DNA of 64,000 nt, from positions 506,684 through 570,683 of the forward strand of contig MKUP01000033.1 of the NCBI GenBank assembly GCA_001898625.1. Reading direction: 5' to 3'. The position numbers were made by a program, and so were the translations under genes. This DNA comes from Burkholderiales bacterium 67-32. GTDB taxonomy: Bacteria; Pseudomonadota; Gammaproteobacteria; Burkholderiales; Burkholderiaceae_B. The notes below the pieces were generated by a model that did no database searches, had not been told where the DNA came from, and worked only from the letters and a program-made list of their open reading frames with translations. Position 1 is the stretch's first letter, and the number at the start of each line of letters is the position of its first letter. Below are positions 1-64,000 of this stretch, in pieces.

Positions 1-2
1 TC

Positions 3-65
3 CTGCTCTGGCTCCTGGGCGTCCCCATTCCCATCATCATCCTGCTTGCCCTGTTCTGGCACTAG
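3..65 (+). CDS. C-terminal end of a small hydrophobic membrane protein (partial)
   Basis: The frame enters from the left edge and ends at TAG (63-65). The visible 20 residues are almost all Leu, Ile, Val, Trp and Pro and end in LLALFWH, so they look like the last membrane segment of a small integral membrane protein. The start is outside the window, so neither length nor family can be given. It lies 55 bases upstream of the next membrane-protein gene on the same strand and may share its transcript. Confidence 0.4.
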   Translation: MLWLLGVPIPIIILLALFWH

Positions 66-120
66 CGCCGGCGCCGCTTCGCGGTCCACGCCTCCCCCAA
101 GCACAAGAAAAGGCCACCTC

Positions 121-1035
121 ATGGAAAACGCTACATCCGCAGGTAATTCTTACGTCTCCAGCCCTACCCTGGCGCGCGCGAACGAGTCCCCCGCCTCAGC
201 CGTCTCGTGGGCCGCCGTCATCGCCGGCGCCGTCATCGCCTCGGCGGTCTCCTTCATGCTGCTGGCCGGCGGCGCGGGACTGGGCTTCGTCTCGATGTCG
301 CCCTGGTCCGGCGAAGGCGCTTCCGCGGCCACGCTGGGCATAGGCGCCGTCGTGTGGATGATCCTGACCCACCTCATCGCGTACGGCCTGGGCGGCTATC
401 TGGCCGGACGGCTGCGCACGAAGTGGGTCGGCATCCACACCGACGAGACCTACTTCCGCGACACCGCGCACGGCTTTCTGGTATGGGCGCTGAGCGCCGT
501 GGTCAGCGCCATCGTGGTTGGCTCGGCGCTGATGTCGGCCGCGGCCGGTACCGCGAAGGCGGGCGCCACGATCGCAGCGGGCACCGGCGCCGCGGCCGCG
601 GCCGCCGCCGGGCAGGCGGTGCGGGCGGACCAGGGCGGCATGCCGACCGACTACGTGGCCGACCTGCTGCTGCGGGGCGACCAGCCCAACCCGGCCGGCG
701 ATCCGGGCGCGGCGCGGGCGGAGGTCGGCCGCATCGTCGCCGCCAGCGTGGCGCGCGGGGAATTGAACGCCGAGGACCGCGGCTACCTGGCGCGGGTCGT
801 CGCAGCGCAGACCGGCACGGACCCGGCCGCCGCCGAGAAGCGGGTGGACGACGTCGTCACCCGCGCCCGGCAGGCGGCCCAACAGGCGGAACAGACCGCG
901 CGGCAGGCGGCGGACACGGCGCGCAAGGCGGCCGCCGCCTTCGCCCTGTGGGCCTTCGCTTCCATGCTGATCGGCGCCTTCGTGGCGAGCTGGATGGCCA
1001 CCGTGGGCGGCCGCAGCCGGGACGACATCGTCTAA
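121..1035 (+). CDS. Uncharacterised multi-pass inner-membrane protein
   Basis: This 304-residue protein has an N-terminal block of hydrophobic, Ala/Gly-rich segments (about residues 20-60, 75-100 and 120-160), then a polar, Ala/Gln/Arg-rich stretch predicted to be helical or coiled (about 230-285), and a last membrane segment close to the C-terminus. I know similar proteins only as conserved hypothetical membrane proteins of proteobacteria and cannot give a function. The frame is open back to 46, but ATG 121 is preferred because a purine-rich AAAAGG precedes it and the membrane part starts soon after. It lies between a small membrane protein and an MFS gene on the same strand. Confidence 0.7.
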   Translation: MENATSAGNSYVSSPTLARANESPASAVSWAAVIAGAVIASAVSFMLLAGGAGLGFVSMSPWSGEGASAATLGIGAVVWMILTHLIAYGLGGYLAGRLRTKWVGIHTDETYFRDTAHGFLVWALSAVVSAIVVGSALMSAAAGTAKAGATIAAGTGAAAAAAAGQAVRADQGGMPTDYVADLLLRGDQPNPAGDPGAARAEVGRIVAASVARGELNAEDRGYLARVVAAQTGTDPAAAEKRVDDVVTRARQAAQQAEQTARQAADTARKAAAAFALWAFASMLIGAFVASWMATVGGRSRDDIV

Positions 1036-1136
1036 CGGTACCAACGGGGCCGGCCGCCGACGCCGATTTGCGCGACAATTGCGGCATCGTTCACACGCGG
1101 CGCCCGCCGGCCCCGCCCCAGCCCCGTCCCCCCGCA

Positions 1137-2333
1137 ATGACAGCGCCGCGCAGCGACACCCCCTTCAGCCTCAAACAGATCGCCGTCCCGGCATTCGGTC
1201 CATCAGTCCTCTACGGCATCGGCAACGGCGCCATCCTCCCGGTCATCGCCCTCAGCGCCCGCGAACTCGGCGCCTCGGTGGCCGTGGCCGGGCTGATCGT
1301 GTCGCTGATGGGCATAGGCTCGCTGGTCAGCAACATTCCGGCCGCCATGATCACGTCCCGCCACGGGGAACGGCGCTCCATGGCGGGGGCGGCCGCGTTC
1401 AGCGTGCTGGCGCTGCTGCTGTGCATCTTCGCCACCCACGCCTGGATGCTGGGCCTGGGCGTCTTCCTGGTGGGCATGGCCGCGTCGGTGTTCATGCTGG
1501 CCCGCCAGACCTACCTGATCGATGCCGTGCCGCCCTACCTGCGCGCGCGGGCGCTCTCGACCCTGGGCGGCACCAACCGGATAGGCGTCTTCATCGGCCC
1601 CTTCGCCGGCGCGGCCATGATCCACTTCGTCGGGCTGAACGGCGCGTACTGGGTAGCGGCCGTCGCGATCTCGGGCGCCGGCCTGATCGCCTGGCTCGCT
1701 CCGGAGATGTCCAGCGAAAGCCACGCCGGCCTGACACGCGCGAAGCCGCGCGTCCAGGACATCGCGCGCGACCACGCCAAGGTCTTCCTGACCCTTGGGC
1801 TGGGCATCCTGCTGGTCAGCGCGCTGCGCTCGTCGCGCCAGGTCGTGATCCCGCTGTGGGCCGACCACCTCGGGCTGGCGCCCACCACCGCCTCCATCAT
1901 CTACGGCCTGGTCGCCGCCATCGACATGTCGGTGTTCTATCCGGCCGGCACGATCATGGACCGGCGCGGCCGCCTGTGGGTCGCGCTGCCGTCCGTGCTG
2001 CTGATGGGCGGCGCGCTGATGGCCACTTCGCTCACGACCGGCATCGTGCCCTTCCTGATCGTGTCGCTGATCCTGGGCTTCGGCAACGGCATCAGTTCGG
2101 GCATCGTCATGACCCTGGGCGCCGACGCCTCGCCCGCCCACGGCCGCACGGAGTTCCTGGGCATCTGGCGCCTGATCGCCGACGTGGGCAACAGCCTGGG
2201 GCCGGTCATCCTGTCGGCGATTACCGCCGTGGCGTCGTTGACCATAGGGGTGGCGTCGGTAGGCACGCTGGGCCTGGCCGCCGCCGCCGTCCTCTGGCGA
2301 TGGCTGCCGAGGAGGTCCCCCCCTACGCGCTGA
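1137..2333 (+). CDS. Major facilitator superfamily transporter
   Basis: This is a 398-residue, twelve-helix-type permease, probably an inner-membrane proton-coupled exporter or importer. The N-terminal half carries the loop SRHGERRSMAG and the second half the equivalent MDRRGRLW, which are the degenerate MFS motif-A loops after helices 2 and 8. ATG 1137 has no clear Shine-Dalgarno sequence but places the first helix at a normal distance. The substrate cannot be read from the sequence. The last codons (RRSPPTR) and the stop are read from the edge of a GC-rich repeat-like element, so the natural C-terminus may have been replaced by repeat sequence. Confidence 0.85.
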   Translation: MTAPRSDTPFSLKQIAVPAFGPSVLYGIGNGAILPVIALSARELGASVAVAGLIVSLMGIGSLVSNIPAAMITSRHGERRSMAGAAAFSVLALLLCIFATHAWMLGLGVFLVGMAASVFMLARQTYLIDAVPPYLRARALSTLGGTNRIGVFIGPFAGAAMIHFVGLNGAYWVAAVAISGAGLIAWLAPEMSSESHAGLTRAKPRVQDIARDHAKVFLTLGLGILLVSALRSSRQVVIPLWADHLGLAPTTASIIYGLVAAIDMSVFYPAGTIMDRRGRLWVALPSVLLMGGALMATSLTTGIVPFLIVSLILGFGNGISSGIVMTLGADASPAHGRTEFLGIWRLIADVGNSLGPVILSAITAVASLTIGVASVGTLGLAAAAVLWRWLPRRSPPTR

Positions 2334-2352
2334 CGCGCGCCCCCCAGGGGGC

Positions 2353-2389
2353 GATGCGGGTGGACCGGCGGAGCCGGATCCACCGCATC
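2353..2389. terminator. Large GC hairpin at a convergent gene junction
   Basis: Left arm GATGCGGGTGGACCGGC (2353-2369) and right arm GCCGGATCCACCGCATC (2373-2389) pair over 16 bp with one bulged base on each side and a three-base loop. It sits between the MFS gene and the convergent Bug gene. There is no T-run on either side, so it may be a terminator-like fold or part of a dispersed repeat. The sequence just before it (CCCCCTACGCGCTGACGCGCG, split by the MFS stop) resembles intergenic repeats I remember from Bordetella and Achromobacter; I have not checked this. Confidence 0.55.
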
Positions 2390-2423
2390 CTGGGTCTAGT
2401 GCCAGTTTCTTGGGTTGCAGCAC

Positions 2424-2456
2424 CGGTGCTATCGCTGGCTGCCAGCGGTAGCACCG
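2424..2456. terminator. Second strong hairpin before the convergent Bug gene
   Basis: CGGTGCTATCGCTGG (2424-2438) and CCAGCGGTAGCACCG (2442-2456) form a 15-bp stem with one mismatch (G.T in one orientation) and a three-base loop. It lies just beyond the stop of the minus-strand Bug gene (2474) and beyond the plus-strand MFS gene, so it could stop transcription from both sides. It lacks a T-run, so intrinsic termination is not certain. Confidence 0.5.
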
Positions 2457-2473
2457 ATGCTTCAGTCCACGCG

Positions 2474-3442
2474 TTACTCGGGTTTCACTCCGGCTTCTGC
2501 GATGACTTCTTCCCAGCGTTTCTTTTCGCTGCGGATGAAGTCGCGGGCCTGGGCGTGGGACTTGATCATCGGATAGGTGCCCAGTTCCGCCAGGCGCGTC
2601 ACGAAGGGGCCCTGGCGCAGCGCCGCGTTGACGTCGGCGCTGGTCCGGTCGATCACGGCCTGGGGCGTGCCCTTGGGGGCGAACATCGCGAACCAGCCGG
2701 AGGCGACGGTGCCGGGTACGGCGTCCTTGGCCAGCGGAATGCCTTCCAGCCCGGGCAGCGCTTCGTCGGCCGTAACGGCGATGGCCTTGATGCGGCCGCT
2801 GCGTACCAGCGGGAGCAGCGGCGCGGTGCCGTCGACGTACAGCGGGATGTCGCCCTTGATCAGCGCCTGGATCGCCTGGGTGGTCCCGCTGAAGCCGATC
2901 TGCCGGAAGCGGGCATGGCCGTACTGGCCCATCATCTCCGACGTCAGGTGGGGAATGGAGCCCCGGCGGGGACTGCCGATGACCACGTCGTCGGGTTTGG
3001 CCTTCGCGGCGGCCAGGATCTCGGCCACGTTCCGGTAGGGCGCCTGGGCATTGGCGACGAACAGCATGGGCGTATAGGCGATGGTGGCCACGGTCTCGGC
3101 GTCGCGCTCGATGTCGAAGCGGGCTTCCTTGTACATGACCGGCGTGGTCACCGCCGCCGCGGCGTGGAACAGCCCCAGGGTGTAGCCGTCGGGCGCGGCC
3201 TGGGCCAGTTCCTGCATGGCGGCGATGCCGTTGCCGGCGGGGCGGTTCTCCACCACCACCTGCTGGCCCCAGGCCGCGGTCAGCCGTTCGGCCACCAGCC
3301 GCGCGATGATGTCCGGGGCGCTGCCGGCGATGGACGGCACCACCATTTTCACCATGCGGGCCGGATAGGTCTCGGCGGCAAGCACCGGCACCGTGGCCAG
3401 GATGCCCGCCAGCGCGGCGGCGCAGGCCAGTTTGCGATCCAT
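2474..3442 (-). CDS. Bug/TctC-family periplasmic solute-binding protein (Bug 1)
   Basis: This 322-residue tripartite-tricarboxylate-type receptor would capture a carboxylated or amide solute in the periplasm. It has a Sec signal peptide (MDRKLACAAALAG, cleavage after VLAA) and the family core: ligand loop 1 VPSIAGSAPD, the PDGYTLG turn, and loop 2 GSPRRGSIPH. Loop 1 has GSAPD where classical members have GGxxD. ATG 3442 is chosen because GGAGGAGAC stands just upstream; the open frame to 3511 would add residues before the signal peptide. No membrane subunits (TctA/TctB) are nearby, and its own substrate cannot be deduced because its flanks are the MFS gene and a TetR gene. Confidence 0.9.
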   Translation of the reverse strand: MDRKLACAAALAGILATVPVLAAETYPARMVKMVVPSIAGSAPDIIARLVAERLTAAWGQQVVVENRPAGNGIAAMQELAQAAPDGYTLGLFHAAAAVTTPVMYKEARFDIERDAETVATIAYTPMLFVANAQAPYRNVAEILAAAKAKPDDVVIGSPRRGSIPHLTSEMMGQYGHARFRQIGFSGTTQAIQALIKGDIPLYVDGTAPLLPLVRSGRIKAIAVTADEALPGLEGIPLAKDAVPGTVASGWFAMFAPKGTPQAVIDRTSADVNAALRQGPFVTRLAELGTYPMIKSHAQARDFIRSEKKRWEEVIAEAGVKPE

Positions 3443-3585
3443 CTCTTGTCTCCTCCGGTACGCGCGGACAGCTTGGGCGATGTCCGGTCCGCGACCATAT
3501 TTGATATGCATTCAATTAATGTACGAATAATTGATTGAGTATCAAATAATGGTTTGTACGGAGAGGGAGCCGCGGCCGGAAAATC

Positions 3586-4359
3586 TCAGGCAGGCTTGCG
3601 CGGGCGCCGGGGGATGGAAGCGCCCGCGCGCCAGGCGGCGATGCCGTCCAGCGTGATGCGCAGCCCTTCGTCGAAGGCGGTGGCCGAGCTCAGGCGGGCG
3701 AACGAGCGGCTGATGGCGCGCGCGGCGGGGTACGGGTCCGCCGACTCCAGGCGGGCCCGGATGAAATCCTCGTGGTAGGCCGGCATCTGCCGCGAGGCTT
3801 CGGCCATGCTGGCGCCCACCAGGTACTGGGCGATCAGGTGATAGGCCAGCGCCACCTGGTCGTGCGTGAAGCCGCCCTGCATGATGGCCGAGGCCATGTG
3901 GTTGAAGAACACCATGCCGTAGTCGGTCTCGTCCGGCTCGACGTCCTGGAACAACCGGTAGCGGTTGTGCGAGGCCACGTACATGCTGGCGCCGGGGTTG
4001 GCGATGGCCACGGCGAAGCTCAGCCGCGCGATGGTCTCGACGTCGGAGCGCCAGTCGCCGGTCAGCGGGGGCAGCTTCTCGACCCGCTGGCGGTAGTAGT
4101 CGTTCAGGACGCCCGACACCAGCTTGTCGCGTCCGCCCATGTAGTAGTGGATGAGGCCGGGCGCCACGCCGAAGTCCCGCGCCAGTTGCACCATCGAGAT
4201 CTGGTCCAGCGGCATGCTCTTGGCTAGGTCTATCGCGCGCTGGAGGATGGCCCAGCGGCTCAGCAGCGGCTCGGCGGTAATCGGCGATTCGACCTTGGGG
4301 GGCCGGCCGCGGCGGCGGGGAGCGGCGGCCTGGGCAGCGGCCTTCTTGGAGGCGGGCAT
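3586..4359 (-). CDS. TetR/AcrR-family transcriptional regulator
   Basis: This 257-residue repressor has a basic, Ala-rich leader (RRRGRPPK), then a TetR helix-turn-helix (ISMVQLARDFGVAPGLIHYY) and a helical effector-binding part. It is the last gene of the minus-strand aryl-CoA operon, 85 bases after the FAD monooxygenase, and probably senses a pathway intermediate. ATG 4359 is used; a GTG at 4386 in frame would add nine residues, and neither has a good ribosome-binding site. A perfect ATTGCC-N5-GGCAAT palindrome at 4401-4417 lies immediately upstream and could be its own operator. Confidence 0.85.
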   Translation of the reverse strand: MPASKKAAAQAAAPRRRGRPPKVESPITAEPLLSRWAILQRAIDLAKSMPLDQISMVQLARDFGVAPGLIHYYMGGRDKLVSGVLNDYYRQRVEKLPPLTGDWRSDVETIARLSFAVAIANPGASMYVASHNRYRLFQDVEPDETDYGMVFFNHMASAIMQGGFTHDQVALAYHLIAQYLVGASMAEASRQMPAYHEDFIRARLESADPYPAARAISRSFARLSSATAFDEGLRITLDGIAAWRAGASIPRRPRKPA

Positions 4360-4400
4360 GGTGGACGGGGCGGATGGAAACGGCACTATCGTAGAAAATT

Positions 4401-4417
4401 ATTGCCAGGGCGGCAAT
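4401..4417. promoter_or_regulatory. Palindrome, candidate TetR autoregulatory operator
   Basis: ATTGCC-AGGGC-GGCAAT is a perfect 6-bp inverted repeat in the short gap upstream of the TetR gene. The position fits autoregulation by this repressor. It does not match the palindrome at the operon promoter (9447-9461), so the two sites need not bind the same protein. Confidence 0.45.
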
Positions 4418-4444
4418 TTACCCACCTTTCCGGCCCCGCCCGGG

Positions 4445-5593
4445 CTATCCGGCCAGCGCCGCCACCCCGGCCTCCTCCATCTCGCGGACCAGGTCCGGAT
4501 ACTGGAGCTTCAGGCGGTCGCGATCGACCCGCCCCGTGCGGGTCATGAAGCGGTAGACGAATTCATGCGGCGATTCGATCCGCATCCATTCGCGCACGCG
4601 CTCGTACCAGTTGTAGGAAGCTTCCGAAGCGCGGATGAGCCGCTGCTTGGCGGGCTTGCGCGACGCCACGTACAGCTCCAGCGCGCCGCCGACGTCGTCC
4701 GGCCGCTGCCGCAGCGCCTCGGCCAGCGCGACGGCGTCCTCCATCGCAATGCGGGTGCCCGAGCCGATGGAGAAGTGCGCGCTGGCCAGCGCATCGCCCA
4801 GTAGCACGCGGTTGCCCGCATGCCAGGCGCGATTGCGGACCACCGGAAACTGGCGCCAGCTGGAATGATTGGATATCAGCCCATGTCCGCCCAACTCCGG
4901 CGCGAACACTTCCTCGAACAGGGCCTGCCGCGCCCGCGCATCCATCGCTTCCATGCCGAACTCAACCCAGGTCCGGTCGTCGCACTCGGCCACGAAGGTG
5001 CTCATGGCCGCCGAATACGGGTAGTAGTGCGCGACGAAGCAGCCGCCCCGCCATTCGCGGAACACCAGCGCCGGCGTCTCGAAGGCCTTGTCGACGCCGT
5101 ACCAGGCGAAGTGGTTGGTCAGTTGGCCGTGCGTCGTGCCGAAGGCGGCTTCGTCGGCCGCGCGCAGCGTCGAGTTCACGCCGTCCGCGCCCACCACCAG
5201 GTCGGCGTCCAGCGCGTGGACGTCGGCCAGCCTGTGCTCGTGGCGCACGTCCACGTCCAGGCGGCGGGCATGGTCGTGCAGGATGCGCAGCAGATCGATG
5301 CGCGGGATGGCACCGCCGCCCGCCCCCGGCCGGCGCACGACGATGGGCCGCTCGCGCATGACGATGGTCTGGCGGTCGTTGAAGCGCATGGCGCCCATCA
5401 GGTCCTCGACCACCTCGGGCGCCGCTTCGCGCAGCGAGGCCAGGCCGCTATCGGCCAGCACCACGCCGAAACCGAAGGTCGCGTCCGCCGGGTTCTGCTC
5501 GTGCACGTCGATGCGCGCGTGCGGCAGGCGCTGCTTGAGCAAGATGGACAGGAACAGCCCCGACGGCCCCCCGCCGACGATGATGACCTTCAT
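4445..5593 (-). CDS. FAD-dependent aromatic monooxygenase, salicylyl-CoA 5-hydroxylase-like
   Basis: This 382-residue flavoprotein hydroxylase has the N-terminal dinucleotide motif GGGPSGL (about residues 7-13), the VVGADGVNSTLR motif near the middle and GNRVLLGDALASAHFS for the flavin ribityl region near 290. The overall pattern, including the FGFGVVLADSGL segment, resembles the monooxygenase domain of salicylyl-CoA 5-hydroxylase and 2-aminobenzoyl-CoA monooxygenase, which act on CoA-bound aromatic acids. Its start ATG overlaps the stop of the VOC gene by four bases (ATGA, 5590-5593). With the CoA ligase upstream this suggests hydroxylation of an aryl-CoA. The exact substrate is inference; a free aromatic acid remains possible. 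Confidence 0.8.
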   Translation of the reverse strand: MKVIIVGGGPSGLFLSILLKQRLPHARIDVHEQNPADATFGFGVVLADSGLASLREAAPEVVEDLMGAMRFNDRQTIVMRERPIVVRRPGAGGGAIPRIDLLRILHDHARRLDVDVRHEHRLADVHALDADLVVGADGVNSTLRAADEAAFGTTHGQLTNHFAWYGVDKAFETPALVFREWRGGCFVAHYYPYSAAMSTFVAECDDRTWVEFGMEAMDARARQALFEEVFAPELGGHGLISNHSSWRQFPVVRNRAWHAGNRVLLGDALASAHFSIGSGTRIAMEDAVALAEALRQRPDDVGGALELYVASRKPAKQRLIRASEASYNWYERVREWMRIESPHEFVYRFMTRTGRVDRDRLKLQYPDLVREMEEAGVAALAG

Positions 5594-6441
5594 GGCGACT
5601 CCGTCGGATCGATGGCAAGGATGTCCATGTCGAACGCGGCGATGTTGCCCGCCAGGCCGCCCGTCAGCGCGCCGTACCAGAGGGCGGGCTTGAAGCCCAG
5701 CTCCTTGCGGCGGAAACGCAGACCGGGCGCGCCGTCGATGCGGGCGTAGCCGGCCGCGCCGCGGTGCACCGCGTAGCCGCGCGCGCGCGCATCGTCCAGC
5801 AGCGGAGCGAACTCGGGCACGTCCAGCACGTACACCGAAGCCACGCCCGCCGGCCGGTCGGCATCGTCCAGCGCCGCCGCCTTGCGGCGCCATACCGGCT
5901 CGATGCCGTCCAGGCGCTCGCCCTGCCCCGCCTCCAGCGCCATCGCGGCTTCCAGCGTGCGGGCCGCGTCATCCGCGTCGGCCTGGCCGAAGGGCCGCAA
6001 CTGGGTCGTGATCTCGATCGGGTAGCCGTTGGGATCGTTGAAGTAGATGGACTCGATCACCTCGTGGCGGATCTGGTAGCGCAGCGGAATGCCGGCGGCT
6101 TCCACGCGCGCGCGCCACCGCAGCAGCTCGGCTTCGTCCGGTACCTGCCACGCGGTGTGCGTCGCGCGTTCCTGGTAATGGTCGCTCACGCGCAGCTTGT
6201 CCGGGCGCTGCGTGCCGATGTAGTAGAAGAACGCGATGGTGCTGCCGTTGCCGCTGTCGAAGAAGAAATGCAGGAAGTCGGCATGGTCGTCCTGCCCCCA
6301 GCCGCGCGCGGAGATCGCGTGCACCAGCGGCAGGCCGAGCTGGTCGCGGTAGAAGCGCACCGTCTCGGACAGTTTCCAGGTGGGGCGCGCGGTGTGATGT
6401 ACGCCGTGCAATCGCAGGGGGGAAAGCGCTTCGGTGTTCAT
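5590..6441 (-). CDS. VOC-superfamily protein, possible ring-cleaving dioxygenase
   Basis: This 283-residue protein has one clear vicinal-oxygen-chelate domain at residues 10-150: LHGVHHTARPTWKL with the first metal His, FYRDQLGLPLVH, ATHTAWQV with the second His, and PNGYPIEITTQL with the Glu ligand. A C-terminal part of about 110 residues (EFAPLLDDARARGYAV through AAFDMDILAI) is not recognised. Extradiol dioxygenases and glyoxalases share this fold; ring cleavage is suggested only by the neighbouring ligase and hydroxylase. It is coupled by ATGA overlaps to the ligase upstream (6438-6441) and the monooxygenase downstream. Confidence 0.75.
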   Translation of the reverse strand: MNTEALSPLRLHGVHHTARPTWKLSETVRFYRDQLGLPLVHAISARGWGQDDHADFLHFFFDSGNGSTIAFFYYIGTQRPDKLRVSDHYQERATHTAWQVPDEAELLRWRARVEAAGIPLRYQIRHEVIESIYFNDPNGYPIEITTQLRPFGQADADDAARTLEAAMALEAGQGERLDGIEPVWRRKAAALDDADRPAGVASVYVLDVPEFAPLLDDARARGYAVHRGAAGYARIDGAPGLRFRRKELGFKPALWYGALTGGLAGNIAAFDMDILAIDPTESP

Positions 6442-8129
6442 GTCGGAAGTTCCTCGTTTGGCCGCGCCAGGATGGCGGCGATCCGTTCCCGCAGGATCTG
6501 CTTGCTGAGCTTGCCGGAGGCCGAAAGCGGGAAATCCGCCAGCACCTCGATGCGTTCGGGCCACTTGAACTTGGCCAACCCTTCCCCGTGCAGGAAGCGG
6601 CCCAGCTCCTCGACGTCCGGCGCGCACGCCGATGGCCTGAGCGTGGCGAACAGGCAGGCCTTCTCCCCATAGACGGGATCGGGCATGCCGACCAGCGCGC
6701 AGTTCAGGATGGCGGGATGGCGGCTGACGACGCCCTCGACCTCCTCGGCGTTGATCTTCTCGCCGCCGCGGTCGATCACGTCCTTGATGCGGCCCTGGAA
6801 GAAGTAGTAGCGGCGGCCGCCCTCGACCCGGCTGGACATCAGGTCACCCGAGCGGTAGTGGCCGTCCGCCGTGAAGCGGTGCGCGTCCTCGGCGGCCGAC
6901 TTGTAGTAGCCCTGGATGGTGTACGGGCCGCGGAACAGCGCCTCGCCGACCTCGCCGTCGGCCACCGGCTCTTCCGTGCCCGGGCGGACGATCTTCACTT
7001 CGTCGTGCGCGGACACCGGCCGGCCGACCGAACCGTCGTTCAGGTGCCGCGGGTCGTCTTCCCGCGTGAACATGATCACGCCCTCGGTCATGCCGAAGAT
7101 GTGGCGCGCGGGCGACCCCGTGAGCCGCGCCATGCCGCCCGCGTTCTTCGAGGTGATGAAGCGCCGGCGCGCCTTCTCGCCCTCGCCGGCGCGGGCCAGT
7201 TCGGGCACGATGCGCGTCAGAATGGGACCGGGCGCGCCGAACCAGGTGGGACGGTGCTCGCGGACCAGCGCGCACAGGGTTTCCTCGGCCAGGTCGGGTG
7301 CCACCGTAACCGCGCCGCCGCACAGCAGGAAGGGGCCGAAGCAGCATCCCATGTTGAGGTTGTGCATGTACGGCGTGGGAAAGAACAGCACGTCGTCGCG
7401 GGTGTAGCCGTTGCAGGCGGCGACCTCCCGCATGTTGTACAGGTACTCGCTCTGGAAGCGGGGGATGATCTTGGGCACCCCGGTCGTGCCGCCGGACAAC
7501 TGGAACACCGCCACCTGCCACGGGTCGTGCTCGACGTCCGCCAGCATCGTCCTGGCACGCTCCCAGGGCATGCCGTCGATCAGTCGGCGCAGCCCGTGCG
7601 CGCCGGCGCGCGGCTCGCCCCGCGCCTGCACGATATGGCGCAGCGTGGGCACGGCCGCCTGCATCTCACGCGCGAAGGCCACGTCGTCGAACCGGGCGTC
7701 GTCGCCCTGGACGAGGTGCAGGCGGGCATCGGCCAGCTTCGCCAGATAGCCCACTTCCAGCTTGCGGAAGGCCTGCAGCGCGCAGATGGGAATCAGGCCC
7801 GCCTTCAGGCAGGCCAGGAAAGCCACCAGCAGTTCGGCGCAATTGCCGCTCTGCAGCAGCACGCGGTCGTGCTGGACCAGCCCCATCGCCAGCATGGCCG
7901 CGCCCAGCCGGTCGCTGTCGCGATCCAGTTCGCGATAGCTCATCCGCAGTTGCGGTCCCACCAGCGCCAGCCGGTCGGCATGCAGCGCGAACGAGCGGGC
8001 GAACGCGCCCGCCAGCGTCTCGCCGCCCAGCAGCCCCAGCTCCGCGTAGCGGCGCAGGCGGCCGGCGTCGGGATAGCGCACGCCCTCCAGCCGGGTCTTC
8101 GGTTCCACGTCGATCATGTCCGCACTCAT
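6438..8129 (-). CDS. AMP-forming acyl-CoA/aryl-acid ligase
   Basis: This 563-residue ANL-superfamily enzyme would activate an aromatic acid as acyl-AMP and then acyl-CoA. Visible motifs are the P-loop LSGGTTGVPKIIP, the ATP motif FGMTEGV, YRSGDLMS, the hinge GRIKDVIDRGGEKI and the C-terminal catalytic Lys in ASGKLSKQIL. It resembles the 2,3-dihydroxybenzoate/salicylate ligases (EntE/DhbE, SdgA group). Starts at 8135, 8129 and 8117 are all possible; 8129 has a GGGA six bases upstream. It begins right after the hydrolase stop (8143) and ends overlapping the VOC start by four bases. Confidence 0.85.
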   Translation of the reverse strand: MSADMIDVEPKTRLEGVRYPDAGRLRRYAELGLLGGETLAGAFARSFALHADRLALVGPQLRMSYRELDRDSDRLGAAMLAMGLVQHDRVLLQSGNCAELLVAFLACLKAGLIPICALQAFRKLEVGYLAKLADARLHLVQGDDARFDDVAFAREMQAAVPTLRHIVQARGEPRAGAHGLRRLIDGMPWERARTMLADVEHDPWQVAVFQLSGGTTGVPKIIPRFQSEYLYNMREVAACNGYTRDDVLFFPTPYMHNLNMGCCFGPFLLCGGAVTVAPDLAEETLCALVREHRPTWFGAPGPILTRIVPELARAGEGEKARRRFITSKNAGGMARLTGSPARHIFGMTEGVIMFTREDDPRHLNDGSVGRPVSAHDEVKIVRPGTEEPVADGEVGEALFRGPYTIQGYYKSAAEDAHRFTADGHYRSGDLMSSRVEGGRRYYFFQGRIKDVIDRGGEKINAEEVEGVVSRHPAILNCALVGMPDPVYGEKACLFATLRPSACAPDVEELGRFLHGEGLAKFKWPERIEVLADFPLSASGKLSKQILRERIAAILARPNEELPT

Positions 8130-8142
8130 CTCCATTCCCGCG

Positions 8143-9396
8143 CTAGGCCATTTTCTCGCGCAGCCACTCGCCGGCCGCGCGCCCGGCGATGCGCTGGCCG
8201 GGCTCCTCGCCCGGCGCCAGCGCCAGGCCATGGTGATTGCCGCGCACGCGCAGGTGGCGCTTGTCGGCGGCGCCGATCTGTTCGTGGATCGTCCGGATGT
8301 CGGCCGGGAAAGTGCATTGGTCCCCCGTGTACTCCACCAGCAGCGTGGGCTGGGTGATGGCGCCCGCGGTCTTCTCCAGCGCGGCGTTGGACGACAGCCC
8401 CGACCAGGTGGACAGCCAGGACTCGGGCGTGACCACCCGGCCGAATCCCACACTGCCCCAGTTCGAGGCCAGCGGGTTCCTGCCCCACAGCGATCCCGTC
8501 CTGCGGTCCGACGGATCGATGGAGATGTCCCATGAACGAAGATCCGCATCGGTGCGCCACACGTGGAAAATGGGCGCATGCGCCGCGATCCGCTGCTCGG
8601 CCATCGACGCCCCGCCCGCCTTGACCTTCGCCCGGGCCTCGGCCTTGCGCCGCAGCAGACCGCGCGCGCGGGCGTCGATGCGCGCCACCCGCTCGGCCTG
8701 GGCGGCACGGTAGCGCTGGACGAATACCGGGTCGTAGGACGCGGCGCCCGTCTCGGCATCGTAGCCGTTGTCCCGCGAGAAGGGATCCAGCGCGGGATCG
8801 GTGTCCAGGGGATCGTCCTCCGACACCACCGAAGGGTCGATGCCGGCCATCAGCAGCCTGCCCTGCCCGGGATGCGGGGACAAGAGGATCATGCCGTCGG
8901 CGCGCGGCATCTCCAGCTCGGCCAGGGCGGTGGGCCGGCCGCCCGGCGTGCGGGCGATGCGCTGCTCCCCGGGCAGCGACGACTGCTGGTTGTAGAGCGT
9001 GTACAGGCCGGCGCCGCCCGAGTTGCCCAGCAGCACGATGTTCTCGTAGCCCAACGACCGCAGGTGCGCCATGCCGGCCGCCACGTCGAACAGGGCCACT
9101 TCGTGCTCGAGCCGCAGGTCGTTGCCGATGGATCTCGACCCCTGCACCCAGCAGGCGCAGCCGGCATCCAGCACATGAGGCACCATGTAGTGCGTTACCG
9201 CCATTTCCCGCGGATGCATCAGCGACACGACCGTCCTGCCGGACTCGGCCGTGGTGAACAGGAAGCCCAGCGTGCGCTGGCCGTCGGCCGTGCCCAGCGC
9301 ATAGGGCACCACCTGGTATGGCCGGCTCATCAGCCGGGGGTCCCACGACGCGCCTCTCATGCCGGCCGTGACGACCGGCTTGTCGGTAGTGGCCAA
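8143..9396 (-). CDS. Alpha/beta hydrolase, first gene of the aryl-CoA operon
   Basis: This 417-residue soluble hydrolase shows the nucleophile elbow GNSGGAG (Ser about residue 125) and a late RVRGNHHGL that supplies the catalytic His; the acid is probably in LLVEYTGDQCTF. It could cleave an ester or thioester, either releasing the aromatic acid or removing CoA from a product. The start is TTG 9396, because GAGGAG stands six bases upstream, while the next ATG (9360) has no ribosome-binding site. It is the promoter-proximal gene of a five-gene minus-strand operon ending with TetR. Confidence 0.75.
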   Translation of the reverse strand: MATTDKPVVTAGMRGASWDPRLMSRPYQVVPYALGTADGQRTLGFLFTTAESGRTVVSLMHPREMAVTHYMVPHVLDAGCACWVQGSRSIGNDLRLEHEVALFDVAAGMAHLRSLGYENIVLLGNSGGAGLYTLYNQQSSLPGEQRIARTPGGRPTALAELEMPRADGMILLSPHPGQGRLLMAGIDPSVVSEDDPLDTDPALDPFSRDNGYDAETGAASYDPVFVQRYRAAQAERVARIDARARGLLRRKAEARAKVKAGGASMAEQRIAAHAPIFHVWRTDADLRSWDISIDPSDRRTGSLWGRNPLASNWGSVGFGRVVTPESWLSTWSGLSSNAALEKTAGAITQPTLLVEYTGDQCTFPADIRTIHEQIGAADKRHLRVRGNHHGLALAPGEEPGQRIAGRAAGEWLREKMA

Positions 9397-9432
9397 GGGA
9401 GTCTCCTCGAATTAAATATCACCCTATCAATT

Positions 9433-9461
9433 AAATTATGCTTTATTTGACATGATGTCAA
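9433..9461 (-). promoter_or_regulatory. Promoter of the aryl-CoA operon with overlapping operator
   Basis: On the minus strand TTGACA (9461-9456) is a perfect -35 box, followed by exactly 17 bases and TAATTT (9438-9433) as a -10 box. The -35 box is one arm of a perfect palindrome TTGACAT-G-ATGTCAA (9447-9461), so a bound repressor would block polymerase. The palindrome also gives TTGACA on the plus strand, facing the histidine kinase gene, but without a good -10 box there. The region 9410-9470 is markedly AT-rich compared with its surroundings. Confidence 0.65.
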
Positions 9462-9550
9462 TTATTTCCATCGTAAGGCGATTCACCTTGTTACAGGCCC
9501 TTTGAAAGAGCGTGTATAGACTCGCGGTTCGAGCACCACGAGGTGATGCC

Positions 9551-11566
9551 TTGAGCTTCTCAGCCATGGACTCGGCCCACCTCCAGGCCGAGGAAAAGGA
9601 ACCCACTCCCGGCGTAGCGGCGGCGGGGTTCGGAAGCGATACGGACATCGGCTTCCGCATGCTCGTGGATGCCATCGAGGACTACGCCATCTTCATGCTG
9701 TCCCCCGACGGCCGCATCAGGACCTGGAACGCCGGCGCCGCCAAGATCAAGGGCTATGCGGCCGACGAGATCCTGGGCAAGCATTTTTCCGTCTTCTACA
9801 CGGCCGAGGCCGTGGCGCGCGGCTGGCCCCGCTACGAACTGGAAGAGGCCGCCCTGCACGGCCGCTTCGAGGACGAAGGCTGGCGCGTGCGCAAGGACGG
9901 CTCGACCTTCTGGGCCAACGTCGTCATCACCGCGCTGCGGGACGCGTCCGGCACGCTCAAGGGCTACGTCAAGATCACCCGCAACCTGAACGAGCGCCGC
10001 CGCCAGACCGAGGCGCTGAAGCAGAGCGAGGAACGATTCAGGCTGCTGCTCGAAGGCGTGGAAGGCTACGCCATTTACATGCTCGATGCCGAAGGCATGA
10101 TCACGAGCTGGAACACCGGCGCCATGCAGATCACCGGCTACCGGCGGGACGAGGTCGTCGGCCGGCATTTCTCCATGTTCCATCCCACCGACGACCCGTC
10201 CTCCGAAGGTCCCGACCGGGTACTGCGCATCGCGCAGGCGGGAGGCCGCTACGAGGAAGAAGGCTGGCGCCAGCGCAAGGACGCCTCGCTGTTCTGGGCC
10301 AACGTGACCACCACCGCCGTCCACGACGAGGACGGGCAGTTGCGGGGCTACGTCAAGATCATGCGCGACATGAGCGAGCGCAAGCGCCTGGAGGAACTGG
10401 AGCTGGCCAACCGGCGCATGAGCGAGTTCCTGGCCACGCTGGGCCACGAATTGCGCAACCCGCTCGCGCCGGTGCGCAATGCCATCGGCATCCTGCAGAA
10501 GGACCCGGACATCGGCTCCACCGCGGCTCGCTGCCGCGACATGATCGATCGCCAGATCACGCACCTGTCGCGGCTGGTCGACGACCTGCTGGACATCGGC
10601 CGCATCACCTCCGGCAAGATCGAGCTGCGCCTGGCCCCGGTGGACATGCGCACCATCATCGAGCGCGGCATCGAGTCCTCGCGCTTCCACACCGATGCCC
10701 GCGAACAGCGCATAAACGTGGACCTTCCGGCCGAACCGCTGACCGTGAAAGGCGACATGACGCGACTGGTGCAAGTGCTCCACAACCTGCTGCACAACGC
10801 CTCGAAGTTCTCGCCCCCGGGCACTGCCATCGCCATCCGCGCCACGCGGCAGAGCCGGTCGGCGCTGATCGAGGTGCGCGACCAAGGCCGCGGCATGCCG
10901 GAACATGCCCTGGAAGCCGTCTTCCAGCTGTTCGTGCAGGAAGACCGCGACACCAACCCGACCGACAGCGGGCTGGGCATAGGCCTGACGCTGTGCCGCT
11001 CACTGGTGCGCATGCATGGCGGCGCCATCTCGGCATCCAGCCCGGGCTCCGGCCTGGGCAGCACGTTCACGGTCCGCCTGCCCCTGGCCGAGCCGGCGCC
11101 GCCCGTGCGCCCCATGTCCGCGACCTCGCGCCGGACCTCGACCGCCAAGCGCATCCTCGTGCTGGACGACAACCGCGACTCGGCCGACAGCCTGGCCATG
11201 CTGCTGGAGATCAACGGCCACCAGGCACGTTCGCTGTACACGGCGGAAGCGGCCCTGCGCATGGCGCCCAGCTTCCAGCCGCACCTCGTCTTCATCGATC
11301 TGGCCATGCCCACCATGGATGGCTTCGCGGCGCTGCGTGCCTTCAAGGCCATCCCGCAACTGGCGCGCACCATCTTCATCGCCATGACCGGCTATGGACA
11401 GGAGGACGACCGCCAGCGCACGGCCCAGGCGGGCTTCGACCTGCACCTGGTCAAGCCGCTGGACGTCTCCCAGCTCGGCCCCATTGTCGACGGGGTCGAG
11501 CCTGCCGTACCATCCGACGCTCCCTGGAACGACCCCGACGATGCAGGAACCCACAATGAACGATGA
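9551..11566 (+). CDS. Soluble hybrid sensor histidine kinase (PAS-PAS-HisKA-HATPase-REC)
   Basis: This 671-residue protein has no membrane segment. Two similar PAS domains lie at about residues 38-150 and 165-285 (both contain DYAIFML/GYAIYML, then SWN/TWN and GYVKI), followed by HisKA with His299 in LGHELRNPLAP, an HATPase domain (NLLHNASKF, DQGRGMP) and a C-terminal receiver with phospho-acceptor Asp583 in FIDLAMPTMDG. The start is taken as TTG 9551 because GAGGTG precedes it closely; ATG 9566 is the alternative. There is no partner regulator nearby, so the output is unknown. The glutathione transferase gene begins inside its last codons. Confidence 0.88.
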   Translation: MSFSAMDSAHLQAEEKEPTPGVAAAGFGSDTDIGFRMLVDAIEDYAIFMLSPDGRIRTWNAGAAKIKGYAADEILGKHFSVFYTAEAVARGWPRYELEEAALHGRFEDEGWRVRKDGSTFWANVVITALRDASGTLKGYVKITRNLNERRRQTEALKQSEERFRLLLEGVEGYAIYMLDAEGMITSWNTGAMQITGYRRDEVVGRHFSMFHPTDDPSSEGPDRVLRIAQAGGRYEEEGWRQRKDASLFWANVTTTAVHDEDGQLRGYVKIMRDMSERKRLEELELANRRMSEFLATLGHELRNPLAPVRNAIGILQKDPDIGSTAARCRDMIDRQITHLSRLVDDLLDIGRITSGKIELRLAPVDMRTIIERGIESSRFHTDAREQRINVDLPAEPLTVKGDMTRLVQVLHNLLHNASKFSPPGTAIAIRATRQSRSALIEVRDQGRGMPEHALEAVFQLFVQEDRDTNPTDSGLGIGLTLCRSLVRMHGGAISASSPGSGLGSTFTVRLPLAEPAPPVRPMSATSRRTSTAKRILVLDDNRDSADSLAMLLEINGHQARSLYTAEAALRMAPSFQPHLVFIDLAMPTMDGFAALRAFKAIPQLARTIFIAMTGYGQEDDRQRTAQAGFDLHLVKPLDVSQLGPIVDGVEPAVPSDAPWNDPDDAGTHNER

Positions 11567-12197
11567 ACTTGTCTTCTACACCCATCCCATGTCCCGCGGC
11601 CGCATCGCGCGCTGGATGCTCGAAGAGGTCGGCCAGCCCTACCGCACCGAGGTGCAGGACTACGCCACGACGATGAAGAGCCCCGAATACCTGGCCATCA
11701 ACCCCATGGGCAAGGTGCCCGCCATCCGCCATGGCGGCACCGTGGTCACCGAATCGGCGGCGATCTGCGCCTACCTGGCCGACGCCTTCCCCCAGGCGCG
11801 CCTCGCCCCGCCGCCGCAAAGTCCGCTGCGCGGCCCCTACTACCGCTGGCTGTTCTTCTGTGCCGGCCCCGTGGAAGCTGCGGTCACCAACCAGGCGCTG
11901 GGCATCAGCGTACCGGAAGACAGGCGGCGCATGGTGGGCTACGGCACGCTGGCCGAGGTGCTGGACGTGCTGGAGACGGCCGTGTCCGGCGAAGGCTACG
12001 TGGCGGGCGACGGCTTTACCGCGGCGGACGTCTACGTGGGCTCGCAACTGGCCTGGGGCATGATGTTCGGCACGATAGAGAAACGGCCGGCCTACCAGCG
12101 CTACGTGCAGCGCCTGACCAGCCGCCCGGCGGCGGCCCGCGCCCAGCGGATCGACGACGAACTGGGCGCGGCCCTGAAGGCGGGCAAGGCCGGCTGA
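11556..12197 (+). CDS. Glutathione S-transferase family protein
   Basis: This 213-residue cytosolic transferase has an N-terminal thioredoxin-like domain (VFYTHPMSRGRIARWML, then the cis-Pro region INPMGKVPAI and TESAAICAYLAD) and an all-helical C-terminal domain (FTAADVYVGSQL). It probably conjugates or reduces an electrophile with glutathione. Its start lies within the histidine kinase gene (11-base overlap), with AGGAA upstream, so the two are co-transcribed and translationally linked. The substrate is unknown. Confidence 0.85.
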   Translation: MNDELVFYTHPMSRGRIARWMLEEVGQPYRTEVQDYATTMKSPEYLAINPMGKVPAIRHGGTVVTESAAICAYLADAFPQARLAPPPQSPLRGPYYRWLFFCAGPVEAAVTNQALGISVPEDRRRMVGYGTLAEVLDVLETAVSGEGYVAGDGFTAADVYVGSQLAWGMMFGTIEKRPAYQRYVQRLTSRPAAARAQRIDDELGAALKAGKAG

Positions 12198-12203
12198 TGC
12201 GGT

Positions 12204-14153
12204 CTATCGCGCCACGTGCAGGAAATGGCGATGGCGCTCGTACTGGTCCAGGATGTCGCCGATCACGGCGTCGCGGCTCCAACCCATGATGTCGTAGTCC
12301 TGGCCTCCCTCGCGCAGGTGGACCTCGGCCCGGAAGTACTTGCGCCCCTCTTCGTCGCGCACCTCGGCGGCGGTCAGTCCGGGGCGCACGAAAGACTCCG
12401 GCCGCACGGCGTAGGAAAAATCCAGGGCCTCCTGGTGCACCACCTCCAGCGCCACCTCGCCGTCCTCGCCATCGCGCACGCGCGCTTCGTAGCCCAGCTT
12501 CTGCAACTCTTCCACCACGGCCTCCATGGCCGGCCGCACCACGTCGGCGGTAAAGCGCAGAACGTGGGCGCGGCGCGGCATCATGACCATGTTGCGCAGC
12601 CGCGATTCCCAGGGTTCCCCGCCCCCGGCCGGCCGTGACAGCGCCAGTGACTGATGGTGGATGCGGCGCTTGGTGGCGTCAAGCTTCAAGGCCTTGAACA
12701 GCCCCCACACCGAGACCAGCAGCACGATGGAGAACGGCAGCGCGCTGGCGATGGTCGCGGTCTGCAACGCCTGCAGGCCATCGGCCAGCAACAGGGCCAC
12801 CGCCACCACGCCGGTCAGGACCGACCAGAAGATGCGCTGCCATACCGGCGAAGGCTCGACGCCGCCCGACGCCAGCAGGTCCACCACCAGCGCGCCCGAA
12901 TCGGCCGACGTCACGAAAAACACCACGACCATCGCGATGGCCAGCACGGAAATCGCATGCCCCCAAGGGTAGTGCTCGAGGAAGGCGAACAGCGCCAGCG
13001 AACTGTCCGCCTTGACCGTGTCGGCCAGGCTGTCCAGGTGCTCGAACAACACCAGATGAATGGCCGAGCCGCCGAACACCGTCATCCACAGGAAGGTGAA
13101 GCCCGTGGGCACCAGCAGCACGCCCAGCACGAACTCGCGTATCGTCCTGCCGCGCGAGATGCGGGCGATGAACAGCCCCACGAACGGCGACCAGGCGATC
13201 CACCAGCCCCAGTAGAACAGCGTCCAGCCGCCTATCCAGTCCGTGGGCTGGTAGGCATAGAGATTGAAGGTCTTGGCGACGATGTCGGACAGGTAAGCGC
13301 CGATGTTCTGCAGGAAGCTCTGCAAAAGGAAGATGGTCGGCCCGACGGCCAGCACGAACACCAGCAGGATCACCGCCAGGTACAGGTTGGCTTCGGACAG
13401 GATGCGTATGCCGCGGTCCAGCCCGCTCGCCACCGACAGCGTCGCCAGGCCGCAGGCGATGGCGATCAGGATGATCTGGGTGGTCGTGCCGACGGGCGTC
13501 CCGAACAAGTGGTGCAGGCCGCTGTTGATCTGCGCCACGCCCAGCCCCAGCGACGTCGCGACGCCGAACACGGTGCTGATGATCGCGAAGATGTCCACGG
13601 CGTTGCCGATGGGGCCGTGGATGCGGTCGCCGATGAAGGGATACAGCGCGGACCGCAACGTCAGCGGCAGATTGTGGCGATAACTGAAATAGGCCAGGAC
13701 CAGCGCCACGATCGCGTAGAGGGACCAGGCGTGCAGGCCCCAGTGGAAGAAGGTGATCCTCATGGCTTCGCGGGCCGCGGCCACGGTGCCTGCCTCGCCC
13801 ACGGGCGGCGAGACCAGGTGCATGATGGGTTCGGCCACGCCGAAGAACATCAACCCGATGCCCATGCCGGCCGAGAACAGCATCGCGAACCAGGTGAAGT
13901 TCCGGTAGTCGGGCTCGCTGTGGTCCGGCCCCAGCTTGATGCTGCCGTAGCGGCTGACCGCCATGAACACGACCGACAGCAGGATGATGGCCACCGCCAG
14001 GATGTAGAACCAGCTGACGTTCGTCAGTATCCACCCCTGGATCGTGTCGAAGACGTCTCCGACGACACGCGGGACGGCCACCGCGCATGCGACCAGCGCC
14101 AGGATGAAAGCGGCCGCGGTGAAGAACACTGGGCGATCTATCGTTGTTTTCAT
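12204..14153 (-). CDS. betT: BCCT-family choline/betaine transporter, BetT-like
   Basis: This 649-residue inner-membrane carrier has about twelve helices and family landmarks GMGIGLMFFGVAEPIMH near residue 95 and FYWGWWIAWSPFVGLFIARI near 340. A soluble C-terminal region of about 130 residues follows the last helix, as in long BetT proteins where it senses osmotic strength. It should import choline or a related trimethylammonium compound with protons or sodium. The stop is seven bases from the end of the convergent GST gene. Upstream, a 14-bp palindrome (14259-14272) lies between it and the divergent Bug gene. betA/betB are not in this window. Confidence 0.85.
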   Translation of the reverse strand: MKTTIDRPVFFTAAAFILALVACAVAVPRVVGDVFDTIQGWILTNVSWFYILAVAIILLSVVFMAVSRYGSIKLGPDHSEPDYRNFTWFAMLFSAGMGIGLMFFGVAEPIMHLVSPPVGEAGTVAAAREAMRITFFHWGLHAWSLYAIVALVLAYFSYRHNLPLTLRSALYPFIGDRIHGPIGNAVDIFAIISTVFGVATSLGLGVAQINSGLHHLFGTPVGTTTQIILIAIACGLATLSVASGLDRGIRILSEANLYLAVILLVFVLAVGPTIFLLQSFLQNIGAYLSDIVAKTFNLYAYQPTDWIGGWTLFYWGWWIAWSPFVGLFIARISRGRTIREFVLGVLLVPTGFTFLWMTVFGGSAIHLVLFEHLDSLADTVKADSSLALFAFLEHYPWGHAISVLAIAMVVVFFVTSADSGALVVDLLASGGVEPSPVWQRIFWSVLTGVVAVALLLADGLQALQTATIASALPFSIVLLVSVWGLFKALKLDATKRRIHHQSLALSRPAGGGEPWESRLRNMVMMPRRAHVLRFTADVVRPAMEAVVEELQKLGYEARVRDGEDGEVALEVVHQEALDFSYAVRPESFVRPGLTAAEVRDEEGRKYFRAEVHLREGGQDYDIMGWSRDAVIGDILDQYERHRHFLHVAR

Positions 14154-14258
14154 GGGACTCCCCGTTGAACATGCTTGCTCGCGTCCGGAACGCTCGCGGC
14201 GGGTATCGCCTGTCCCGCATTTTTTCACTCCTGGCCCCTTTCAGGCAAACGCCGGTGC

Positions 14259-14272
14259 GTTAACTAGTTAAC
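14259..14272. promoter_or_regulatory. Perfect 14-bp palindrome between divergent genes
   Basis: GTTAACTAGTTAAC is a perfect palindrome in the gap between betT (minus) and the Bug 2 gene (plus). Such a site could be a dimer-binding operator for one or both genes. No regulator gene lies next to it, so the binder cannot be named. Confidence 0.4.
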
Positions 14273-14326
14273 CGACAGTCTTGCGGCACCGCCGCAGAAT
14301 GGCACCATTCAAGGTGGAGACTTGCG

Positions 14327-15295
14327 ATGACAACCCTGCGTACCGCCCTGGCCGCGCTGCTGGCCATGACCGCGACGGCCCCCGTCCCGGCGGCCGATTT
14401 CCCGACTCACCCCATCCAGCTCGTCGTGCCCTTCGCCGCGGGCGGCACGACCGACCTGCTGGCCCGCACGGTCGCCGGCGGCATGAGCCGGCAACTGGGC
14501 CAGTCGGTGGTCATCATCAACCGCCCGGGCGCCGGCACGGTGGTGGCGGCGCAGTCGGTGGCCAAGGCGCCGGCGGACGGCCACACGCTGCTGGTCGCCA
14601 GCAACGCCACCCTGGCCATCAACCCCCTGCTGATGAAGGACGTGGGCTACTCGCCCACCGACTCCTTCGGCTACGTCTCGCTGCTGGGCAGCGTGCCCAA
14701 CGTGGTCGTGGCCCGCCCCGACGCCCCGTGGACCACCCTGGTCCAGGCGCTGGACCAGGCGCGCGAGCGTCCCAAGGGGCTGGCCTACGGCTCCATGGGT
14801 GCCGGCACGTCGAACCAGATCGGCATGGAACTGGTGGGCCTGCAACGGTCGGCCACCCTGCTGCACGTCCCCTACAAGGGCAGCGCCCCCGCGCTGGTGG
14901 ACCTGATGGGCGGCAACGTCGACGTGGTGGTGGACACGCTGGCCGCCACCCTGCCGCAGGTACGGGCCGGCAAGCTCAAGGCCCTGGCCATCCTGAGCGC
15001 CAGGCGCTCGCCGCTGGCGCCCGAGATCGGCACCGCGCAGGAACAGGGCGCGGGCGAGGTCGACCTGTATTCGTGGTTCGGCATCGTCGCGCCAGCCGGC
15101 ACGCCCGGTCCGGTCATCGACCGCCTGAACGCCGCCGTGCGCGCGGCGCTGGCCGACCCCGGCGTCGCGGCCACCCTGAAGCAGGCGGCCATCGAACCCT
15201 CGGGCTCGACGCCGGGCCAGTTCGCCGAGTTCGCCACCCGGCAGCGCGAGCTGTATGCCCGTATCATCGAACGCACCCGGATCACACTCAACTGA
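14327..15295 (+). CDS. Bug/TctC-family periplasmic solute-binding protein (Bug 2)
   Basis: This 322-residue receptor has a signal peptide ending at PVPAAD, ligand loop 1 VPFAAGGTTD (the classical GGxxD form), the DGHTLLVASN turn and loop 2 GSMGAGTSNQ. GGTGGAG stands just before ATG 14327. A RidA-family gene starts seven bases after its stop and is surely co-transcribed, so the ligand may be a nitrogenous acid whose breakdown produces enamines or imines. No TctA/TctB genes are near. Confidence 0.92.
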   Translation: MTTLRTALAALLAMTATAPVPAADFPTHPIQLVVPFAAGGTTDLLARTVAGGMSRQLGQSVVIINRPGAGTVVAAQSVAKAPADGHTLLVASNATLAINPLLMKDVGYSPTDSFGYVSLLGSVPNVVVARPDAPWTTLVQALDQARERPKGLAYGSMGAGTSNQIGMELVGLQRSATLLHVPYKGSAPALVDLMGGNVDVVVDTLAATLPQVRAGKLKALAILSARRSPLAPEIGTAQEQGAGEVDLYSWFGIVAPAGTPGPVIDRLNAAVRAALADPGVAATLKQAAIEPSGSTPGQFAEFATRQRELYARIIERTRITLN

Positions 15296-15302
15296 CGCCG
15301 CC

Positions 15303-15725
15303 ATGCATCCCTACGTCTCCTTCATCAATCCCACCCGCCTGCCCGCCCCCAACGGCTTCACCCACGTCGCCATCGCCCCGGTGGACCGGCTGATCGTCGT
15401 CTCGGGCCAGGTGGCCTACGCCCAGGACGGCAGCATCGTCGGCAAAGGCGACCTGGCCGCCCAGACCCGGCAGGTGTTCGAGAACCTGGCGACGGCGCTC
15501 GAGGCGGCCGGCTCGGCGCTGACCTACGCGGTCAAGCTCAACTACTTCGTGCGCGACCTGACCGAGGAAGCGGTGGCGACCATACGGCGCGTGCGCGCGC
15601 CGTACCTGGACGCCGGCCAGCCCCCCGCCAGCACGCTGGTGGGCGTGGCCGCGCTGGCCAAGCCCGACCTGCTGCTGGAGGTCGAGTGCCTGGCGCTGCT
15701 GCCGCCTCAGTATCCGTCCGAATAA
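15303..15725 (+). CDS. RidA/YjgF-family enamine or imine deaminase-like protein
   Basis: This 140-residue protein has the trimeric RidA (YjgF/YER057c/UK114) fold: VVSGQVAYAQDGSIVG, FENLATALEAAGS, KLNYFVRDL and ASTLVGVAALAKPDLLLEVE. The classical catalytic Arg region near residue 105 reads PPASTLVG, lacking the Arg of the RidA signature RxxV, so it may belong to a non-canonical Rid subgroup. It follows the Bug 2 gene closely. Its 3' end overlaps the convergent Crp/Fnr gene by 19 bases. Confidence 0.82.
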   Translation: MHPYVSFINPTRLPAPNGFTHVAIAPVDRLIVVSGQVAYAQDGSIVGKGDLAAQTRQVFENLATALEAAGSALTYAVKLNYFVRDLTEEAVATIRRVRAPYLDAGQPPASTLVGVAALAKPDLLLEVECLALLPPQYPSE

Positions 15726-16390
15726 AGCCGCGTCAACCGCGCCGCGTCGGGCACGCTCAGCCCACCCCGCGTGCGCAGGACCAGGCCGGCGCGCTCCAGG
15801 GCGGTCAGCCTCAGGCTGGCCCAGGTGCGGCTGATGCCGGCCATCTTGGCCAGGTCCGCTCGGGTCACGCCCGCGATCTCAGCGCCATGCCCGTCGTAAC
15901 CGGGCGCGGCCAGCGCGAGATCGTGCAGGATGCGCGCCAGCTTCGCCGTGGCCGAATCCAGCACCCGGGGACCGGAGCGCGCGATGCTGTTGGTCGCCAG
16001 CATGGCGGCCACGCGCGCCACGTTGATGGCGAAGGCCGGCACCGTTTCCATCAGCGTCAGCAGGTCGGCCCGCTCCATGGCCAGCAGCGACGCCGGTTCC
16101 AACGCCTCGCACGAGATCGCGCGGGGCTGGTCCAGCAGCGTGCTCAGCAGTCCCAGGGTCTGGCCGGACGTCCAGACGGCCGTGGTGAACTCCTCGCCCG
16201 ACGGCGCCAGGTGATAGGTGCGCAGCCGCCCCGCGCGTATCACCCACAGGCGCGGACTCGCGTCCCCCTGCGCGAACAGGGGCTGGCCGCGCGCCAGCTC
16301 GCGTGCCGTCATGCGGCCGCGCACGGCCCGCGCCTGCGCATCGGACAGGCGTTCCAGCAGCAGCGAAAAGGCGGTATCGGGCGAGGTCAT
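15707..16390 (-). CDS. Crp/Fnr-family transcriptional regulator
   Basis: This 227-residue regulator has a cyclic-nucleotide-type beta-barrel (about residues 20-120: GQPLFAQGDASPRLWVI, AVWTSGQTLGLLS), a long dimer helix and a C-terminal winged helix (VTRADLAKMAGISRTWASL near 175-195). It lacks the N-terminal cysteines of oxygen-sensing Fnr. The cNMP-binding Arg-Ser signature is not obvious, so the effector is uncertain. It is transcribed away from the cyclopropane synthase gene, with 111 bases between the two starts. Confidence 0.85.
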   Translation of the reverse strand: MTSPDTAFSLLLERLSDAQARAVRGRMTARELARGQPLFAQGDASPRLWVIRAGRLRTYHLAPSGEEFTTAVWTSGQTLGLLSTLLDQPRAISCEALEPASLLAMERADLLTLMETVPAFAINVARVAAMLATNSIARSGPRVLDSATAKLARILHDLALAAPGYDGHGAEIAGVTRADLAKMAGISRTWASLRLTALERAGLVLRTRGGLSVPDAARLTRLYSDGY

Positions 16391-16501
16391 GGCGCATTCT
16401 TCTAGCCGCCCGAAGAAAAATCAACCGAGCCGGACCGCAAGGGATTCATTACACTGGCCGCGTAGCAGCCCCTGCCCTGTCGACCCATCGCGGAAACCAC
16501 G

Positions 16502-17779
16502 ATGCTTCAAACGTACGCGGAACGCTTGCTTGCCAACACTCTGAAAGACCTGGTCCGGCGCGGCACGCTGGACGTCACCCTGCCCGGCGGCCGCCGGCTC
16601 GCCTTCGGCGACGGCACCCCGCCGCGCGCCGCCATCCGCTTCACCGACACCCGCGCCGTGCTGGCGCTGCTGATGGACCCCGACCTGCGCATGGGCGAAC
16701 TGTTCATGAACGAAAGGCTGGTGGTCGACGAAGGCAGCATCTACGACGTGCTGGAACTGCTGCTGCGCGATGCCGACGCGGTGCAGCCCGGCGCCGCGGT
16801 ACGGATGCTGGACGCGGTGCGCATGTCGATCCGGCGCTTCCTGCAGAACAACCGGCCCGGCCGCGCGCGCGCCAACGTCGCCCACCACTACGATCTGGAC
16901 GACCGCCTGTACGCCCTGTTCCTGGACGACCAGCGGCAATATTCCTGTGCCTATTTCGAGCACCCCGGACAGGACCTGGAATCGGCCCAGCGGGCCAAGC
17001 AACGCCACATCGCCGCCAAGCTGCTGGTCGAACCCGGCCACCGCGTACTCGACATCGGCTGCGGCTGGGGCGGCCTGACGCGCTACCTGGTCGAGATCGC
17101 CGGCGCCGGCCACGCCACGGGCATCACGCTGTCCGAAGAACAACTGAAAGGCGCGCGCGAGCTGGCCGCCCGCACCGCCCGCCCCTTGGCCTACGATTAC
17201 CGCCTGGAGGACTACCGCGCGACCCCCGGCCGCTTCGACCGGATCGTGTCGGTGGGCATGTTCGAACACGTGGGCACGGGCTACCACGACGCCTTCTTCC
17301 GCAAGTGCCACGAACTGCTGGCCGACGACGGTGTGATGCTGCTGCATTTCATCGGCAACTCCGACGTCCCGGACTTCAACAATCCGTGGATAGAGAAATA
17401 CATCTTCCCCGGTGGCCACATCCCGTCGCTGTCGGAATTCACGCCCGCCATCGAACGCTCGGGGCTGGTCGTCACCGACATCGAGGTGCTGCGCCTGCAC
17501 TACGCCAGCACGCTGCGCCTATGGCGCGACCGCTTCCTGGCGCGGCGGGCCGAGGCCGTGGCGCTGTACGACGAACGCTTCGCCCGCATGTGGGAGTACT
17601 ACCTGTCAATGTCGGAAACGGCGTTCCGCTACCAGGACATCGCCATCTTCCAGGTGCAACTGGCGCGGCGCCAGGAAAGCGTGCCGCTGACGCGGGACTA
17701 CGTGGGCGAGCGCGAGGCCCGGCTGCGGGAGGCGGAGGCGCGTCTCGGCAGCCCTCGGCTCATATCTTCAGGAACATGA
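16502..17779 (+). CDS. cfa: Cyclopropane-fatty-acyl-phospholipid synthase
   Basis: This 425-residue SAM-dependent enzyme adds a methylene to unsaturated phospholipid acyl chains. An N-terminal lipid-binding part (residues 1-125, FMNERLVVDEG) precedes the methyltransferase domain with HHYDLDDRLYALFLDD, the SAM loop VLDIGCGWGG (about 184-193), ITLSEEQ and GMFEHVG. The length and all core motifs fit the CFA/CMAS family. The gene is alone on its strand, and its end overlaps the convergent TauE/SafE gene by 20 bases. Confidence 0.92.
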   Translation: MLQTYAERLLANTLKDLVRRGTLDVTLPGGRRLAFGDGTPPRAAIRFTDTRAVLALLMDPDLRMGELFMNERLVVDEGSIYDVLELLLRDADAVQPGAAVRMLDAVRMSIRRFLQNNRPGRARANVAHHYDLDDRLYALFLDDQRQYSCAYFEHPGQDLESAQRAKQRHIAAKLLVEPGHRVLDIGCGWGGLTRYLVEIAGAGHATGITLSEEQLKGARELAARTARPLAYDYRLEDYRATPGRFDRIVSVGMFEHVGTGYHDAFFRKCHELLADDGVMLLHFIGNSDVPDFNNPWIEKYIFPGGHIPSLSEFTPAIERSGLVVTDIEVLRLHYASTLRLWRDRFLARRAEAVALYDERFARMWEYYLSMSETAFRYQDIAIFQVQLARRQESVPLTRDYVGEREARLREAEARLGSPRLISSGT

Positions 17780-18497
17780 AGACGCTCATCGAAACGCCCA
17801 CCAGCACCACGATGGCCCGCATCACGACAATCGGCACGCGGCGCGCCAGGCGCGCGCCGGCAAACCCTCCCACCGTCGCGCCCACGGCCATCACACCCGC
17901 CTCGCGCCACTCCACCAGCCCGCCCGCCACGTAGACTACGACGGCCACGACGGTCAGCACGCCCGACAGCAGGTTCTTGAGCCCGTTGATGGCGCTGAAG
18001 TCGCCGCGCTGGGACATGCCGAACAAGGCCAGCAGCATGATGCCCATGCCGCCATTGAAATAGCCGCCGTACAAGCTCACGGCGAACAGGCCGGCCGCCG
18101 CGGCGCCGGATGACAGCATCCGCCCGCGCGCCATCCGCAGCATGAGAGGCGCAAACAGGAACAGCGCGGTGGCGAACAGCAACAGCCAGGGCGCCACGTT
18201 CCGGAAAACAGCGCCCGACGTCCATAGCAGCAGCAGCGCCCCCGCGGTCCCGCCCGCCAGCGCAATGCCCGACAGGCCTGCGAGCGAGCCCGGTTCCGAC
18301 TGCGCGATGTCGCGCCGCAGCGCCCAGGCGCCGGTCAGATAGCCGGGCAGCAGCGCCAGCGTACCGGTGGCATTGGCCACCGCCGCGGGCATGCCCACGG
18401 CGACCAGGGCGGGCAGCGTGAGGAAGCTTCCTCCGCCCGCCGCGGCGTTGAGCATGCCCGCGCCGAAGGCGGCCGCCAACAGAAGTAGGTCCGACAT
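17760..18497 (-). CDS. TauE/SafE-family sulfite or organic-anion permease
   Basis: This 245-residue membrane protein has about eight helices and two repeats of the family pattern (GAGMLNAAAGGGSFLTLPALV near the N-terminus; SLYGGYFNGGMGIMLLALF near the middle). Members export sulfite, sulfoacetate or other anions, often made by neighbouring catabolic genes. It starts ten bases after the DadA-like gene on the same strand, so it is the last member of the LysR-Bug 3-hydrolase-peptidase-oxidase unit and may export a product of that pathway. Confidence 0.88.
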   Translation of the reverse strand: MSDLLLLAAAFGAGMLNAAAGGGSFLTLPALVAVGMPAAVANATGTLALLPGYLTGAWALRRDIAQSEPGSLAGLSGIALAGGTAGALLLLWTSGAVFRNVAPWLLLFATALFLFAPLMLRMARGRMLSSGAAAAGLFAVSLYGGYFNGGMGIMLLALFGMSQRGDFSAINGLKNLLSGVLTVVAVVVYVAGGLVEWREAGVMAVGATVGGFAGARLARRVPIVVMRAIVVLVGVSMSVFMFLKI

Positions 18498-18507
18498 GTA
18501 TCCCCCA

Positions 18508-19743
18508 TCACCTGAGCCGTTGGCTCCGCAGCGGCGCGACGGCGCGCAGGTCCACGCGCGGCTCGCGGCCGCTCGCCACGTCGGCGATGATACTTCCCGT
18601 CAGCGCGGCCAGCGTCACGCCCAGGTGGCCATGGCCATAGGCCAACAGGACGTGGGGCGCGGCCGGGGCCTGCCCCAGGATGGGACGGCTGTCGGGCACG
18701 GAGGGACGCGGTCCTACCCATTTCGATACCGGTTCGGCGTCCACGCCCTGGACGAAGCGCTCCAGTCCGCCGAACACCGGCGCCGCGCGCGCATGGTCGG
18801 CCGGCGCGTCGGCCGGTGCGAACTCCGCCACGCTGGCCATCCGGATGCCCGCCGCCATGGGCGTCAGCGCCACCTTGCGCTCCACCATCAGCACCGGCAT
18901 GCGCAGCGGGCTGCTGCCCGGCGCCAGCATGACGTGATAGCCGCGCTCGGCCACCAGCGGAATGTCCACTCCCAGTCCCCGCGCCAGCCCGTGCGACCAG
19001 GCGCCGGCGGCCAGCACCACGCGATCGGCGCGCAGGCGCCCGTCCTTCGTCAGCACACCGCCGGCGTCGATGCCGGTCGCCTGCGCGCGCAGAATGCGTC
19101 CGCCCCGCGCTTCGACGCGGGCGGCCAGGCGCCGCGCCAGCATCAGCGTATCGGTGACGTATCCCATCCCCGGTATCGACATCGCGCCGCCGATGCGATC
19201 GGTCAGCGCGGGCTCCATGGCCCGCGCCTCGTCCACGTCGAGCGGCGTGCACGCCACCCCCAGGCTGCGCCGCAGCTCGTAGGCCCCGTGCGCCGCGCGC
19301 AGCGCCGCCTGCGACCCGAACACATGCAGGGCGCCGGACCGGCGCACCAGGTCGTTGCCGCCGATGTCGTCCAGCACGGGTTGCCAGGCCTCCCAGGCCC
19401 GCGCCATCATCGCCGCCATGGCCTGGGTCCCGACACGCGCACACTCGGCGGTGCCCTGCGCGACGAAGCGGGCGAACCATGGCAGATGCCGGACGGCATA
19501 GCCGGGCCGCACGATCAGCGGGCCCTGGGGATCGCGCAGCATCCGGATCGTCTGCCCCAGGATGCCGGGTGTGGCCTGCGGGAAGATGGAGGCGACGGCG
19601 ATGTGGGCGGCGTTGCCGAAGCTCGCACCCTCGCCCACGCCGCCACGATCGATGACCGTCACGGTGTATCCGTCCCGCTGCAAGGCATGGGCGCAGGCCA
19701 GGCCCACCAGCCCCGCGCCCAGCACGACGACCGAACCGCTCAC
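18508..19743 (-). CDS. FAD-dependent D-amino-acid dehydrogenase-like oxidoreductase (DadA family)
   Basis: This 411-residue enzyme of the DAAO/DadA group has an N-terminal FAD motif VVLGAGLVGLACAHAL followed by VTVIDR, a mid segment ADRVVLAAGAWSHGLARGLG and the C-terminal motif SRPILGQAP...GHGHLGVTLAA. It should oxidise an amino acid or related amine and pass electrons to the respiratory chain. The start is taken as GTG 19743, preceded by AGGAGG with eight bases spacing. An ATG at 19824 is also in frame and overlaps the peptidase stop as ATGA, but the added 27 residues are encoded by a repeat-like element. It probably acts on an amino acid freed by the upstream peptidase. Confidence 0.82.
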   Translation of the reverse strand: MSGSVVVLGAGLVGLACAHALQRDGYTVTVIDRGGVGEGASFGNAAHIAVASIFPQATPGILGQTIRMLRDPQGPLIVRPGYAVRHLPWFARFVAQGTAECARVGTQAMAAMMARAWEAWQPVLDDIGGNDLVRRSGALHVFGSQAALRAAHGAYELRRSLGVACTPLDVDEARAMEPALTDRIGGAMSIPGMGYVTDTLMLARRLAARVEARGGRILRAQATGIDAGGVLTKDGRLRADRVVLAAGAWSHGLARGLGVDIPLVAERGYHVMLAPGSSPLRMPVLMVERKVALTPMAAGIRMASVAEFAPADAPADHARAAPVFGGLERFVQGVDAEPVSKWVGPRPSVPDSRPILGQAPAAPHVLLAYGHGHLGVTLAALTGSIIADVASGREPRVDLRAVAPLRSQRLR

Positions 19744-19823
19744 TGGACTACCCTCCTGTCGCTGCGCGACATCCTCCCCGAGGGAGGTCGCGCGCCCTTC
19801 GGGCAGCCGGGCGGGCGCGCTCA
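19744..19823 (-). repeat. Repeat-like spacer supplying the ribosome-binding site of the oxidase gene
   Basis: Read on the minus strand this spacer contains GCCCGAAGGGC, then CCTCCCTCGGGGAGG (an 11-12-base hairpin around TCG), GTCGCGCAGCGAC (another small inverted repeat) and AGGAGGGTAGTCCA just before the GTG start. I remember very similar elements between operon genes in Bordetella and Achromobacter, where they end in a ribosome-binding site and start codon. That recognition is from memory and needs a genome-wide repeat count. Confidence 0.5.
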
Positions 19824-21149
19824 TGCCCGAACCTCCGACCTGGCCTCGTTGCGCAGGCCGGCCAGGCTGTCCGCGCGCAGCGCATGCCACAGCACGCCCG
19901 CGGCCAACGCGGTGGCGGCGCGCAGATGGTTCTCGTCCACCAGCGCCCGCGTATCGGCGGGCGTCAGCAGCAGGCGCAGCGCGCTGTCGGGTTCGTCGAA
20001 GCCGGCGATCAGGCGCAGCGCGGGAATGCCGCAGGCGGCGAAATTCGCATGATCGCTGTTGGACATCAGCGGCAGGTGCACGCCCAGCGCGCCGCCGGCC
20101 AGCGACGCCCCCGACCGGGCGAACTCGCCCAGCCGCGCGAAGCCCGAGGTCAGCGCCGTCAGGCGCGGTGATCCCGCCAGCGAATCGAGATTGACGTTGA
20201 GCGCCATCGCCGCGCGCCGCGCCTCGGGCAGCGCCGCCAGCCATTCGCGCGAACCGTTCAGCGCCCATTCCTCGGCGCTGAACAGGCACACGGTCAGGCC
20301 CCGGCGCATGGCATGCATGCGGGGCGCGAACGCGCGCGCCAGCGCGATGGCCGCCGCCACGCCGGTCGCATTGTCCAGGGCGCTCTCGGCCAGGGGGTGT
20401 CCGTCGATATGGGCGGACAGCACGACGCGCTCGTCCGGCACCGCGTCCGGCCCGGCCGGCAGGTCGAGCACCAGCGTGTCGGTACGCGCCCGCGGCAGGT
20501 CTTCGCCAACGATGCGCAGGTGCACGCGCGCCCCGGGCTGGCGCAAGGCCAACCCGGCCTCGGCCGAGATCCCCATGGCCGGGATGCCCGGTCCGCCCGC
20601 GCGCCCCGACGACCCCGACACCGGTCCCACCCCGGCTTCGGGCTGGACCACCAGCAGCGCCGCGGCACCCGCCCGCTGCGCCGCGGCCAGCTTGACGCGC
20701 CGATGCACGGTCTGGGTCGAGAAGGGATACTCGTGCCGCACCATCACCGCGTGTCCGCGCACGCCGTCGCCCGCGGCGGCGATCAGCTCGGGCGTTCCCC
20801 GCCCGAGGTCCAGCACGGGCAGTTCGATGCCCGCCTCCGGCGTGAAAGCCGTCCCCAGCAGCGGAACGGCCTCCAGTTGCCGGCCGCCCGACAGGTGCGT
20901 CAGCACGGCCTGGTCGCATCGCCATCCGGCGTAAGGCGTGGACTCGCGCGCGACGGGTCCGAAGGCCGCCAGTTGGCGTTCGCACCAGTCCTGCGCGGCG
21001 CGTTCGCTGGCGGTCCCCGCCATGCGCCCGCCGTGCCGGCACAAGGCCTCGAAGTCGGTCCACAACTCCTCGTCCCGCCCAAGGCGCGCGGCGACTTCGC
21101 CGAAGGCCGCCTGCTCGGCGGCCCGCGCGCCGGTGTCGTCCCGCGTCAT
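19821..21149 (-). CDS. M28-family zinc aminopeptidase/carboxypeptidase-like hydrolase
   Basis: This 442-residue protein has a PA-type insert (about residues 130-220) and an M28 metallopeptidase core: SAHIDGHPLAESALDN supplies His and bridging Asp, FSAEEWALNGS the general base and metal Glu, NLDSLAG an Asp, and SNSDHANFA the last His. I see no signal peptide, so it is probably cytoplasmic. Its ATG overlaps the stop of the dienelactone-hydrolase gene (ATGA, 21146-21149). It would split a peptide- or amide-like substrate imported through Bug 3; the order in the pathway is inference. Confidence 0.82.
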   Translation of the reverse strand: MTRDDTGARAAEQAAFGEVAARLGRDEELWTDFEALCRHGGRMAGTASERAAQDWCERQLAAFGPVARESTPYAGWRCDQAVLTHLSGGRQLEAVPLLGTAFTPEAGIELPVLDLGRGTPELIAAAGDGVRGHAVMVRHEYPFSTQTVHRRVKLAAAQRAGAAALLVVQPEAGVGPVSGSSGRAGGPGIPAMGISAEAGLALRQPGARVHLRIVGEDLPRARTDTLVLDLPAGPDAVPDERVVLSAHIDGHPLAESALDNATGVAAAIALARAFAPRMHAMRRGLTVCLFSAEEWALNGSREWLAALPEARRAAMALNVNLDSLAGSPRLTALTSGFARLGEFARSGASLAGGALGVHLPLMSNSDHANFAACGIPALRLIAGFDEPDSALRLLLTPADTRALVDENHLRAATALAAGVLWHALRADSLAGLRNEARSEVRA

Positions 21150-21817
21150 GCCAGGTGCTCGTCGAGGAAGGCCAGCGTGCGCTGCTGCGCCAGGGCCGCC
21201 GATTCCGCGTGGTAAAGATCGCGCTGGTCGCAGTTGAAGCCATGTCCGGTGGCGTAGAAATGCACGGTCGCCTCGGGCGCAGCGCGGCCCGGCTCCATCA
21301 TCTTTTCCTTGGAGACCAGATGATCGCGCTCGCCCCAATGCAGCATCATGGGAATGCGCGGCGTCGGCTCGAGCACGGTGGGAATGGCGTTGCCGTAGTA
21401 CGAGACCGCGCATGCGAATCCCGTGCCGCGCGCCGCCGTCACCCAGGCCGCGGTGCCGCCCCAGCAGAAACCGACGATACCCGCCTTGCCAGCCTGGGCC
21501 GCGAACGCGCCGGCGGCCTCGATGTCCTTGACGGCGTCGTCCCAGTCGATCAGCTTCATCAGGGCCTGCCCCTTGCGGACGTCGTCGTCGCCGTACCCCA
21601 GGTCCAGTCCCGGCTCCACGCGATCGAAGACACTGGGCGCGATCGCCAGGTAGCCCCAGCCGGCATACCGGTCGGCCACGCTGCGCATGTGGCTGTTCAC
21701 GCCGAAGATCTCGGGCAGGATGACCACGCCCGCGCGGGGCGTTCCCGCCGGCCGGGCCACGTAGCCGTCGAATTCGAAACCGTCCGCCGCGGTCAGGCGT
21801 ATCCGTTCACTGCTCAT
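21146..21817 (-). CDS. Dienelactone hydrolase family protein
   Basis: This 223-residue alpha/beta hydrolase keeps the dienelactone hydrolase catalytic set: Cys118 in GFCWGG, Asp165 in ERDHL, His192 in GHGF, and Glu36 in LPEIFG, which activates the Cys. Length and spacing fit the family. AGGAGGATAGG precedes ATG 21817. It could open a lactone or hydrolyse an ester; no ring-cleaving dioxygenase is in this operon, so a classic muconate pathway is not evident. Confidence 0.88.
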   Translation of the reverse strand: MSSERIRLTAADGFEFDGYVARPAGTPRAGVVILPEIFGVNSHMRSVADRYAGWGYLAIAPSVFDRVEPGLDLGYGDDDVRKGQALMKLIDWDDAVKDIEAAGAFAAQAGKAGIVGFCWGGTAAWVTAARGTGFACAVSYYGNAIPTVLEPTPRIPMMLHWGERDHLVSKEKMMEPGRAAPEATVHFYATGHGFNCDQRDLYHAESAALAQQRTLAFLDEHLA

Positions 21818-21863
21818 CTTGCCTATCCTCCTTGTTCGCACGAACACCTGTCGGTGCCGTCAG

Positions 21864-22832
21864 TCAATCCACTTTGATACCGGCCTGGCTGGCCACGTCG
21901 CGCCAGGCGGAAAACTCCTTGCTCATCAGGCTCGCGAAAGCCGCCCCGTCGCGCGTCGAAGGCGAGATGCCCAGCGCCGCGAAGCGTTCCACGATGGCGG
22001 GATCGCGCATGGCCGCCGCCACCGCCTTCGCTATGCGGGCCGAGATGTCGGCGGGCAATCCCGCCGGCGCGATCACTCCCCACCAGTTCAGGACGTGCAC
22101 GCCCCGCACCCCCAGGCGGTCGAACGTGGGGATCTCGGGAAAGTCCTTCAGCGGCTCGGGCGACGCCACGGCCAGCGGACGCAGGCGGCCGCTCGTCACC
22201 AGCGGCATGCCGGAAGCGGTGCTGGTGAAGATGGCATCCACCTGCCCGGCGATCGTCTCGTTCATGGCGGGACCCGATCCCCTGTACGGCACGCTGACCA
22301 GCGTGGTCTTGGTGCGCAGTTGCAGCAGTTCGGCGGCCAGGTGGCCCAGCGAGCCCGGGCCGGCGTTGGCGATGTTCGCGGGACGATCGTGCGCCTGCTT
22401 GAGGAACGACGGCAGGTCGGCCGCGCCCGAGGCCGGCACGAACAGCACCAGCGGCGCGGACCCCACCTGGGCGATGGTGGAGAAATCCTTGCCTACGTCG
22501 TAGCCGGGCGACGTATGGCGCACCGCGGCGTTGAGCACCAGGGCCACGTCGGCCAGCATGATCGTGTAGCCGTCCGGCGCGGAGCGCGCCAGTTGCGTGG
22601 CGGCGATCGCGGTGTTCGCGCCCGCGCGGTTGATGACGACGACCGATACGCCCAGTTGCTTTTGCAACTGCGGGGCCAGCGCCCTGACGACGATGTCGGA
22701 GGCGCCGCCCGGCGCATACGGCACGACGAACTCGATGGGCCGGGACGGATAGGAATCGGCCACGGCGGGAACGGCGGCCAAGGCGCCTGCCGCGCCCGCG
22801 ATGCAAAGACGGAGAATGGAGAGAGCACGCAT
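21864..22832 (-). CDS. Bug/TctC-family periplasmic solute-binding protein (Bug 3)
   Basis: This 322-residue receptor has a signal peptide (LRLCIAGAAGALAAV, cleavage near AVAD), loop 1 VPYAPGGASD in the classical GGxxD form, PDGYTIMLAD and loop 2 ANAGPGSLGH. ATG 22832 is used rather than an upstream frame extension because the signal peptide starts there. The gene lies between its likely regulator (LysR, 78 bases upstream on the same strand) and the hydrolase genes, so its ligand is probably the substrate of this operon. Confidence 0.92.
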   Translation of the reverse strand: MRALSILRLCIAGAAGALAAVPAVADSYPSRPIEFVVPYAPGGASDIVVRALAPQLQKQLGVSVVVINRAGANTAIAATQLARSAPDGYTIMLADVALVLNAAVRHTSPGYDVGKDFSTIAQVGSAPLVLFVPASGAADLPSFLKQAHDRPANIANAGPGSLGHLAAELLQLRTKTTLVSVPYRGSGPAMNETIAGQVDAIFTSTASGMPLVTSGRLRPLAVASPEPLKDFPEIPTFDRLGVRGVHVLNWWGVIAPAGLPADISARIAKAVAAAMRDPAIVERFAALGISPSTRDGAAFASLMSKEFSAWRDVASQAGIKVD

Positions 22833-22910
22833 GTCACGGACGCCTGGAAGAATGAGAGGCGCCACATTAAGTTCCGCTCCATGGAGGGTCAAACGAAAAC
22901 TTCGGAACCC

Positions 22911-23852
22911 TCATTCCACCATGGAATACCCCGAATCCAGGTGCTTCTGTATGCGCATCTGCGTCGCTTCGGCCTCGGGCAGCATCCAGTCCAGGAACCG
23001 GTCGCGGGCCGCGCCATGACCGGCGCCGGTGGGCAGCACGGCGTGATAGGCATACCGCGTCCGCACGCATTCGCCCAGCGGGCGCACCAGACGGCCACTT
23101 TCGAGCTGGTCCAGCACCAGGAACAGCGGGCATATCGCCACGCCCAGCCCGGCCACCACCGCCGGGATCAAGACCGAGAATCCTTCGAACAGGAGGCCGC
23201 TGCCGGCGCGCGGCGTCCAGGCGGGCGCCGCGCCCGCGCTCCATTCCCTCCAGTCATAGCCCCGCTGCGCGCGGTGCAGCACGGGCAGCGCCTGGATCTG
23301 CCGCAGCGTGGCGCGCGTGTCCCCCAGCAGATCGGGACTGGCCACTAGCGCCATTTCGCGCCCCAGCAGGCGGATCGCCCGGGCGTCGGGCCATCGTCCG
23401 GCGCCGACCCGCACCTCCAGGTCGAAGCGCTCGGTCACCGGCGAGAAATCCGGCAGGCGCGGCCGGACCGCCAGGCGCGTGCCGGGCGCCCGTTCGCGGA
23501 AACCCGGCAGGCGGGGAATCAGCCAGTACGAGGCGAAGGCCGGCGACGCGGAAATCTCCACCGCGGCGGCGGGCGTTTTCTCGCCGGCCACTTCCTGCGC
23601 GATCGCCATGCCGTCCTGCAGCATGGCCAGCGCGTCGCTGGCGTGCGCCAGGTAGGCATAGCCGGCGGGGGTCAGCGCCAGCAGCTTGCCCGAACGCACG
23701 AACAGCCGGCATCCCAGTTGTTCCTCCAGCGCCTGCACCTGCTTGCTGACGGCGCTCTGAGTCAGGCACAGCGTATCGGCCGCGCGGGTGAAACTGTTGC
23801 AGCGGGCGACCTCGATGAAGGCGCGCAGCACCGGTACGGAAGGAATGTTCAT
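22911..23852 (-). CDS. LysR-family transcriptional regulator (GcvA-like)
   Basis: This 313-residue regulator has an N-terminal winged helix (VLRAFIEVARCNSFTRAADTL, LTQSAVSKQVQALEEQLG) and a periplasmic-binding-like effector domain from about residue 95. The sequence style resembles the GcvA/AmpR subgroup. It heads the minus-strand Bug 3/hydrolase/peptidase/oxidase unit and is divergent from the D-glutamate-cyclase-like gene. An ATAA-N7-TTAT box lies 25 bases upstream of its start, so it may control both sides. Confidence 0.9.
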   Translation of the reverse strand: MNIPSVPVLRAFIEVARCNSFTRAADTLCLTQSAVSKQVQALEEQLGCRLFVRSGKLLALTPAGYAYLAHASDALAMLQDGMAIAQEVAGEKTPAAAVEISASPAFASYWLIPRLPGFRERAPGTRLAVRPRLPDFSPVTERFDLEVRVGAGRWPDARAIRLLGREMALVASPDLLGDTRATLRQIQALPVLHRAQRGYDWREWSAGAAPAWTPRAGSGLLFEGFSVLIPAVVAGLGVAICPLFLVLDQLESGRLVRPLGECVRTRYAYHAVLPTGAGHGAARDRFLDWMLPEAEATQMRIQKHLDSGYSMVE

Positions 23853-23876
23853 GATGAAGGACGTTGGCGGCGCTGC

Positions 23877-23891
23877 ATAATATTTGCTTAT
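23877..23891. promoter_or_regulatory. LysR-type operator in a divergent gap
   Basis: ATAA-TATTTGC-TTAT is an inverted repeat with the T-N11-A geometry of LysR-family boxes, placed between the LysR gene (minus) and the D-glutamate-cyclase-like gene (plus). It is a fair candidate site for the adjacent LysR protein. The other LysR of the neighbourhood (26859-27800) could also bind here. Confidence 0.5.
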
Positions 23892-23979
23892 CGATAGCGC
23901 CGAGAATTCGATTATGCCGTCCGACGCGCTACGACCCAGAATGGCTCCAGTCTAATCCAGAGCCATCCGGGAGCCTCCG

Positions 23980-25017
23980 ATGCCGGACATCATCGGCGAG
24001 TACGTCGACCGTCTCGTCACAGTCGAAATGCGCAACCGCGCAATGAACCACCACATCATCGGCCCGATCTACGACCAGGCGCGCGCCGAAGGCGGCGGCC
24101 GGCCGATCAGCGCGCGCGCCGCGCAGGCCCTGTTCGATGGGGTCCGCCCCGGCGACCGCGTCCTGATCGTGACCGGCGCCGGCTACGCGCCCGAGGCGCC
24201 CAACGGCGAGAGCGACGGCCCGCCCGGCGCGGCGGCCCTGGCCCATGCCCTGTTCTGGGGCTTGCAGGCGGTGCCGGTGTTCGTGACCGAACCCTGCCAT
24301 GCCCCGCCGGTCGTGGCCAGCAGCCAGGCCGCGGGCATCATGGTGCGCGACTATGCGCTGTGCCGCGACCGCCGGATGGGCGCGGCGCTGGCGACCTCGC
24401 CCGAACGGCAGGACGACGTACAGGCCTGGGCCGCCGGCCTGCTGGACGACTACCAACCCCGGGCCATCGTGTCGATCGAACGCCTGGGGCCCAACGAGCA
24501 TGGGCTGATCCACTATTCCACGGGGGTGCGGCCCCAGTCGTGCGTCGACCTCGCGCCGCTCTTCACGCAGGCCGCGGAACGCGGGATCCTGTCCATCGGC
24601 ATCGGCGACAACGGCAACGAGATCGGCTTCGGCCGCATCTTCGACTTCATGCAATCCTTCCACCCCTACGGCCGGCGCTGCCAGTACGAAGGCGGGGTGG
24701 GCGTGCCGACCACGGTCGCGACCGACATCTTCCTGCCGGCATCGATTTCCAACTGGGGCGCCTACGGGTTGTGCGCCATGCTGGCCTTCCTGTGCCGCCG
24801 GCTCGACGTCCTGTACACACCGGCCATCGAGCGCGACGTGCTGCGCGCCTGCCTGGACGCGGGCGGCTGGGAAATGCGTTATTGCACCTCGCGCTTCATC
24901 GTCGACGGCACCGAAGGCGAAAGCTCGATGGCGATCATCCAGCTTCTGCGCGACATGGTGCGCGTCAACATCGCGCCGCCCGACCGTGGCCTGTCCCACG
25001 GCACGCTCGACCGCTAA
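23980..25017 (+). CDS. DUF4392 / D-glutamate cyclase-like protein
   Basis: This 345-residue cytoplasmic protein matches, by motif, the C-terminal catalytic domain of D-glutamate cyclase, which converts D-glutamate to 5-oxo-D-proline. The most telling segments are VLIVTGAGYAP, ERLGPNEHGLIHYSTG, GIGDNGNEIGFG and GGVGVPTTVATDIFLPASISNWGAYGL. GGGAG stands six bases before ATG 23980. It heads a plus-strand unit with Bug 4, a racemase/maleate-isomerase-like protein and a LysR regulator. The true substrate in bacteria may be a related amino dicarboxylate. Confidence 0.8.
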   Translation: MPDIIGEYVDRLVTVEMRNRAMNHHIIGPIYDQARAEGGGRPISARAAQALFDGVRPGDRVLIVTGAGYAPEAPNGESDGPPGAAALAHALFWGLQAVPVFVTEPCHAPPVVASSQAAGIMVRDYALCRDRRMGAALATSPERQDDVQAWAAGLLDDYQPRAIVSIERLGPNEHGLIHYSTGVRPQSCVDLAPLFTQAAERGILSIGIGDNGNEIGFGRIFDFMQSFHPYGRRCQYEGGVGVPTTVATDIFLPASISNWGAYGLCAMLAFLCRRLDVLYTPAIERDVLRACLDAGGWEMRYCTSRFIVDGTEGESSMAIIQLLRDMVRVNIAPPDRGLSHGTLDR

Positions 25018-25043
25018 ATTTACCTACCTCCGGAGAATCCGAC

Positions 25044-26018
25044 ATGTCTGCCTCGTTCAGGCGCATCGCCGCCTGCCTGTCCCTCACGCTGGGCGCACTG
25101 GGCACCGCCCACGCCCAGGCCCCCGCGGCCTCCGGCCGTCCGCTGCGCATCGTCGTGCCCTACGCCTCGGGCGGCCTGGCCGACATCACGGCACGGCTGC
25201 TGTCCGAGCACCTGGCCGCGCGGCTGAACCAGCCCGTGGTGGTGGAAAACAAGCCGGGCGCCAATGGCGCGATCGGTACGGCGCAGGTCGCCAAGGCCGC
25301 GCCCGACGGCAATACGCTGGTGTACGTCGTCAGCTCGCACGTGTTCGGCCGCGCGCTCATTCCCGACCTGCCGTTCGACCCCATCAAGGACTTCGCGCCC
25401 GTCACGCTGGCGACGCGCACGGCGATGGTGCTGGTGGCCTCGCCCTCGCTACCCGTCAGCAACGTGCCGGAACTGGTGGCCTATGTGCGCGCGCGGCCGA
25501 ACCAGTTCGCCTTCGCCTCGGCCGGCAACGGCAGCAACGTCCACGTCTTCGGCCAATGGTTCGCCGACCTGGCCGGGCTCAAGATGACCCACGTCCCCTA
25601 CAAGGGCAGCGCGGCGGCGCACATGGACCTCATCGCGGGCCGCACGCAGATCGTGTTCGACACGCTGGGCGCCGTGCAGCCGCACGTGGCCGCGGGCAAC
25701 CTCAAGATCCTGGCCGCCGGCGCCGACCGGCTCCCGCAATACCCGGACATCCCCACGGTGGCCGAGGCCGGCTATCCGGGATTCCGCGCCGAATCCTGGG
25801 GCGCCGTGCTGGCGCCCGCCGGCACCCCGGCTGCCCGCATCGACCAGCTCAATCGCGAGATCGTCGCGGCGCTGAAGCTGCCGGCGGTGCGCAAGCGCCT
25901 CGAGGACGCCGGCGCGCAGGTGGTCGGCAGCACGCCCGCGGAACTGGGACAGATCCTGGTGGCCGAGGAGAAGAAATACGGCGAGCTGATCCGCCGCATG
26001 GGGATCCGGCTCGAATGA
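25044..26018 (+). CDS. Bug/TctC-family periplasmic solute-binding protein (Bug 4)
   Basis: This 324-residue receptor has a signal peptide (RRIAACLSLTLGALG, cleavage after AHAQ), loop 1 VPYASGGLAD in the classical form, PDGNTLVYVV and loop 2 ASAGNGSNVH. CGGAGAATCC precedes the ATG. It sits between two enzymes of amino-dicarboxylate type, and structurally known Bug proteins bind glutamate, aspartate and other carboxylates, so an acidic amino acid or its lactam is a reasonable ligand guess. Confidence 0.92.
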   Translation: MSASFRRIAACLSLTLGALGTAHAQAPAASGRPLRIVVPYASGGLADITARLLSEHLAARLNQPVVVENKPGANGAIGTAQVAKAAPDGNTLVYVVSSHVFGRALIPDLPFDPIKDFAPVTLATRTAMVLVASPSLPVSNVPELVAYVRARPNQFAFASAGNGSNVHVFGQWFADLAGLKMTHVPYKGSAAAHMDLIAGRTQIVFDTLGAVQPHVAAGNLKILAAGADRLPQYPDIPTVAEAGYPGFRAESWGAVLAPAGTPAARIDQLNREIVAALKLPAVRKRLEDAGAQVVGSTPAELGQILVAEEKKYGELIRRMGIRLE

Positions 26019-26038
26019 CCCAGGAACCAGGAAAGAGC

Positions 26039-26845
26039 ATGTCCATGAAGGCCGTTTCCCTGTACGCACCCTATGGCTGGAAGGCGAAGATCGGCCTGAT
26101 CGTCCCGTCCACCAACACCATCAACGAACCCGAGTTCTGGCGCATGGCGCCCGAGGGCGTGGGCGTGTTCACCGCCCGCGCCCTGCTGCTGGGCAGCATG
26201 ACCCAGGAGTCCTACGTCGCGATGGCCGAGGCGACCCGCTCGGCCGCCGACCAGTTGGCCACCGCCGAGGTCGACATCGTCGCCTACGGCTGCACGTCCG
26301 GCTCGTTCATGTGTCCCATGTCCGAGATCGTGGCGGACATAGGCGCGCGGGCGGGCGCGCCGGCGCTGGCGGCCTCGGGGGCGGTGGTCGCGGCATTGCG
26401 GGCGCTGGGCGCGCGCAACGTGGCCGTGGCCACGCCCTATGTGGAACTCGTCAACCGGCGCGAGCGGGAGTTCCTGGAGGAATACGGCTTCGGCGTAACG
26501 TCGCTGCACGGCCTGGAGCTTGGCGAAACCCAGGAGGAACGCCGCGCCATCGGCCGGGTGCCGCCCGAGGCCCTGTACCGGTTGGCGCGCCAGGCCGATC
26601 GCCCGGAGGCCGACGCCGTGTTCATCTCCTGCACCAACCTGGCGTCGCTGGGCGTGATCGCGGCGCTGGAGCGGGATCTTGGAAAACCCGTCATCACCAG
26701 CAACCAGGCCTGCTTCTGGGCGTGCCTGCGCCGCCTGGGCCTGAACGACGCGATCGGCGGCCACGGCAGGCTGCTCGAGTCGTGCCTCGCGCCTATCGAC
26801 GACGACGCCTTCGAAGTATCATCGGCGGGGTCCACCCATCGATGA
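26039..26845 (+). CDS. Asp/Glu racemase superfamily protein, maleate isomerase-like
   Basis: This 268-residue enzyme has the two-cysteine layout of the maleate cis-trans isomerase/arylmalonate decarboxylase/Asp-Glu racemase group: IGLIVPSTNTINEPE near the N-terminus, first Cys in AYGCTSGSF (about residue 85) and second Cys in FISCTNLAS (about 200). AGGAAAG stands before ATG 26039; ATG 26045 is possible. It follows Bug 4 by 20 bases and precedes the LysR gene by 13. It could racemise or isomerise the same dicarboxylate handled by the cyclase-like protein. Confidence 0.82.
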   Translation: MSMKAVSLYAPYGWKAKIGLIVPSTNTINEPEFWRMAPEGVGVFTARALLLGSMTQESYVAMAEATRSAADQLATAEVDIVAYGCTSGSFMCPMSEIVADIGARAGAPALAASGAVVAALRALGARNVAVATPYVELVNRREREFLEEYGFGVTSLHGLELGETQEERRAIGRVPPEALYRLARQADRPEADAVFISCTNLASLGVIAALERDLGKPVITSNQACFWACLRRLGLNDAIGGHGRLLESCLAPIDDDAFEVSSAGSTHR

Positions 26846-26858
26846 TCGCGTCGCCGCC

Positions 26859-27800
26859 TTGGCACCCCGTCCGCTGAACTTCCGCCAGCTCGAGGCATTC
26901 CGCGCCGTCATGCTGACCGGCAGCATGACGGGGGCGGGCCATGCGATGTCCATTTCGCAGCCGGCGGTCTCGCGGCTGATCCACGATCTCGAGCACGAAC
27001 TGAAGCTGGTGCTGTTCCAGCGCCAGGGCGTGCAGATCATCGCGACCGAAGCGGCGGTCCGGCTGTACAGCGAAGTGGAGCGGCACTTCTCGGGTGCCGA
27101 CCGGATCCGCGAGGCGGCGCGCGCGATCCGGCTGTCGACGGCGGGCTATCTGCATGTGGGGACGATGCCCAACCTCGCCTCGCACTGCCTGCCGGAAGCC
27201 ATCGGCCTGCTGCTGCAGGACCATCCCGACGTCGTCGTTTCCGTTCATCCCGACAGCTCGATCAACCTCGTCTCCATGCTGCTCCACGCGCAATTGGACA
27301 TCGTGTTCGGCACGATGCCGCCCGACCCGGACGGCCTGGAGCACGACCCCTTTCCCTCGACCCAGGCGGTCTGCGTCATGCCCGCCGCCCATCCGCTCGC
27401 ACGCAAGAAGCGGATCACGGTCAACGACCTGGACGGCCAGGACTTCGTCGCGCTCGGCCAGGCCAGCCGCCAGCGCATGCAGCTCAACAACGCGATGCTG
27501 GCGGCCGGCGTGCGGCCCAACATCCGCGTCGAGACCATGCACTCGTCGTCGGCCATCGGCTACGTCAGCCGCGGGATCGGGATCGCGGTCATCGACCCCA
27601 TCGCCGTCATCGGCCATCGCACGCCCACGGTCGCCATCCGGCCGTTCACGCCGGCGATATCGCTGGACTTCTCGGCCGTCTACCGGCGCAACGTGCCCAG
27701 GCCGGATGCCGCCGCCGCGCTGACCCGGGCGCTCAGGCGGGTGGTCGACGACAAACTGGGGGAACTGGGCGCCCGGAGCCCCCGGACGGGCAAGGATTAA
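26859..27800 (+). CDS. LysR-family transcriptional regulator
   Basis: This 313-residue regulator has the winged-helix segment LNFRQLEAFRAVMLTGSMTGAG and ISQPAVSRLIHDLE, then an effector domain. The start is TTG 26859: it puts LNFRQLEAF at the standard distance from the N-terminus, while the first ATG in frame would remove half of the DNA-binding helix. It is 13 bases after the racemase-like gene and surely co-transcribed with it, so it probably controls the 23980-27800 unit. Confidence 0.85.
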   Translation: MAPRPLNFRQLEAFRAVMLTGSMTGAGHAMSISQPAVSRLIHDLEHELKLVLFQRQGVQIIATEAAVRLYSEVERHFSGADRIREAARAIRLSTAGYLHVGTMPNLASHCLPEAIGLLLQDHPDVVVSVHPDSSINLVSMLLHAQLDIVFGTMPPDPDGLEHDPFPSTQAVCVMPAAHPLARKKRITVNDLDGQDFVALGQASRQRMQLNNAMLAAGVRPNIRVETMHSSSAIGYVSRGIGIAVIDPIAVIGHRTPTVAIRPFTPAISLDFSAVYRRNVPRPDAAAALTRALRRVVDDKLGELGARSPRTGKD

Positions 27801-27838
27801 AATACCGGCCACCCTCCCTAGATAGTCCAGTCCAGATC

Positions 27839-29071
27839 ATGTCCGAAGGCTTCACCACCCGCATCCTGCACAGCGACCGCCGCGGTTCGGTCGAGCATGG
27901 AGCGCTGCACAAACCCATGCACACCGCCTCCGCCTTCGGCTACGGCGACGCCCAAACACTGGTCGACGTGTTCCAGGGCCGCAATCCGGGATACTCGTAC
28001 GGCCGCCAGGGCAACCCCACCACCGCCGCGCTCGAAGCCAAGATCACCGAGATGGAGGACGGCATCGGCACCGTCTCGTTCTCGACCGGCATGGCGGCCA
28101 TCGCCGCGGTGCTGACCACCCTGCTGCGCGAAGGCGACCATGTGGTCTCCAGCGGCTTCCTGTTCGGCAATACCAACAGCCTGTTCGCCACGATGAAGGG
28201 CCTGGGCGTGGAGGTGGACTTCGTCGACGCCACCGACGCCGCCAACGTCGAGCGAGCGCTGCGCCCCAGCACCCGCCTGGTGTTCGTCGAGACCATCGCC
28301 AACCCCCGCACGCAGGTCGCCGCGCTGGCCGAGATCGGCACGCTGTGCAAGGCCCGCGGCGTGCTGTACGTGGTCGACAACACCATGACCTCGCCCTACC
28401 TGTTCCGTCCCAAGACGGTGCAGGCCGACCTGAGCATCAACTCGCTCACCAAGTACATCTGCGGCCACGGCAACGCGCTGGGCGGGGCGATCACCGACAC
28501 CGGCCTGTTCGACTGGACCGCCTACCCCAACATCAGCCCGTCGTACCGCGGCACCAAGCCGGCCATGCAGGGCCTGCAGCAGATCAAGAAGAAGGGCCTG
28601 CGCGACATGGGCGCGACCTTGGGCTCCGAGGCCGCGCATCGCATCGCGGCCGGCGCCGAAACACTGAGCCTGCGCATGGAGCGCGCCTGCGCGACCGCCG
28701 CCGCGCTGGCCGCGCAACTGGCCGCTCATCCCAAGGTCAAGCGGGTCTACCACCCCAGCCTGCCCGACCATCCGCAGCACGAGCGCGCCCGCGCCCTGTT
28801 CAAGCGGGGCGGCGCCCTGCTCGCGTTCGAATTGCAGGACGGGCTCGATCCGGTGCACTTCCAGAACCAGTTGCGCGTGGTCATCTCCGCCACCCACCTG
28901 GGCGACAACCGCACGCTGGCCATCCCGGTGGCGCAGACCATCTATTGGGAAATGGGCCCCGAGCGGCGGCGCGAGATGGACATCGCCGATTCGCTGATAC
29001 GCGTCTCGGTCGGCATCGAGGACCCCGAGGACCTGCTGGGCGACTTCGCCCAGGCCTGCGACGCCGTCTAG
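27839..29071 (+). CDS. Cys/Met metabolism PLP-dependent enzyme (cystathionine gamma-synthase family)
   Basis: This 410-residue cytosolic enzyme has the family landmarks YSYGRQGNPT (residues 53-62, substrate and PLP phosphate contacts), FSTGMAAIAA, VVDNTMTSPYL (PLP Asp180) and the Schiff-base Lys205 in SLTKYICGHGNALGG. Family members make or cleave C-S bonds, as O-succinylhomoserine sulfhydrylase, cystathionine gamma-synthase or methionine gamma-lyase; sequence alone does not decide. No ribosome-binding site or methionine-type leader is visible upstream. Its 3' end overlaps the convergent kinase gene by four bases. Confidence 0.88.
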   Translation: MSEGFTTRILHSDRRGSVEHGALHKPMHTASAFGYGDAQTLVDVFQGRNPGYSYGRQGNPTTAALEAKITEMEDGIGTVSFSTGMAAIAAVLTTLLREGDHVVSSGFLFGNTNSLFATMKGLGVEVDFVDATDAANVERALRPSTRLVFVETIANPRTQVAALAEIGTLCKARGVLYVVDNTMTSPYLFRPKTVQADLSINSLTKYICGHGNALGGAITDTGLFDWTAYPNISPSYRGTKPAMQGLQQIKKKGLRDMGATLGSEAAHRIAAGAETLSLRMERACATAAALAAQLAAHPKVKRVYHPSLPDHPQHERARALFKRGGALLAFELQDGLDPVHFQNQLRVVISATHLGDNRTLAIPVAQTIYWEMGPERRREMDIADSLIRVSVGIEDPEDLLGDFAQACDAV

Positions 29072-30729
29072 GGCCGCGGGCCCGCGTCCTCGTTCACGCC
29101 GCGTATCGCCGCGATCAGCGTCGCGGCGCGGTAGGGCTTGGTCACGTGGGCCTGGAAACCGCTCTCCAGCGCGCGCCGGCGATCGTCCTCGCGGGCCAGG
29201 GCGGTCACCGCCACCGCGCGCAGGGCCGTGCCGTCCAGGCCCATGCCCCTGCGCACCGTCTCGATCAACTGGTAGCCGTCCATGCCCGGCATGCCGACGT
29301 CGGCCACCAGCGCGGAATAGAAGCCGGCGCCGCGCCCGGCCAGTTCCTCCAGCGCCGCGTAGGCCGAGGTCACGCCCGTGACCTCGGCGCCGTATTCGCG
29401 CAGCAGGTGGGTCAGGTACTCGAGCATGTCGGGCTGGTCTTCCACGGCCAGGATGAGCTGGCCCGCCAGGCTGTCGGCATGCAGCAGGTCCCCCTTCTCG
29501 CCCTGGACGTCGCCGGTCTCGGAAGCGATGAGCGGCGACCGGTACACCGGCAGGCTGACCGTGAAGCAGGCGCCGCGATTCATACCTTCGCTTTCGGCCC
29601 AGACCTCGCCGCCATGCATCTCGACCAGTTGCTTGACGATGGACAGGCCCAGCCCCAGGCCGCCGTAGCGCCGTGAGGTCGAGCCGTCCGCCTGGCGGAA
29701 GCGGTCGAACAGATGAGGAAGGAAATCGGGTTCGATGCCCACGCCGCTGTCGGCCACCGCGATCTCGAAGCGCGTGTCGGTGCGGCGGGCCGCGATGCTG
29801 ATACGGCCATTGGGCGGCGTGAATTTGATCGCGTTGGACAGCAGGTTCCACAAGATTTGTTGCAATCGCGCGGGGTCGGCCAGCACCAGGCAGACCTCGA
29901 AGCTGTGCTGGAACTCCAGCCGTATTCCCTTGCTCTGCATGGACGGCTCGCTGGATTGCACGACGCGCGCAACGTGCTCGAAACCGTCCAGGGGCTCCAG
30001 GTCGAGCTTGACCTTGCCCAGGAAGATCGCGCTCATGTCCAGCATGTCGGAAATCAGCGTGGCCTGGGTGCGAGCGCTCTGCAATATGGTCGAGAGCCCC
30101 TTGCGCAATGGCTCGTTGTCCGGCTCACGCTTGAGCAGCAACTGGCTCCAGCCGATGATGACCGACAACGGCGTGCGCAGCTCGTGCGACAGCGTGGCCA
30201 GGAACTCGTCCTTCATGCGGGTGGCGATTTCGGCGTCGTGCCGGGCGGCGCGCTCGGCCGCCAGCAGTTGCTCGCGCTGCGCTTCCATGAGGTAGCGCTC
30301 GGTGATGTCGCTGAACAGCACGGCAACGGTCGTCCCGTCGGGCTCGCCCAGGCGGAAGGCGTAGACGTCGAACCAGCGCCCCAGCGCTTCGGCATGGTGC
30401 TCGAAGCGGGCCGGTTGTCCGGTCAGCGCGACGTCGCCGTAGATCTGGTACCAGTGCTCCTCGTGGTCGGGCGACAGCTCGCGCATGCGCTTGCCGAGCG
30501 CCTGGCGCAAGCCGGTGTGGGCCTCGAAGGCGGGATTGATCTCGAGGAAGCGATAGTCGACCGGCCTACCGCTTTCGAAGAGCATCTGCAGGACGCAGAA
30601 TCCCTGGTCGATGGATTCGAACAACTGCCGGTAACGGTCCTCGCTGCGCCGCAAGGCATCGGCGGCGGCCTGATCATCCAGGCGTCGCTGGCCCCTGAAC
30701 CTGTAGGACGCGATATCCCACGGCTGCAT
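29068..30729 (-). CDS. Soluble hybrid sensor histidine kinase (PAS-HisKA-HATPase-REC)
   Basis: This 553-residue protein lacks membrane segments. One PAS domain lies at about residues 31-145 (ITERYLMEAQREQLLAAER links to the kinase), HisKA with His182 in LSHELRTPLSVI, HATPase with Asn295/Asn299 and ADSGVGI, GLGLGLSIV, and a C-terminal receiver with Asp477 in VADVGMPGMDG. There is no DNA-binding output or partner regulator nearby. It differs from the hybrid kinase at 9551 by having a single PAS domain. Its signal is unknown. Confidence 0.9.
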   Translation of the reverse strand: MQPWDIASYRFRGQRRLDDQAAADALRRSEDRYRQLFESIDQGFCVLQMLFESGRPVDYRFLEINPAFEAHTGLRQALGKRMRELSPDHEEHWYQIYGDVALTGQPARFEHHAEALGRWFDVYAFRLGEPDGTTVAVLFSDITERYLMEAQREQLLAAERAARHDAEIATRMKDEFLATLSHELRTPLSVIIGWSQLLLKREPDNEPLRKGLSTILQSARTQATLISDMLDMSAIFLGKVKLDLEPLDGFEHVARVVQSSEPSMQSKGIRLEFQHSFEVCLVLADPARLQQILWNLLSNAIKFTPPNGRISIAARRTDTRFEIAVADSGVGIEPDFLPHLFDRFRQADGSTSRRYGGLGLGLSIVKQLVEMHGGEVWAESEGMNRGACFTVSLPVYRSPLIASETGDVQGEKGDLLHADSLAGQLILAVEDQPDMLEYLTHLLREYGAEVTGVTSAYAALEELAGRGAGFYSALVADVGMPGMDGYQLIETVRRGMGLDGTALRAVAVTALAREDDRRRALESGFQAHVTKPYRAATLIAAIRGVNEDAGPRP

Positions 30730-30911
30730 ACGCGTCGCCGCTCCGCTGGTTGCCCGTCGATGGCGAAGTTTACCCGCGCCTCCGTGGACACCTCCGGGGG
30801 CATGTGTTTCAAGGCATGACCCTTTTGAGCCCGGCGCGGCCCGGCCGCCGGGCGGGGGATGCTAGCATCCCGCCCATCGGGCTTCGCCCTGCCCTGCCTG
30901 ACCTGTCCGCC

Positions 30912-31226
30912 GTGAACGCTCCCGCCGATACCTACCCCGTCACCCTCGATCCCCAGCAATGGACCTTCGCCGCCGGCAAGGAAGAGAGCCTGTTCCAGGC
31001 CGCGCGGCGCGCCGGCATACGGCTGCCCACCATCTGCCGCAACGGCACCTGCCGGACCTGCTTCTCGCGCATGGAAAGCGGCAGCGTCCGCTATCTGGTC
31101 GAGTGGCCAGGCCTGAGCGCGCAGGAAAAGCAGGAAGGCTTCATCCTGCCCTGCGTGGCCGTGGCCACCGCGCCCATCGTCATGGTCAATCCGCACGCCG
31201 AGAAGACCGCCGACGCGGCGGGCTGA
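30912..31226 (+). CDS. Small plant-type 2Fe-2S ferredoxin
   Basis: This 104-residue protein carries the cluster ligands CRNGTCRTC (C-x4-C-x2-C) and a fourth Cys in FILPC, which is the plant-type ferredoxin fold. It would pass single electrons to an oxygenase or other redox enzyme. GTG 30912 gives the usual length; an ATG at 30816 in frame would add a non-conserved Arg/Pro-rich leader. No reductase or Rieske oxygenase is adjacent, so the partner is unknown. Its last 41 bases overlap the end of the convergent LysR gene. Confidence 0.78.
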   Translation: MNAPADTYPVTLDPQQWTFAAGKEESLFQAARRAGIRLPTICRNGTCRTCFSRMESGSVRYLVEWPGLSAQEKQEGFILPCVAVATAPIVMVNPHAEKTADAAG

Positions 31227-32196
31227 CGCCGACGCCCGTGTCCATGAACAGCTCGGCCAGGGTCTGGCGCAGCCAGGCGTGGCCGGGATCACGGTGGAAG
31301 CGAGCGTGCCAGTACTGGTTGACCGCGTAGCGCTCGATCGGGATGGGCGGCGCATGCACCCGCAGGTCTTCCTGCCGCGCCACGATCTCGCCCAGGAGGC
31401 TCGGCACCGTGGCGACGAAATCGGTCTGCGCGATGATCGCCGCCAGGCCCAGGTAGCTGGGTAGCCGCAGCACCACCTGCCGCTCCAGCCCGGCGCGCCG
31501 AATGGCCTGCTCGACGATCAGCTGGCTGGTGGTCGAGGGCGAGACGTCGACGTGGCCCTCGCGAGCGAAATCGGCGCGCGTGAACGTGCGGCGTATGCGC
31601 GGATGGCGTGGCCCGGCCACGCACACGAAGTCCTGCTCGAACAGCCGCTGGCGATAGAAGCCGGCATCCAGCTGCGGCATGAAGCCGATGGACAGATCGG
31701 CCTCGCCGCTTTCCATGCGGGCCGGCGTGTCGGGTCCGATGCGGAAGATCTCGATGCGCACCGCCGGCGCCGCGTCGCGCAGGCGATTCACGATGCGCGG
31801 CAGCAGCACGATGTGGCTGATGTCGGTCATGCACAGCCGGAAGACGCGGTCGGACGCCGCCGGCAGGAAGACCGGAGGTTCGAGCAGCGCCTGCACCGCG
31901 GCCAGCGCGGCGGTCACCCGGCCTTCGAGTTCCAGCGCCCGGGCGGTGGGCTCCATGCCCGAGGTGGTGCGCACGAACAGCGGGTCGTCGAACAGCTCGC
32001 GCAGCTTGGCCAGGAAGAAACTCATCGTGGACTGGCTCATGCCCATGCGCTCGGCCGCGGCCGAGACGCTGCCGGTGCGGCGGATCTCGTCGAATACCCG
32101 CAGCAGCTTCGTATCGATATTTTCCAACTTCTCCAACAATCCGTATCGAATATTTCGATCCAGCCTATCGATACCGCTCCATGGAGTCAAGCGCAT
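31186..32196 (-). CDS. LysR-family regulator divergent from 3-hydroxybenzoate 6-hydroxylase
   Basis: This regulator has the winged helix LENIDTKLLRVFDEIRRTGS and MSQSTMSFFLAKLRE, then an effector domain; it resembles the NahR/NodD branch of aromatic-acid regulators. From ATG 32196 it has 336 residues, but the conserved part starts at LENIDTKLL, and TTG codons at 32139, 32136 or 32127 may be the real start, since a LysR-type box (32145-32159) would otherwise lie inside the coding region. It is divergent from the hydroxylase gene and very probably activates it in response to a hydroxybenzoate. Confidence 0.85.
   Translation of the reverse strand: MRLTPWSGIDRLDRNIRYGLLEKLENIDTKLLRVFDEIRRTGSVSAAAERMGMSQSTMSFFLAKLRELFDDPLFVRTTSGMEPTARALELEGRVTAALAAVQALLEPPVFLPAASDRVFRLCMTDISHIVLLPRIVNRLRDAAPAVRIEIFRIGPDTPARMESGEADLSIGFMPQLDAGFYRQRLFEQDFVCVAGPRHPRIRRTFTRADFAREGHVDVSPSTTSQLIVEQAIRRAGLERQVVLRLPSYLGLAAIIAQTDFVATVPSLLGEIVARQEDLRVHAPPIPIERYAVNQYWHARFHRDPGHAWLRQTLAELFMDTGVGVSPPRRRSSRRAD
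32145..32159. promoter_or_regulatory. LysR-type ATC-N9-GAT operator
   Basis: ATCGAA-TAT-TTCGAT is a perfect inverted repeat with the ATC-N9-GAT form common at promoters controlled by aromatic-acid LysR regulators. It lies about 80 bases upstream of the hydroxylase start. TATCGATA copies at about 32112 and 32166 flank it and may be accessory half-sites. It also argues for a LysR start downstream of 32145. Confidence 0.55.
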
Positions 32197-32238
32197 CCGC
32201 TCACTAACATGGCGCCAGATTTCACCCGAGGAGACATC

Positions 32239-33441
32239 ATGACAACCGGAACCCAAGCAACCGCCATCGTGGTGGGCGGCGGCATCGGCGGCCTGGCGGC
32301 CGCGCTGGCGCTGGCCCGTGAAGGCGTGGCGGTCGAACTGCTGGAGCAGAGCCCCACCATCGGCGAGATCGGCGCCGGGATCCAGCTCGGCCCCAACGCC
32401 TTCGCCGCGCTGGACGCGCTGGGCGTGGGCGAGGCCGCGCGGCGCCGCGCCGTCTTCACCGAACGCCTGATCATGATGGACGCGGTCGATGCCACCGAGG
32501 TCGGCGGCTTCGACGTGGGCGAAGCGTTCCGCAAGCGCTTCGGCAATCCCTACGCCGTCATTCACCGCGCCGACATCCACCTGTCCATCCTGGAAGCGGT
32601 GCAGGTCCATCCGCTGATCCGCTTCAAGACCTCCACCCGCGTGCAGGCCCTGGAGCTGGGCGACGGCAAGGCCACGGTGGTGGACGACCAGGGCGGCCGC
32701 CACACGGCCGATGCGGTAGTGGGCGCCGACGGCGTGAAATCGGTGATACGCGACACGCTGATCGGCGACGAGGCCAGGGTAACGGGCCACGTGGTCTACC
32801 GCGCCGTGGTGGACGAAGCCGACATGCCCGACGACCTCAAGATCAACGCCCCGGTGGTCTGGGCCGGCCCCAACTGCCACCTCGTGCACTATCCGCTCCG
32901 CAATGGGCACCAGTACAACCTGGTGGTCACCTTCCACAGCCGCGAGCCCGAGGTTTGGGGCGTGCGCGAGGGCAGCAAGGAGGAAGTGCTGTCCTACTTC
33001 GAGGGCATCCACCCCCGTCCGCACCAGATGCTGCACCGGCCCACGTCCTGGAAGCGCTGGGCCACCGCCGACCGCGATCCCCAGCCGCGCTGGGGCCAAG
33101 GCCGCGCCACCGTGCTGGGCGACGCCGCCCACCCGATGACCCAGTACCTGGCGCAGGGCGCCTGCATGGCGCTGGAGGATGCCGCCACGCTGGGCGCGGC
33201 GGTGCGCCACGCCCGGGGCGACCTGGAGGCCGCGTTCCGGCTGTACGAGAACTCGCGCATCACCCGCACCGCGCGCGTGGTCCTGTCCACCCGGGCCATG
33301 GGCACGCTCTATCACGCCAAGGGCGTCGAACGCCTGGTGCGCAATTCGCTGTGGATAGGCCGTACGCAGGAACAGTATTACGACGCGATGCAGTGGCTGT
33401 ACGGCTGGCGCGTGGAGACCTGCCTGAATCCGGTGGTGTAA
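32239..33441 (+). CDS. 3-hydroxybenzoate 6-monooxygenase-like FAD hydroxylase
   Basis: This 400-residue single-component flavoprotein hydroxylase would turn 3-hydroxybenzoate into gentisate with NADH and oxygen. It shows the FAD motif VVGGGIGGLAAALAL, the middle motif VVGADGVKSVIRD and the ribityl motif VLGDAAHPMTQYLAQGACMALEDA. The length and the MTQYLAQGACMA segment are typical of 3-hydroxybenzoate 6-hydroxylases and salicylate hydroxylases. GAGGAGACATC precedes the ATG. No gentisate dioxygenase is in this window, so the rest of the path must be elsewhere. Confidence 0.85.
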   Translation: MTTGTQATAIVVGGGIGGLAAALALAREGVAVELLEQSPTIGEIGAGIQLGPNAFAALDALGVGEAARRRAVFTERLIMMDAVDATEVGGFDVGEAFRKRFGNPYAVIHRADIHLSILEAVQVHPLIRFKTSTRVQALELGDGKATVVDDQGGRHTADAVVGADGVKSVIRDTLIGDEARVTGHVVYRAVVDEADMPDDLKINAPVVWAGPNCHLVHYPLRNGHQYNLVVTFHSREPEVWGVREGSKEEVLSYFEGIHPRPHQMLHRPTSWKRWATADRDPQPRWGQGRATVLGDAAHPMTQYLAQGACMALEDAATLGAAVRHARGDLEAAFRLYENSRITRTARVVLSTRAMGTLYHAKGVERLVRNSLWIGRTQEQYYDAMQWLYGWRVETCLNPVV

Positions 33442-33466
33442 CCGATCGGCCATCGATTCATCAAAT

Positions 33467-33485
33467 AATACTAATTCGCGTTATC
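33467..33485. promoter_or_regulatory. Probable Fur box
   Basis: AATACTAATTCGCGTTATC agrees with the 19-bp Fur consensus at 12 positions and looks like the AATAATAATTCGCGTTATCA sites I recall before siderophore-receptor genes of related bacteria. It lies about 60 bases upstream of the PepSY protein gene. This makes iron repression of that gene likely. Confidence 0.55.
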
Positions 33486-33546
33486 ATTCCCGGAATCTTC
33501 AACCTTCCGGGAATCGCGGCCTCTCCAAAGGCGCGACCTTAGCCTC

Positions 33547-34785
33547 ATGTTGCGCAAATTCGGAGTCCTGCTGCACCGCTGGTTGGGCCTGGGCGTCGCC
33601 GCCTTCCTGTTCATCGCCGGCCTGACCGGCGCCTTCATTTCGTGGGACCACGAGCTCGACGCCTGGCTGAACCCGCAGCTGTTCGAGCCCGCCACGCAGG
33701 GCGAGCCACTGCCGGTCGAGACCCTGATCGCCAGGCTGGAGGCCGAGGATCCGCGCCTGATGGTCACCTTCAGCCCGCTGGAGGTCGAGCCCGGCCACGC
33801 GCTGCTGGTCTCGGTCACCGGCCGCATCGACCCGGCCACCGGCAAGGCCTTCCCGCTGAACTTCAACCAGGTCGCGCTCGATCCGGTCACCGGCGACGTC
33901 CAAGGCCGGCGCGAATGGGGCGCGATCTCGCTCAGCCGCGAGAACCTGCTGCCCTTCCTGTACAAGCTGCACTACACCATGCACCTGCCCGATGTGAAGG
34001 GCGTGGAGCTGGGCATGTGGTTCATGGGACTGGTCAGCATCGCCTGGTTCCTGGACTGCTTCATCGCGCTCTACCTATCCTTCCCCTCGTGGCGCGCCTG
34101 GCGCAAGTCGTTCGCGTTCCGCGTCGGCAAGGGCGGCTATGCGCTCAACTTCGACGCGCACCGCTCCGGCGGCGTCTGGCTGTGGGCGCTGCTGCTCCTG
34201 CTGGCGGTGACCTCGATCTCGCTCAATCTCGGCAACGAGGTCGTGCGTCCGGTGGTCAACCAGATCTCGCCGCTGACGCCCACGCCGTTCGAAACGCGCC
34301 CCCTGCGCCCATTGGACCAGCCCATCATGCCGACGCTGACCCGGACAAGGATCGTCGAGCTGGGCAAGGCCGAGGCTGACCGCCTGGGCATCGCCGAACC
34401 GGCCGGCGCCGTGTTCTATGGCGCGTTGCAGGGCATCTATGGCGTGGGCTTCTACGAACCCGGCAACGACCACGGCGACGGCGGGCTCGGCAACAGCTGG
34501 CTGTATTTCGACGAGAAGGACGGCACGCTGCTGGGCAAGCACATCCCCGGCACCGGCAGCGTGGGCGACGTTTTCATGCAGGCCCAGTTCCCGCTGCATT
34601 CCGGCCGCATCCTGGGCATTCCGGGCCGCATCTTCGTGTCGCTGCTGGGACTGTCGGTGGCCATCCTGAGCGTGACGGGCGTCGTGATCTGGGCGAAGAA
34701 ACGCAAAGGCCGGATGGCCTCGGCGAGGGCGGCGCAGGCCCGTATGCGGCCCGCCGCGGCTACGAGTTCGCCTGGCCTGTCTTGA
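33547..34785 (+). CDS. PepSY-associated TM helix (iron-regulated) membrane protein
   Basis: This 412-residue inner-membrane protein has four main membrane segments, at about residues 10-32, 155-178, 207-228 and 370-395, with two periplasmic PepSY-like regions between them. HRWLGLGVAAFLFIAGLTG at the start and KLHYTMHLPDVKG are typical of the family, which is found next to TonB-dependent siderophore receptors and may reduce or handle ferric siderophores. Here no receptor gene is adjacent; the gene stands alone behind a likely Fur box. Its end overlaps the convergent hypothetical gene by 26 bases. Confidence 0.85.
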   Translation: MLRKFGVLLHRWLGLGVAAFLFIAGLTGAFISWDHELDAWLNPQLFEPATQGEPLPVETLIARLEAEDPRLMVTFSPLEVEPGHALLVSVTGRIDPATGKAFPLNFNQVALDPVTGDVQGRREWGAISLSRENLLPFLYKLHYTMHLPDVKGVELGMWFMGLVSIAWFLDCFIALYLSFPSWRAWRKSFAFRVGKGGYALNFDAHRSGGVWLWALLLLLAVTSISLNLGNEVVRPVVNQISPLTPTPFETRPLRPLDQPIMPTLTRTRIVELGKAEADRLGIAEPAGAVFYGALQGIYGVGFYEPGNDHGDGGLGNSWLYFDEKDGTLLGKHIPGTGSVGDVFMQAQFPLHSGRILGIPGRIFVSLLGLSVAILSVTGVVIWAKKRKGRMASARAAQARMRPAAATSSPGLS

Positions 34786-35320
34786 CGGCCACGGTATAGG
34801 GCCGCCTACGCCGGGGCCCGCCGCCGATGGCGGGAAAGACGATGGACAGGACCACCGCGTCCACGGTGATGTCCACGCTTATCACCAGCGTCGCGTCCAG
34901 CACCTCCAGCAATCGCAGCATGCGCGCCCGCTCCTTGGCGAACGAGGCGCGGCCCCGCGTCGGCCCCCAGGGCTGGAGTTCATCCAGCGAGACCGGCACG
35001 GAGGTGTGGCCGCCGGCGCCGTTGCCATGGCCGACGCGCAACTGCACGCGGTCCAGGTCCAGCCTGGCGCCGACCACGATGCGCCGGTTGACGCCGGGAC
35101 GGCTGGCGACGCAGGCGATGGCCGAATCGATCAACGCGCAGACGTGTTCGACGGCGCCGACCACCAGCAGCGGGTGGCCCGGCACGTCGGCCTCGACATA
35201 GCGGACGTTGCCGTCCGGCGAGAGGTCGTAGTCCTCCACGGCTGACAGGATCAGGGAGCCCAGGTCGCACAGCGGTCCCGCCGCGCGGCGCTCGAACAGC
35301 TCGCCGGTAAGTTCGGTCAT
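34760..35320 (-). CDS. Hypothetical protein, possibly a degenerate kinase-type ATPase fold
   Basis: This 186-residue soluble protein is not recognised. The segment LLVVGAVEHVCALIDSAIAC followed by RRIVVGARLDLDRVQLRVGHG recalls the N-box and following strand of histidine-kinase ATPase domains, but the Asn is replaced and the G-boxes are not clear, so this is weak. ATG 35320 is used; a GTG at 35332 would add four residues. It overlaps the end of the PepSY gene and lies upstream of nothing on its own strand. No function is proposed. Confidence 0.6.
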   Translation of the reverse strand: MTELTGELFERRAAGPLCDLGSLILSAVEDYDLSPDGNVRYVEADVPGHPLLVVGAVEHVCALIDSAIACVASRPGVNRRIVVGARLDLDRVQLRVGHGNGAGGHTSVPVSLDELQPWGPTRGRASFAKERARMLRLLEVLDATLVISVDITVDAVVLSIVFPAIGGGPRRRRPYTVAVKTGQANS

Positions 35321-35435
35321 GGAAGCGCTCACTAAGACAAGCCTGGGACGAGTCTACGGACGAGCCTTCCATCGCACTGCAAACAATGCGCAACGCATGG
35401 GCCGCCGCGAGCCGCGCCGGCCGGGGCATCTACCG

Positions 35436-36386
35436 CTAGTAGGCGCTAGCCTTGGCAAGCAGGTCCAGCGATTCCGCGTCCAGCGCCAACGTGGCGGCGG
35501 CCTGCAGCGAATCGAGCTGAGCGGCCGAAGTGGCGCTGGCGATGGGCGCCGTCACCGCGGGCTGGTGCAGCAGCCAGGCCAGGGCCACGGCCGCCGGGGT
35601 CGAGCCGTGCCGCTGGGCCACCTGGTCCAGGGCTTCGAGGATGCGCAGGCCGCGCTCGTTCAGGTACGTGCCCACCCGGCTGCCGCGCGCCTTGCCTTCG
35701 AGATCGGCGGCGGTGCGGTACTTGCCGCTCAGGAAGCCGCTGGCCAGCGCATAGTAGTTGATGACAGCCACCTGGTTGCGCAGCGCCACCGGCGCCAGTT
35801 CGGTCTCGAACGCCTGGCGCTCGATCAGGTTGTACTCGGGCTGCAGCGTGGCATAGGCGGCAAGGCCGTTGGCCCGGCTCACGTCCAGGGCCTCCTGGAA
35901 GCGGGCGGCGGTGTAGTTGGACGCGCCGATCGCGCGGACCTTGCCGGCCTTCACCAGCCGGTCGAAGGCCGCCAGGCTTTCCTCGAGCGGCGTCGCGGCA
36001 TCATCGTCATGAGCCTGGTACAGATCGATGTAGTCCGTCTGCAGGCGGCGCAGCGAACCTTCCACCGCCTTCTCTATGTACGCGGCCGACAGTCCGCCCG
36101 GGTTGCCCAGCGCGGGCTTGCCCACCTTGGTGGCCAGGATCACGCGGTCCCGCTTGCCTCTGCGCTTGAACCAGTTGCCGATGATGGTTTCCGATTCGCC
36201 GCCCTGGTTGCCGGGCACCCAGCGCGAATAGGCGTCGGCGGTATCGATGAAGTTCATGCCCCGGTCGGCCAGGGCATCCAGGATGCCGAACGACGCGGCC
36301 TCGTCCAGGGTCCAGCCGAACACGTTGCCGCCGAAGGTGATGGGGAATACCTGCAGGCCGGTGGTGCCGAGCGGTCGATAGGTCAT
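35436..36386 (-). CDS. Aldo/keto reductase
   Basis: This 316-residue NADPH-dependent TIM-barrel oxidoreductase has NFIDTADAYSRWVPG with the catalytic Asp and Tyr (Asp49, Tyr54 region), the catalytic Lys in VILATKVGKP, and the His position in YIDLYQAHDDD. The phosphate-binding GASNYTAARF and PIASATSAAQLDSL are typical of the YajO/Tas-like group. It is a single-gene unit, 85 bases after the thioesterase gene on the same strand. The substrate is unknown. Confidence 0.9.
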   Translation of the reverse strand: MTYRPLGTTGLQVFPITFGGNVFGWTLDEAASFGILDALADRGMNFIDTADAYSRWVPGNQGGESETIIGNWFKRRGKRDRVILATKVGKPALGNPGGLSAAYIEKAVEGSLRRLQTDYIDLYQAHDDDAATPLEESLAAFDRLVKAGKVRAIGASNYTAARFQEALDVSRANGLAAYATLQPEYNLIERQAFETELAPVALRNQVAVINYYALASGFLSGKYRTAADLEGKARGSRVGTYLNERGLRILEALDQVAQRHGSTPAAVALAWLLHQPAVTAPIASATSAAQLDSLQAAATLALDAESLDLLAKASAY

Positions 36387-36471
36387 GGCTGCCTCGTACG
36401 AAAGGAAACGGAATCGAAAATAGTAGGAGATTCCGGCCGCCCGTCCAAATAGCCGCCACGCATGAGCTATG

Positions 36472-36972
36472 TCACGCGCCGCCCGCCTGCGTGGTGCGTT
36501 CCTTGATCAGTTGGTGCCGCCGTTCCATTTCCTGCCGCAGCTCGCGCCGCAGCAGCGCCGCCTCGCAGCGCTGGCGCTCTTCCTCGTCCTGCGGTTCGAG
36601 CGGGGGCACCGGTACCGGCACGCCGTCGTCGCCCACCGCGACCATCGTGAAATAGCAGCTGTTGGCGTGGCGCACGGTCTTGCTGCGGATGTCCTCGGTC
36701 ACCACCTTGATGCCGATCTCCATGGACGTGCGCCCGGTGTAGTTGACCGCGGCGTAGAAGGTGACCAGTTCGCCCACGTGGATGGGCTGGCGGAACACGA
36801 CCTGGTCGACCGACAGCGTGACCACGTAGCGCCCCGCGTAGCGGCTGGCACAGGCATAGGCGACCTGGTCGAGATACTTGAGGATGGTGCCACCATGGAC
36901 GTTGCCCGAGAAATTCGCCATGTCGGGCGTCATCAGGATCGTCATGGAAAGCTTGTGCTGGGAATCGTTCAT
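36472..36972 (-). CDS. Hotdog-fold acyl-CoA thioesterase (YciA-type)
   Basis: This 166-residue hotdog protein has the acyl-CoA hydrolase pattern ANFSGNVHGGTILKYLDQVAY (active-site Asn/His and Asp) followed by VDQVVFRQPIHVGELV and NSCYFTMVAV. It should hydrolyse fatty acyl-CoA esters in the cytoplasm. The C-terminal 40 residues are charged and helical. AAGGTTCGCC stands before ATG 36972; a start 18 bases upstream is less likely. Confidence 0.88.
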   Translation of the reverse strand: MNDSQHKLSMTILMTPDMANFSGNVHGGTILKYLDQVAYACASRYAGRYVVTLSVDQVVFRQPIHVGELVTFYAAVNYTGRTSMEIGIKVVTEDIRSKTVRHANSCYFTMVAVGDDGVPVPVPPLEPQDEEERQRCEAALLRRELRQEMERRHQLIKERTTQAGGA

Positions 36973-37073
36973 GGCGAACCTTCTGCGCAAATGGGGGGGA
37001 GCAGCGCCATTGTAGCCAGCGCGGCGGCGTTAACATGGACGCCCGCCATCATCCGCTCCCGGGAGACGCCATC

Positions 37074-37910
37074 ATGTCCAGCCCCACCATCGCCCTCCTG
37101 CATCCCGGCGCCATGGGCGCCGCCCTTGGCGCCTGCCTGGTCTCCACCGGACACCGCGTGCTCTGGAGTTCCGCCGGGCGCAGCGCCGCCACCGCCGAAC
37201 GGGCGCGCAAGGCGGGCCTGGAGGATGCCGGCACCCTGGCCGACGCGCTGCGCGCCGCCGACATCGCCATCTCGGTCTGCCCGCCGGACAACGCGCTCGA
37301 CCTGGCGCGCGAGGTTGCGCAACACGGGTACGGCGGCGTCTTCGTCGATGCCAACGCGGTCTCGCCGGCCACCCTCCGGCAGATCGAGGAAGCCGTGCGC
37401 GCCGGCGGCGCGCGCTTCGTCGACGGCGGCATCATCGGCCAGCCGCCGCGCGCGGCGGGCAGCACCCGCCTCTACCTGGCCGGCGACAGCGCCGCGGACA
37501 TCGCCGCGCTGTTCGAAGGCAGCGCGCTCGAAGCCATCGCGCTGGACTCCCCCGCCGGCAGCGCCTCGGCACTGAAGATCTGCTATGCCGCCTGGAGCAA
37601 GGGCGCCACCGCCCTGCTGGCCGGCATACGCGCGCTGGCCCGCCACGAAGGCGTGGAGCCGGCGCTGCTGGCCGAATGGCAGCGCTCCAGCCCGCAGACG
37701 CCGGCGCGGTCGGAAGAAGTCGCGCAGAAGGCCGAAAAGGCCTGGCGCTGGGTGGGCGAGATGGAAGAGATCGCCTCCACCTTCCATGCCGCCGGGCTGC
37801 CCTCGGGCTTCCACCTCGCGGCGGCGGACATCTTCCGGCGGCTGGACGTCTACAAGGATGCGCCCCGGCCACCCGCCATGGACGAGGCGCTGGACCGGCT
37901 GCGGCGCTGA
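37074..37910 (+). CDS. NAD(P)-binding dehydrogenase, beta-hydroxyacid dehydrogenase-like
   Basis: This 278-residue protein starts with a Rossmann motif (IALLHPGAMGAALGACL; the usual GxGxMG has become HPGAMG) and a helical C-terminal domain of the 6-phosphogluconate dehydrogenase type (SASALKICYAAWSKGATALL, where Lys about 165 fits the catalytic position). VFVDANAVSPATLRQIE and FVDGGIIGQPP support this family. GGGAG is upstream of ATG 37074. The substrate is unknown; related proteins reduce or oxidise small hydroxy acids or imines. Confidence 0.8.
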   Translation: MSSPTIALLHPGAMGAALGACLVSTGHRVLWSSAGRSAATAERARKAGLEDAGTLADALRAADIAISVCPPDNALDLAREVAQHGYGGVFVDANAVSPATLRQIEEAVRAGGARFVDGGIIGQPPRAAGSTRLYLAGDSAADIAALFEGSALEAIALDSPAGSASALKICYAAWSKGATALLAGIRALARHEGVEPALLAEWQRSSPQTPARSEEVAQKAEKAWRWVGEMEEIASTFHAAGLPSGFHLAAADIFRRLDVYKDAPRPPAMDEALDRLRR

Positions 37911-37920
37911 CCCTCCGCCG

Positions 37921-38547
37921 TCACACCAGGCCGAATGACTTGGCCCGCAGCGCCGCCTCGGCGCGCGAGGCGATGTTGAGCTTCTCGTAGATGTGCTTGA
38001 CGTGGTCGCCCACGGTATGGCGCGAGATACCCAGCGCGGTGGCGATCTCGCCCAGCCGCAGGCCGCGCGCCAGCAGCACCAGCACTTCGTTCTCCCTGCC
38101 CGACAGCGGGCTGATGACCGTGGCCGGCCGCAGGCGGAAATGATCCAGCAGCCGGCGCGCGATGGCGGGAGACAGCGGCGGCTGGCCCTGGGCGATGCCG
38201 GTCAGCATGGCCGCGAGCTGGGCCGGCGGGTGTTCCTTCAGCACGTAGCCTTGCGCGCCGGCCTGCAAGGCCGCGAACAGCTTGCTGTCCTCGCCCGTGA
38301 TGCTGGACACCACCACGGTGCAACGCGGATGCCGCAGCGTCAGGGTGGCGATCAGCTCGGTACCGTCGCCGTCGGGCAACCCCAGGTCCACCAGGGCCAG
38401 GTCCGGCACCCGCTCGGCGATGGCCGCGCCCGCCTGCGCCAGGTCCTGGCCGCAGCGCACGCGCGCGTCCGGGAAGGCCAGCGCCACGGCCTCGTTCAGC
38501 ATGGCCGCCGCTTCCGGCAGATCCTCGACGATCAGGATGTCGTTCAT
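37921..38547 (-). CDS. NarL/FixJ-type response regulator
   Basis: This 208-residue regulator has a receiver with phospho-acceptor Asp54 in LVDLGLPDGDG and acidic residues near positions 8-9, then a LuxR-type helix-turn-helix (about 145-205: LSGRENEVLVLLARGLRLGE, LGISRHTVGDHVKHIYEKL). Its start overlaps the stop of the histidine kinase gene by four bases, so it is the partner regulator. The target genes are unknown; the divergent lipoprotein gene across the kinase is one candidate. Confidence 0.92.
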   Translation of the reverse strand: MNDILIVEDLPEAAAMLNEAVALAFPDARVRCGQDLAQAGAAIAERVPDLALVDLGLPDGDGTELIATLTLRHPRCTVVVSSITGEDSKLFAALQAGAQGYVLKEHPPAQLAAMLTGIAQGQPPLSPAIARRLLDHFRLRPATVISPLSGRENEVLVLLARGLRLGEIATALGISRHTVGDHVKHIYEKLNIASRAEAALRAKSFGLV

Positions 38548-40802
38548 GCCCGCACCTCCACCGGCGCCGCCGGCTCCACGGACGCCCCGGCCGCGGAGCC
38601 GGGCCCCAGCGGCAGGCAGATCCTCAGGATGCAGCCATCCTCGCCGCGTTCGAGCCCGACGACGCCCTGGTACTCGGCCAGGCGGCGCCGCATGCCCGCC
38701 AGGCCCAGGCCTATGCTGGCCGGCCCCGCGACGGGGGCGCTGCGGCCGGCGCCGCGCATGCCGTCGTCCACCATGACGATGTCCAGCCGCCCATTGCCCG
38801 CCCGCACCTCCACCTCGATGCGGGTCGGGCCCCCATGTTTGAGCGCGTTCGACAGCCCCTCGCGCAGGGCGCGTTCCAGGGTCGCCTTCATCCGGGCCGG
38901 CAGGGCCGACTGCATGTCGGGCAGCGGCATGGCCGGCACGAACTCGTTCCAGACGAAATCCACGCCCGCCGCGTCGCAGCGGGTCGCCATCTCGGCGCGC
39001 CAGTCGGCCAGGGCATCGGCCAGCGGCAGGCTGTGGCCCTCCAGGGCCGACAACGTGGTGCGCAGGTCGCTCATCGCCGCGCGGGCGACGTCGGCCGCCA
39101 CGCCGTCGCCCGCTCGCGATGCCTGGTGGATCAGCATCAGCAGCCGCGCGCCGATGTCGTCGTGCATGTCCTGCGCGATGCGATGGCGTTCTTCGCGCAC
39201 GCCCCGCTCATAGGAATCGCGCCCCTCGCCCGCCTTCTGCACCAGGCTGGACAGCGATGCCGCCAGCTCGGCGTCGTGCGGCGCGAACAGCCTGCGGCCG
39301 CGATCGGCCAGGCGCAGCACCCGCGCCTCCAGGCCGCCGCAGGACGGCACCCACAGCGCCTGCCCCGACTCCAGCAAGGTGGCGGAACGGGGATCCTCGG
39401 CCTCGACATGCGCCAGGCGGCGGATGTCCAGCGGGTCGAACAACTGTCCGAGCAGCGCGTCCCACCGGCGCTCCTGTTCCCCGCGCGAAGGCGAGAACGC
39501 GATGCGGATCAGATCGGGAAAGGTGGAGTCGACCCGCGCTCCCCGGGCACCGGTCAGCCGGCGCCACAGCCACTGGCGGAACGGGAAGTACAGCCAGCCG
39601 CACAGCAGCAGCGACACGCCCATCGAGAACGCCGGATTCCAGCGCAGCCAGACGATCAGCGCCGCATCCATCAGCACCACCGCCAGCGCCCCGGCCAGCC
39701 ACAGCAGGATCCGGTAGGCCCAGCGGTCCAGGTCGAACAGCCGGTACCGGCGCAGGCCGAACGCGAGCCCGACGTAGATGATCAGGAAGTAGCCGAAGGC
39801 GTAGCCCTGGGAGATGGGCGGAAAGAAGCCCAGCACCTTGGACCCGGTCGTGGAAAAAACGAACAGCCCGCTGCCCACCAGCATGGACAGGGCCAGCCAG
39901 CGCAGCGCGGCCCGGTCCAGCGGACGGCCGCGGCTCATTCTCCATTGCACGCCGGCCAGCGCGATCGCGCCCAGCATCTCGGACATGATGCCCATGCGGG
40001 TCCAGTTCTGGCTGGGCAGCCACTGCATCGTGTCGGCCAGCCACCAGGTCCCGTACACCACGGGCAGCACCCATAGCGCGCCCACCGGCACCAGCCGCCT
40101 TGGATAGCAGAGGAACACCGCCAGCAGCGCGCATCCGAACATGAAGGCGCCGGCGTGGTTGGCGGCGGACAGCGCGTGGAACACCCCTCCGCCCAGCGCC
40201 AGCTCGCGGCTGCTGTAGACCGCCGCCGGCACCGCGAACGCGGGGAAGGCCAGGCCCGTCAGCGCGAACATGCTCGCGCCCAGGTCCGTCGGCCGCAGGG
40301 CCCAGACCCAGCATGCGATCAGGCAACCGGCGAAGCTGACGGCGAGCTGGAACCAGAACGGCGCCGGCAGCGATCCCAGCGGCCGGGCTCCGGGCGTCCA
40401 GACCTCGGCCGCGCGCGAGCCGTCGGCCCGCGTCCACTCGGCCTGCACGTGCCCATCCAGCATTGCGCGGAATTTTCCCTGCCTGTCGAAGAACCGGTTC
40501 ATGCGCGCGTACTCGTCGAAGAAATCGGGCTCTTCGATCAGGTCGTCCGATTCCACGTCCAGGCCGGCGCCCCTGCCCGGAGGCGAAAGCGTCAGGCGCG
40601 ACGCGCCGTCCTCCAGGCCATGGGCGGGGCCGCCGGGCAGCCCGCGCGCGAGCACGTTGCCGGCTTCGTCCACGGTGAATGCGACGCCCAGCCAGGGCGT
40701 CTGCAACGCCCCCCAGGTGGCCGCCGCGGCGGCGGCCGCGCACAGTGCCAGCACCGCCAGCAGGATGCGGGCAGGCACGGCCAGGAACGAATTGATGGGC
40801 AT
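38544..40802 (-). CDS. Membrane sensor histidine kinase (HisKA_3 type)
   Basis: This 752-residue kinase has an N-terminal membrane anchor (residues 7-30), a periplasmic part of about 110 residues (up to APFWFQ), then about eight membrane segments (145-420), a linker, and a cytoplasmic HisKA_3 domain with the phospho-His in ERHRIAQDMHDDIGARLL. A short ATPase domain ends with SIGLGLAGMRRRLAEYQG. The start ATG 40802 has GGAA upstream. It is coupled to the NarL-type regulator gene downstream (4-base overlap). The ligand is not known. Confidence 0.88.
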   Translation of the reverse strand: MPINSFLAVPARILLAVLALCAAAAAAATWGALQTPWLGVAFTVDEAGNVLARGLPGGPAHGLEDGASRLTLSPPGRGAGLDVESDDLIEEPDFFDEYARMNRFFDRQGKFRAMLDGHVQAEWTRADGSRAAEVWTPGARPLGSLPAPFWFQLAVSFAGCLIACWVWALRPTDLGASMFALTGLAFPAFAVPAAVYSSRELALGGGVFHALSAANHAGAFMFGCALLAVFLCYPRRLVPVGALWVLPVVYGTWWLADTMQWLPSQNWTRMGIMSEMLGAIALAGVQWRMSRGRPLDRAALRWLALSMLVGSGLFVFSTTGSKVLGFFPPISQGYAFGYFLIIYVGLAFGLRRYRLFDLDRWAYRILLWLAGALAVVLMDAALIVWLRWNPAFSMGVSLLLCGWLYFPFRQWLWRRLTGARGARVDSTFPDLIRIAFSPSRGEQERRWDALLGQLFDPLDIRRLAHVEAEDPRSATLLESGQALWVPSCGGLEARVLRLADRGRRLFAPHDAELAASLSSLVQKAGEGRDSYERGVREERHRIAQDMHDDIGARLLMLIHQASRAGDGVAADVARAAMSDLRTTLSALEGHSLPLADALADWRAEMATRCDAAGVDFVWNEFVPAMPLPDMQSALPARMKATLERALREGLSNALKHGGPTRIEVEVRAGNGRLDIVMVDDGMRGAGRSAPVAGPASIGLGLAGMRRRLAEYQGVVGLERGEDGCILRICLPLGPGSAAGASVEPAAPVEVRA

Positions 40803-41008
40803 GTCGGGATTCCAGCGGCAATCGGGACGCGAACGGGGGTGGCACGCTGATGATGAAGAAAGACCCCGGCCAGTACAAGCCATTCGTCGCCTTCCGGCAA
40901 CCCCGTGTTCGCGGGATTGCCCGCGATGCCCCGCACGGGAAGAATCGCCGGACACCACCCGGCCGGCCGCGAAAGCGACGGGTCCCAACCACGCCACGAG
41001 GGTATTCC

Positions 41009-42088
41009 ATGATGAAGCTACCGTTCTTCCTGCCACGCGCCGCGCGCCTTGCCGCGTGCGCCGGTCTCGCACTTGCCCTGGGCGCCTGCGGCGGCGACGG
41101 CGGCGCCTCCTCGGGCGGCGCGAGCCCCCCCGCACCGAAGACGGACACGCTGTCGGGCACCGCGGCCACCGGCGCCGCCGTGGCCAACGCCACCGTCACC
41201 GTCGTGAACGCGGCGGGCACCGCCGCCACCGGCAAGAGCGGCGCCGACGGCCGCTACAGCGTCACCATCGAATCGGCGCCGCCCTACCTGCTCAAGGTCT
41301 CGACCGGATCGGGAACGGTGCTGTACTCGTTCGCGGCCGCCGCGGGCACCACCAACATCACGCCGCTGACCACGCTGGCGCTGCATGACGCCGGCGGCAA
41401 GAAGCCACTAGCCGCGCTGTTCGAAGGGTGGAAGACCGCTCGCCTCGCAGGCGACGCTGTGACAGCCGCCGCCAAGCGTGTGAACGCCAACTTCGCCGCG
41501 CTTTATACAGCCAGGGGCGTGGATCCCAAGACCTTCGATTTCTTTACCCGCGGCTTCGCCGCCGACGGCAAGGGCTTCGACGCGGTCCTGGATGGCGTGT
41601 CGATATCGCTCAGTTGCTCCACCACGTCCTGCTCGGAAACGATCAAGGTCGGCGAAAGCGTCTATACCTACGACTTCTCGATCAGTGTGGCCGGTATCTC
41701 GTTCAGTGGCGGCGGCACCAGCAGCACCATCCCGGCCGGCTCGAAGTGGGAGCTGACCGTGCGGGGCTCGGCCAACGGCGTGCCTTTCGAGCAGACCATC
41801 GGCAACATCGAGTTCGGCGCGGTGCCGGCCTCCGCCGACGGCGCCCAGCAGGTGGTGCAGCAGTACGGCGGCATCTCGGGCGGCGTGTCCGGCCCCGGCG
41901 TCAGCCTGAGCTACAGCTACAGCGACCTGTCGACCAGCTACGAGGGCTGCGGCGGCTGCGGCGTCGGCAGCACCATCGTGCTCAAGAGCAAGGGCTCGGT
42001 GTCGGTCTCGGGCACCGCCAGCGGCATCACCATCCCGCCCACCACGACCCGGTTCGACTACACCTATACCTACAAACGCACCAGTTGA
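41009..42088 (+). CDS. Secreted lipoprotein with carboxypeptidase-regulatory-like domain
   Basis: This 359-residue protein has a lipoprotein signal peptide (RLAACAGLALALGAC) with lipobox LGAC, then a Gly/Ser linker, a short beta-sandwich repeat of regulatory type (GTAATGAAVANATVTVVN...GADGRYSVTIE, about residues 50-90), a helical part and a Ser/Gly/Thr-rich beta C-terminal half with four Cys (SCSTTSCS, EGCGGCG) that may form disulfides. It should be anchored in the outer or inner membrane and face the periplasm or the outside. Function unknown. The last 19 bases overlap the convergent monooxygenase gene. Confidence 0.78.
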   Translation: MMKLPFFLPRAARLAACAGLALALGACGGDGGASSGGASPPAPKTDTLSGTAATGAAVANATVTVVNAAGTAATGKSGADGRYSVTIESAPPYLLKVSTGSGTVLYSFAAAAGTTNITPLTTLALHDAGGKKPLAALFEGWKTARLAGDAVTAAAKRVNANFAALYTARGVDPKTFDFFTRGFAADGKGFDAVLDGVSISLSCSTTSCSETIKVGESVYTYDFSISVAGISFSGGGTSSTIPAGSKWELTVRGSANGVPFEQTIGNIEFGAVPASADGAQQVVQQYGGISGGVSGPGVSLSYSYSDLSTSYEGCGGCGVGSTIVLKSKGSVSVSGTASGITIPPTTTRFDYTYTYKRTS

Positions 42089-43458
42089 TCCCGGTCCCGG
42101 CGCGCGCCGGGCAGGCCCAGCCCCAGGTGATCCCTGAAGGTCGGGCCCTCGTAGTCCAGGCGGAACAGGCCGCGCCGCTGCAGCACCGGCACGACCAGTT
42201 CCGCGAACGCCTCGACGGCCCCGGGCACGTAGGCCGGAAAGATGTTGAAGCCATCCGCCGCCCGCTGGTCGAACCAGGCCTGGATGAAGTCGGCGACCTC
42301 CTCCGGGTTGCCCACCACGATGGCGCCCATGGCCCCCGCCGTGTCGATCAGGTCGCGGTAGGAAATACGCGCAGGCCCCGCCAGCGACCGGCGGGTGCGG
42401 CGGGCGGTCTCGTCGATCAGCCTGCGCCCCGCCTCGGACGCTTGCTCGGCCAACGCGGGCGCCACGGCGTCGCCGGGGTCGTTGCCGCGCACGTCCACGC
42501 CCAGGGTCTCGGACAAGGCACTCAGGTTGCGCCGGCGGCCGCGCCCCAATCCTCCCTTGCGGACTTCGCCCGCCGTCTCTTCCGGGTCCAGCGGCAGGAA
42601 GGCGTTCAACCGGTCGTAGATCGCCACGGCCTCCTCGGTCGTGGGCGCGACGATGGGCGTGAGGCCCGGCAGGATGGCGATCTCGTGCTCGCCGCGTCCG
42701 TAGCGGGCGGCGCGCTGCTTGATGTCGGCGTAGTAGGCCTGGGCCGACGGAATGTCGGGCTGGCCGGCGAAGATGACGTCGGCCTCGCGCGCGCCCAGTT
42801 CGCGCGACCGCTCCGACGTGCCCGCGTGCAGGATGACCGCATGGCGCTGCGGCAGGCGCGGCACGTCCAGCGGACCGGCGATGCGGAAATGCCGTCCATC
42901 GTGATCCAGCGGGACCCCGCCGGGCGCCTCGGCCGACGGCGCGCCGTCCCACAATGCCTTCACCACGTCGACGAATTCGTCGGCCCAGTCGTAGCGCCTG
43001 CCCGTTTCCCAGTGCTCGGTGCGGCTGAAGTTGGCGGCGGCGATGTCGTCGGCGCCGGTCACGATGTTCCAGGACGCCCGGCCCGCGCTGACGTGATCCA
43101 GCGAACCCATCAGGCGCGCCACCGAATAGGGATCGTAGTAGGTGGGATTGGCGGTGACCACGATGCCGATCCGCGACGTAGCGGCGGCCAGGCTGGCGGC
43201 CGTCGTGAACGGCTCCAGCCGCGACATCTGCGCGGGGTTGGTGCGTTGCAGCCGCGGATCCGTGGCGAGCCGGTCGCCCAGGAACAGGAAGTCGAACCGG
43301 GCCCGCTCCGCGACTTGCGTCACGTGCTGCAGGAACTCGATGTCGAACGCCGCATCCTCCCGGGCATCCGGCAGGCGCCAGCCGGCGGCGTGGGTGCCGG
43401 TGGCCCAGAACATCAGGCCCAGGTGCAGGCGGCGGGTTGATTGGCTCATGGCGGTCAT
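42070..43458 (-). CDS. FMN-dependent luciferase-like monooxygenase (NtaA/SnaA/DszA family)
   Basis: This 462-residue two-component flavin monooxygenase shows LHLGLMFWATGTHAAGWR at the start, LEPFTTAASLAAATSRIGI, SLDHVSAGRASWNIVTG and ARYGRGEHEIAILPGL, all typical of the long members that attack nitrilotriacetate, EDTA, pristinamycin or dibenzothiophene sulfone. It needs reduced FMN from a separate reductase, not seen here. Its start overlaps the stop of the second monooxygenase gene (ATGA, 43455-43458). With the ABC importer upstream, the job is probably oxidative release of S or N from an imported organic compound. Confidence 0.88.
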   Translation of the reverse strand: MTAMSQSTRRLHLGLMFWATGTHAAGWRLPDAREDAAFDIEFLQHVTQVAERARFDFLFLGDRLATDPRLQRTNPAQMSRLEPFTTAASLAAATSRIGIVVTANPTYYDPYSVARLMGSLDHVSAGRASWNIVTGADDIAAANFSRTEHWETGRRYDWADEFVDVVKALWDGAPSAEAPGGVPLDHDGRHFRIAGPLDVPRLPQRHAVILHAGTSERSRELGAREADVIFAGQPDIPSAQAYYADIKQRAARYGRGEHEIAILPGLTPIVAPTTEEAVAIYDRLNAFLPLDPEETAGEVRKGGLGRGRRRNLSALSETLGVDVRGNDPGDAVAPALAEQASEAGRRLIDETARRTRRSLAGPARISYRDLIDTAGAMGAIVVGNPEEVADFIQAWFDQRAADGFNIFPAYVPGAVEAFAELVVPVLQRRGLFRLDYEGPTFRDHLGLGLPGARRDRDQLVRL

Positions 43459-44585
43459 CCGTTGACGGGTTGCGGGAGGGAGGCGTGGCGATTGGCGGGA
43501 CGAGCCAGGCCCAGCCGCCCGCGCAGCGTGGCCGCGGCGCCTGCGGCCGCAGGCTCGATCGCGCCGCGCCGGACGAGCGCCGGCACCACCTGTTCCGCGA
43601 AGCGCGGCCACTGGCCGGGCTCGGGCGCGGGCAGCACCGCGAAGCCATCGATCCCCCCCTGCTCCGCCCAGGACTGCAGGGCGGCGGCGATCTCCTCCGG
43701 CGTACCGACCACGGTGACGGCATCGGGACGAGCGGACGCGCGGACGCGCAGCCGCTCCGCATCGTCGGGCGTATCGGCCACCCAGGGCACGATGGGCGCG
43801 AGCACCCGCGGCGGGTTCGCGGCCCGCCCCTCGCGCACGGCCAGCGAGCGCAGCGCCTCGGCCGCCTCGCGCACGCCGACCTCGTCCCCGGCGGCCACCA
43901 CCACGACATCGGCCTCAGCCGCCGCCCACGGGCGCGACGCGGCCGAGCGTTCGACATGGACCAGCGGCAACTGGCCCTGCGGCGGCCGCGCGACGTTCAG
44001 CGGCCCCTGGACCTGGAAATGCTCGCCCCGGTGCGCGACGGCATGAACCTTGTCGCCGTCCACGAACCGGCCGCTGGCCTTGTCGCGCAGGAAGGCATCG
44101 TCTTCCCAACTGTCCCACAGCGCGCGCACCACGTGCAGGAACTCCCGGGCGTGCCGCTCGGGATCCGCCGGCGCGGCCCGATCGCGCACGCCGAAATTGA
44201 CCGCCGCCGCGCGCGCCGGGTCGTGTACCAGGTTGAGCGCGGCGCGTCCATGGGTGATGTGGTCCAGCGACGCGGTCAGGCGGGCCAGGTTGAACGGCTC
44301 GTAGTAGGCGGCGTCGGCCGTCACGGCCAGGCCCAGATGGCGCGTGCGCGTCGCGACGAAAGAGGCAGCGGTGAACGGATCGATGCGCACGCGCGGCGCG
44401 GCGCCTTCGACCCGGGGCTCGTCGTCGAGCACCAGCAGGTCGAAGCCGGCGCGCTCGACTTCGCGCGCGAGGCTGGTCAACAGCGAACCGGCGAATGCCG
44501 TCTCGGTCGAGGGCTCGGTGCCGCGATGCAGGTAGGCCAGCAGCAGGCCGCCGGCGCGCGGAAAGGATGCGGATGTGGAGGACAT
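43455..44585 (-). CDS. Second, shorter luciferase-like flavin monooxygenase
   Basis: This 376-residue protein keeps the family barrel (AREVERAGFDLLVLDDEPR, DPFTAASFVATRTRHLGLAV, SLDHITHGRAALNLVHD, TVVGTPEEIAAALQSW) but is about 85 residues shorter than its downstream neighbour and diverges in the insert regions. It may be a second catalyst with another specificity or an inactive partner subunit. It follows the ABC ATPase gene by 21 bases and is coupled to the longer monooxygenase by a 4-base overlap. Confidence 0.82.
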   Translation of the reverse strand: MSSTSASFPRAGGLLLAYLHRGTEPSTETAFAGSLLTSLAREVERAGFDLLVLDDEPRVEGAAPRVRIDPFTAASFVATRTRHLGLAVTADAAYYEPFNLARLTASLDHITHGRAALNLVHDPARAAAVNFGVRDRAAPADPERHAREFLHVVRALWDSWEDDAFLRDKASGRFVDGDKVHAVAHRGEHFQVQGPLNVARPPQGQLPLVHVERSAASRPWAAAEADVVVVAAGDEVGVREAAEALRSLAVREGRAANPPRVLAPIVPWVADTPDDAERLRVRASARPDAVTVVGTPEEIAAALQSWAEQGGIDGFAVLPAPEPGQWPRFAEQVVPALVRRGAIEPAAAGAAATLRGRLGLARPANRHASLPQPVNG

Positions 44586-44606
44586 GAGGGAACCGAAGGT
44601 GAAAGA

Positions 44607-45404
44607 TCAGCGCGCCGCGGACAGCGCGCGCAGGGGAGTCCGGGCCGGCGAGGCGCCCGCGTCCATCGCATGCAGGGCGTCGTAGATCGACGCCTCCAGC
44701 TTCAGCAGCGCCAGGTCGCCGCGTCGGCGCGGGCGCGGGACGGCCACGTGGAAAGTGTCGTGGATGCGTCCCGGCCGGGGCGACAGCAGCACGATGCGGT
44801 CGGCCAGGAACACGGCCTCGCCCACGTCGTGCGTAACGAACACCACCGTGCGCCGATGCGCCTGCCAAATGCGCACCAGGTCTTCCTGCAACCGGATGCG
44901 CGTGATGTGGTCCACCGCGCCGAAGGGCTCGTCCATCAGCAGCACGCTGGGCTCGTTGGCCAGCGCGCGGGCGATACCGGCCCGCTGGCGCATGCCGCCC
45001 GACAACTGGTGCGGATACTTGTCGCCGAAGCCGGCCAGGCCCACCAGCTCCAGGTAGGCATCGGCAGTCTGGCGCCGCAGCGCCTTGTCGCGGCCCCGGA
45101 TCTCCAGGCCCAGCTGGACGTTGCGCGCCACGGTCCGCCACGGCATCAGCGAGGCGTCCTGGAACACCACGCCCACCGAGGGAAACGGCCCGGTGATGGG
45201 CCGGCCGTCGAACAGGGCCTGCCCGGTGGTGGGGCGCTGCAGGCCGGCCAGGATCTCCAGCAAGGTGCTCTTGCCGCAGCCGCTGGGGCCCAGCAGCACC
45301 ACGAACTCTCCCTCGTCTATCTCGAGGTCGATATCGGCCAGGGCATGCACGGGCCGGGTGCCGCCGTAGACCTGGTTGAGCTTGCGGATCGAGAAGATGG
45401 ACAC
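44607..45404 (-). CDS. ABC transporter ATP-binding protein (nitrate/sulfonate/taurine type)
   Basis: This 265-residue ATPase energises the importer encoded upstream. It shows Walker A GPSGCGKST, the Q-loop VFQDASLMPW, signature LSGGMRQRAGIARAL, Walker B VLLMDEPFGAVD and the H-loop FVTHDVGEA, the set seen in SsuB/TauB. The start is GTG 45404 with AAGGAG seven bases upstream. A C-terminal tail of about 40 residues follows the ATPase core. Confidence 0.93.
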   Translation of the reverse strand: MSIFSIRKLNQVYGGTRPVHALADIDLEIDEGEFVVLLGPSGCGKSTLLEILAGLQRPTTGQALFDGRPITGPFPSVGVVFQDASLMPWRTVARNVQLGLEIRGRDKALRRQTADAYLELVGLAGFGDKYPHQLSGGMRQRAGIARALANEPSVLLMDEPFGAVDHITRIRLQEDLVRIWQAHRRTVVFVTHDVGEAVFLADRIVLLSPRPGRIHDTFHVAVPRPRRRGDLALLKLEASIYDALHAMDAGASPARTPLRALSAAR

Positions 45405-45421
45405 CGGGCGACTCCTTGCGA

Positions 45422-46438
45422 TCAGCCTTTCAGGGCCGCCGATTTATCGGGATACTGGAACGGCTTGACGTATTCCCGGGGAACGAAGCGCAGGTCGATG
45501 TACTTCTTCGCGTCGTACGGCGCCTTCTGGTTCTGCTGCTCGATCTCGATGCGCTGCGTGTCCTGGATCGCGACCGGATCGACGTCGGGGTTGTTGTCCC
45601 AGACGTCGTCCTCCTGCCGAAGCGCCAGCTCGACGGCGCGCGGATTGAGCTTGAGCCGCGCTTGCAGCCACGGCAGGTACTCCGGGTAGTGCGCCTTGGC
45701 GTAGGTGTAGGACTTGAAATAAGCCCGCAGTCCGCGGCGCAGCAGATCGGGGTCGTTGGCGATCAACCGGTCGCCGGCGATCAGCACGCCGGTGTGATAG
45801 GTGGGCAGATAGTCCCAGCCCCGGGCCAGCGTGCGGCTGGTCTTCTCCAGCTCGCCCAGCGCGGCGAAAGGCTGGTGGATGATGGTCGCATCGACCTGGC
45901 CGGAGATCAGCGTGCCGTAGGCCTGCTGGGTCGAGCCGTTGCCGAACAACGTCACGTCGCGGCGCGGATCGAGTCCGTTGCGGACCAGTATCGTGCGCAG
46001 CACCGTATCCAGGTTCGAGCCCGCGTGGGCGTTGCCCACGGTCTTGCCTTTCAGGCCGGCAATGTCCTGGATGCCCGGACGCGCGATCAGGAAGTACGGC
46101 CCCTTGCTGCGAAAGCCCGACGACACGATCTTGATCGGTGCCCCCAGGGCGGCGGCGCGCAGGTAGACGCTGGTCGGCCCGAACGCGAACGACAGCTCGC
46201 CGGTCGCGACGCCGGTCACGGCATCCTGCACATCCACGAACTCCACGTCCAGGCCTTCTTCGCGAAAGAAACCCTTCTCGACGCCGAAGGCGATGGGCTG
46301 CTGGGTATAGCTGTTGGTGGCGACGAGCTTGAGCTTCTTCACCGCGGCGCCCTGCGCGGACGACAGGCCGGGAACGGAGGCGGAAAGGGCCGCCAGGGCG
46401 GCAAGGCGCGACAGCGTGTCGCGTCGGTTCTTGTTCAT
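45422..46438 (-). CDS. ABC transporter substrate-binding protein (SsuA/TauA-like)
   Basis: This 338-residue periplasmic protein has a signal peptide with a possible twin-arginine start (NKNRRDTLSRLAALAAL), then the NMT1/THI5-like binding fold: PIAFGVEKGFFREEGLDVEFV, GELSFAFGPTSVYL, GLKGKTVGNAHAGSNLD, GQVDATIIHQPF. Related proteins bind sulfonates, taurine, nitrate or pyrimidine-like compounds. ATG 46438 is used because the signal peptide begins there. It lies between permease (46 bases) and ATPase (17 bases). Confidence 0.9.
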   Translation of the reverse strand: MNKNRRDTLSRLAALAALSASVPGLSSAQGAAVKKLKLVATNSYTQQPIAFGVEKGFFREEGLDVEFVDVQDAVTGVATGELSFAFGPTSVYLRAAALGAPIKIVSSGFRSKGPYFLIARPGIQDIAGLKGKTVGNAHAGSNLDTVLRTILVRNGLDPRRDVTLFGNGSTQQAYGTLISGQVDATIIHQPFAALGELEKTSRTLARGWDYLPTYHTGVLIAGDRLIANDPDLLRRGLRAYFKSYTYAKAHYPEYLPWLQARLKLNPRAVELALRQEDDVWDNNPDVDPVAIQDTQRIEIEQQNQKAPYDAKKYIDLRFVPREYVKPFQYPDKSAALKG

Positions 46439-46484
46439 GATGGAATCCACAGGAAAGCGAAACGGGGAAATGGCGGCGCCGCGG

Positions 46485-47345
46485 TCACGCATGCTTCCAC
46501 CGGAGCAGCACACGCCTCTCCAGTTGCTCGACCGCGAAGATGATGAGCAGCGCGAACACGGTGATGGTGGCGACCAGCGCGAAGACGGCGGCGGTGTCGT
46601 AGACGCCGGTGGCCCGGTTCAACAGGTTGCCGATGCCGGCCTTGGACGCCACGATCTCGGCCAGCAACGCGGCTACCACGCACATCACCGCCTCGACGCG
46701 CACCGCCGCCATGATCGAGGGAATGGCCGACGGCAGGACCACCTTGAAGATGCGCTGCGCGGGCGTCGCGCCCAGCACCCGGGCCACCTTCAGATGGTTC
46801 TCCTGCACCTGCCGGATACCCGCGATCGTGTTGAACACGAAGATGAAATAGCCGAACAGGAAAACGATGAAGACCTTGTGCGCATAGCCTATGCCCAGGT
46901 ACAGCGTAAGCAGCGGAATGATCGCGACCTTGGGGACGGCCATCAGCGCGACCAGGAACGGATTCAGGAAACGGTGGACCGCCGGCAGCAGCCCCATCAC
47001 CACCCCGGTCGAGACGCCGGCCACGAACGCAATGGCCACGCCCAGCAGCGCCTCTGACAAGGTCACCAGGAGGTGGCGCAGCAAGCCGTCCTGCGTCACC
47101 AGGCGGGGAAAGGCCTCCATGACCTGCGTGGGCGATGCCAGGTAGATGGGCTTGACCGCGCCGCTATCCACCAGGAACTGGATGGAGAACAGGATGGCGG
47201 CCAGCAACAGGACCTGTCCGGCAGCGATCAGCAGCGCGGCGGGCACGCGTTTGCGCGGCCGGGGGTCGCGGGCCGCCAGGGGCAGCGCGGGTACGGCATG
47301 CAGATGCGATGGAATGCTGGACATGGCGGCACGGCGGGAAGACAT
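46485..47345 (-). CDS. ABC transporter permease (SsuC/TauC-like)
   Basis: This 286-residue inner-membrane permease has about six helices and the EAA-type loop LGATPAQRIFKVVLPSAIPS in the position that contacts the ATPase. Other typical parts are LVTLSEALLGVAIAFVAGV and VPKVAIIPLLTLYLGIG. A polar leader of about 35 residues precedes the first helix; ATG 47324 would shorten it by seven. It is the first gene of the minus-strand transporter/monooxygenase operon and is divergent from the aldo/keto reductase gene. Confidence 0.92.
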   Translation of the reverse strand: MSSRRAAMSSIPSHLHAVPALPLAARDPRPRKRVPAALLIAAGQVLLLAAILFSIQFLVDSGAVKPIYLASPTQVMEAFPRLVTQDGLLRHLLVTLSEALLGVAIAFVAGVSTGVVMGLLPAVHRFLNPFLVALMAVPKVAIIPLLTLYLGIGYAHKVFIVFLFGYFIFVFNTIAGIRQVQENHLKVARVLGATPAQRIFKVVLPSAIPSIMAAVRVEAVMCVVAALLAEIVASKAGIGNLLNRATGVYDTAAVFALVATITVFALLIIFAVEQLERRVLLRWKHA

Positions 47346-47484
47346 CGGAGGACCACTCTATGCCGCCGCCGGCCGGCGCCGAAGGAATTTGTCCGCATAT
47401 GCAATGCCGTAAATCGCATTTCCCCGCGCCACCCCTCGATTGCTAGATTGCCCGCTTCGGCACTCGTCGCCTTCGGGACCATTC

Positions 47485-48522
47485 ATGCGCTACATCGATC
47501 TGGGAACCACCGGCCTGCGCGTATCGCGGCTGGCATTCGGCGCCTCCAGCTACGGCTCCAGGGACTGGATGCCCTGGGCCCTGTCCGAGGACGACGCCCA
47601 GCCTCACTACCGCGCGGCGTTCGAACATGGCTTCAACCTGTTCGACACCGCCGAATCCTATTCCAGCGGCCTGAGCGAGGAAATCCTGGGCCGCGCCATC
47701 AAACGCTACGGCACGGGCCGCGACAAGGTCGTCATCGCCACCAAGGTAGGTCTGGCCAAGAGCGAAGGCGTCAGCCACGGCCTGTCGCGCAAGCGCATCC
47801 GCCATGCCATCGACGACAGCCTGCGGCGCCTGGGCACCGACTACGTCGACCTCTACCAGATCCACCGGCTCGATCCCCACACGCCGCTGGAGGAAGTGAT
47901 GCGGGCGCTGGACGATGCGGTGCGCGCCGGCAAGGTGCTCCACATCGGCGCGAGCAGCATGCACGCCTGGCAGTTCGCGACCTTGCAGCAACTGGCCGGA
48001 CGCGACGGGTTGACGCGGTTCTCGACCATGCAGAACAAATACAACCTGCTGTATCGGGAGGAAGAGCGCGAAACTCTGCCGCTGTGCCTGCACCAGGGCG
48101 TGGCCGTGCTGCCCTACAGTCCCCTGGCGCGCGGGCTGCTGGCGGGCAGCCGCAGACAGGACACCGATCGCTCGCGCGTCGTCCGCGACTTCGTCCGCCC
48201 GGAGGACGAGAGCATCGTGGACCGCGTGATCCAGGTCGCCGCCGAGCGCGGCGCCCGGCCGGCACAGATCGCGCTGGCCTGGCTGCTGCACAATCCGGCG
48301 GTCACCTCGCCCATCGTCGGCGCCACGCGCGCCGCCCACCTGGACGATGCCGTGGCCGCGCTGGACATCGTGCTCAGCGCCGAGGAGCTGGAACGGCTGG
48401 AAGCGCCGTACGTGCCGCAGCAGGTCCAGCTCGACCGCAACGTCGCGCCCGCTCCCGGCCAGACCGCGTCGCCCGACCTGCTGCCGCTGTTCCGCCGGAG
48501 ATCGGGAATCATGCCGGCATAG
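47485..48522 (+). CDS. Aldo/keto reductase (voltage-gated K channel beta-subunit-like group)
   Basis: This 345-residue reductase has FNLFDTAESYSSGLSEEILG with the catalytic Asp and Tyr, Lys in VVIATKVGLAK, and YVDLYQIHRLDPHTPLEEVM with His. PLARGLLAGSRRQD and SPIVGATRAAHLDDAV are typical of the larger AKR7/AKR12-like proteins. It is divergent from the ABC/monooxygenase operon across 139 bases, a gap that holds GCATATGC (about 47394) and may contain both promoters. It could reduce an aldehyde or ketone product of that operon; this is inference. Confidence 0.9.
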   Translation: MRYIDLGTTGLRVSRLAFGASSYGSRDWMPWALSEDDAQPHYRAAFEHGFNLFDTAESYSSGLSEEILGRAIKRYGTGRDKVVIATKVGLAKSEGVSHGLSRKRIRHAIDDSLRRLGTDYVDLYQIHRLDPHTPLEEVMRALDDAVRAGKVLHIGASSMHAWQFATLQQLAGRDGLTRFSTMQNKYNLLYREEERETLPLCLHQGVAVLPYSPLARGLLAGSRRQDTDRSRVVRDFVRPEDESIVDRVIQVAAERGARPAQIALAWLLHNPAVTSPIVGATRAAHLDDAVAALDIVLSAEELERLEAPYVPQQVQLDRNVAPAPGQTASPDLLPLFRRRSGIMPA

Positions 48523-48558
48523 ACACGGACGCCGCCGGGCCGGCGATGGCCCGCGGCC

Positions 48559-49647
48559 TTACCGGGGTCTGGCGAGTTCGAGCCCGAGCAGGCGCGCCGC
48601 GTTGGCGCCCAGGATGGCCTGGCGATCCGAAGCCGTGAGTTCCGGCACCGCTTCGATCAGCGCGCGCGGATCCGTTTCGCCCATGTCATAGGGATAATCG
48701 GTGCCGAGCACGACCTGCGAAATGCCCACCGTGCGGATCAGATGGCGCAGCACCTCCGGCGCATGGACCACGGTGTCGTAGTAGAACCTGCGCAGATAGG
48801 CGAGCGGCGGGTGCCGGCTCTTGCGCGCCTCGGGCCGCACCTTGTACGCATGCTCCAGGCGACCGACATAGGCGGGCAGGTAGCCCCCGCCATGCGCGGC
48901 GACGAGCTTGACGTCCGGATAGCGGTCGAAGACCCCGCCGAAGATCAGGTGCGACAGCGCGATGGTGGTTTCGAGCGGCTGGCCGATCGCGTTCGTCAGA
49001 TAGTGGCGATCCAGCCGCGCATAGGCGGAGGTGCCCAGCGGATGCAGGAAGACCACCGCGCCCGTCTCCTGCGCCGCGCGCCAGAATTCGTCCAGCGCGG
49101 GATCGGCCAATTCCCGGAGGCCTACCGTCGAGGATATCTCCACGCCTTTCAGGCCCAGCTCGAGCGCCCGGCGCAGCTGCTTCACCGCGAGCGCGGGGTG
49201 CTGCAACGCGATGTTGCCCAGGCCCTCGATGCGGCCGGCGTTCCCGCGCACCAGCTCGGCGATCTCGTTGTTCTGCGTTTCGACGATCTGCGCGGCCAGG
49301 GCTTCGTCCGCCCAATAGTAGTATTGGCTGGGCGCCGGACTGATCACCTGCACATCGACCCGCATCGCCGCCATGTCGTCCAGCCTGCGGCGGATGTCGG
49401 TCAGCGGCGCGAACACCCGCGGCAGCATCTGCGTGGCGTTGTGCGTGGCGGACTCGATGCCGAGGGTCCGCCTCGATTGTTCCTTCTCCGCCAGTTTCTC
49501 CGGGAAACCGGCAACAAGGCGCTCCACCTCGAGACTCAGGGCATGGCAGTGCAGGTCCACGGCCGGAAACAGAGAGGCGCCCGACCGCGGTCCGCCGCCG
49601 CCGGCGCCTTCTTCCGCGTGCGCCGCGCAACAACGGTAGATCATCAT
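48559..49647 (-). CDS. Amidohydrolase-2 family metal-dependent hydrolase/decarboxylase (ACMSD-like)
   Basis: This 362-residue TIM-barrel protein has the metal motif VDLHCHALS near residue 31, His in VFLHPLGT, LVAAHGGG and the Asp in LGTDYPYDMGE. This set is shared by aminocarboxymuconate-semialdehyde decarboxylase and other amidohydrolase-2 enzymes that decarboxylate or hydrolyse aromatic-derived acids. The start overlaps the stop of the other amidohydrolase by four bases. It is the last gene of the Bug 5 unit and probably acts on the product of the preceding enzyme. Confidence 0.87.
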   Translation of the reverse strand: MMIYRCCAAHAEEGAGGGGPRSGASLFPAVDLHCHALSLEVERLVAGFPEKLAEKEQSRRTLGIESATHNATQMLPRVFAPLTDIRRRLDDMAAMRVDVQVISPAPSQYYYWADEALAAQIVETQNNEIAELVRGNAGRIEGLGNIALQHPALAVKQLRRALELGLKGVEISSTVGLRELADPALDEFWRAAQETGAVVFLHPLGTSAYARLDRHYLTNAIGQPLETTIALSHLIFGGVFDRYPDVKLVAAHGGGYLPAYVGRLEHAYKVRPEARKSRHPPLAYLRRFYYDTVVHAPEVLRHLIRTVGISQVVLGTDYPYDMGETDPRALIEAVPELTASDRQAILGANAARLLGLELARPR

Positions 49648-51083
49648 GGAGACACCTGCGTTCGCCTGGCGGCTGGCGGCGCCTTGGTTCGGCCGATGCG
49701 ACGGTACAGTGCCGCTTCATCGATATCGAAACCGCCCCGCGCCACCGCCTGGGCATGCACGTGATCCGACGTGGCCTGCAGCGCCCGGCGAACGGCCACC
49801 GTATCCGTGAGCAGCCTGCCGTTCCGCTTTGCCACCTTGCCGTCGACCAGCACCGTATCCACGCTATGGATGCCCATCTGCTGGATCACCGTGGTCTCCG
49901 GCTTGCGGCGGTCGTAGCCGACCGTGGCGATGTCGTCGGCGCGCAGCAGCACGATGTCCGCGCGCTTGCCGGGCGTGAGCGAACCGATGTCCGCCTCCAT
50001 GCCGAGTGCCCGGGCGCCGCCCATCGTTCCCCAGTAGAGCGCTTCGCTGCAATCGAAGGCGGTACGCGAGGAGTTCGCGCCTGTCGTTTCCTCCATCACC
50101 CTCGCCCGCTCCACTTGAAGCAGCATGCGCAACTGCGTGAACATATCGGCGGAGTTGTTGGCCGTGATGTCGATCCCGACGCTGATGTTCACGCCCGCGG
50201 CGCGCGGTTCCCTGACGCCCGGGAAACCGAGCCCCATCTGGTATTCGGTTTCGGGCGTGTAGGAGACGTGACCGCCCGCGTCGCCCAGCATCCGCCATTC
50301 ATCGGCTTCGGTGGCGCACATGTGCACCAGGATCATGTCGGGCCCGAGCACGCCCATCTTGCGCAGCCGGTCCACGTCGCGCGGCATGGAGTTGTCGTAC
50401 TGTATGCGCGAGTTGGCGTGCATGAACATGCGCGCACCCAGTTCGCGCGAAAGCCGGTACTGCTTGCGGATCACGTCGTGGTCCGCACCCCAATGCGAAG
50501 GCTCCTCCGGGCAGACCCCCAGCGTGACGAGGGCATCCCTCGTAGCGAACTCCCGCGCCGCGAGTCTTTCCAGGAAGGCCAGCCGGTCCCAGGGCGGCGC
50601 GCCGCCGCCGTCGCCCTTGGCCAGGCCGGTGAAGCTGTACGACCATACCGTGCGCAGGCCCGACGCCCGGGCGCCGCGTATGCCTTCGAGCGCGTGCTCG
50701 GGCGTGCGCACGTTGTGGCAGTACTCCGCCGTGGTGGTCGTTCCCGCGTTCAACGATTCCAGGCAGCCCTGCAGCGCGGTGGCGTACATATCCTCGGGAC
50801 GAAAGAAACCGGCGGCAAAGAGCCGGACGTTGCCCGTGAAATCGAGGATGGAGTAATCCGCCGTCACCGCGCGCATCGCGCCTTCCCAGAGATGCCTGTG
50901 CGTGTCCACGAAACCGGGGATGGCGATGCAGCCGGTGCCATCGATGACTTCGCAGCCTTCGGCGCCCAGGCCCGGCGCGATGGCCTCTATCCTCGCGCCA
51001 TCGATGAGGATGTCCGCCCCCTGGAGATTGCCGAGCCTGGGGTCGACCGACACCACATGGACATTGCGGATCAGCGTTCTCAC
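49644..51083 (-). CDS. Amidohydrolase of the TrzA/AtzA/guanine-deaminase-like group
   Basis: This 479-residue metal-dependent hydrolase or deaminase has IPGFVDTHRHLWEGAMR (H-x-H metal site), MHANSRIQYD (His), ILVHMCATEADE (His) and ISVGIDITAN (Asp); GSLTPGKRADIVLL is the typical C-terminal turn. Members remove amino groups or halides from N-heterocycles such as s-triazines, guanine or thio-adenosine. The start is GTG 51083 with AAGGGAG upstream. It sits in a unit with Bug 5 and an ACMSD-like protein, suggesting degradation of an N-heterocycle. Confidence 0.88.
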   Translation of the reverse strand: MRTLIRNVHVVSVDPRLGNLQGADILIDGARIEAIAPGLGAEGCEVIDGTGCIAIPGFVDTHRHLWEGAMRAVTADYSILDFTGNVRLFAAGFFRPEDMYATALQGCLESLNAGTTTTAEYCHNVRTPEHALEGIRGARASGLRTVWSYSFTGLAKGDGGGAPPWDRLAFLERLAAREFATRDALVTLGVCPEEPSHWGADHDVIRKQYRLSRELGARMFMHANSRIQYDNSMPRDVDRLRKMGVLGPDMILVHMCATEADEWRMLGDAGGHVSYTPETEYQMGLGFPGVREPRAAGVNISVGIDITANNSADMFTQLRMLLQVERARVMEETTGANSSRTAFDCSEALYWGTMGGARALGMEADIGSLTPGKRADIVLLRADDIATVGYDRRKPETTVIQQMGIHSVDTVLVDGKVAKRNGRLLTDTVAVRRALQATSDHVHAQAVARGGFDIDEAALYRRIGRTKAPPAARRTQVSP

Positions 51084-51175
51084 GATGCACTCCCTTGCAG
51101 GCGCGGGCCGAAGATCTCGAGCGGCGTGGCGAGATCGACCAGGCGCGGGTTGGCGGCGATGTCCACCGCTTTCAC
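51080..51175 (-). CDS. 31-codon mini-ORF coupled at both ends by GTGA overlaps
   Basis: Read from GTG 51175 this frame encodes MKAVDIAANPRLVDLATPLE and 11 further residues ending in QGSAS before TGA at 51080. Its GTG overlaps the stop of the Bug 5 gene (GTGA), and its own stop overlaps the GTG of the amidohydrolase gene (GTGA). It could be a translated linker peptide or the N-terminal remnant of a lost gene; the sequence vaguely recalls the start of small cupin proteins, but this is weak. Nothing is known of a function. Confidence 0.4.
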   Translation of the reverse strand: MKAVDIAANPRLVDLATPLEIFGPRLQGSAS

Positions 51176-52161
51176 TTGCCGAGCGGTTCGATGGCGATGC
51201 GGTCCTTGTTCCGGGCGTAGTCGAAGGCGATCTGGCGCTTGAAGTCCTCCGCGGTGCCGGGCCGCACGTCCATGCCCTGGCTGAGCATGCGCTGCCGGAA
51301 TCCGGGCGTGCCCACGGCTTTCAGGATGTCGGCCTGGATGGCGGAAACCACGCTGTCGGGCAAACCGGCCGGCCCCATGACGCCGAACCAGGTTACCTCG
51401 TCGTAGCCCTTGTAGCCCAGCTCATCGGCGGTGGGCACCTCCGGCAACGAGGGATGCCGCTTGGGACTGCTGATGGCCAGCGGCACCAGCTTGCCCGCCT
51501 TGACCAGCGGAATCGCGCCGCTCAAGCCCGACCACATGACGGGTACGACACCGGCCAGTACATCGGCGAGCGGACCGGTGCTGCCGTAGGGCACCTGATG
51601 CATGCGGATGCCGGCCACCTTCATGAACTGCACCATGACGCGGTTGTGTGCGGAGTTGACGCCGGTGCTGGCGTAGTCCAGCGCGTCCGGCTTGCTCTTG
51701 GCGAGCTGGACGAGCTCGCCGGCGCTCTTCACATGCAGTGATGGATGCGCCACCAGGACATAGGCCGCATCGGCCACCATCGCGATCGGCTTGAGGTCCT
51801 TCAACGGATCGAAGGGCAGCTTGTCGGGCAAGTGGGGCAGGACCGTGGTCACCGTGTCGGAGGCCAGCAGCAGCATGGTGCCGTCGGGACGGGCGCGGGC
51901 CACCGACTCGCCGCCGATCACGCCTTGCACGCCCACCTTGTTCTCCACCACGAAAGGCGTACCGCGCGCCTTCTGCAGCGCCTCGGCCAAACTGCGGCCA
52001 AGCACATCGGGGGCGGTACCGGGCGCATTGGTGACGATCAGCCTGACCGGCGAGGCGCCATACCCGGACTGAGCGTGGGCGGCCGTTGCGCCGACTACAG
52101 CGAGAGCAGCGGCCAGCAACCCGGCCAGGCGACCCGTCTTTCGTGACCATACGGTTGGCAT
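51172..52161 (-). CDS. Bug/TctC-family periplasmic solute-binding protein (Bug 5)
   Basis: This 329-residue receptor has a signal peptide (LAGLLAAALAVVGATAAHAQ), a variant loop 1 TNAPGTAPD (no GGxxD), PDGTMLLLAS and loop 2 ASTGVNSAHN, also unlike the classical GNGS form. GAGGTG precedes ATG 52161. It is the first gene of a unit with two amidohydrolases; a TetR gene lies upstream on the same strand with a 25-base inverted repeat between. The ligand is probably the N-heterocyclic or amide substrate of the amidohydrolases. Confidence 0.9.
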   Translation of the reverse strand: MPTVWSRKTGRLAGLLAAALAVVGATAAHAQSGYGASPVRLIVTNAPGTAPDVLGRSLAEALQKARGTPFVVENKVGVQGVIGGESVARARPDGTMLLLASDTVTTVLPHLPDKLPFDPLKDLKPIAMVADAAYVLVAHPSLHVKSAGELVQLAKSKPDALDYASTGVNSAHNRVMVQFMKVAGIRMHQVPYGSTGPLADVLAGVVPVMWSGLSGAIPLVKAGKLVPLAISSPKRHPSLPEVPTADELGYKGYDEVTWFGVMGPAGLPDSVVSAIQADILKAVGTPGFRQRMLSQGMDVRPGTAEDFKRQIAFDYARNKDRIAIEPLGK

Positions 52162-52217
52162 GAGGCACCTCGTCGATGTCGAGGGCCCCAGTCTAGAGTA
52201 GCGTCGCCGCCACTGTC

Positions 52218-52242
52218 AAACACTTGTTTCATACAAATGTTT
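52218..52242. promoter_or_regulatory. Inverted repeat, probable TetR operator for the Bug 5 unit
   Basis: AAACACTTGT-TTCAT-ACAAATGTTT has 10-base arms with one mismatch. On the minus strand a TTGACA box (52219-52214) overlaps its promoter-proximal edge, facing the Bug 5 gene, although no good -10 box is seen at the right spacing. The TetR gene ends 28 bases away, so its product is the natural candidate to bind here and repress the Bug 5/amidohydrolase unit. Confidence 0.55.
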
Positions 52243-52269
52243 TGCAAATCCGGATGAGCTGGCGATGGA

Positions 52270-52944
52270 TCAACTCTCAGGTTTTTCCGCTGACGCCCCC
52301 ATACCGCCCACCAGGAAACGCAGCAGCGAAGAGCGCATCTCCTCCAGGTTGGACGCATCGGCCTCGCCGCCTGAAATACGCTTCAGCCGATTCCCCTTGC
52401 CCCTGTCGCTGAGCGAGAGCACGACCCCGCTCACCATGAAGGTGTAGCGCCAGAACATCTCCTTCATCGGGATCTCCGGCGAAGCGGCATGGAATGCGGA
52501 AACGAACATCTTGGCCATCGGATCGAAATGCTTCGCGATGATCCGCTGTGTCATCGGCGACGGCGAGAGCCGGTGCTTGAGGATCAACTGGGCCAGCAGC
52601 ATGCCTTCCGTATCGGCCCCCTCCCCTACGTAAGGATCGATGAAGACCGCCACGATATCGGCCATCCGGGGCTTGCGCTTCCTGCCCGCGGCTTCTTCGA
52701 GGATGGTTTGCAGCGCCGTGAGGCGGCGCTTGTTGATGCGCGCCGAAAGCTCTCCGAATACGGTCTCGGCCAGCGCGTCCTTGCCGCCGAAATAGTAGTT
52801 GACCGCGGCCACGTTGACCCCCGCGTGCGAGGTCAGCTGCCGCACGGGTACGTTATCGACGCCCTGGGCGGCGAACAGCTCGATCGCCGAATCGATCATG
52901 CGCTGCTTGGCCGCGGGGTCGGGTTTCTTCGTAGTACCGGTCAT
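52270..52944 (-). CDS. TetR/AcrR-family transcriptional regulator
   Basis: This 224-residue repressor has an N-terminal helix-turn-helix (MIDSAIELFAAQGVDNVPVR, SHAGVNVAAVNYYFGGKDAL) and a helical ligand domain related to the CerR/YttP type. AAGGGATCGA precedes ATG 52944. It lies upstream of the Bug 5 unit on the same strand. Its own promoter region has AAACG-TG-CGTTT (52971-52982), a second candidate site. Confidence 0.9.
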   Translation of the reverse strand: MTGTTKKPDPAAKQRMIDSAIELFAAQGVDNVPVRQLTSHAGVNVAAVNYYFGGKDALAETVFGELSARINKRRLTALQTILEEAAGRKRKPRMADIVAVFIDPYVGEGADTEGMLLAQLILKHRLSPSPMTQRIIAKHFDPMAKMFVSAFHAASPEIPMKEMFWRYTFMVSGVVLSLSDRGKGNRLKRISGGEADASNLEEMRSSLLRFLVGGMGASAEKPES

Positions 52945-52970
52945 TCGATCCCTTGCGAAAAGGCCAGTAT

Positions 52971-52982
52971 AAACGTGCGTTT
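52971..52982. promoter_or_regulatory. Short palindrome upstream of TetR
   Basis: AAACG-TG-CGTTT is a perfect 5-base-arm palindrome 26 bases upstream of the TetR start. It could serve autoregulation. It is short, so chance is a real alternative. Confidence 0.3.
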
Positions 52983-53041
52983 GAAACGGCGACTCGACAG
53001 GCACGCCTCTTGCTGCCGAGTAGCTTTCCGGAGGCCTGACC

Positions 53042-53167
53042 ATGAAGAACCGCCCATCCGAACCGGTGGCCAAGCCCGCCGACGTCGGCAGGAAGATGCC
53101 GGGCGAGGTGCCGCCCGCAGCAGGTAAGCCGCCGTCGCGCCGGGGTCGCGATCCCGACCAGGCCTGA
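53042..53167 (+). CDS. Possible 41-residue basic, proline-rich small protein
   Basis: An ATG at 53042 has a near-ideal ribosome-binding site (GGAGG, seven bases spacing) and opens a 41-codon frame beginning MKNRPSEPVAKPADVGRKMP and ending RGRDPDQA. The product would be disordered, rich in Pro, Lys and Arg. It lies alone on the plus strand between the TetR gene and Bug 6. The good start site and lack of any competing gene support expression, but the short length leaves chance open. Confidence 0.4.
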   Translation: MKNRPSEPVAKPADVGRKMPGEVPPAAGKPPSRRGRDPDQA

Positions 53168-53306
53168 AGTCTCGTCAGTCTTCCTCGTCTTTCCCGCTGC
53201 GCCGGCGTTGGGTCGGGAAGGGTTTTCATGGTCGGCTCCTGTCGAGTTGCCGTGCCAGGCAGCAGCTTTCGTGCCCGGACGGCAGCGCAGGATCCGCCCC
53301 GCCCGC

Positions 53307-54269
53307 TCAATCGAGAGAGATCGCATTGCGTGCGATGATTGGCCGCCAGCGGTCCAGTTCCCGTGCGATGTAGTCGCTAAACGCCGCTGGCCCGAGATCG
53401 GCCGGGTCCATGCCCTGGGAACGGTAGTAGTCGACGACCTTGGGATCGCGCAATGCGGCAGCTACGGCCGCATGGATGGCCTGCAATACGGCGGGCGGCG
53501 TGGCGGCGGGTGCCGCGAGGCCGAACCAGCCTATGGGATCGAAGTCGATGCCCTGTTCCTTCAGCGTGGGGATCTGCGCCAGCATGGGGGTGCGGCGAGG
53601 CCCCACGATCGCGACGGCGTCGATCTTGCCGGACTTGATGAAAGGCGCCACGGCGAGCGGCGGCAGCACGGCCATCTGCACGTCGTTGGCGATCAGGGCG
53701 GAAACGATCTGCGGCGAGCCGGCATAGGGCGCGTGCGGAACATCGCCGCCGCTTAGCGCAACCAGGTAGGCCATCGCCAGGTGGCCCAGCGTGCCGTTGC
53801 CCGGCGACGCATAGGCCATCCTGCGGGAAGGATCGCGCATCGCCACCAGCAGATCCGCGGCGCGTCCGGCATGCACCGCCGTACTAGCCACCAGCACGGT
53901 GGGCGTCTCGGCCACCATCGCCACCGGCGCCAGGTCGCGCAGCGGGTCATAGGGCATCTTCTTGTACAACAGCGCGTTGGTGGCCAGGGGCCCGGCTGGT
54001 GCCAGCACGAGCGTGTATCCATCGGGCTCGGCGCGGGCCACCGCGCCCGCGCCTATCATGCCCGCCGCCCCGGCCCGGTTCTCGACCACGACCACCTGAC
54101 CCGAGGTCTTCTGCACGTTCTCGAAGATCAGCCTGGCCAGCGTATCCGGAACCGAACCCGGACCGTAGGGCACGATCACGCGGACATTCTTCCGCGGCCA
54201 CGCCTGCGCATGCGCGAAGCCGCTGCTCATCGCGCAAAGCGCGGCCACGAGGGCGATTGCGATTTTCAT
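53307..54269 (-). CDS. Bug/TctC-family periplasmic solute-binding protein (Bug 6)
   Basis: This 320-residue receptor has a signal peptide (IALVAALCAMSSGFAHAQ), a variant loop 1 VPYGPGSVPD (GSVPD in place of GGxxD), PDGYTLVLAP and loop 2 ASPGNGTLGH. AAAGGAGACAAC precedes ATG 54269. It lies 36 bases after the TauD-type dioxygenase gene on the same strand, so both serve one substrate, probably a carboxylated compound that the dioxygenase hydroxylates or cleaves. Confidence 0.92.
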   Translation of the reverse strand: MKIAIALVAALCAMSSGFAHAQAWPRKNVRVIVPYGPGSVPDTLARLIFENVQKTSGQVVVVENRAGAAGMIGAGAVARAEPDGYTLVLAPAGPLATNALLYKKMPYDPLRDLAPVAMVAETPTVLVASTAVHAGRAADLLVAMRDPSRRMAYASPGNGTLGHLAMAYLVALSGGDVPHAPYAGSPQIVSALIANDVQMAVLPPLAVAPFIKSGKIDAVAIVGPRRTPMLAQIPTLKEQGIDFDPIGWFGLAAPAATPPAVLQAIHAAVAAALRDPKVVDYYRSQGMDPADLGPAAFSDYIARELDRWRPIIARNAISLD

Positions 54270-54305
54270 GTTGTCTCCTTTCTGTCGATGGGGTGCCGTG
54301 GGCGC

Positions 54306-55376
54306 TTAGCTCGCGGACCGCAGCGATGACCATTCCTGCGCGGTGCGTCCCAGATTGCCGAAGCGGGCGAACGCCCATCGCATGGTCTGGCTTTCCCCTT
54401 TCCATGGCGGACTGTCGCCCAGATGCAGCCAGAGGCGGTGAAGAAAGCGCCGTCGCGCGGGATCGGGATCATCCTCGTAGGCGGTCCTGCCATGCACCAC
54501 GGTGAAGTTGTTCAGCAGTTGCACGTCGCCCGGTTCGAACGCCATGTGTAGCGCCATGTCCGGACGCCTGACTACCGAGTCGAAGCAATCGAGCGCGGCC
54601 CGCTCCGCGTCCTCGAGCGGGGTACCGAGCTTGGCCGCCGCGCCTTCTATATAGGACCTGGCATAGCGGCAGCTGACCCGCGCGCCGTGCCGGACGAAGA
54701 CGGGGATACGCGGCGAGGCAGGCGCCTCTTGCGGCCATTGCTCGCCCTTGCGATCGTAGGGAAACCCTCGCTCCAGCACCTCCATGTGCTCCGGATGGTC
54801 GGCAAGCAGCGCGTTGTAAACCGCCGGTGTGCTAACGATGGTGCTGGCACCTCCCGACATGGCCTTGTTGACGCACAGCAGCGCGACGACGTCGGTCGGG
54901 TCGCAGTGATAGTTCAGGTCGGCGCGGCTCTGGTATCCCCGGGCGTTGCTGCGATGGGCCTCGGCCGAATAGTCGAACCGCACGCCCTTGTCGGTGACGG
55001 GGCACAACAGGTCGCCCTCGGCGTTCTGAGTCAATCCGGTACCCAGCAACGCGCCCAGCATCCAGAAAGCCAGCCCGGCCTTGTCTCCCAGTTCGCGCAC
55101 CGGCACGCCGCGCAGCAGCACGAATCCGCGGGTGCCCAACTCCCGCTTCACCTCGCGCATCAGCATGGCGAGCGGAACCAGATGACGGGCCACCCACTCG
55201 GGCGTCGCGCGCGCCAGGTCCTGGCCGTCGAATTCCCGAGCCGCTCGCGCCAGGCAGCCGGCCTGCTCATCGCTCAAGTGATGCAGCCAGGATCGATCGT
55301 GCTCGAAATCCGCCGCCTTCCAAACCGCGGGCCCTTCCGCGGGAACTCGGCAAGCCGCCGCAAGCGTGTCAGTCAT
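54306..55376 (-). CDS. TauD/TfdA-family Fe(II)/2-oxoglutarate-dependent dioxygenase
   Basis: This 356-residue jelly-roll oxygenase has the iron ligands H-x-D in NYHCDPTDVVALLC and the distal His in NNFTVVHGRTAYEDD, followed by ARRRFLHRLWL, which supplies the Arg that binds 2-oxoglutarate. RGFVLLRGVPV is the typical N-terminal strand. The length is larger than TauD itself (about 280) and fits the TauD-like subgroup around gamma-butyrobetaine hydroxylase and related enzymes. It is divergent from a LysR gene and followed by Bug 6. Confidence 0.87.
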   Translation of the reverse strand: MTDTLAAACRVPAEGPAVWKAADFEHDRSWLHHLSDEQAGCLARAAREFDGQDLARATPEWVARHLVPLAMLMREVKRELGTRGFVLLRGVPVRELGDKAGLAFWMLGALLGTGLTQNAEGDLLCPVTDKGVRFDYSAEAHRSNARGYQSRADLNYHCDPTDVVALLCVNKAMSGGASTIVSTPAVYNALLADHPEHMEVLERGFPYDRKGEQWPQEAPASPRIPVFVRHGARVSCRYARSYIEGAAAKLGTPLEDAERAALDCFDSVVRRPDMALHMAFEPGDVQLLNNFTVVHGRTAYEDDPDPARRRFLHRLWLHLGDSPPWKGESQTMRWAFARFGNLGRTAQEWSSLRSAS

Positions 55377-55450
55377 GTCGTTTCACCGAAGCATCCAATG
55401 GAGCCGCAGTGTTCCATCGCCGCCGGGGCTGAGTAAATTGAATTGATAGC

Positions 55451-55473
55451 GGTTAGTATTAACCAAAGGTTAA
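55451..55473. promoter_or_regulatory. LysR-type operator with three half-sites
   Basis: GGTTA-GTAT-TAACC (55451-55464) is a perfect inverted repeat and is followed by a further GGTTAA (55468-55473) in the same orientation as the first arm. The cluster lies in the divergent gap between the TauD-type gene and the LysR gene, 15 bases before the LysR start, which fits autoregulation and activation of the dioxygenase unit. Confidence 0.5.
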
Positions 55474-55487
55474 TCGAGGGAATCCAC

Positions 55488-56405
55488 GTGAATCTGCGCC
55501 AGATAGAAGTGTTCCGGGCCATCATGCAGACCGGCTCGGTCAAGGGCGCAGCCGAACTCCTGCACGTTTCTCCACCCGCAGTCAGCAAATTGTTGGCCAC
55601 GGCAGAACGCCGCTCGGGATTGCGCCTGTTCGAACGCGCGAAGGGACGACTCATCGCCACACCGGAGGCCACTCAGCTATACGAGCAGGTCGACCGCATG
55701 TGGGCAGGCGTCGAGCGCATCCGCGTCATGACCGAGGAACTGCGCAACCCCACGGCGGGATCGCTGCGCCTTGCCATCTCGCCCAGCCTGGGCGCGACAG
55801 TGGTGCCCCAAGCCGCCACGCAGGTATCGGAAAGCACTCCACACGCGAGGCTGCACGTCGACCTGCTCATTCCCCACCTGCTAGTGCAGGCGCTGGTGGA
55901 CGGCGCCGCGGACCTCGGCCTGTCGCTCAGCCCGCAGGATCACCCCAGCCTCCAGGTCCTCAGTCGCTACCCCTGCGGGCTGGTCTGCGTCATGCCCGCG
56001 GGCCACGCACTGGCGCGCAAGGAAACGGTACGCGCCTCGGACCTGCGGGACCATCGCGTCATCTCCTTTCCACAGGCGCTGCTGTATGGCGTCACGCCGC
56101 AGGACCTGTACGGGCGCTACGCCGCGCAGATCCAGACCGGCATCGAGGTGCGCTCGGGGCAGACCGCCTGCTGGTTCAGCCTGGCGGGCGGCGGCGTCGC
56201 CATCGTCGATGCCACCGCGGTGGCGGGAGCCGCCTTTCCCGGCCTGGTGGTGCGCCCCTACCAATGCCGAGCCCGGCTCGAACTGCGCCTGCTGCGCCAT
56301 CGACATCGCCCCCTGTCCAAGCTGGCCGAGACCTTCTGCGCCACCTTCGACCAGACGTGGAACCGCCTGCTGGGAGGTCGTTCCCGCTCATCTGTAGCAA
56401 AATAG
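55488..56405 (+). CDS. LysR-family transcriptional regulator
   Basis: This 305-residue regulator has VNLRQIEVFRAIMQTGSVKG and VSPPAVSKLLATAERRSG as its winged helix and a typical effector domain. The start is GTG 55488, which has GAGGGA upstream and gives the standard N-terminus; a more upstream codon would run through the operator. It is divergent from the dioxygenase/Bug 6 unit and 47 bases before the LldD-like gene on its own strand, so it may control either. Confidence 0.88.
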   Translation: MNLRQIEVFRAIMQTGSVKGAAELLHVSPPAVSKLLATAERRSGLRLFERAKGRLIATPEATQLYEQVDRMWAGVERIRVMTEELRNPTAGSLRLAISPSLGATVVPQAATQVSESTPHARLHVDLLIPHLLVQALVDGAADLGLSLSPQDHPSLQVLSRYPCGLVCVMPAGHALARKETVRASDLRDHRVISFPQALLYGVTPQDLYGRYAAQIQTGIEVRSGQTACWFSLAGGGVAIVDATAVAGAAFPGLVVRPYQCRARLELRLLRHRHRPLSKLAETFCATFDQTWNRLLGGRSRSSVAK

Positions 56406-56452
56406 CGCCCATGCGGCCGCGCGCCGCGCCTCTCGAACACCCGGATTTCCCC

Positions 56453-57592
56453 ATGCCCGTCATCACCTGCATCGAAGACCTGCGCCAGCTCGCCCGAAAG
56501 CGCGTCCCGCGCGCGTTCTACGACTATGCCGACAGCGGTTCCTACACCGAGAGCACCTATCGCGCCAACGCCGACGACCTGGCCGCCATCAAGTTGCGCC
56601 AGCGCGTCGCGGTCAACGTCGACAACCGCTCCACCCGCAGCACCCTGCTCGGCCAGGAGGTCAGCATGCCGGTGGCGATCTCCCCCACCGGGCTCACGGG
56701 CATGCAATGGGCCGACGGGGAAATCCTGGGCGCGCAGGCCGCCGAGCAGTTCGGCATCCCGTTCACGCTGTCCACGATGAGCATCTGTTCGATCGAGGAC
56801 GTGGCCGCCGCCACCATCCAGCCCTTCTGGTTCCAGCTCTATGTGATGCGCGACCGCGAGTTCATCGCCGACCTGATCCGGCGCGCCAAGGCGGCCCGGT
56901 GCTCGGCCCTGGTGCTGACCCTGGACCTGCAGATACTCGGCCAGCGCCACAAGGACCTGAAGAACGGCATGACGGTGCCGCTGCGCCCCACGCTGGCCAA
57001 CCTGCTGGACCTGGCCAGCAGGCCCGCCTGGGCGCTGCGCATGCTGGGCGCCCGGCGCAAGACCTTCGGCAACCTGGCCGGCTACGTCAAGGACGCCGAC
57101 GGCATCAACAGCCTGGCCCGCTGGACCGCCCGCCAGTTCGATCCCACGCTGTCCTGGAAAGACGTGGAGTGGATCAAGCAGCAATGGGGCGGCAAGCTCA
57201 TCCTGAAAGGCATCCTGGACCCCGAGGACGCGCGCATCGCCGCCTCGTGCGGCGCGGATGCCATCGTGGTCAGCAACCACGGCGGCCGCCAGCTCGACGG
57301 CGCGCTGTCGTCCATTGCCGCGCTGCCCGCGATCGTCGAGGCGGTCGGCGACCGCACCGAGGTCCTGTTCGACGGTGGCGTGCGCAGCGGGCAGGACGTG
57401 CTCAAGGCCCTGGCCCTGGGCGCGCGCGGCGCGATGATAGGCCGCGCCTTCCTGTACGGACTGGGCGCCATGGGGCGTCCGGGCGTCGATGCCACGCTTG
57501 GTATCATCCAGCGCGAACTGGACGTCAGCATGGCCTTGACCGGTACGCGCACCATAGCCGAGATCGGCCCCGACATCCTGATCCGCCCCTGA
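56453..57592 (+). CDS. lldD: FMN-dependent alpha-hydroxyacid dehydrogenase, L-lactate dehydrogenase-like
   Basis: This 379-residue flavoenzyme oxidises L-lactate or a related 2-hydroxyacid and reduces quinone. Landmarks are FYDYADSGSYTESTYRANAD, PVAISPTGLTGM, FWFQLYVMRDR, TLDLQILGQRHKDLKNGM, LILKGIL (Lys for the FMN), and VVSNHGGRQLDGA with the catalytic His and Arg, then FDGGVRSGQDVLKALALGA. The length matches LldD. ATG 56453 gives the family start; an ATG at 56411 would add a non-conserved leader. Confidence 0.9.
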   Translation: MPVITCIEDLRQLARKRVPRAFYDYADSGSYTESTYRANADDLAAIKLRQRVAVNVDNRSTRSTLLGQEVSMPVAISPTGLTGMQWADGEILGAQAAEQFGIPFTLSTMSICSIEDVAAATIQPFWFQLYVMRDREFIADLIRRAKAARCSALVLTLDLQILGQRHKDLKNGMTVPLRPTLANLLDLASRPAWALRMLGARRKTFGNLAGYVKDADGINSLARWTARQFDPTLSWKDVEWIKQQWGGKLILKGILDPEDARIAASCGADAIVVSNHGGRQLDGALSSIAALPAIVEAVGDRTEVLFDGGVRSGQDVLKALALGARGAMIGRAFLYGLGAMGRPGVDATLGIIQRELDVSMALTGTRTIAEIGPDILIRP

Positions 57593-57630
57593 CGAGAGCC
57601 CAACCCCACCCACCCGTCCTGGAGAATCCC

Positions 57631-58053
57631 ATGAAGGTCCTGTTGCCCGGCCTGGCGGCCGCCCTGCTCCTGGTGTCCGGCTGCGCCACCACCGAGGAAA
57701 CCAATTCGGCCATACTGGCGCGCTGGATAGGCCAGTCCACCGACGCGTTCTTTTCCCAATACGGACCGCCGCAACGCTCGTACAAACTCAACGACGGCAG
57801 CTCGGTCTACAACTGGCGCGGCGGCGAGAAAAGCATCCAGCACGCCGCGCAGTACCGCGACGTACCGCGCGACAAGGATTCCAAGAAGACCGACCGTGTA
57901 ATGGTCTCGCCGGCCCGCACCGAAGAACTGTTCTGCGAATTGCAGATCAACGCCGGCGCCAACGGCAGCATCACCGCCATCCAGACCACGCGCGAATCGT
58001 CCGGCGCCGGGTTCAGCTTCTCGCGCTGCGCCGAACTGTTCGACAAGCGCTAG
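57631..58053 (+). CDS. Small lipoprotein of unknown function
   Basis: This 140-residue protein has a lipoprotein signal (LPGLAAALLLVSGCATTEET, lipobox LVSGC), so it is lipid-anchored in the envelope. The mature part starts with a BamE/SmpA-like turn (WIGQSTDAFFSQYGPPQRSYKL, read with a break for length), followed by a strand region and two Cys near the end (ELFCELQ and SRCAELF) that may form a disulfide. CTGGAGAA precedes the ATG. It is 39 bases downstream of lldD and convergent with the cardiolipin synthase gene. Confidence 0.75.
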   Translation: MKVLLPGLAAALLLVSGCATTEETNSAILARWIGQSTDAFFSQYGPPQRSYKLNDGSSVYNWRGGEKSIQHAAQYRDVPRDKDSKKTDRVMVSPARTEELFCELQINAGANGSITAIQTTRESSGAGFSFSRCAELFDKR

Positions 58054-58069
58054 CCGCGGCGCCCCGGCG

Positions 58070-59506
58070 TCAGAGCACCGGCGCGAACAGCCGCGCCACG
58101 TGCATGACGACACGGGGCAGCAGGGGCACGGCGTCCCATTCGCCCTGCTCCACCTCCTTGGCCTGCGCGAAATCGGCCAGCAGCATGGCCTGCGCCTGGG
58201 CCGCGAAGGCCGGGCTGACGGTCAGCACGCTCAGTTCGAAGTTGAGCCGGAACGAACGGTTGTCCAGGTTGGCGCTGCCCACCGCCACCGTGTCATCATC
58301 GATCAGCATGACCTTCTGGTGCAGGAATCCCGGCTGGTAGCGGTAGATCCGCACGCCGGCGCGCACCGCCTCGTAGGTGTGGAACAGCGACGCCTGGTAG
58401 ACCATGAAGTGATCGGGCCGGCACGGCAGCAGCACCCGCACGTCCACGCCGCGCAGCACCGCCAGCCGGAGCGCGGACTGCACGGCCGAATCGGGCACGA
58501 AATAGGGCGAAGTCAGCCAAATGCGCCGCCGCGCCGCCTGGATGGCCTGGGCCATGAACAGCGAGCCGGTCTCCTGGTGGTCGGCCGGGCCGCTGGCGAT
58601 GGTCAGGCAGGTCATGTCGCCGGGCGATTCCTCGGGCATGGCCAGCTCGGGCAGGGTCTGCGTGACCCAGTACCAGTCTTCGCTGAACGTACGCTGGATC
58701 TGCGCCACGACGGGCCCGGCCAGGCGTATGTGGGTATCCCGCCACGGCGACAGGCGCGGATTGCCGCCCAGGTAATCCTCGCCCACGTTGTGGCCGCCGA
58801 CGAAGGCCACCTGCCCGTCGACCACGACGATCTTGCGGTGGTTGCGAAAATTCAGCTGGAAGCGGTTGCTGACGCGGCCCACCGAGAATGCATGGATCTG
58901 CACGCCGCCCGCCCGCAGCGACTCGACGTAGCGGCGCGCCAGCGCGTGGCTGCCGATGCCATCGTACAGGAAATGGACCTTGACGCCCGCGGCGGCGCGC
59001 TCGAGCAGGCGCCGGTGCAGCTCGCGCCCCAGCGGATCATCGCGAACGATGAAGAACTGGATCAGGACGTAGCGCCGCGCCTGGTCGATGGCCTCGAAGA
59101 TCGCATCGAAGGTCTGCTGGCCGTTCTCCAGCAGGCCGACCTGGTTGCCGACCAGGAAGCGGCGGCCCATCAATCGGTCCAGCGCCAGGAAGCGCCGCAG
59201 CGCCGGTTCCGTCGCGGCGTCGCGGCGCGCGGCCACGGTCAGTTGCGACTGGTTGACGTCGGCCTCGGTACGCGCGCGGGCCCGCGCGCTGTTGAAACGG
59301 TGCTCGTCCACGTAGCCGGCGAAGCGGCTGCGGCCCAGGAACAGATAGGGAATCAGCGTCAGGTAGGGCACGGAAACCAGCGCCACCGCCCAGGCCACCG
59401 CGCCCTGCGAGGTACGGGTGTTCATGATCGCGTGGCACGCGGCGATGACGCCCAGCACGTGAAGGGTGGCGACCTCCAGACCGATCGACAGCAGACTTTC
59501 CGCCAT
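58070..59506 (-). CDS. cls: Cardiolipin synthase (phospholipase D family)
   Basis: This 478-residue inner-membrane enzyme joins phospholipids into cardiolipin. Two N-terminal membrane segments (about residues 5-25 and 38-58) precede two HKD motifs: NHRKIVVVDGQVAFVGGHN near 220 and LHQKVMLIDDDTVAVGSANL near 400. The length and layout match ClsA-type enzymes. It is followed on its strand by nothing and preceded by the peptide deformylase gene 18 bases upstream, so the two may share a transcript. Confidence 0.92.
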   Translation of the reverse strand: MAESLLSIGLEVATLHVLGVIAACHAIMNTRTSQGAVAWAVALVSVPYLTLIPYLFLGRSRFAGYVDEHRFNSARARARTEADVNQSQLTVAARRDAATEPALRRFLALDRLMGRRFLVGNQVGLLENGQQTFDAIFEAIDQARRYVLIQFFIVRDDPLGRELHRRLLERAAAGVKVHFLYDGIGSHALARRYVESLRAGGVQIHAFSVGRVSNRFQLNFRNHRKIVVVDGQVAFVGGHNVGEDYLGGNPRLSPWRDTHIRLAGPVVAQIQRTFSEDWYWVTQTLPELAMPEESPGDMTCLTIASGPADHQETGSLFMAQAIQAARRRIWLTSPYFVPDSAVQSALRLAVLRGVDVRVLLPCRPDHFMVYQASLFHTYEAVRAGVRIYRYQPGFLHQKVMLIDDDTVAVGSANLDNRSFRLNFELSVLTVSPAFAAQAQAMLLADFAQAKEVEQGEWDAVPLLPRVVMHVARLFAPVL

Positions 59507-59524
59507 GTTGGCGACCTCCCGGTA

Positions 59525-60058
59525 TCAGTCGTCGCGGTTCGGATCGAGACCGGGGAACAACACTTCGGTGAAGCCGAACTTCGAGAAATCCTCGATGCGC
59601 GACGGGTACAGGCGTCCGATCAGGTGGTCGCATTCATGCTGGACCACGCGTGCGTGGAAGCCGTCGGCCACGCGATCGATGGGGACGCCGGCGGGATCGA
59701 CGCCGGTGTAGCGGATGGCAACGTATCGGGGTACCGCCCCGCGCAGGCCCGGCACCGAGAGACAGCCTTCCCACCCCTCTTCCTTTTCTTCGGACAGGGG
59801 CGTGATGACGGGATTGATGAGTATGGTGCGCGGCACGGCGGGGGCATCGGGATAGCGCTCGCTGCTGTCGAAGCCGAAGATCACCACCTGCAGGTCGACG
59901 CCGATCTGGGGCGCGGCCAGCCCCACGCCGCCGGCGGCCTCCATCGTATCGAACATGTCCTGGATCAGCGCGTCGAGCGCCGGAGTGCCTGTCTCCTGGA
60001 CCGGCTTGGCGACGCGCAGCAGGCGTTCGTCGCCCATCTTCAATATTTCGCGGATCAT
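59525..60058 (-). CDS. def: Peptide deformylase
   Basis: This 177-residue metalloenzyme removes the N-formyl group from new proteins. All three motifs are present: GGVGLAAPQ (43-51), EGCLSVPG with metal Cys99, and QHECDHLIG with His141, Glu142 and His145. It is not next to fmt as the housekeeping copy usually is, but next to cardiolipin synthase, so it may be a second deformylase. ATG 60058 has only a weak AGGGC upstream. Confidence 0.93.
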
Positions 60059-60081
60059 GGAACTGCCCTGGAACGGTCCTG

Positions 60082-60098
60082 CCGGGCCCTTTGCCCGG
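60082..60098. terminator. Short GC hairpin upstream of the deformylase gene
   Basis: CCGGGC-CCTTT-GCCCGG forms a perfect 6-bp stem with a five-base loop between Bug 7 and the deformylase gene. It has no T-run on the minus strand. It may add to termination of the Bug 7 unit or simply be part of the deformylase leader. Confidence 0.35.
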
Positions 60099-60141
60099 GG
60101 GGTGCCTATCCGGATTGTGCCAGATCGGCACCGCCGCGACG

Positions 60142-60169
60142 CCCGCCGCCGTCCTGCCACGGCGGCGGG
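60142..60169 (-). terminator. Terminator-like hairpin after Bug 7
   Basis: CCCGCCGCCG (60142-60151) and CGGCGGCGGG (60160-60169) form a perfect 10-bp GC stem with an eight-base loop, eight bases beyond the stop of the minus-strand Bug 7 gene. There is no T-run, so it would depend on the stem alone or act as a 3'-end stabiliser. Confidence 0.5.
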
Positions 60170-60176
60170 TGGACGC

Positions 60177-61163
60177 TCAGGCGTCGGCCTTGATGCCGGC
60201 CTGCCGGATCAATTGCGTGGTGGCGACCGCCTCGTCCTGGACAAAACCCGCGAACTGCGCCTGCGCCATCGGCGCGGGTTCGGCGCCCAGGGCCTCGATC
60301 CGGCCGCGCACGTCGTCGGCCCCCAGCGACTTGACCGTATCGTCGTGCAGCCGCGCGACCACCGGCCCAGGCGTGCGCGCGGGCAGGAACAGCCCCACCC
60401 AGAAGCGGTGGTCGGCATCGGCGAAACCGGCCTCGGCCGTCGTGGGCACGTCGGGCAGCACGGGCGAGCGGCGCGGCGCGCCTATGGCCAGCGCGGCCAG
60501 GCGCTTGTCGCGGATGAACGGCACCGCCACCGCCAGCGGCGCGACGAACCAGTCGAGCAGCCCGCTCATGACGTCCGTGAGGGCCTGCGGCGTCCCCTTG
60601 TAGGGCACGTGGGTGACGGTGATACCGGTGGCGATGCGGAATTTCTCGCCGGCGATGTGCGAGGCGCTGCCGTTGCCCGAGGAGCCGTACATGAACTTGC
60701 CCGGCGCGGCGCGCGCCTTGTCGACCAGATCGCGCAGCGACCGGAAGCCCTTGTCGGGCGCCACCACGATGACGTTGGGCATGGACGCCAGCATGGTCAC
60801 CGGGATGAAATCCTTGATGGTGTCGTACTTCAGGCCCGGATACAGCGCGGCGTTGGCGACGTGGCCCGCGGAGTGGATGAGCGCGGTATAGCCGTCGGGC
60901 TGCGCCGAGGCCACCTGCGTGGCGCCTATGGTGCCGCCCGCCCCGGGCCGGTTGTCGACGATGACGGGCTGGCCCAGCGATTGCTGCAATCGGTCGGACA
61001 GCAGGCGCCCGATGACGTCGGTGGTGGAACCGGCGGTGAACGGGATGACCAGCCGTACCGGCCGGGCCGGATAGGCCGCCTCGGCCAGCACGCGGCCCGG
61101 TAGCACGGTGGCGGCGCCGGCCAGGGCCGCCCATTTGAACAAGTCTCGGCGTTGGGTATTCAT
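60177..61163 (-). CDS. Bug/TctC-family solute-binding protein with a twin-arginine signal (Bug 7)
   Basis: This 328-residue receptor begins [19 protein letters not shown], a twin-arginine type signal (RR-x-LF-K), unlike the plain Sec signals of the other Bug proteins here. The mature protein has loop 1 [20 protein letters not shown] and loop 2 [10 protein letters not shown]. It lies 41 bases after the MDR oxidoreductase gene on the same strand and belongs to the intradiol dioxygenase unit, so its ligand may be an aromatic acid or a ring-cleavage product. Confidence 0.9.
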
Positions 61164-61204
61164 GTTGTGTCTCCTCGGTGGTTCATCGGGATCGTGCGTC
61201 GGCG

Positions 61205-62209
61205 TCAGGCCGCCAGCACCAGGCGCTGCGGCGAACCGTCCAGCGTCCGGCGGTAGGCCTCGACCGCGCGCTCCAGCGGCAGCACGCAGGCCTCTTCGAC
61301 CGGAAAGGCGCGCAGCGCCCCCGACTCGAAATCCGGCAGCAGTTCGCGCAGGACGCCGGCGCTACGGCTGGCGTCGAGCTTCAGGCTGTCCACGCCCAGC
61401 ATCTGCAGGTTGCGCCGGTAGAAAGCCATGATGTCGAAGGGCACCACGCGTTCCGGCGACGAGATCAGGATCTGGCTGCCGCCCGTGCGCAGCGCCTCGA
61501 GCGTCGCGGCGAAGTACGGCGAACCGACGGTGTTGTAGGCGATGTCCACGCCCTGCCCGTCGGTAAGCGCCAGGATGCGCGCGGCCAGGTCGGGTCGGGT
61601 GCCGTCCAGCAGCTCGACGGAGCCGGACGCGTGGCCTTCATAGCGGCCGGCATGGCGTTCCACGCCTATCACCGATGCGCCCAGGCGCGAGGCCAGCTGT
61701 ATCGCGGCCTGGCCGACCTTGCCGTGGGCGCCCAGCACCAGCACCGTCTGTCCCGGGCCGCGCAGCCCAGCCCGCCGCCATCCCTCGTGGGCGGTGACGA
61801 AGGGCACGCCCGCGGTGGCCGCCGAGGCCATGGGCATGGCGTCGGGCTTGCGCACCAGCGCCGCCACCGGCAGCACCAGGTGGCTGGCGTGGGTACCGTC
61901 CCGGGTGATGCCCAGGTCGCCTCCGGTGCCCCAGACCTCCACGCCCAGCCACTCGCCCGGCCCGGCCACCACCTTGCCCGCGTAGTCGCGGCCGGGCGTG
62001 CGTGGCCAGACGGCGTAGGGCATCATGCCCATGGCCGCCTTCACGTCGCTGGGGTTGATGGCCGCCGCCCGAACCTCCACGATGGCGTGGCCGGGAGGCG
62101 GCGCCGACAGGGCGCCGCGGGCGATGTCCAGCGGCAGCGACTCGGGGGTATCGCCGCGCGCCAGCAGGCGCAAGGCACGGGTTTCAATCTGCATGATTGC
62201 GTTCTCCAT
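61205..62209 (-). CDS. Medium-chain (MDR) quinone-oxidoreductase-like dehydrogenase
   Basis: This 334-residue NADPH-dependent oxidoreductase has the MDR start INPSDVKAAMG, GRDYAGKVV, and the Rossmann motif VLVLGAHGKVGQAAIQLA. The catalytic zinc Cys/His set is absent, so it belongs to the zinc-independent quinone oxidoreductase branch and probably reduces a quinone or enone. ATG 62209 is used; ATG 62194 is a good alternative with GGAG upstream. It follows the intradiol dioxygenase gene by ten bases. Confidence 0.87.
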   Translation of the reverse strand: MENAIMQIETRALRLLARGDTPESLPLDIARGALSAPPPGHAIVEVRAAAINPSDVKAAMGMMPYAVWPRTPGRDYAGKVVAGPGEWLGVEVWGTGGDLGITRDGTHASHLVLPVAALVRKPDAMPMASAATAGVPFVTAHEGWRRAGLRGPGQTVLVLGAHGKVGQAAIQLASRLGASVIGVERHAGRYEGHASGSVELLDGTRPDLAARILALTDGQGVDIAYNTVGSPYFAATLEALRTGGSQILISSPERVVPFDIMAFYRRNLQMLGVDSLKLDASRSAGVLRELLPDFESGALRAFPVEEACVLPLERAVEAYRRTLDGSPQRLVLAA

Positions 62210-62219
62210 GATGTGGGCC

Positions 62220-63146
62220 CTAGCGCAGCGGCGGGACCGGCATGCGCGTCTCGCCCGGTTCGAGCTTGAGTTCCACGTCGAGCCGGTAGCCGCCGGCGCC
62301 GTCGGGCATGAAATCCCTCAGCAGCGACCCCACCGCGCCGAAGGCGGCGTCCTCGTAGGCATAGGGGTCCAGGGCGTCGAAGATCTGCGTGGTCAGCACC
62401 TTGTGGCCCGGTGCCGCCGCGATGAAATGCAGGTGGGCCGGCCGCATGTGGCCGCGCCCCTGCAAGGCCAGCAGTTCGCCGCACGGGCCGTCTATGGGCA
62501 CGCCATAGCCCGAGGGCTTCACGCTGTCGAACCAGAAGCATCCGTCGGCGTCGGTCTCGAACACCGCGCGCAGGTTCATGTCCTCCTGTCCGGGGTCCTG
62601 GTTCTCGTACAACCCGCTGGGCGCCGCCTGCCAGGTCTCGATCCGCGCGCCGGCCAGCGGGCGTCCGTCCAGGGACACGACCCGGCCCCGCACGTGCAGC
62701 GGGACGCCGCGGGTATCCGCGCTGGCGATGCGGCTGCCGTTGGGCCGCACGGGCTGGCGGGCGCGCCAGAACGGACCGATCAGGGCCGGCTCGGTGCCGC
62801 CCGCCGCCAGCACGGCCTTGGCGTCCATCAGCAGGACCAGGGTCGCGAGCCCCAGGATGTCGGCCAGCAGGATGCCCTCGTGGCGCTTGTCGTGGGTGGC
62901 CTGGCCGACGCGCACACCGAAGTCCAGGCCCTGCTGCAGTTCGGCGTAGGTCAGCTGCACCTCGGCGGCGAAGGCGTGCAGGTGCGTGATCAGCGACGCC
63001 AGCACGGTGCGCAGGCGGGGATCGTGCGTGCCCGCATTGGCCTCCAGCACGGCCCGCAGCAGCGCGGCCGGCGTGGCGGGAATGGTCTTGGACCGGGGCT
63101 CGCCGGTTGGCGCGGGCGAGGAAAGCTGAGCCTGATCGGATGTCAT
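62220..63146 (-). CDS. Intradiol ring-cleavage dioxygenase (catechol/hydroxyquinol 1,2-dioxygenase-like)
   Basis: This 308-residue non-heme iron(III) enzyme splits a catechol between its hydroxyl groups. An N-terminal helical dimerisation part (residues 25-110) precedes the beta-core with iron ligands Tyr in SGLYENQD, Tyr in PSGYGVPIDGP, and two His in MRPAHLHFIAAA. ALIGPFWRARQPVR and VRGRVVSLDGRPLAGARIETWQA are typical. The helical N-terminus places it with catechol/hydroxyquinol rather than protocatechuate enzymes. It is flanked by Bug genes and an MDR oxidoreductase. The direct product would be a muconate or maleylacetate-type acid. Confidence 0.9.
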   Translation of the reverse strand: MTSDQAQLSSPAPTGEPRSKTIPATPAALLRAVLEANAGTHDPRLRTVLASLITHLHAFAAEVQLTYAELQQGLDFGVRVGQATHDKRHEGILLADILGLATLVLLMDAKAVLAAGGTEPALIGPFWRARQPVRPNGSRIASADTRGVPLHVRGRVVSLDGRPLAGARIETWQAAPSGLYENQDPGQEDMNLRAVFETDADGCFWFDSVKPSGYGVPIDGPCGELLALQGRGHMRPAHLHFIAAAPGHKVLTTQIFDALDPYAYEDAAFGAVGSLLRDFMPDGAGGYRLDVELKLEPGETRMPVPPLR

Positions 63147-63219
63147 GGCGGAAACCTGTGAACGAGTGGGGGCGGCCGCCCGCGGCATGCCGCGGCGGTG
63201 GCGACCGTCGTGGAAACTG

Positions 63220-64000
63220 TCAGTCGACGCGGATATGGGCGGCCGCGGCCACCTCGGCCCAGCGCGGCGCCTCGTCGGCCACGCGGACGGCCAGGGCCTC
63301 GGGTGTACTGGCGACGACCTCGAAACCCTGGTCGCCGGCCTGCTTGCGGACGGCCGGCAGGGCCAGGATGCGGCGCACTTCGCTGCCGAACCGGCGCACC
63401 GCGGCGGCGGGCGTGCCGGCCGGCGCGAACAGCGCCTGCATGGTCTCGGAGCGATAGCCGGGATAACCGGACTCGGCCACCGTGGGCACGGCGGGCAGGT
63501 CCGGCCAGCGCGCCTCGCCGCCGACCGCGAGCGCGCGCAGGGTACCCGCCGCCAGGTGGCCGCGCGCGGCCGGCAGCGCGGTCAGCGCGCACTGCACTTC
63601 ACCGCTCAGGGCCGCCTGCACGGCCGGCGCGGCGCCCCGGTAGGGCACGTGCGTCAGCGTGACGCCAGCGCGCCGCCAGAGCAGCTCGCCGCCCAGATGC
63701 ACGCTGTTGCCGTTGCCCGGGCTGGAGTAGTTCAACGCGCCGGGCTGCCGGCGGGCTGCTTCGATCAGGTCGGCCAGGGTGCGCAGGCTGCTGGAGGCGT
63801 TGACCACGATCACGTCGGGCGAGGTCACGGCCAGACAGACCGGCGCGAACTGCCGCACCGGATCGTAGGGCGGCTTGTCCGGCGCCACGGCGGGGTTGGT
63901 CAGGAAGGCCGAGGACACGAACAGCAGCGTATGCCCGTCGGGCGCGGCATTCGCGACCGCGGCGATGCCGATGTTGCCGTTGGCGCCCGAGCGGTTGTCC
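63220..64000 (-). CDS. Bug/TctC-family solute-binding protein (Bug 8, partial at the window edge)
   Basis: The C-terminal 260 or so residues of a Bug protein are present; the frame continues past position 64000 toward its start. Visible parts are DNRSGANGNIGIAAVANAAP, PDGHTLLFVS, YDPVRQFAPV, loop 2 SSPGNGNSVH, HVPYRGAAPAVQAAL and the end AAAAHIRVD. It is upstream of the intradiol dioxygenase gene on the same strand and is the second Bug gene of that unit. Loop 1 and the signal peptide lie outside the window. Confidence 0.9.
   Translation of the reverse strand, partial: DNRSGANGNIGIAAVANAAPDGHTLLFVSSAFLTNPAVAPDKPPYDPVRQFAPVCLAVTSPDVIVVNASSSLRTLADLIEAARRQPGALNYSSPGNGNSVHLGGELLWRRAGVTLTHVPYRGAAPAVQAALSGEVQCALTALPAARGHLAAGTLRALAVGGEARWPDLPAVPTVAESGYPGYRSETMQALFAPAGTPAAAVRRFGSEVRRILALPAVRKQAGDQGFEVVASTPEALAVRVADEAPRWAEVAAAAHIRVD

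Follow-up and report, generated by a model that had tools for sequence, protein, structure and literature searches.

A conserved gene cluster in which a VOC protein is paired with a predicted serine hydrolase: a candidate route for opening gentisate-type rings

How might an aromatic ring be opened by an operon which encodes an aryl-acid ligase and a relative of salicylyl-CoA 5-hydroxylase and no gentisate dioxygenase? The question is raised by a locus of Burkholderiales bacterium 67-32, located in the window, i.e. the whole stretch of 64,000 nt that was analysed. An earlier note placed five genes there on the minus strand, and all five were confirmed: a hydrolase (HYD), a ligase (LIG), a VOC protein, an FAD monooxygenase (FMO) and a TetR-type regulator (Table 1). 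We propose that the operon serves the breakdown of an ortho-hydroxyaryl acid, the likeliest candidates being salicylate and its substituted forms. This best explanation is, as a whole, moderately probable.

Gene layout and regulation

Table 1. Features of the operon and its surroundings in the window.
Feature	Position	Strand	Description
HYD, predicted serine alpha/beta-hydrolase	8143..9396	-	TTG start, 417 aa; proposed to split a C-C bond of the ring-opened product
LIG, AMP-binding aryl-acid ligase	6438..8129	-	563 aa; relative of the salicylate/2,3-dihydroxybenzoate-AMP ligases
VOC protein	5590..6441	-	283 aa; VOC domain and C-terminal module of ~85 aa; proposed ring-cleaving dioxygenase
FMO, FAD monooxygenase	4445..5593	-	382 aa; salicylyl-CoA 5-hydroxylase/VioD-like
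TetR-type regulator	3586..4386	-	GTG start, 266 aa; Pfam TetR_C_1 E 2.5e-7
Palindrome TTGACAT-N-ATGTCAA	9447..9461	.	upstream of HYD; candidate TetR operator
Bug/TctC solute receptor	2474..3511	-	Pfam TctC E 8.3e-53; possibly substrate uptake

The LIG/VOC and VOC/FMO junctions are ATGA overlaps, and HYD and LIG are separated by 13 nt. TetR follows 58 nt past FMO, with a weak terminator-like hairpin (4417-4401) in this gap, so that its presence in the same transcript as the enzyme genes is putative. The Bug/TctC receptor gene lies outside 3586-9461 and comes next after TetR, likewise on the minus strand; a separate promoter-like site belongs to it at 3545-3518. A Bug-type homologue is found in 40 of the 80 loci described below (best 80 of 202 HYD relatives).

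One promoter with an overlapping palindrome had been claimed for the operon. The palindrome, 50 nt before the HYD start, stands: it is the sole match to its motif in the window at <=2 mismatches (shuffled mean 0.02). A sigma-70 consensus scan upstream of HYD found no promoter, which leaves the latter putative. Among 13 type-1 loci, searched over 150 nt upstream with <=3 mismatches allowed, the motif is present in seven (exact in L060 and L061, with 1 mismatch in L059, degenerate in L062, L065, L073 and L075) and absent in six. A TetR-type homologue occurs in 77/80 loci, and TetR probably represses from the palindrome.

Co-occurrence of the genes in related loci

The earlier note had proposed a search for conserved co-occurrence of the four enzymes. 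It was run on loci of <=19 kb each around the best 80 of 202 HYD relatives (types 1 and 2), with score thresholds of our own choice. Together with HYD, present in all 80, the VOC protein and LIG were found in 80/80 loci and FMO in 79, being missing from L110; these loci are closest relatives, mutually non-independent, and some are ended by contig ends. Because the same genes recur across 80 loci, their grouping is not a matter of chance. Genes were called with our own codon-usage script; some starts are mis-set and genes were missed in L053 and L057.

Further genes accompany the four. A hotdog thioesterase is found in 73/80 loci (those of L045 and L049 are of the 4HBT_2 type) and a maleate-isomerase homologue in 56/80, of which that of L046 matches 4fq7 (E 7.5e-72). 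A close thiolase is present in 11/45 type-1 loci and an SMP-30-type gene in 7/80 loci; L096 also encodes 3-oxoacid CoA-transferase subunits, on the opposite strand. The window genes at 3586-9396 include no thioesterase, nor was one detected in L059-L061; the host's single homologue of the L045 thioesterase lies in its second cluster. The window locus is also without a maleate isomerase, a 56% homologue being located on another contig of the host.

The remark that the operon lacks a gentisate dioxygenase holds for its relatives as well. A tblastn search with five host sequences matching the gentisate dioxygenase model found a cupin gentisate dioxygenase homologue in 0/80 loci, and the three host homologues over the curated cut-off lie outside the cluster. 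FAA-hydrolase and maiA homologues were likewise found in 0/80 loci. With no cupin gentisate 1,2-dioxygenase homologue in any of the 80 loci, the cluster differs in gene content from a classical gentisate pathway. Ten unlabelled neighbours were scanned for a hidden gentisate dioxygenase and none was one; they comprise four MFS transporters, a thiolase, an SMP-30 protein, an outer-membrane protein, an SDR, a porin and a permease.

The cluster was seen in Burkholderiales, Pseudomonas, Azospirillum and on two actinomycete plasmids. C. metallidurans CH34 (L227) carries homologues of all six enzymes and a Streptomyces plasmid those of the four core enzymes. The annotated row on a Rhodococcus plasmid reads monooxygenase, AMP-binding protein, TetR, VOC, small hypothetical protein and alpha/beta hydrolase. 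Pseudosulfitobacter (L230) has no HYD homologue at E 1e-8, and a shorter alpha/beta hydrolase is annotated there instead. Annotated records name the key proteins "VOC family protein" and "alpha/beta hydrolase".

Predicted functions of the four enzymes

LIG matches TIGR02275 with E 5e-106 and 355 bits, below the equivalog cut-off of 723.55. Its nearest solved relative is the salicylate-AMP ligase 5wm2 (E 3e-88). Asn259 and Cys264 of LIG align with the Asn and Cys of the 5wm2 acid pocket, which we take to be a code for an ortho-hydroxyl (Asn) and for salicylate (Cys). The Asn is invariant in 19 aligned ligases, L053 and L057 being omitted for broken gene calls, and the Cys is so in the 11 type-1 but not in the 8 type-2 sequences. 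The earlier assignment of LIG to an aromatic-acid-activating family is borne out; it is a relative of the salicylate/2,3-dihydroxybenzoate-AMP ligases whose function may differ from theirs.

That FMO resembles salicylyl-CoA 5-hydroxylase agrees with its match to PRK08255 over residues 1-374 (E 6.2e-93, 312 bits); the cut-off of 1078, not reached, was set for a 768-position model of the fused protein, of which FMO spans the first half and lacks the fused oxidoreductase half. The L199 homologue is likewise under the cut-off (404 bits), and the VioD structure 3c4a matches FMO as well (E 3.5e-47). We regard FMO as a putative salicylyl-CoA 5-hydroxylase-like enzyme. Nine loci with flavoproteins like SdgC, whose step in the Sdg pathway is cited with a 2004 reference in the excerpt of PMC13215587, were compared from other genomes. 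A cupin gentisate dioxygenase homologue is found in 6/9 (five of these six from one genus), an additional FAA-hydrolase in L201, and no labelled VOC or HYD homologue in any; labels here and in the type-3 loci are the best BLAST match of called genes. In an FMO tree for which an initial 115 rows were thinned to 53, the type-1 proteins stand with unfused and gentisate-dioxygenase-linked ones and type-2 with fused ones; its midpoint root, its long branches and a warning that long branches meet make it a hint only. Nor is an SdgC-like gene proof of salicylate use, because Alcaligenes aquatilis QD168 carries one (40% to SdgC) and, according to the excerpt of PMC6460240, does not grow on salicylate.

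The VOC protein had been named the only candidate for ring cleavage, and several lines of evidence support this reading. Pfam Glyoxalase matches residues 14-144 (E 1.4e-14, 55 bits, cut-off 20.6). The predicted model (pLDDT 85.2, pTM 0.84) has as best Foldseek match 9u42, a VOC-fold protein titled homogentisate 1,2-dioxygenase, and it also matches the BphC structures 1kmy/1han; methylmalonyl-CoA epimerases appear among the structural matches, too. By sequence, 9u42 matches the window VOC with E 7e-13 and a distant VOC with 1.2e-32. Whole-chain superposition of the model and 9u42 is poor (TM 0.24, rmsd 17), so that their module arrangement may differ. H16, H95 and E143 and four further His/Tyr residues are invariant in 80/80 loci and 18/18 distant loci; the residues kept in all of them include H58, H126 and Y133. 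From BphC, we take H16/H95/E143 to be a 2-His-1-Glu metal site and H58/H126/Y133 its second shell, and such a site is predicted for the VOC protein. Among 15 distant VOC loci of 7 kb, nine contain a HYD homologue, five an FAA-hydrolase-type gene and one neither. MaiA and fumarylacetoacetase neighbours score over curated cut-offs, as does FAA_hydrolase in three scanned cases, which also backs the VOC protein as the likely ring-cleaver.

HYD has no Pfam or NCBIfam match at E 0.001. Its predicted model (mean pLDDT 72.6) matches alpha/beta hydrolases, and a Ser-Asp-His triad, S126, D359 and H389, was assigned from position after the predicted strands. The triad is kept in 80/80 type-1/2 loci and in 12/13 aligned type-3 sequences, the remaining one being gapped there. 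Fold and predicted triad together point to a serine alpha/beta-hydrolase. The idea that it removes CoA was set aside: a separate hotdog thioesterase adjoins in 73/80 loci, and in type-3 loci of 7-20 kb VOC and HYD homologues pair with no labelled ligase or thioesterase homologue. We consider it likely that the VOC protein as ring-cleaver and HYD as C-C hydrolase act jointly.

Proposed pathway, alternatives and known systems

From the gene content, conservation, families, residues and neighbour replacement observed directly, we infer a substrate, a series of reactions and their regulation. LIG would convert the acid to aryl-CoA, FMO would add a hydroxyl para to the existing one (salicylyl-CoA to gentisyl-CoA), and the hotdog thioesterase of related loci, absent here, would free gentisate. 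The VOC protein, replacing the usual cupin gentisate or homogentisate dioxygenase, would open the 1,4-dihydroxylated ring at a bond adjacent to the carbon that bears the carboxyl group. HYD would then cleave the diketo compound so formed, giving a keto acid along with maleate, and a maleate cis-trans isomerase, encoded in-locus in 56/80 loci and on another contig here, would form fumarate. That salicylate and gentisate are the chemistry of this very copy is an even call. A pyridine pathway of the nicotinate type likewise ends in maleate; we set it aside, since no maleamate-amidase-like gene was recognised in the gene lists and sequences inspected.

The title of the VOC protein's closest relative of solved structure refers to homogentisate rather than gentisate. 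A route from 2-hydroxyphenylacetate, or its lactone, to homogentisyl-CoA would make the VOC protein a homogentisate dioxygenase and let HYD release maleate and acetoacetate (or acetoacetyl-CoA), the latter taken up by thiolase. Besides the title of 9u42, the maiA and fumarylacetoacetase genes beside distant VOC relatives speak for it, as do the SMP-30-type genes and the thiolase and CoA-transferase genes, which fit acetoacetate rather than pyruvate. However, the closest relatives of LIG are salicylate and 2,3-dihydroxybenzoate ligases, the NCBIfam model that comes closest to FMO is that of salicylyl-CoA 5-hydroxylase, and FMO relatives adjoin gentisate dioxygenase homologues in 6/9 loci. Moreover, the 2-hydroxyphenylacetate route printed in the excerpt of PMC11889516 runs through a P450, HmgA, HmgC and HmgB, and a CoA ligase is not named there. 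We judge this route unlikely, if worth keeping in mind.

The ring might also be opened while still a CoA ester, as the earlier note suggested, with the VOC protein cleaving dihydroxyaryl-CoA and HYD or a thioesterase stripping CoA later. The overlapping LIG, VOC and FMO genes, the lack of a thioesterase in the window locus and L059-L061 and the position of the host's only L045-type homologue in the second cluster are consistent with this, but the thioesterase of 73/80 loci and the type-3 pairing of VOC and HYD homologues without a labelled ligase disfavour it, and we rate it as quite improbable. Slightly more speculative still is a hitherto undescribed aerobic hybrid pathway, in which the VOC protein would act on the para-dihydroxyaryl-CoA thioester itself and a new family of large serine hydrolases would split the ring-opened CoA intermediate directly into maleate and an acyl-CoA. 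Very unlikely, finally, is a non-redox VOC protein (isomerase, epimerase or lyase), with a cupin enzyme elsewhere cleaving the ring and HYD an esterase releasing the aromatic acid. The three host cupin homologues and the epimerases among the structural matches would suit it; the invariant extradiol-like residues, the 0/80 loci with a cupin homologue and the VOC homologues that adjoin fumarylacetoacetase or maiA, with no labelled gentisate dioxygenase homologue, argue against it.

If the proposed salicylate-type route is true, gentisate-type rings would have a second means of being opened, in which a VOC dioxygenase works together with a serine hydrolase and the cluster contains neither a cupin dioxygenase nor an isomerase of the glutathione type nor an FAA hydrolase. 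Genome-based prediction of salicylate-type breakdown would overlook such clusters, and HYD is outside the Pfam and NCBIfam models. The earlier note knew of no such pathway, and in the open-licence PMC literature (titles and abstract starts) we likewise found no paper on this cluster, which may be described elsewhere. Its components are familiar in kind, and this variant of the pathway had no precedent in the literature searched.

Among known systems, 9u42 of Acinetobacter, known by its title, shares the VOC fold and the H16, H95 and E143 positions and is the best match in sequence and structure. Its chain has 182 aa, whereas the window VOC has an extra C-terminal module and shares its operon with a CoA ligase gene and a CoA-ester hydroxylase homologue. 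The thioesterases recall BH1999 of Bacillus halodurans, a hotdog gentisyl-CoA thioesterase from a gentisate pathway cluster (excerpt of PMC516016). The window locus has none. Known maleate cis-trans isomerases serve nicotine and nicotinate breakdown, whereas here the 4fq7-type isomerase has ligase, FMO and VOC genes as neighbours. The Sdg pathway of Streptomyces sp. WA46 reportedly proceeds by CoA activation and flavoprotein 5-hydroxylation of the CoA ester to gentisate, which is said to be cleaved by the gentisate 1,2-dioxygenase SdgD. The cluster, its FMO being compared via PRK08255, would follow the same order of CoA activation and CoA-ester hydroxylation, but in place of SdgD it has a VOC protein and a predicted serine hydrolase, often with a maleate isomerase.

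Composition and spread of the cluster

All five genes, encoding a serine alpha/beta-hydrolase (HYD), a proposed ring-cleaving dioxygenase (VOC), an aryl-acid ligase (LIG), a salicylyl-CoA-5-hydroxylase-like flavoprotein (FMO) and a TetR regulator, are present in the window with their ATGA junctions and the palindrome, as the earlier note had described them. The promoter and a single transcript including TetR are putative. LIG matches salicylate and 2,3-dihydroxybenzoate AMP ligases (NCBIfam, PDB sequence search), FMO the N-terminal half of salicylyl-CoA 5-hydroxylase/oxidoreductase and also VioD, and VOC the Pfam family Glyoxalase. HYD has no Pfam or NCBIfam match at E 0.001 and no PDB match by phmmer up to E 1; its alignment profile gives weak matches only (best E 0.13), and its predicted structure is an alpha/beta hydrolase (mean pLDDT 72.6, falling below 50 in places).

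A scan of public genomes with the HYD profile placed the closest relatives in Pigmentiphaga. Among the best 80 of 202 HYD relatives (loci of 7-19 kb), VOC and LIG occur in all 80 loci, FMO in 79 (the exception being L110), a hotdog thioesterase in 73, a maleate-isomerase homologue in 56, a TetR-type gene in 77 and a Bug-type gene in 40. The four core genes are together in 79 of these loci and all six enzymes in 54; homologues of the cupin gentisate dioxygenase, and of FAA hydrolase and maiA at E 1e-15, were found in none of the 80. The ligase is of the window type (type 1) in 45 and of another type (type 2) in 35, and the host genome carries a cluster of each. Within the host's family, VOC is matched at E 1e-20 in 43 of 268 genomes, 11 of them, own genome counted, at 71% identity or above. 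Across 299 genomes sampled evenly over the phylum HYD is rare, with matches at E 1e-10 in nine and the own genome alone exceeding 40% identity. Among 72,556 plasmid records, 11 match VOC at E 1e-30. Upstream of the cluster on a Rhodococcus qingshengii plasmid (L228) lie P450, 2Fe-2S and flavodoxin genes; demethylation of a methoxy acid might perhaps feed this cluster. The genes following the Streptomyces plasmid cluster (L229) might handle a methylated product.

Locations of the cluster and of features in related loci
Feature	Location	Strand	Description
Window cluster	3586-9461	minus	HYD, LIG, VOC, FMO and TetR genes with the palindrome
L110 (Ramlibacter)	13917-14390		157-aa membrane-like protein between VOC and thioesterase; locus without FMO
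L049 (host, type 2)	G000:C27:145862		HYD-VOC-LIG-thioesterase-FMO-Bug; ligase pocket differs
L229 (Streptomyces plasmid)	13027-15286		family III CoA-transferase and HMG-CoA-lyase-like gene after cluster

Probable ring cleavage and the partner hydrolase

VOC is probably the ring-cleaving enzyme, judging from residues, structure, genomic slot and replacement. H16, H41, H58, H95, H126, Y133 and E143 are invariant in all 80 type-1 and type-2 loci and in 18 of 18 distant loci (type 3). Both Foldseek with the VOC model and sequence comparison with solved structures rank 9u42 first, an Acinetobacter entry titled homogentisate 1,2-dioxygenase; its whole-chain superposition is poor (TM 0.24), and BphC entries are also among the Foldseek matches. 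Of fifteen type-3 VOC loci of 7 kb, nine have a labelled HYD homologue (L212-L217, L219, L221, L224) and five an FAA-hydrolase-type gene (L218, L222, L223, L226 and, called from matching gene lengths and a neighbour's sequence, L225); L220 has neither. Eleven of the fifteen also have a labelled flavin monooxygenase homologue. Direct scans exceeded their own cut-offs for fumarylacetoacetase in L218, maiA in L222 and FAA_hydrolase in L222, L223 and L226.

The replacement set comprised nine of 11 places where an SdgC-like flavoprotein (42-45% identity) is encoded away from such clusters; the open frame measures 324-427 aa in eight of them and 1014 aa in L204. Six of the nine include a homologue of the cupin gentisate dioxygenase, at 55-58% in five and 35% in the other, and a VOC or HYD homologue is labelled in none of the nine; one genus supplies five of the six. 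Neither kind of gene is labelled in L197, L203 and L205, and contig ends cut L201, L204 and L205. Seven places in the host genome, on contigs C28, C23, C25, C7, C33 and C4, match the gentisate 1,2-dioxygenase model, three of them above cut-off; among 14 control genomes, four gave matches, none above cut-off.

The VOC gene is naturally split in 12 of the 80 loci (L087, L089, L090, L092, L094, L102, L105, L110, L122, L126, L127, L134) into a dioxygenase domain and a C-terminal module of 84-90 aa, mostly as overlapping genes. Two examples of the module scanned had no Pfam match; the annotated plasmids L228 and L230 have a small hypothetical protein at the same position.

HYD is probably a C-C hydrolase acting on the VOC product, since it occurs together with VOC whether CoA genes are present or not, has FAA hydrolase as its alternative in type-3 loci and shares 56 of 80 loci with the maleate-isomerase homologue, as expected if that product splits to maleate. 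Distant HYD homologues occur without labelled VOC in L189-L195, in L190 about 7 kb from a cupin gentisate dioxygenase homologue (33%); the family is therefore broader than this role. In L230, the VOC-ligase-FMO-thioesterase-isomerase set lacks a HYD homologue at E 1e-8, and a shorter alpha/beta hydrolase is annotated there. The own genome holds two more VOC-hydrolase pairs without labelled CoA ligase (L186, L187), one adjoining a flavin monooxygenase and an IclR gene.

Substrate and relation to known systems

For type 1, the families to which LIG and FMO belong suggest salicylate and gentisate, as far as sequence can indicate. Homogentisate is suggested instead by the title of VOC's nearest solved relative, by the close thiolase that 11 of the 45 type-1 loci carry and by a CoA-transferase adjacent in one locus. 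Growth data on Alcaligenes aquatilis QD168, for which the excerpted text of PMC6460240 reports an SdgC-like gene yet no growth on salicylate, do not help to choose between the two. Type 2 probably uses another acid than type 1, because its ligase pocket differs and some of its loci contain MFS genes related to aromatic-acid/H+ symporters, below that family's cut-off.

The usual presence of a thioesterase in related loci suggests that the free acid is released before ring cleavage. Opening of the ring on the CoA ester, as the earlier note had proposed, is a possible reading, not the favoured one; it is kept because neither the window operon nor L059-L061 includes a thioesterase, and the host's only homologue of the thioesterase of L045, a related locus, sits in its type-2 cluster.

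Full-text searches of open-licence papers turned up no description of the cluster. All its parts come from known superfamilies, and the PDB already has an entry for a homogentisate dioxygenase with the VOC fold; the cluster is therefore a pathway variant, not a new kind of system.
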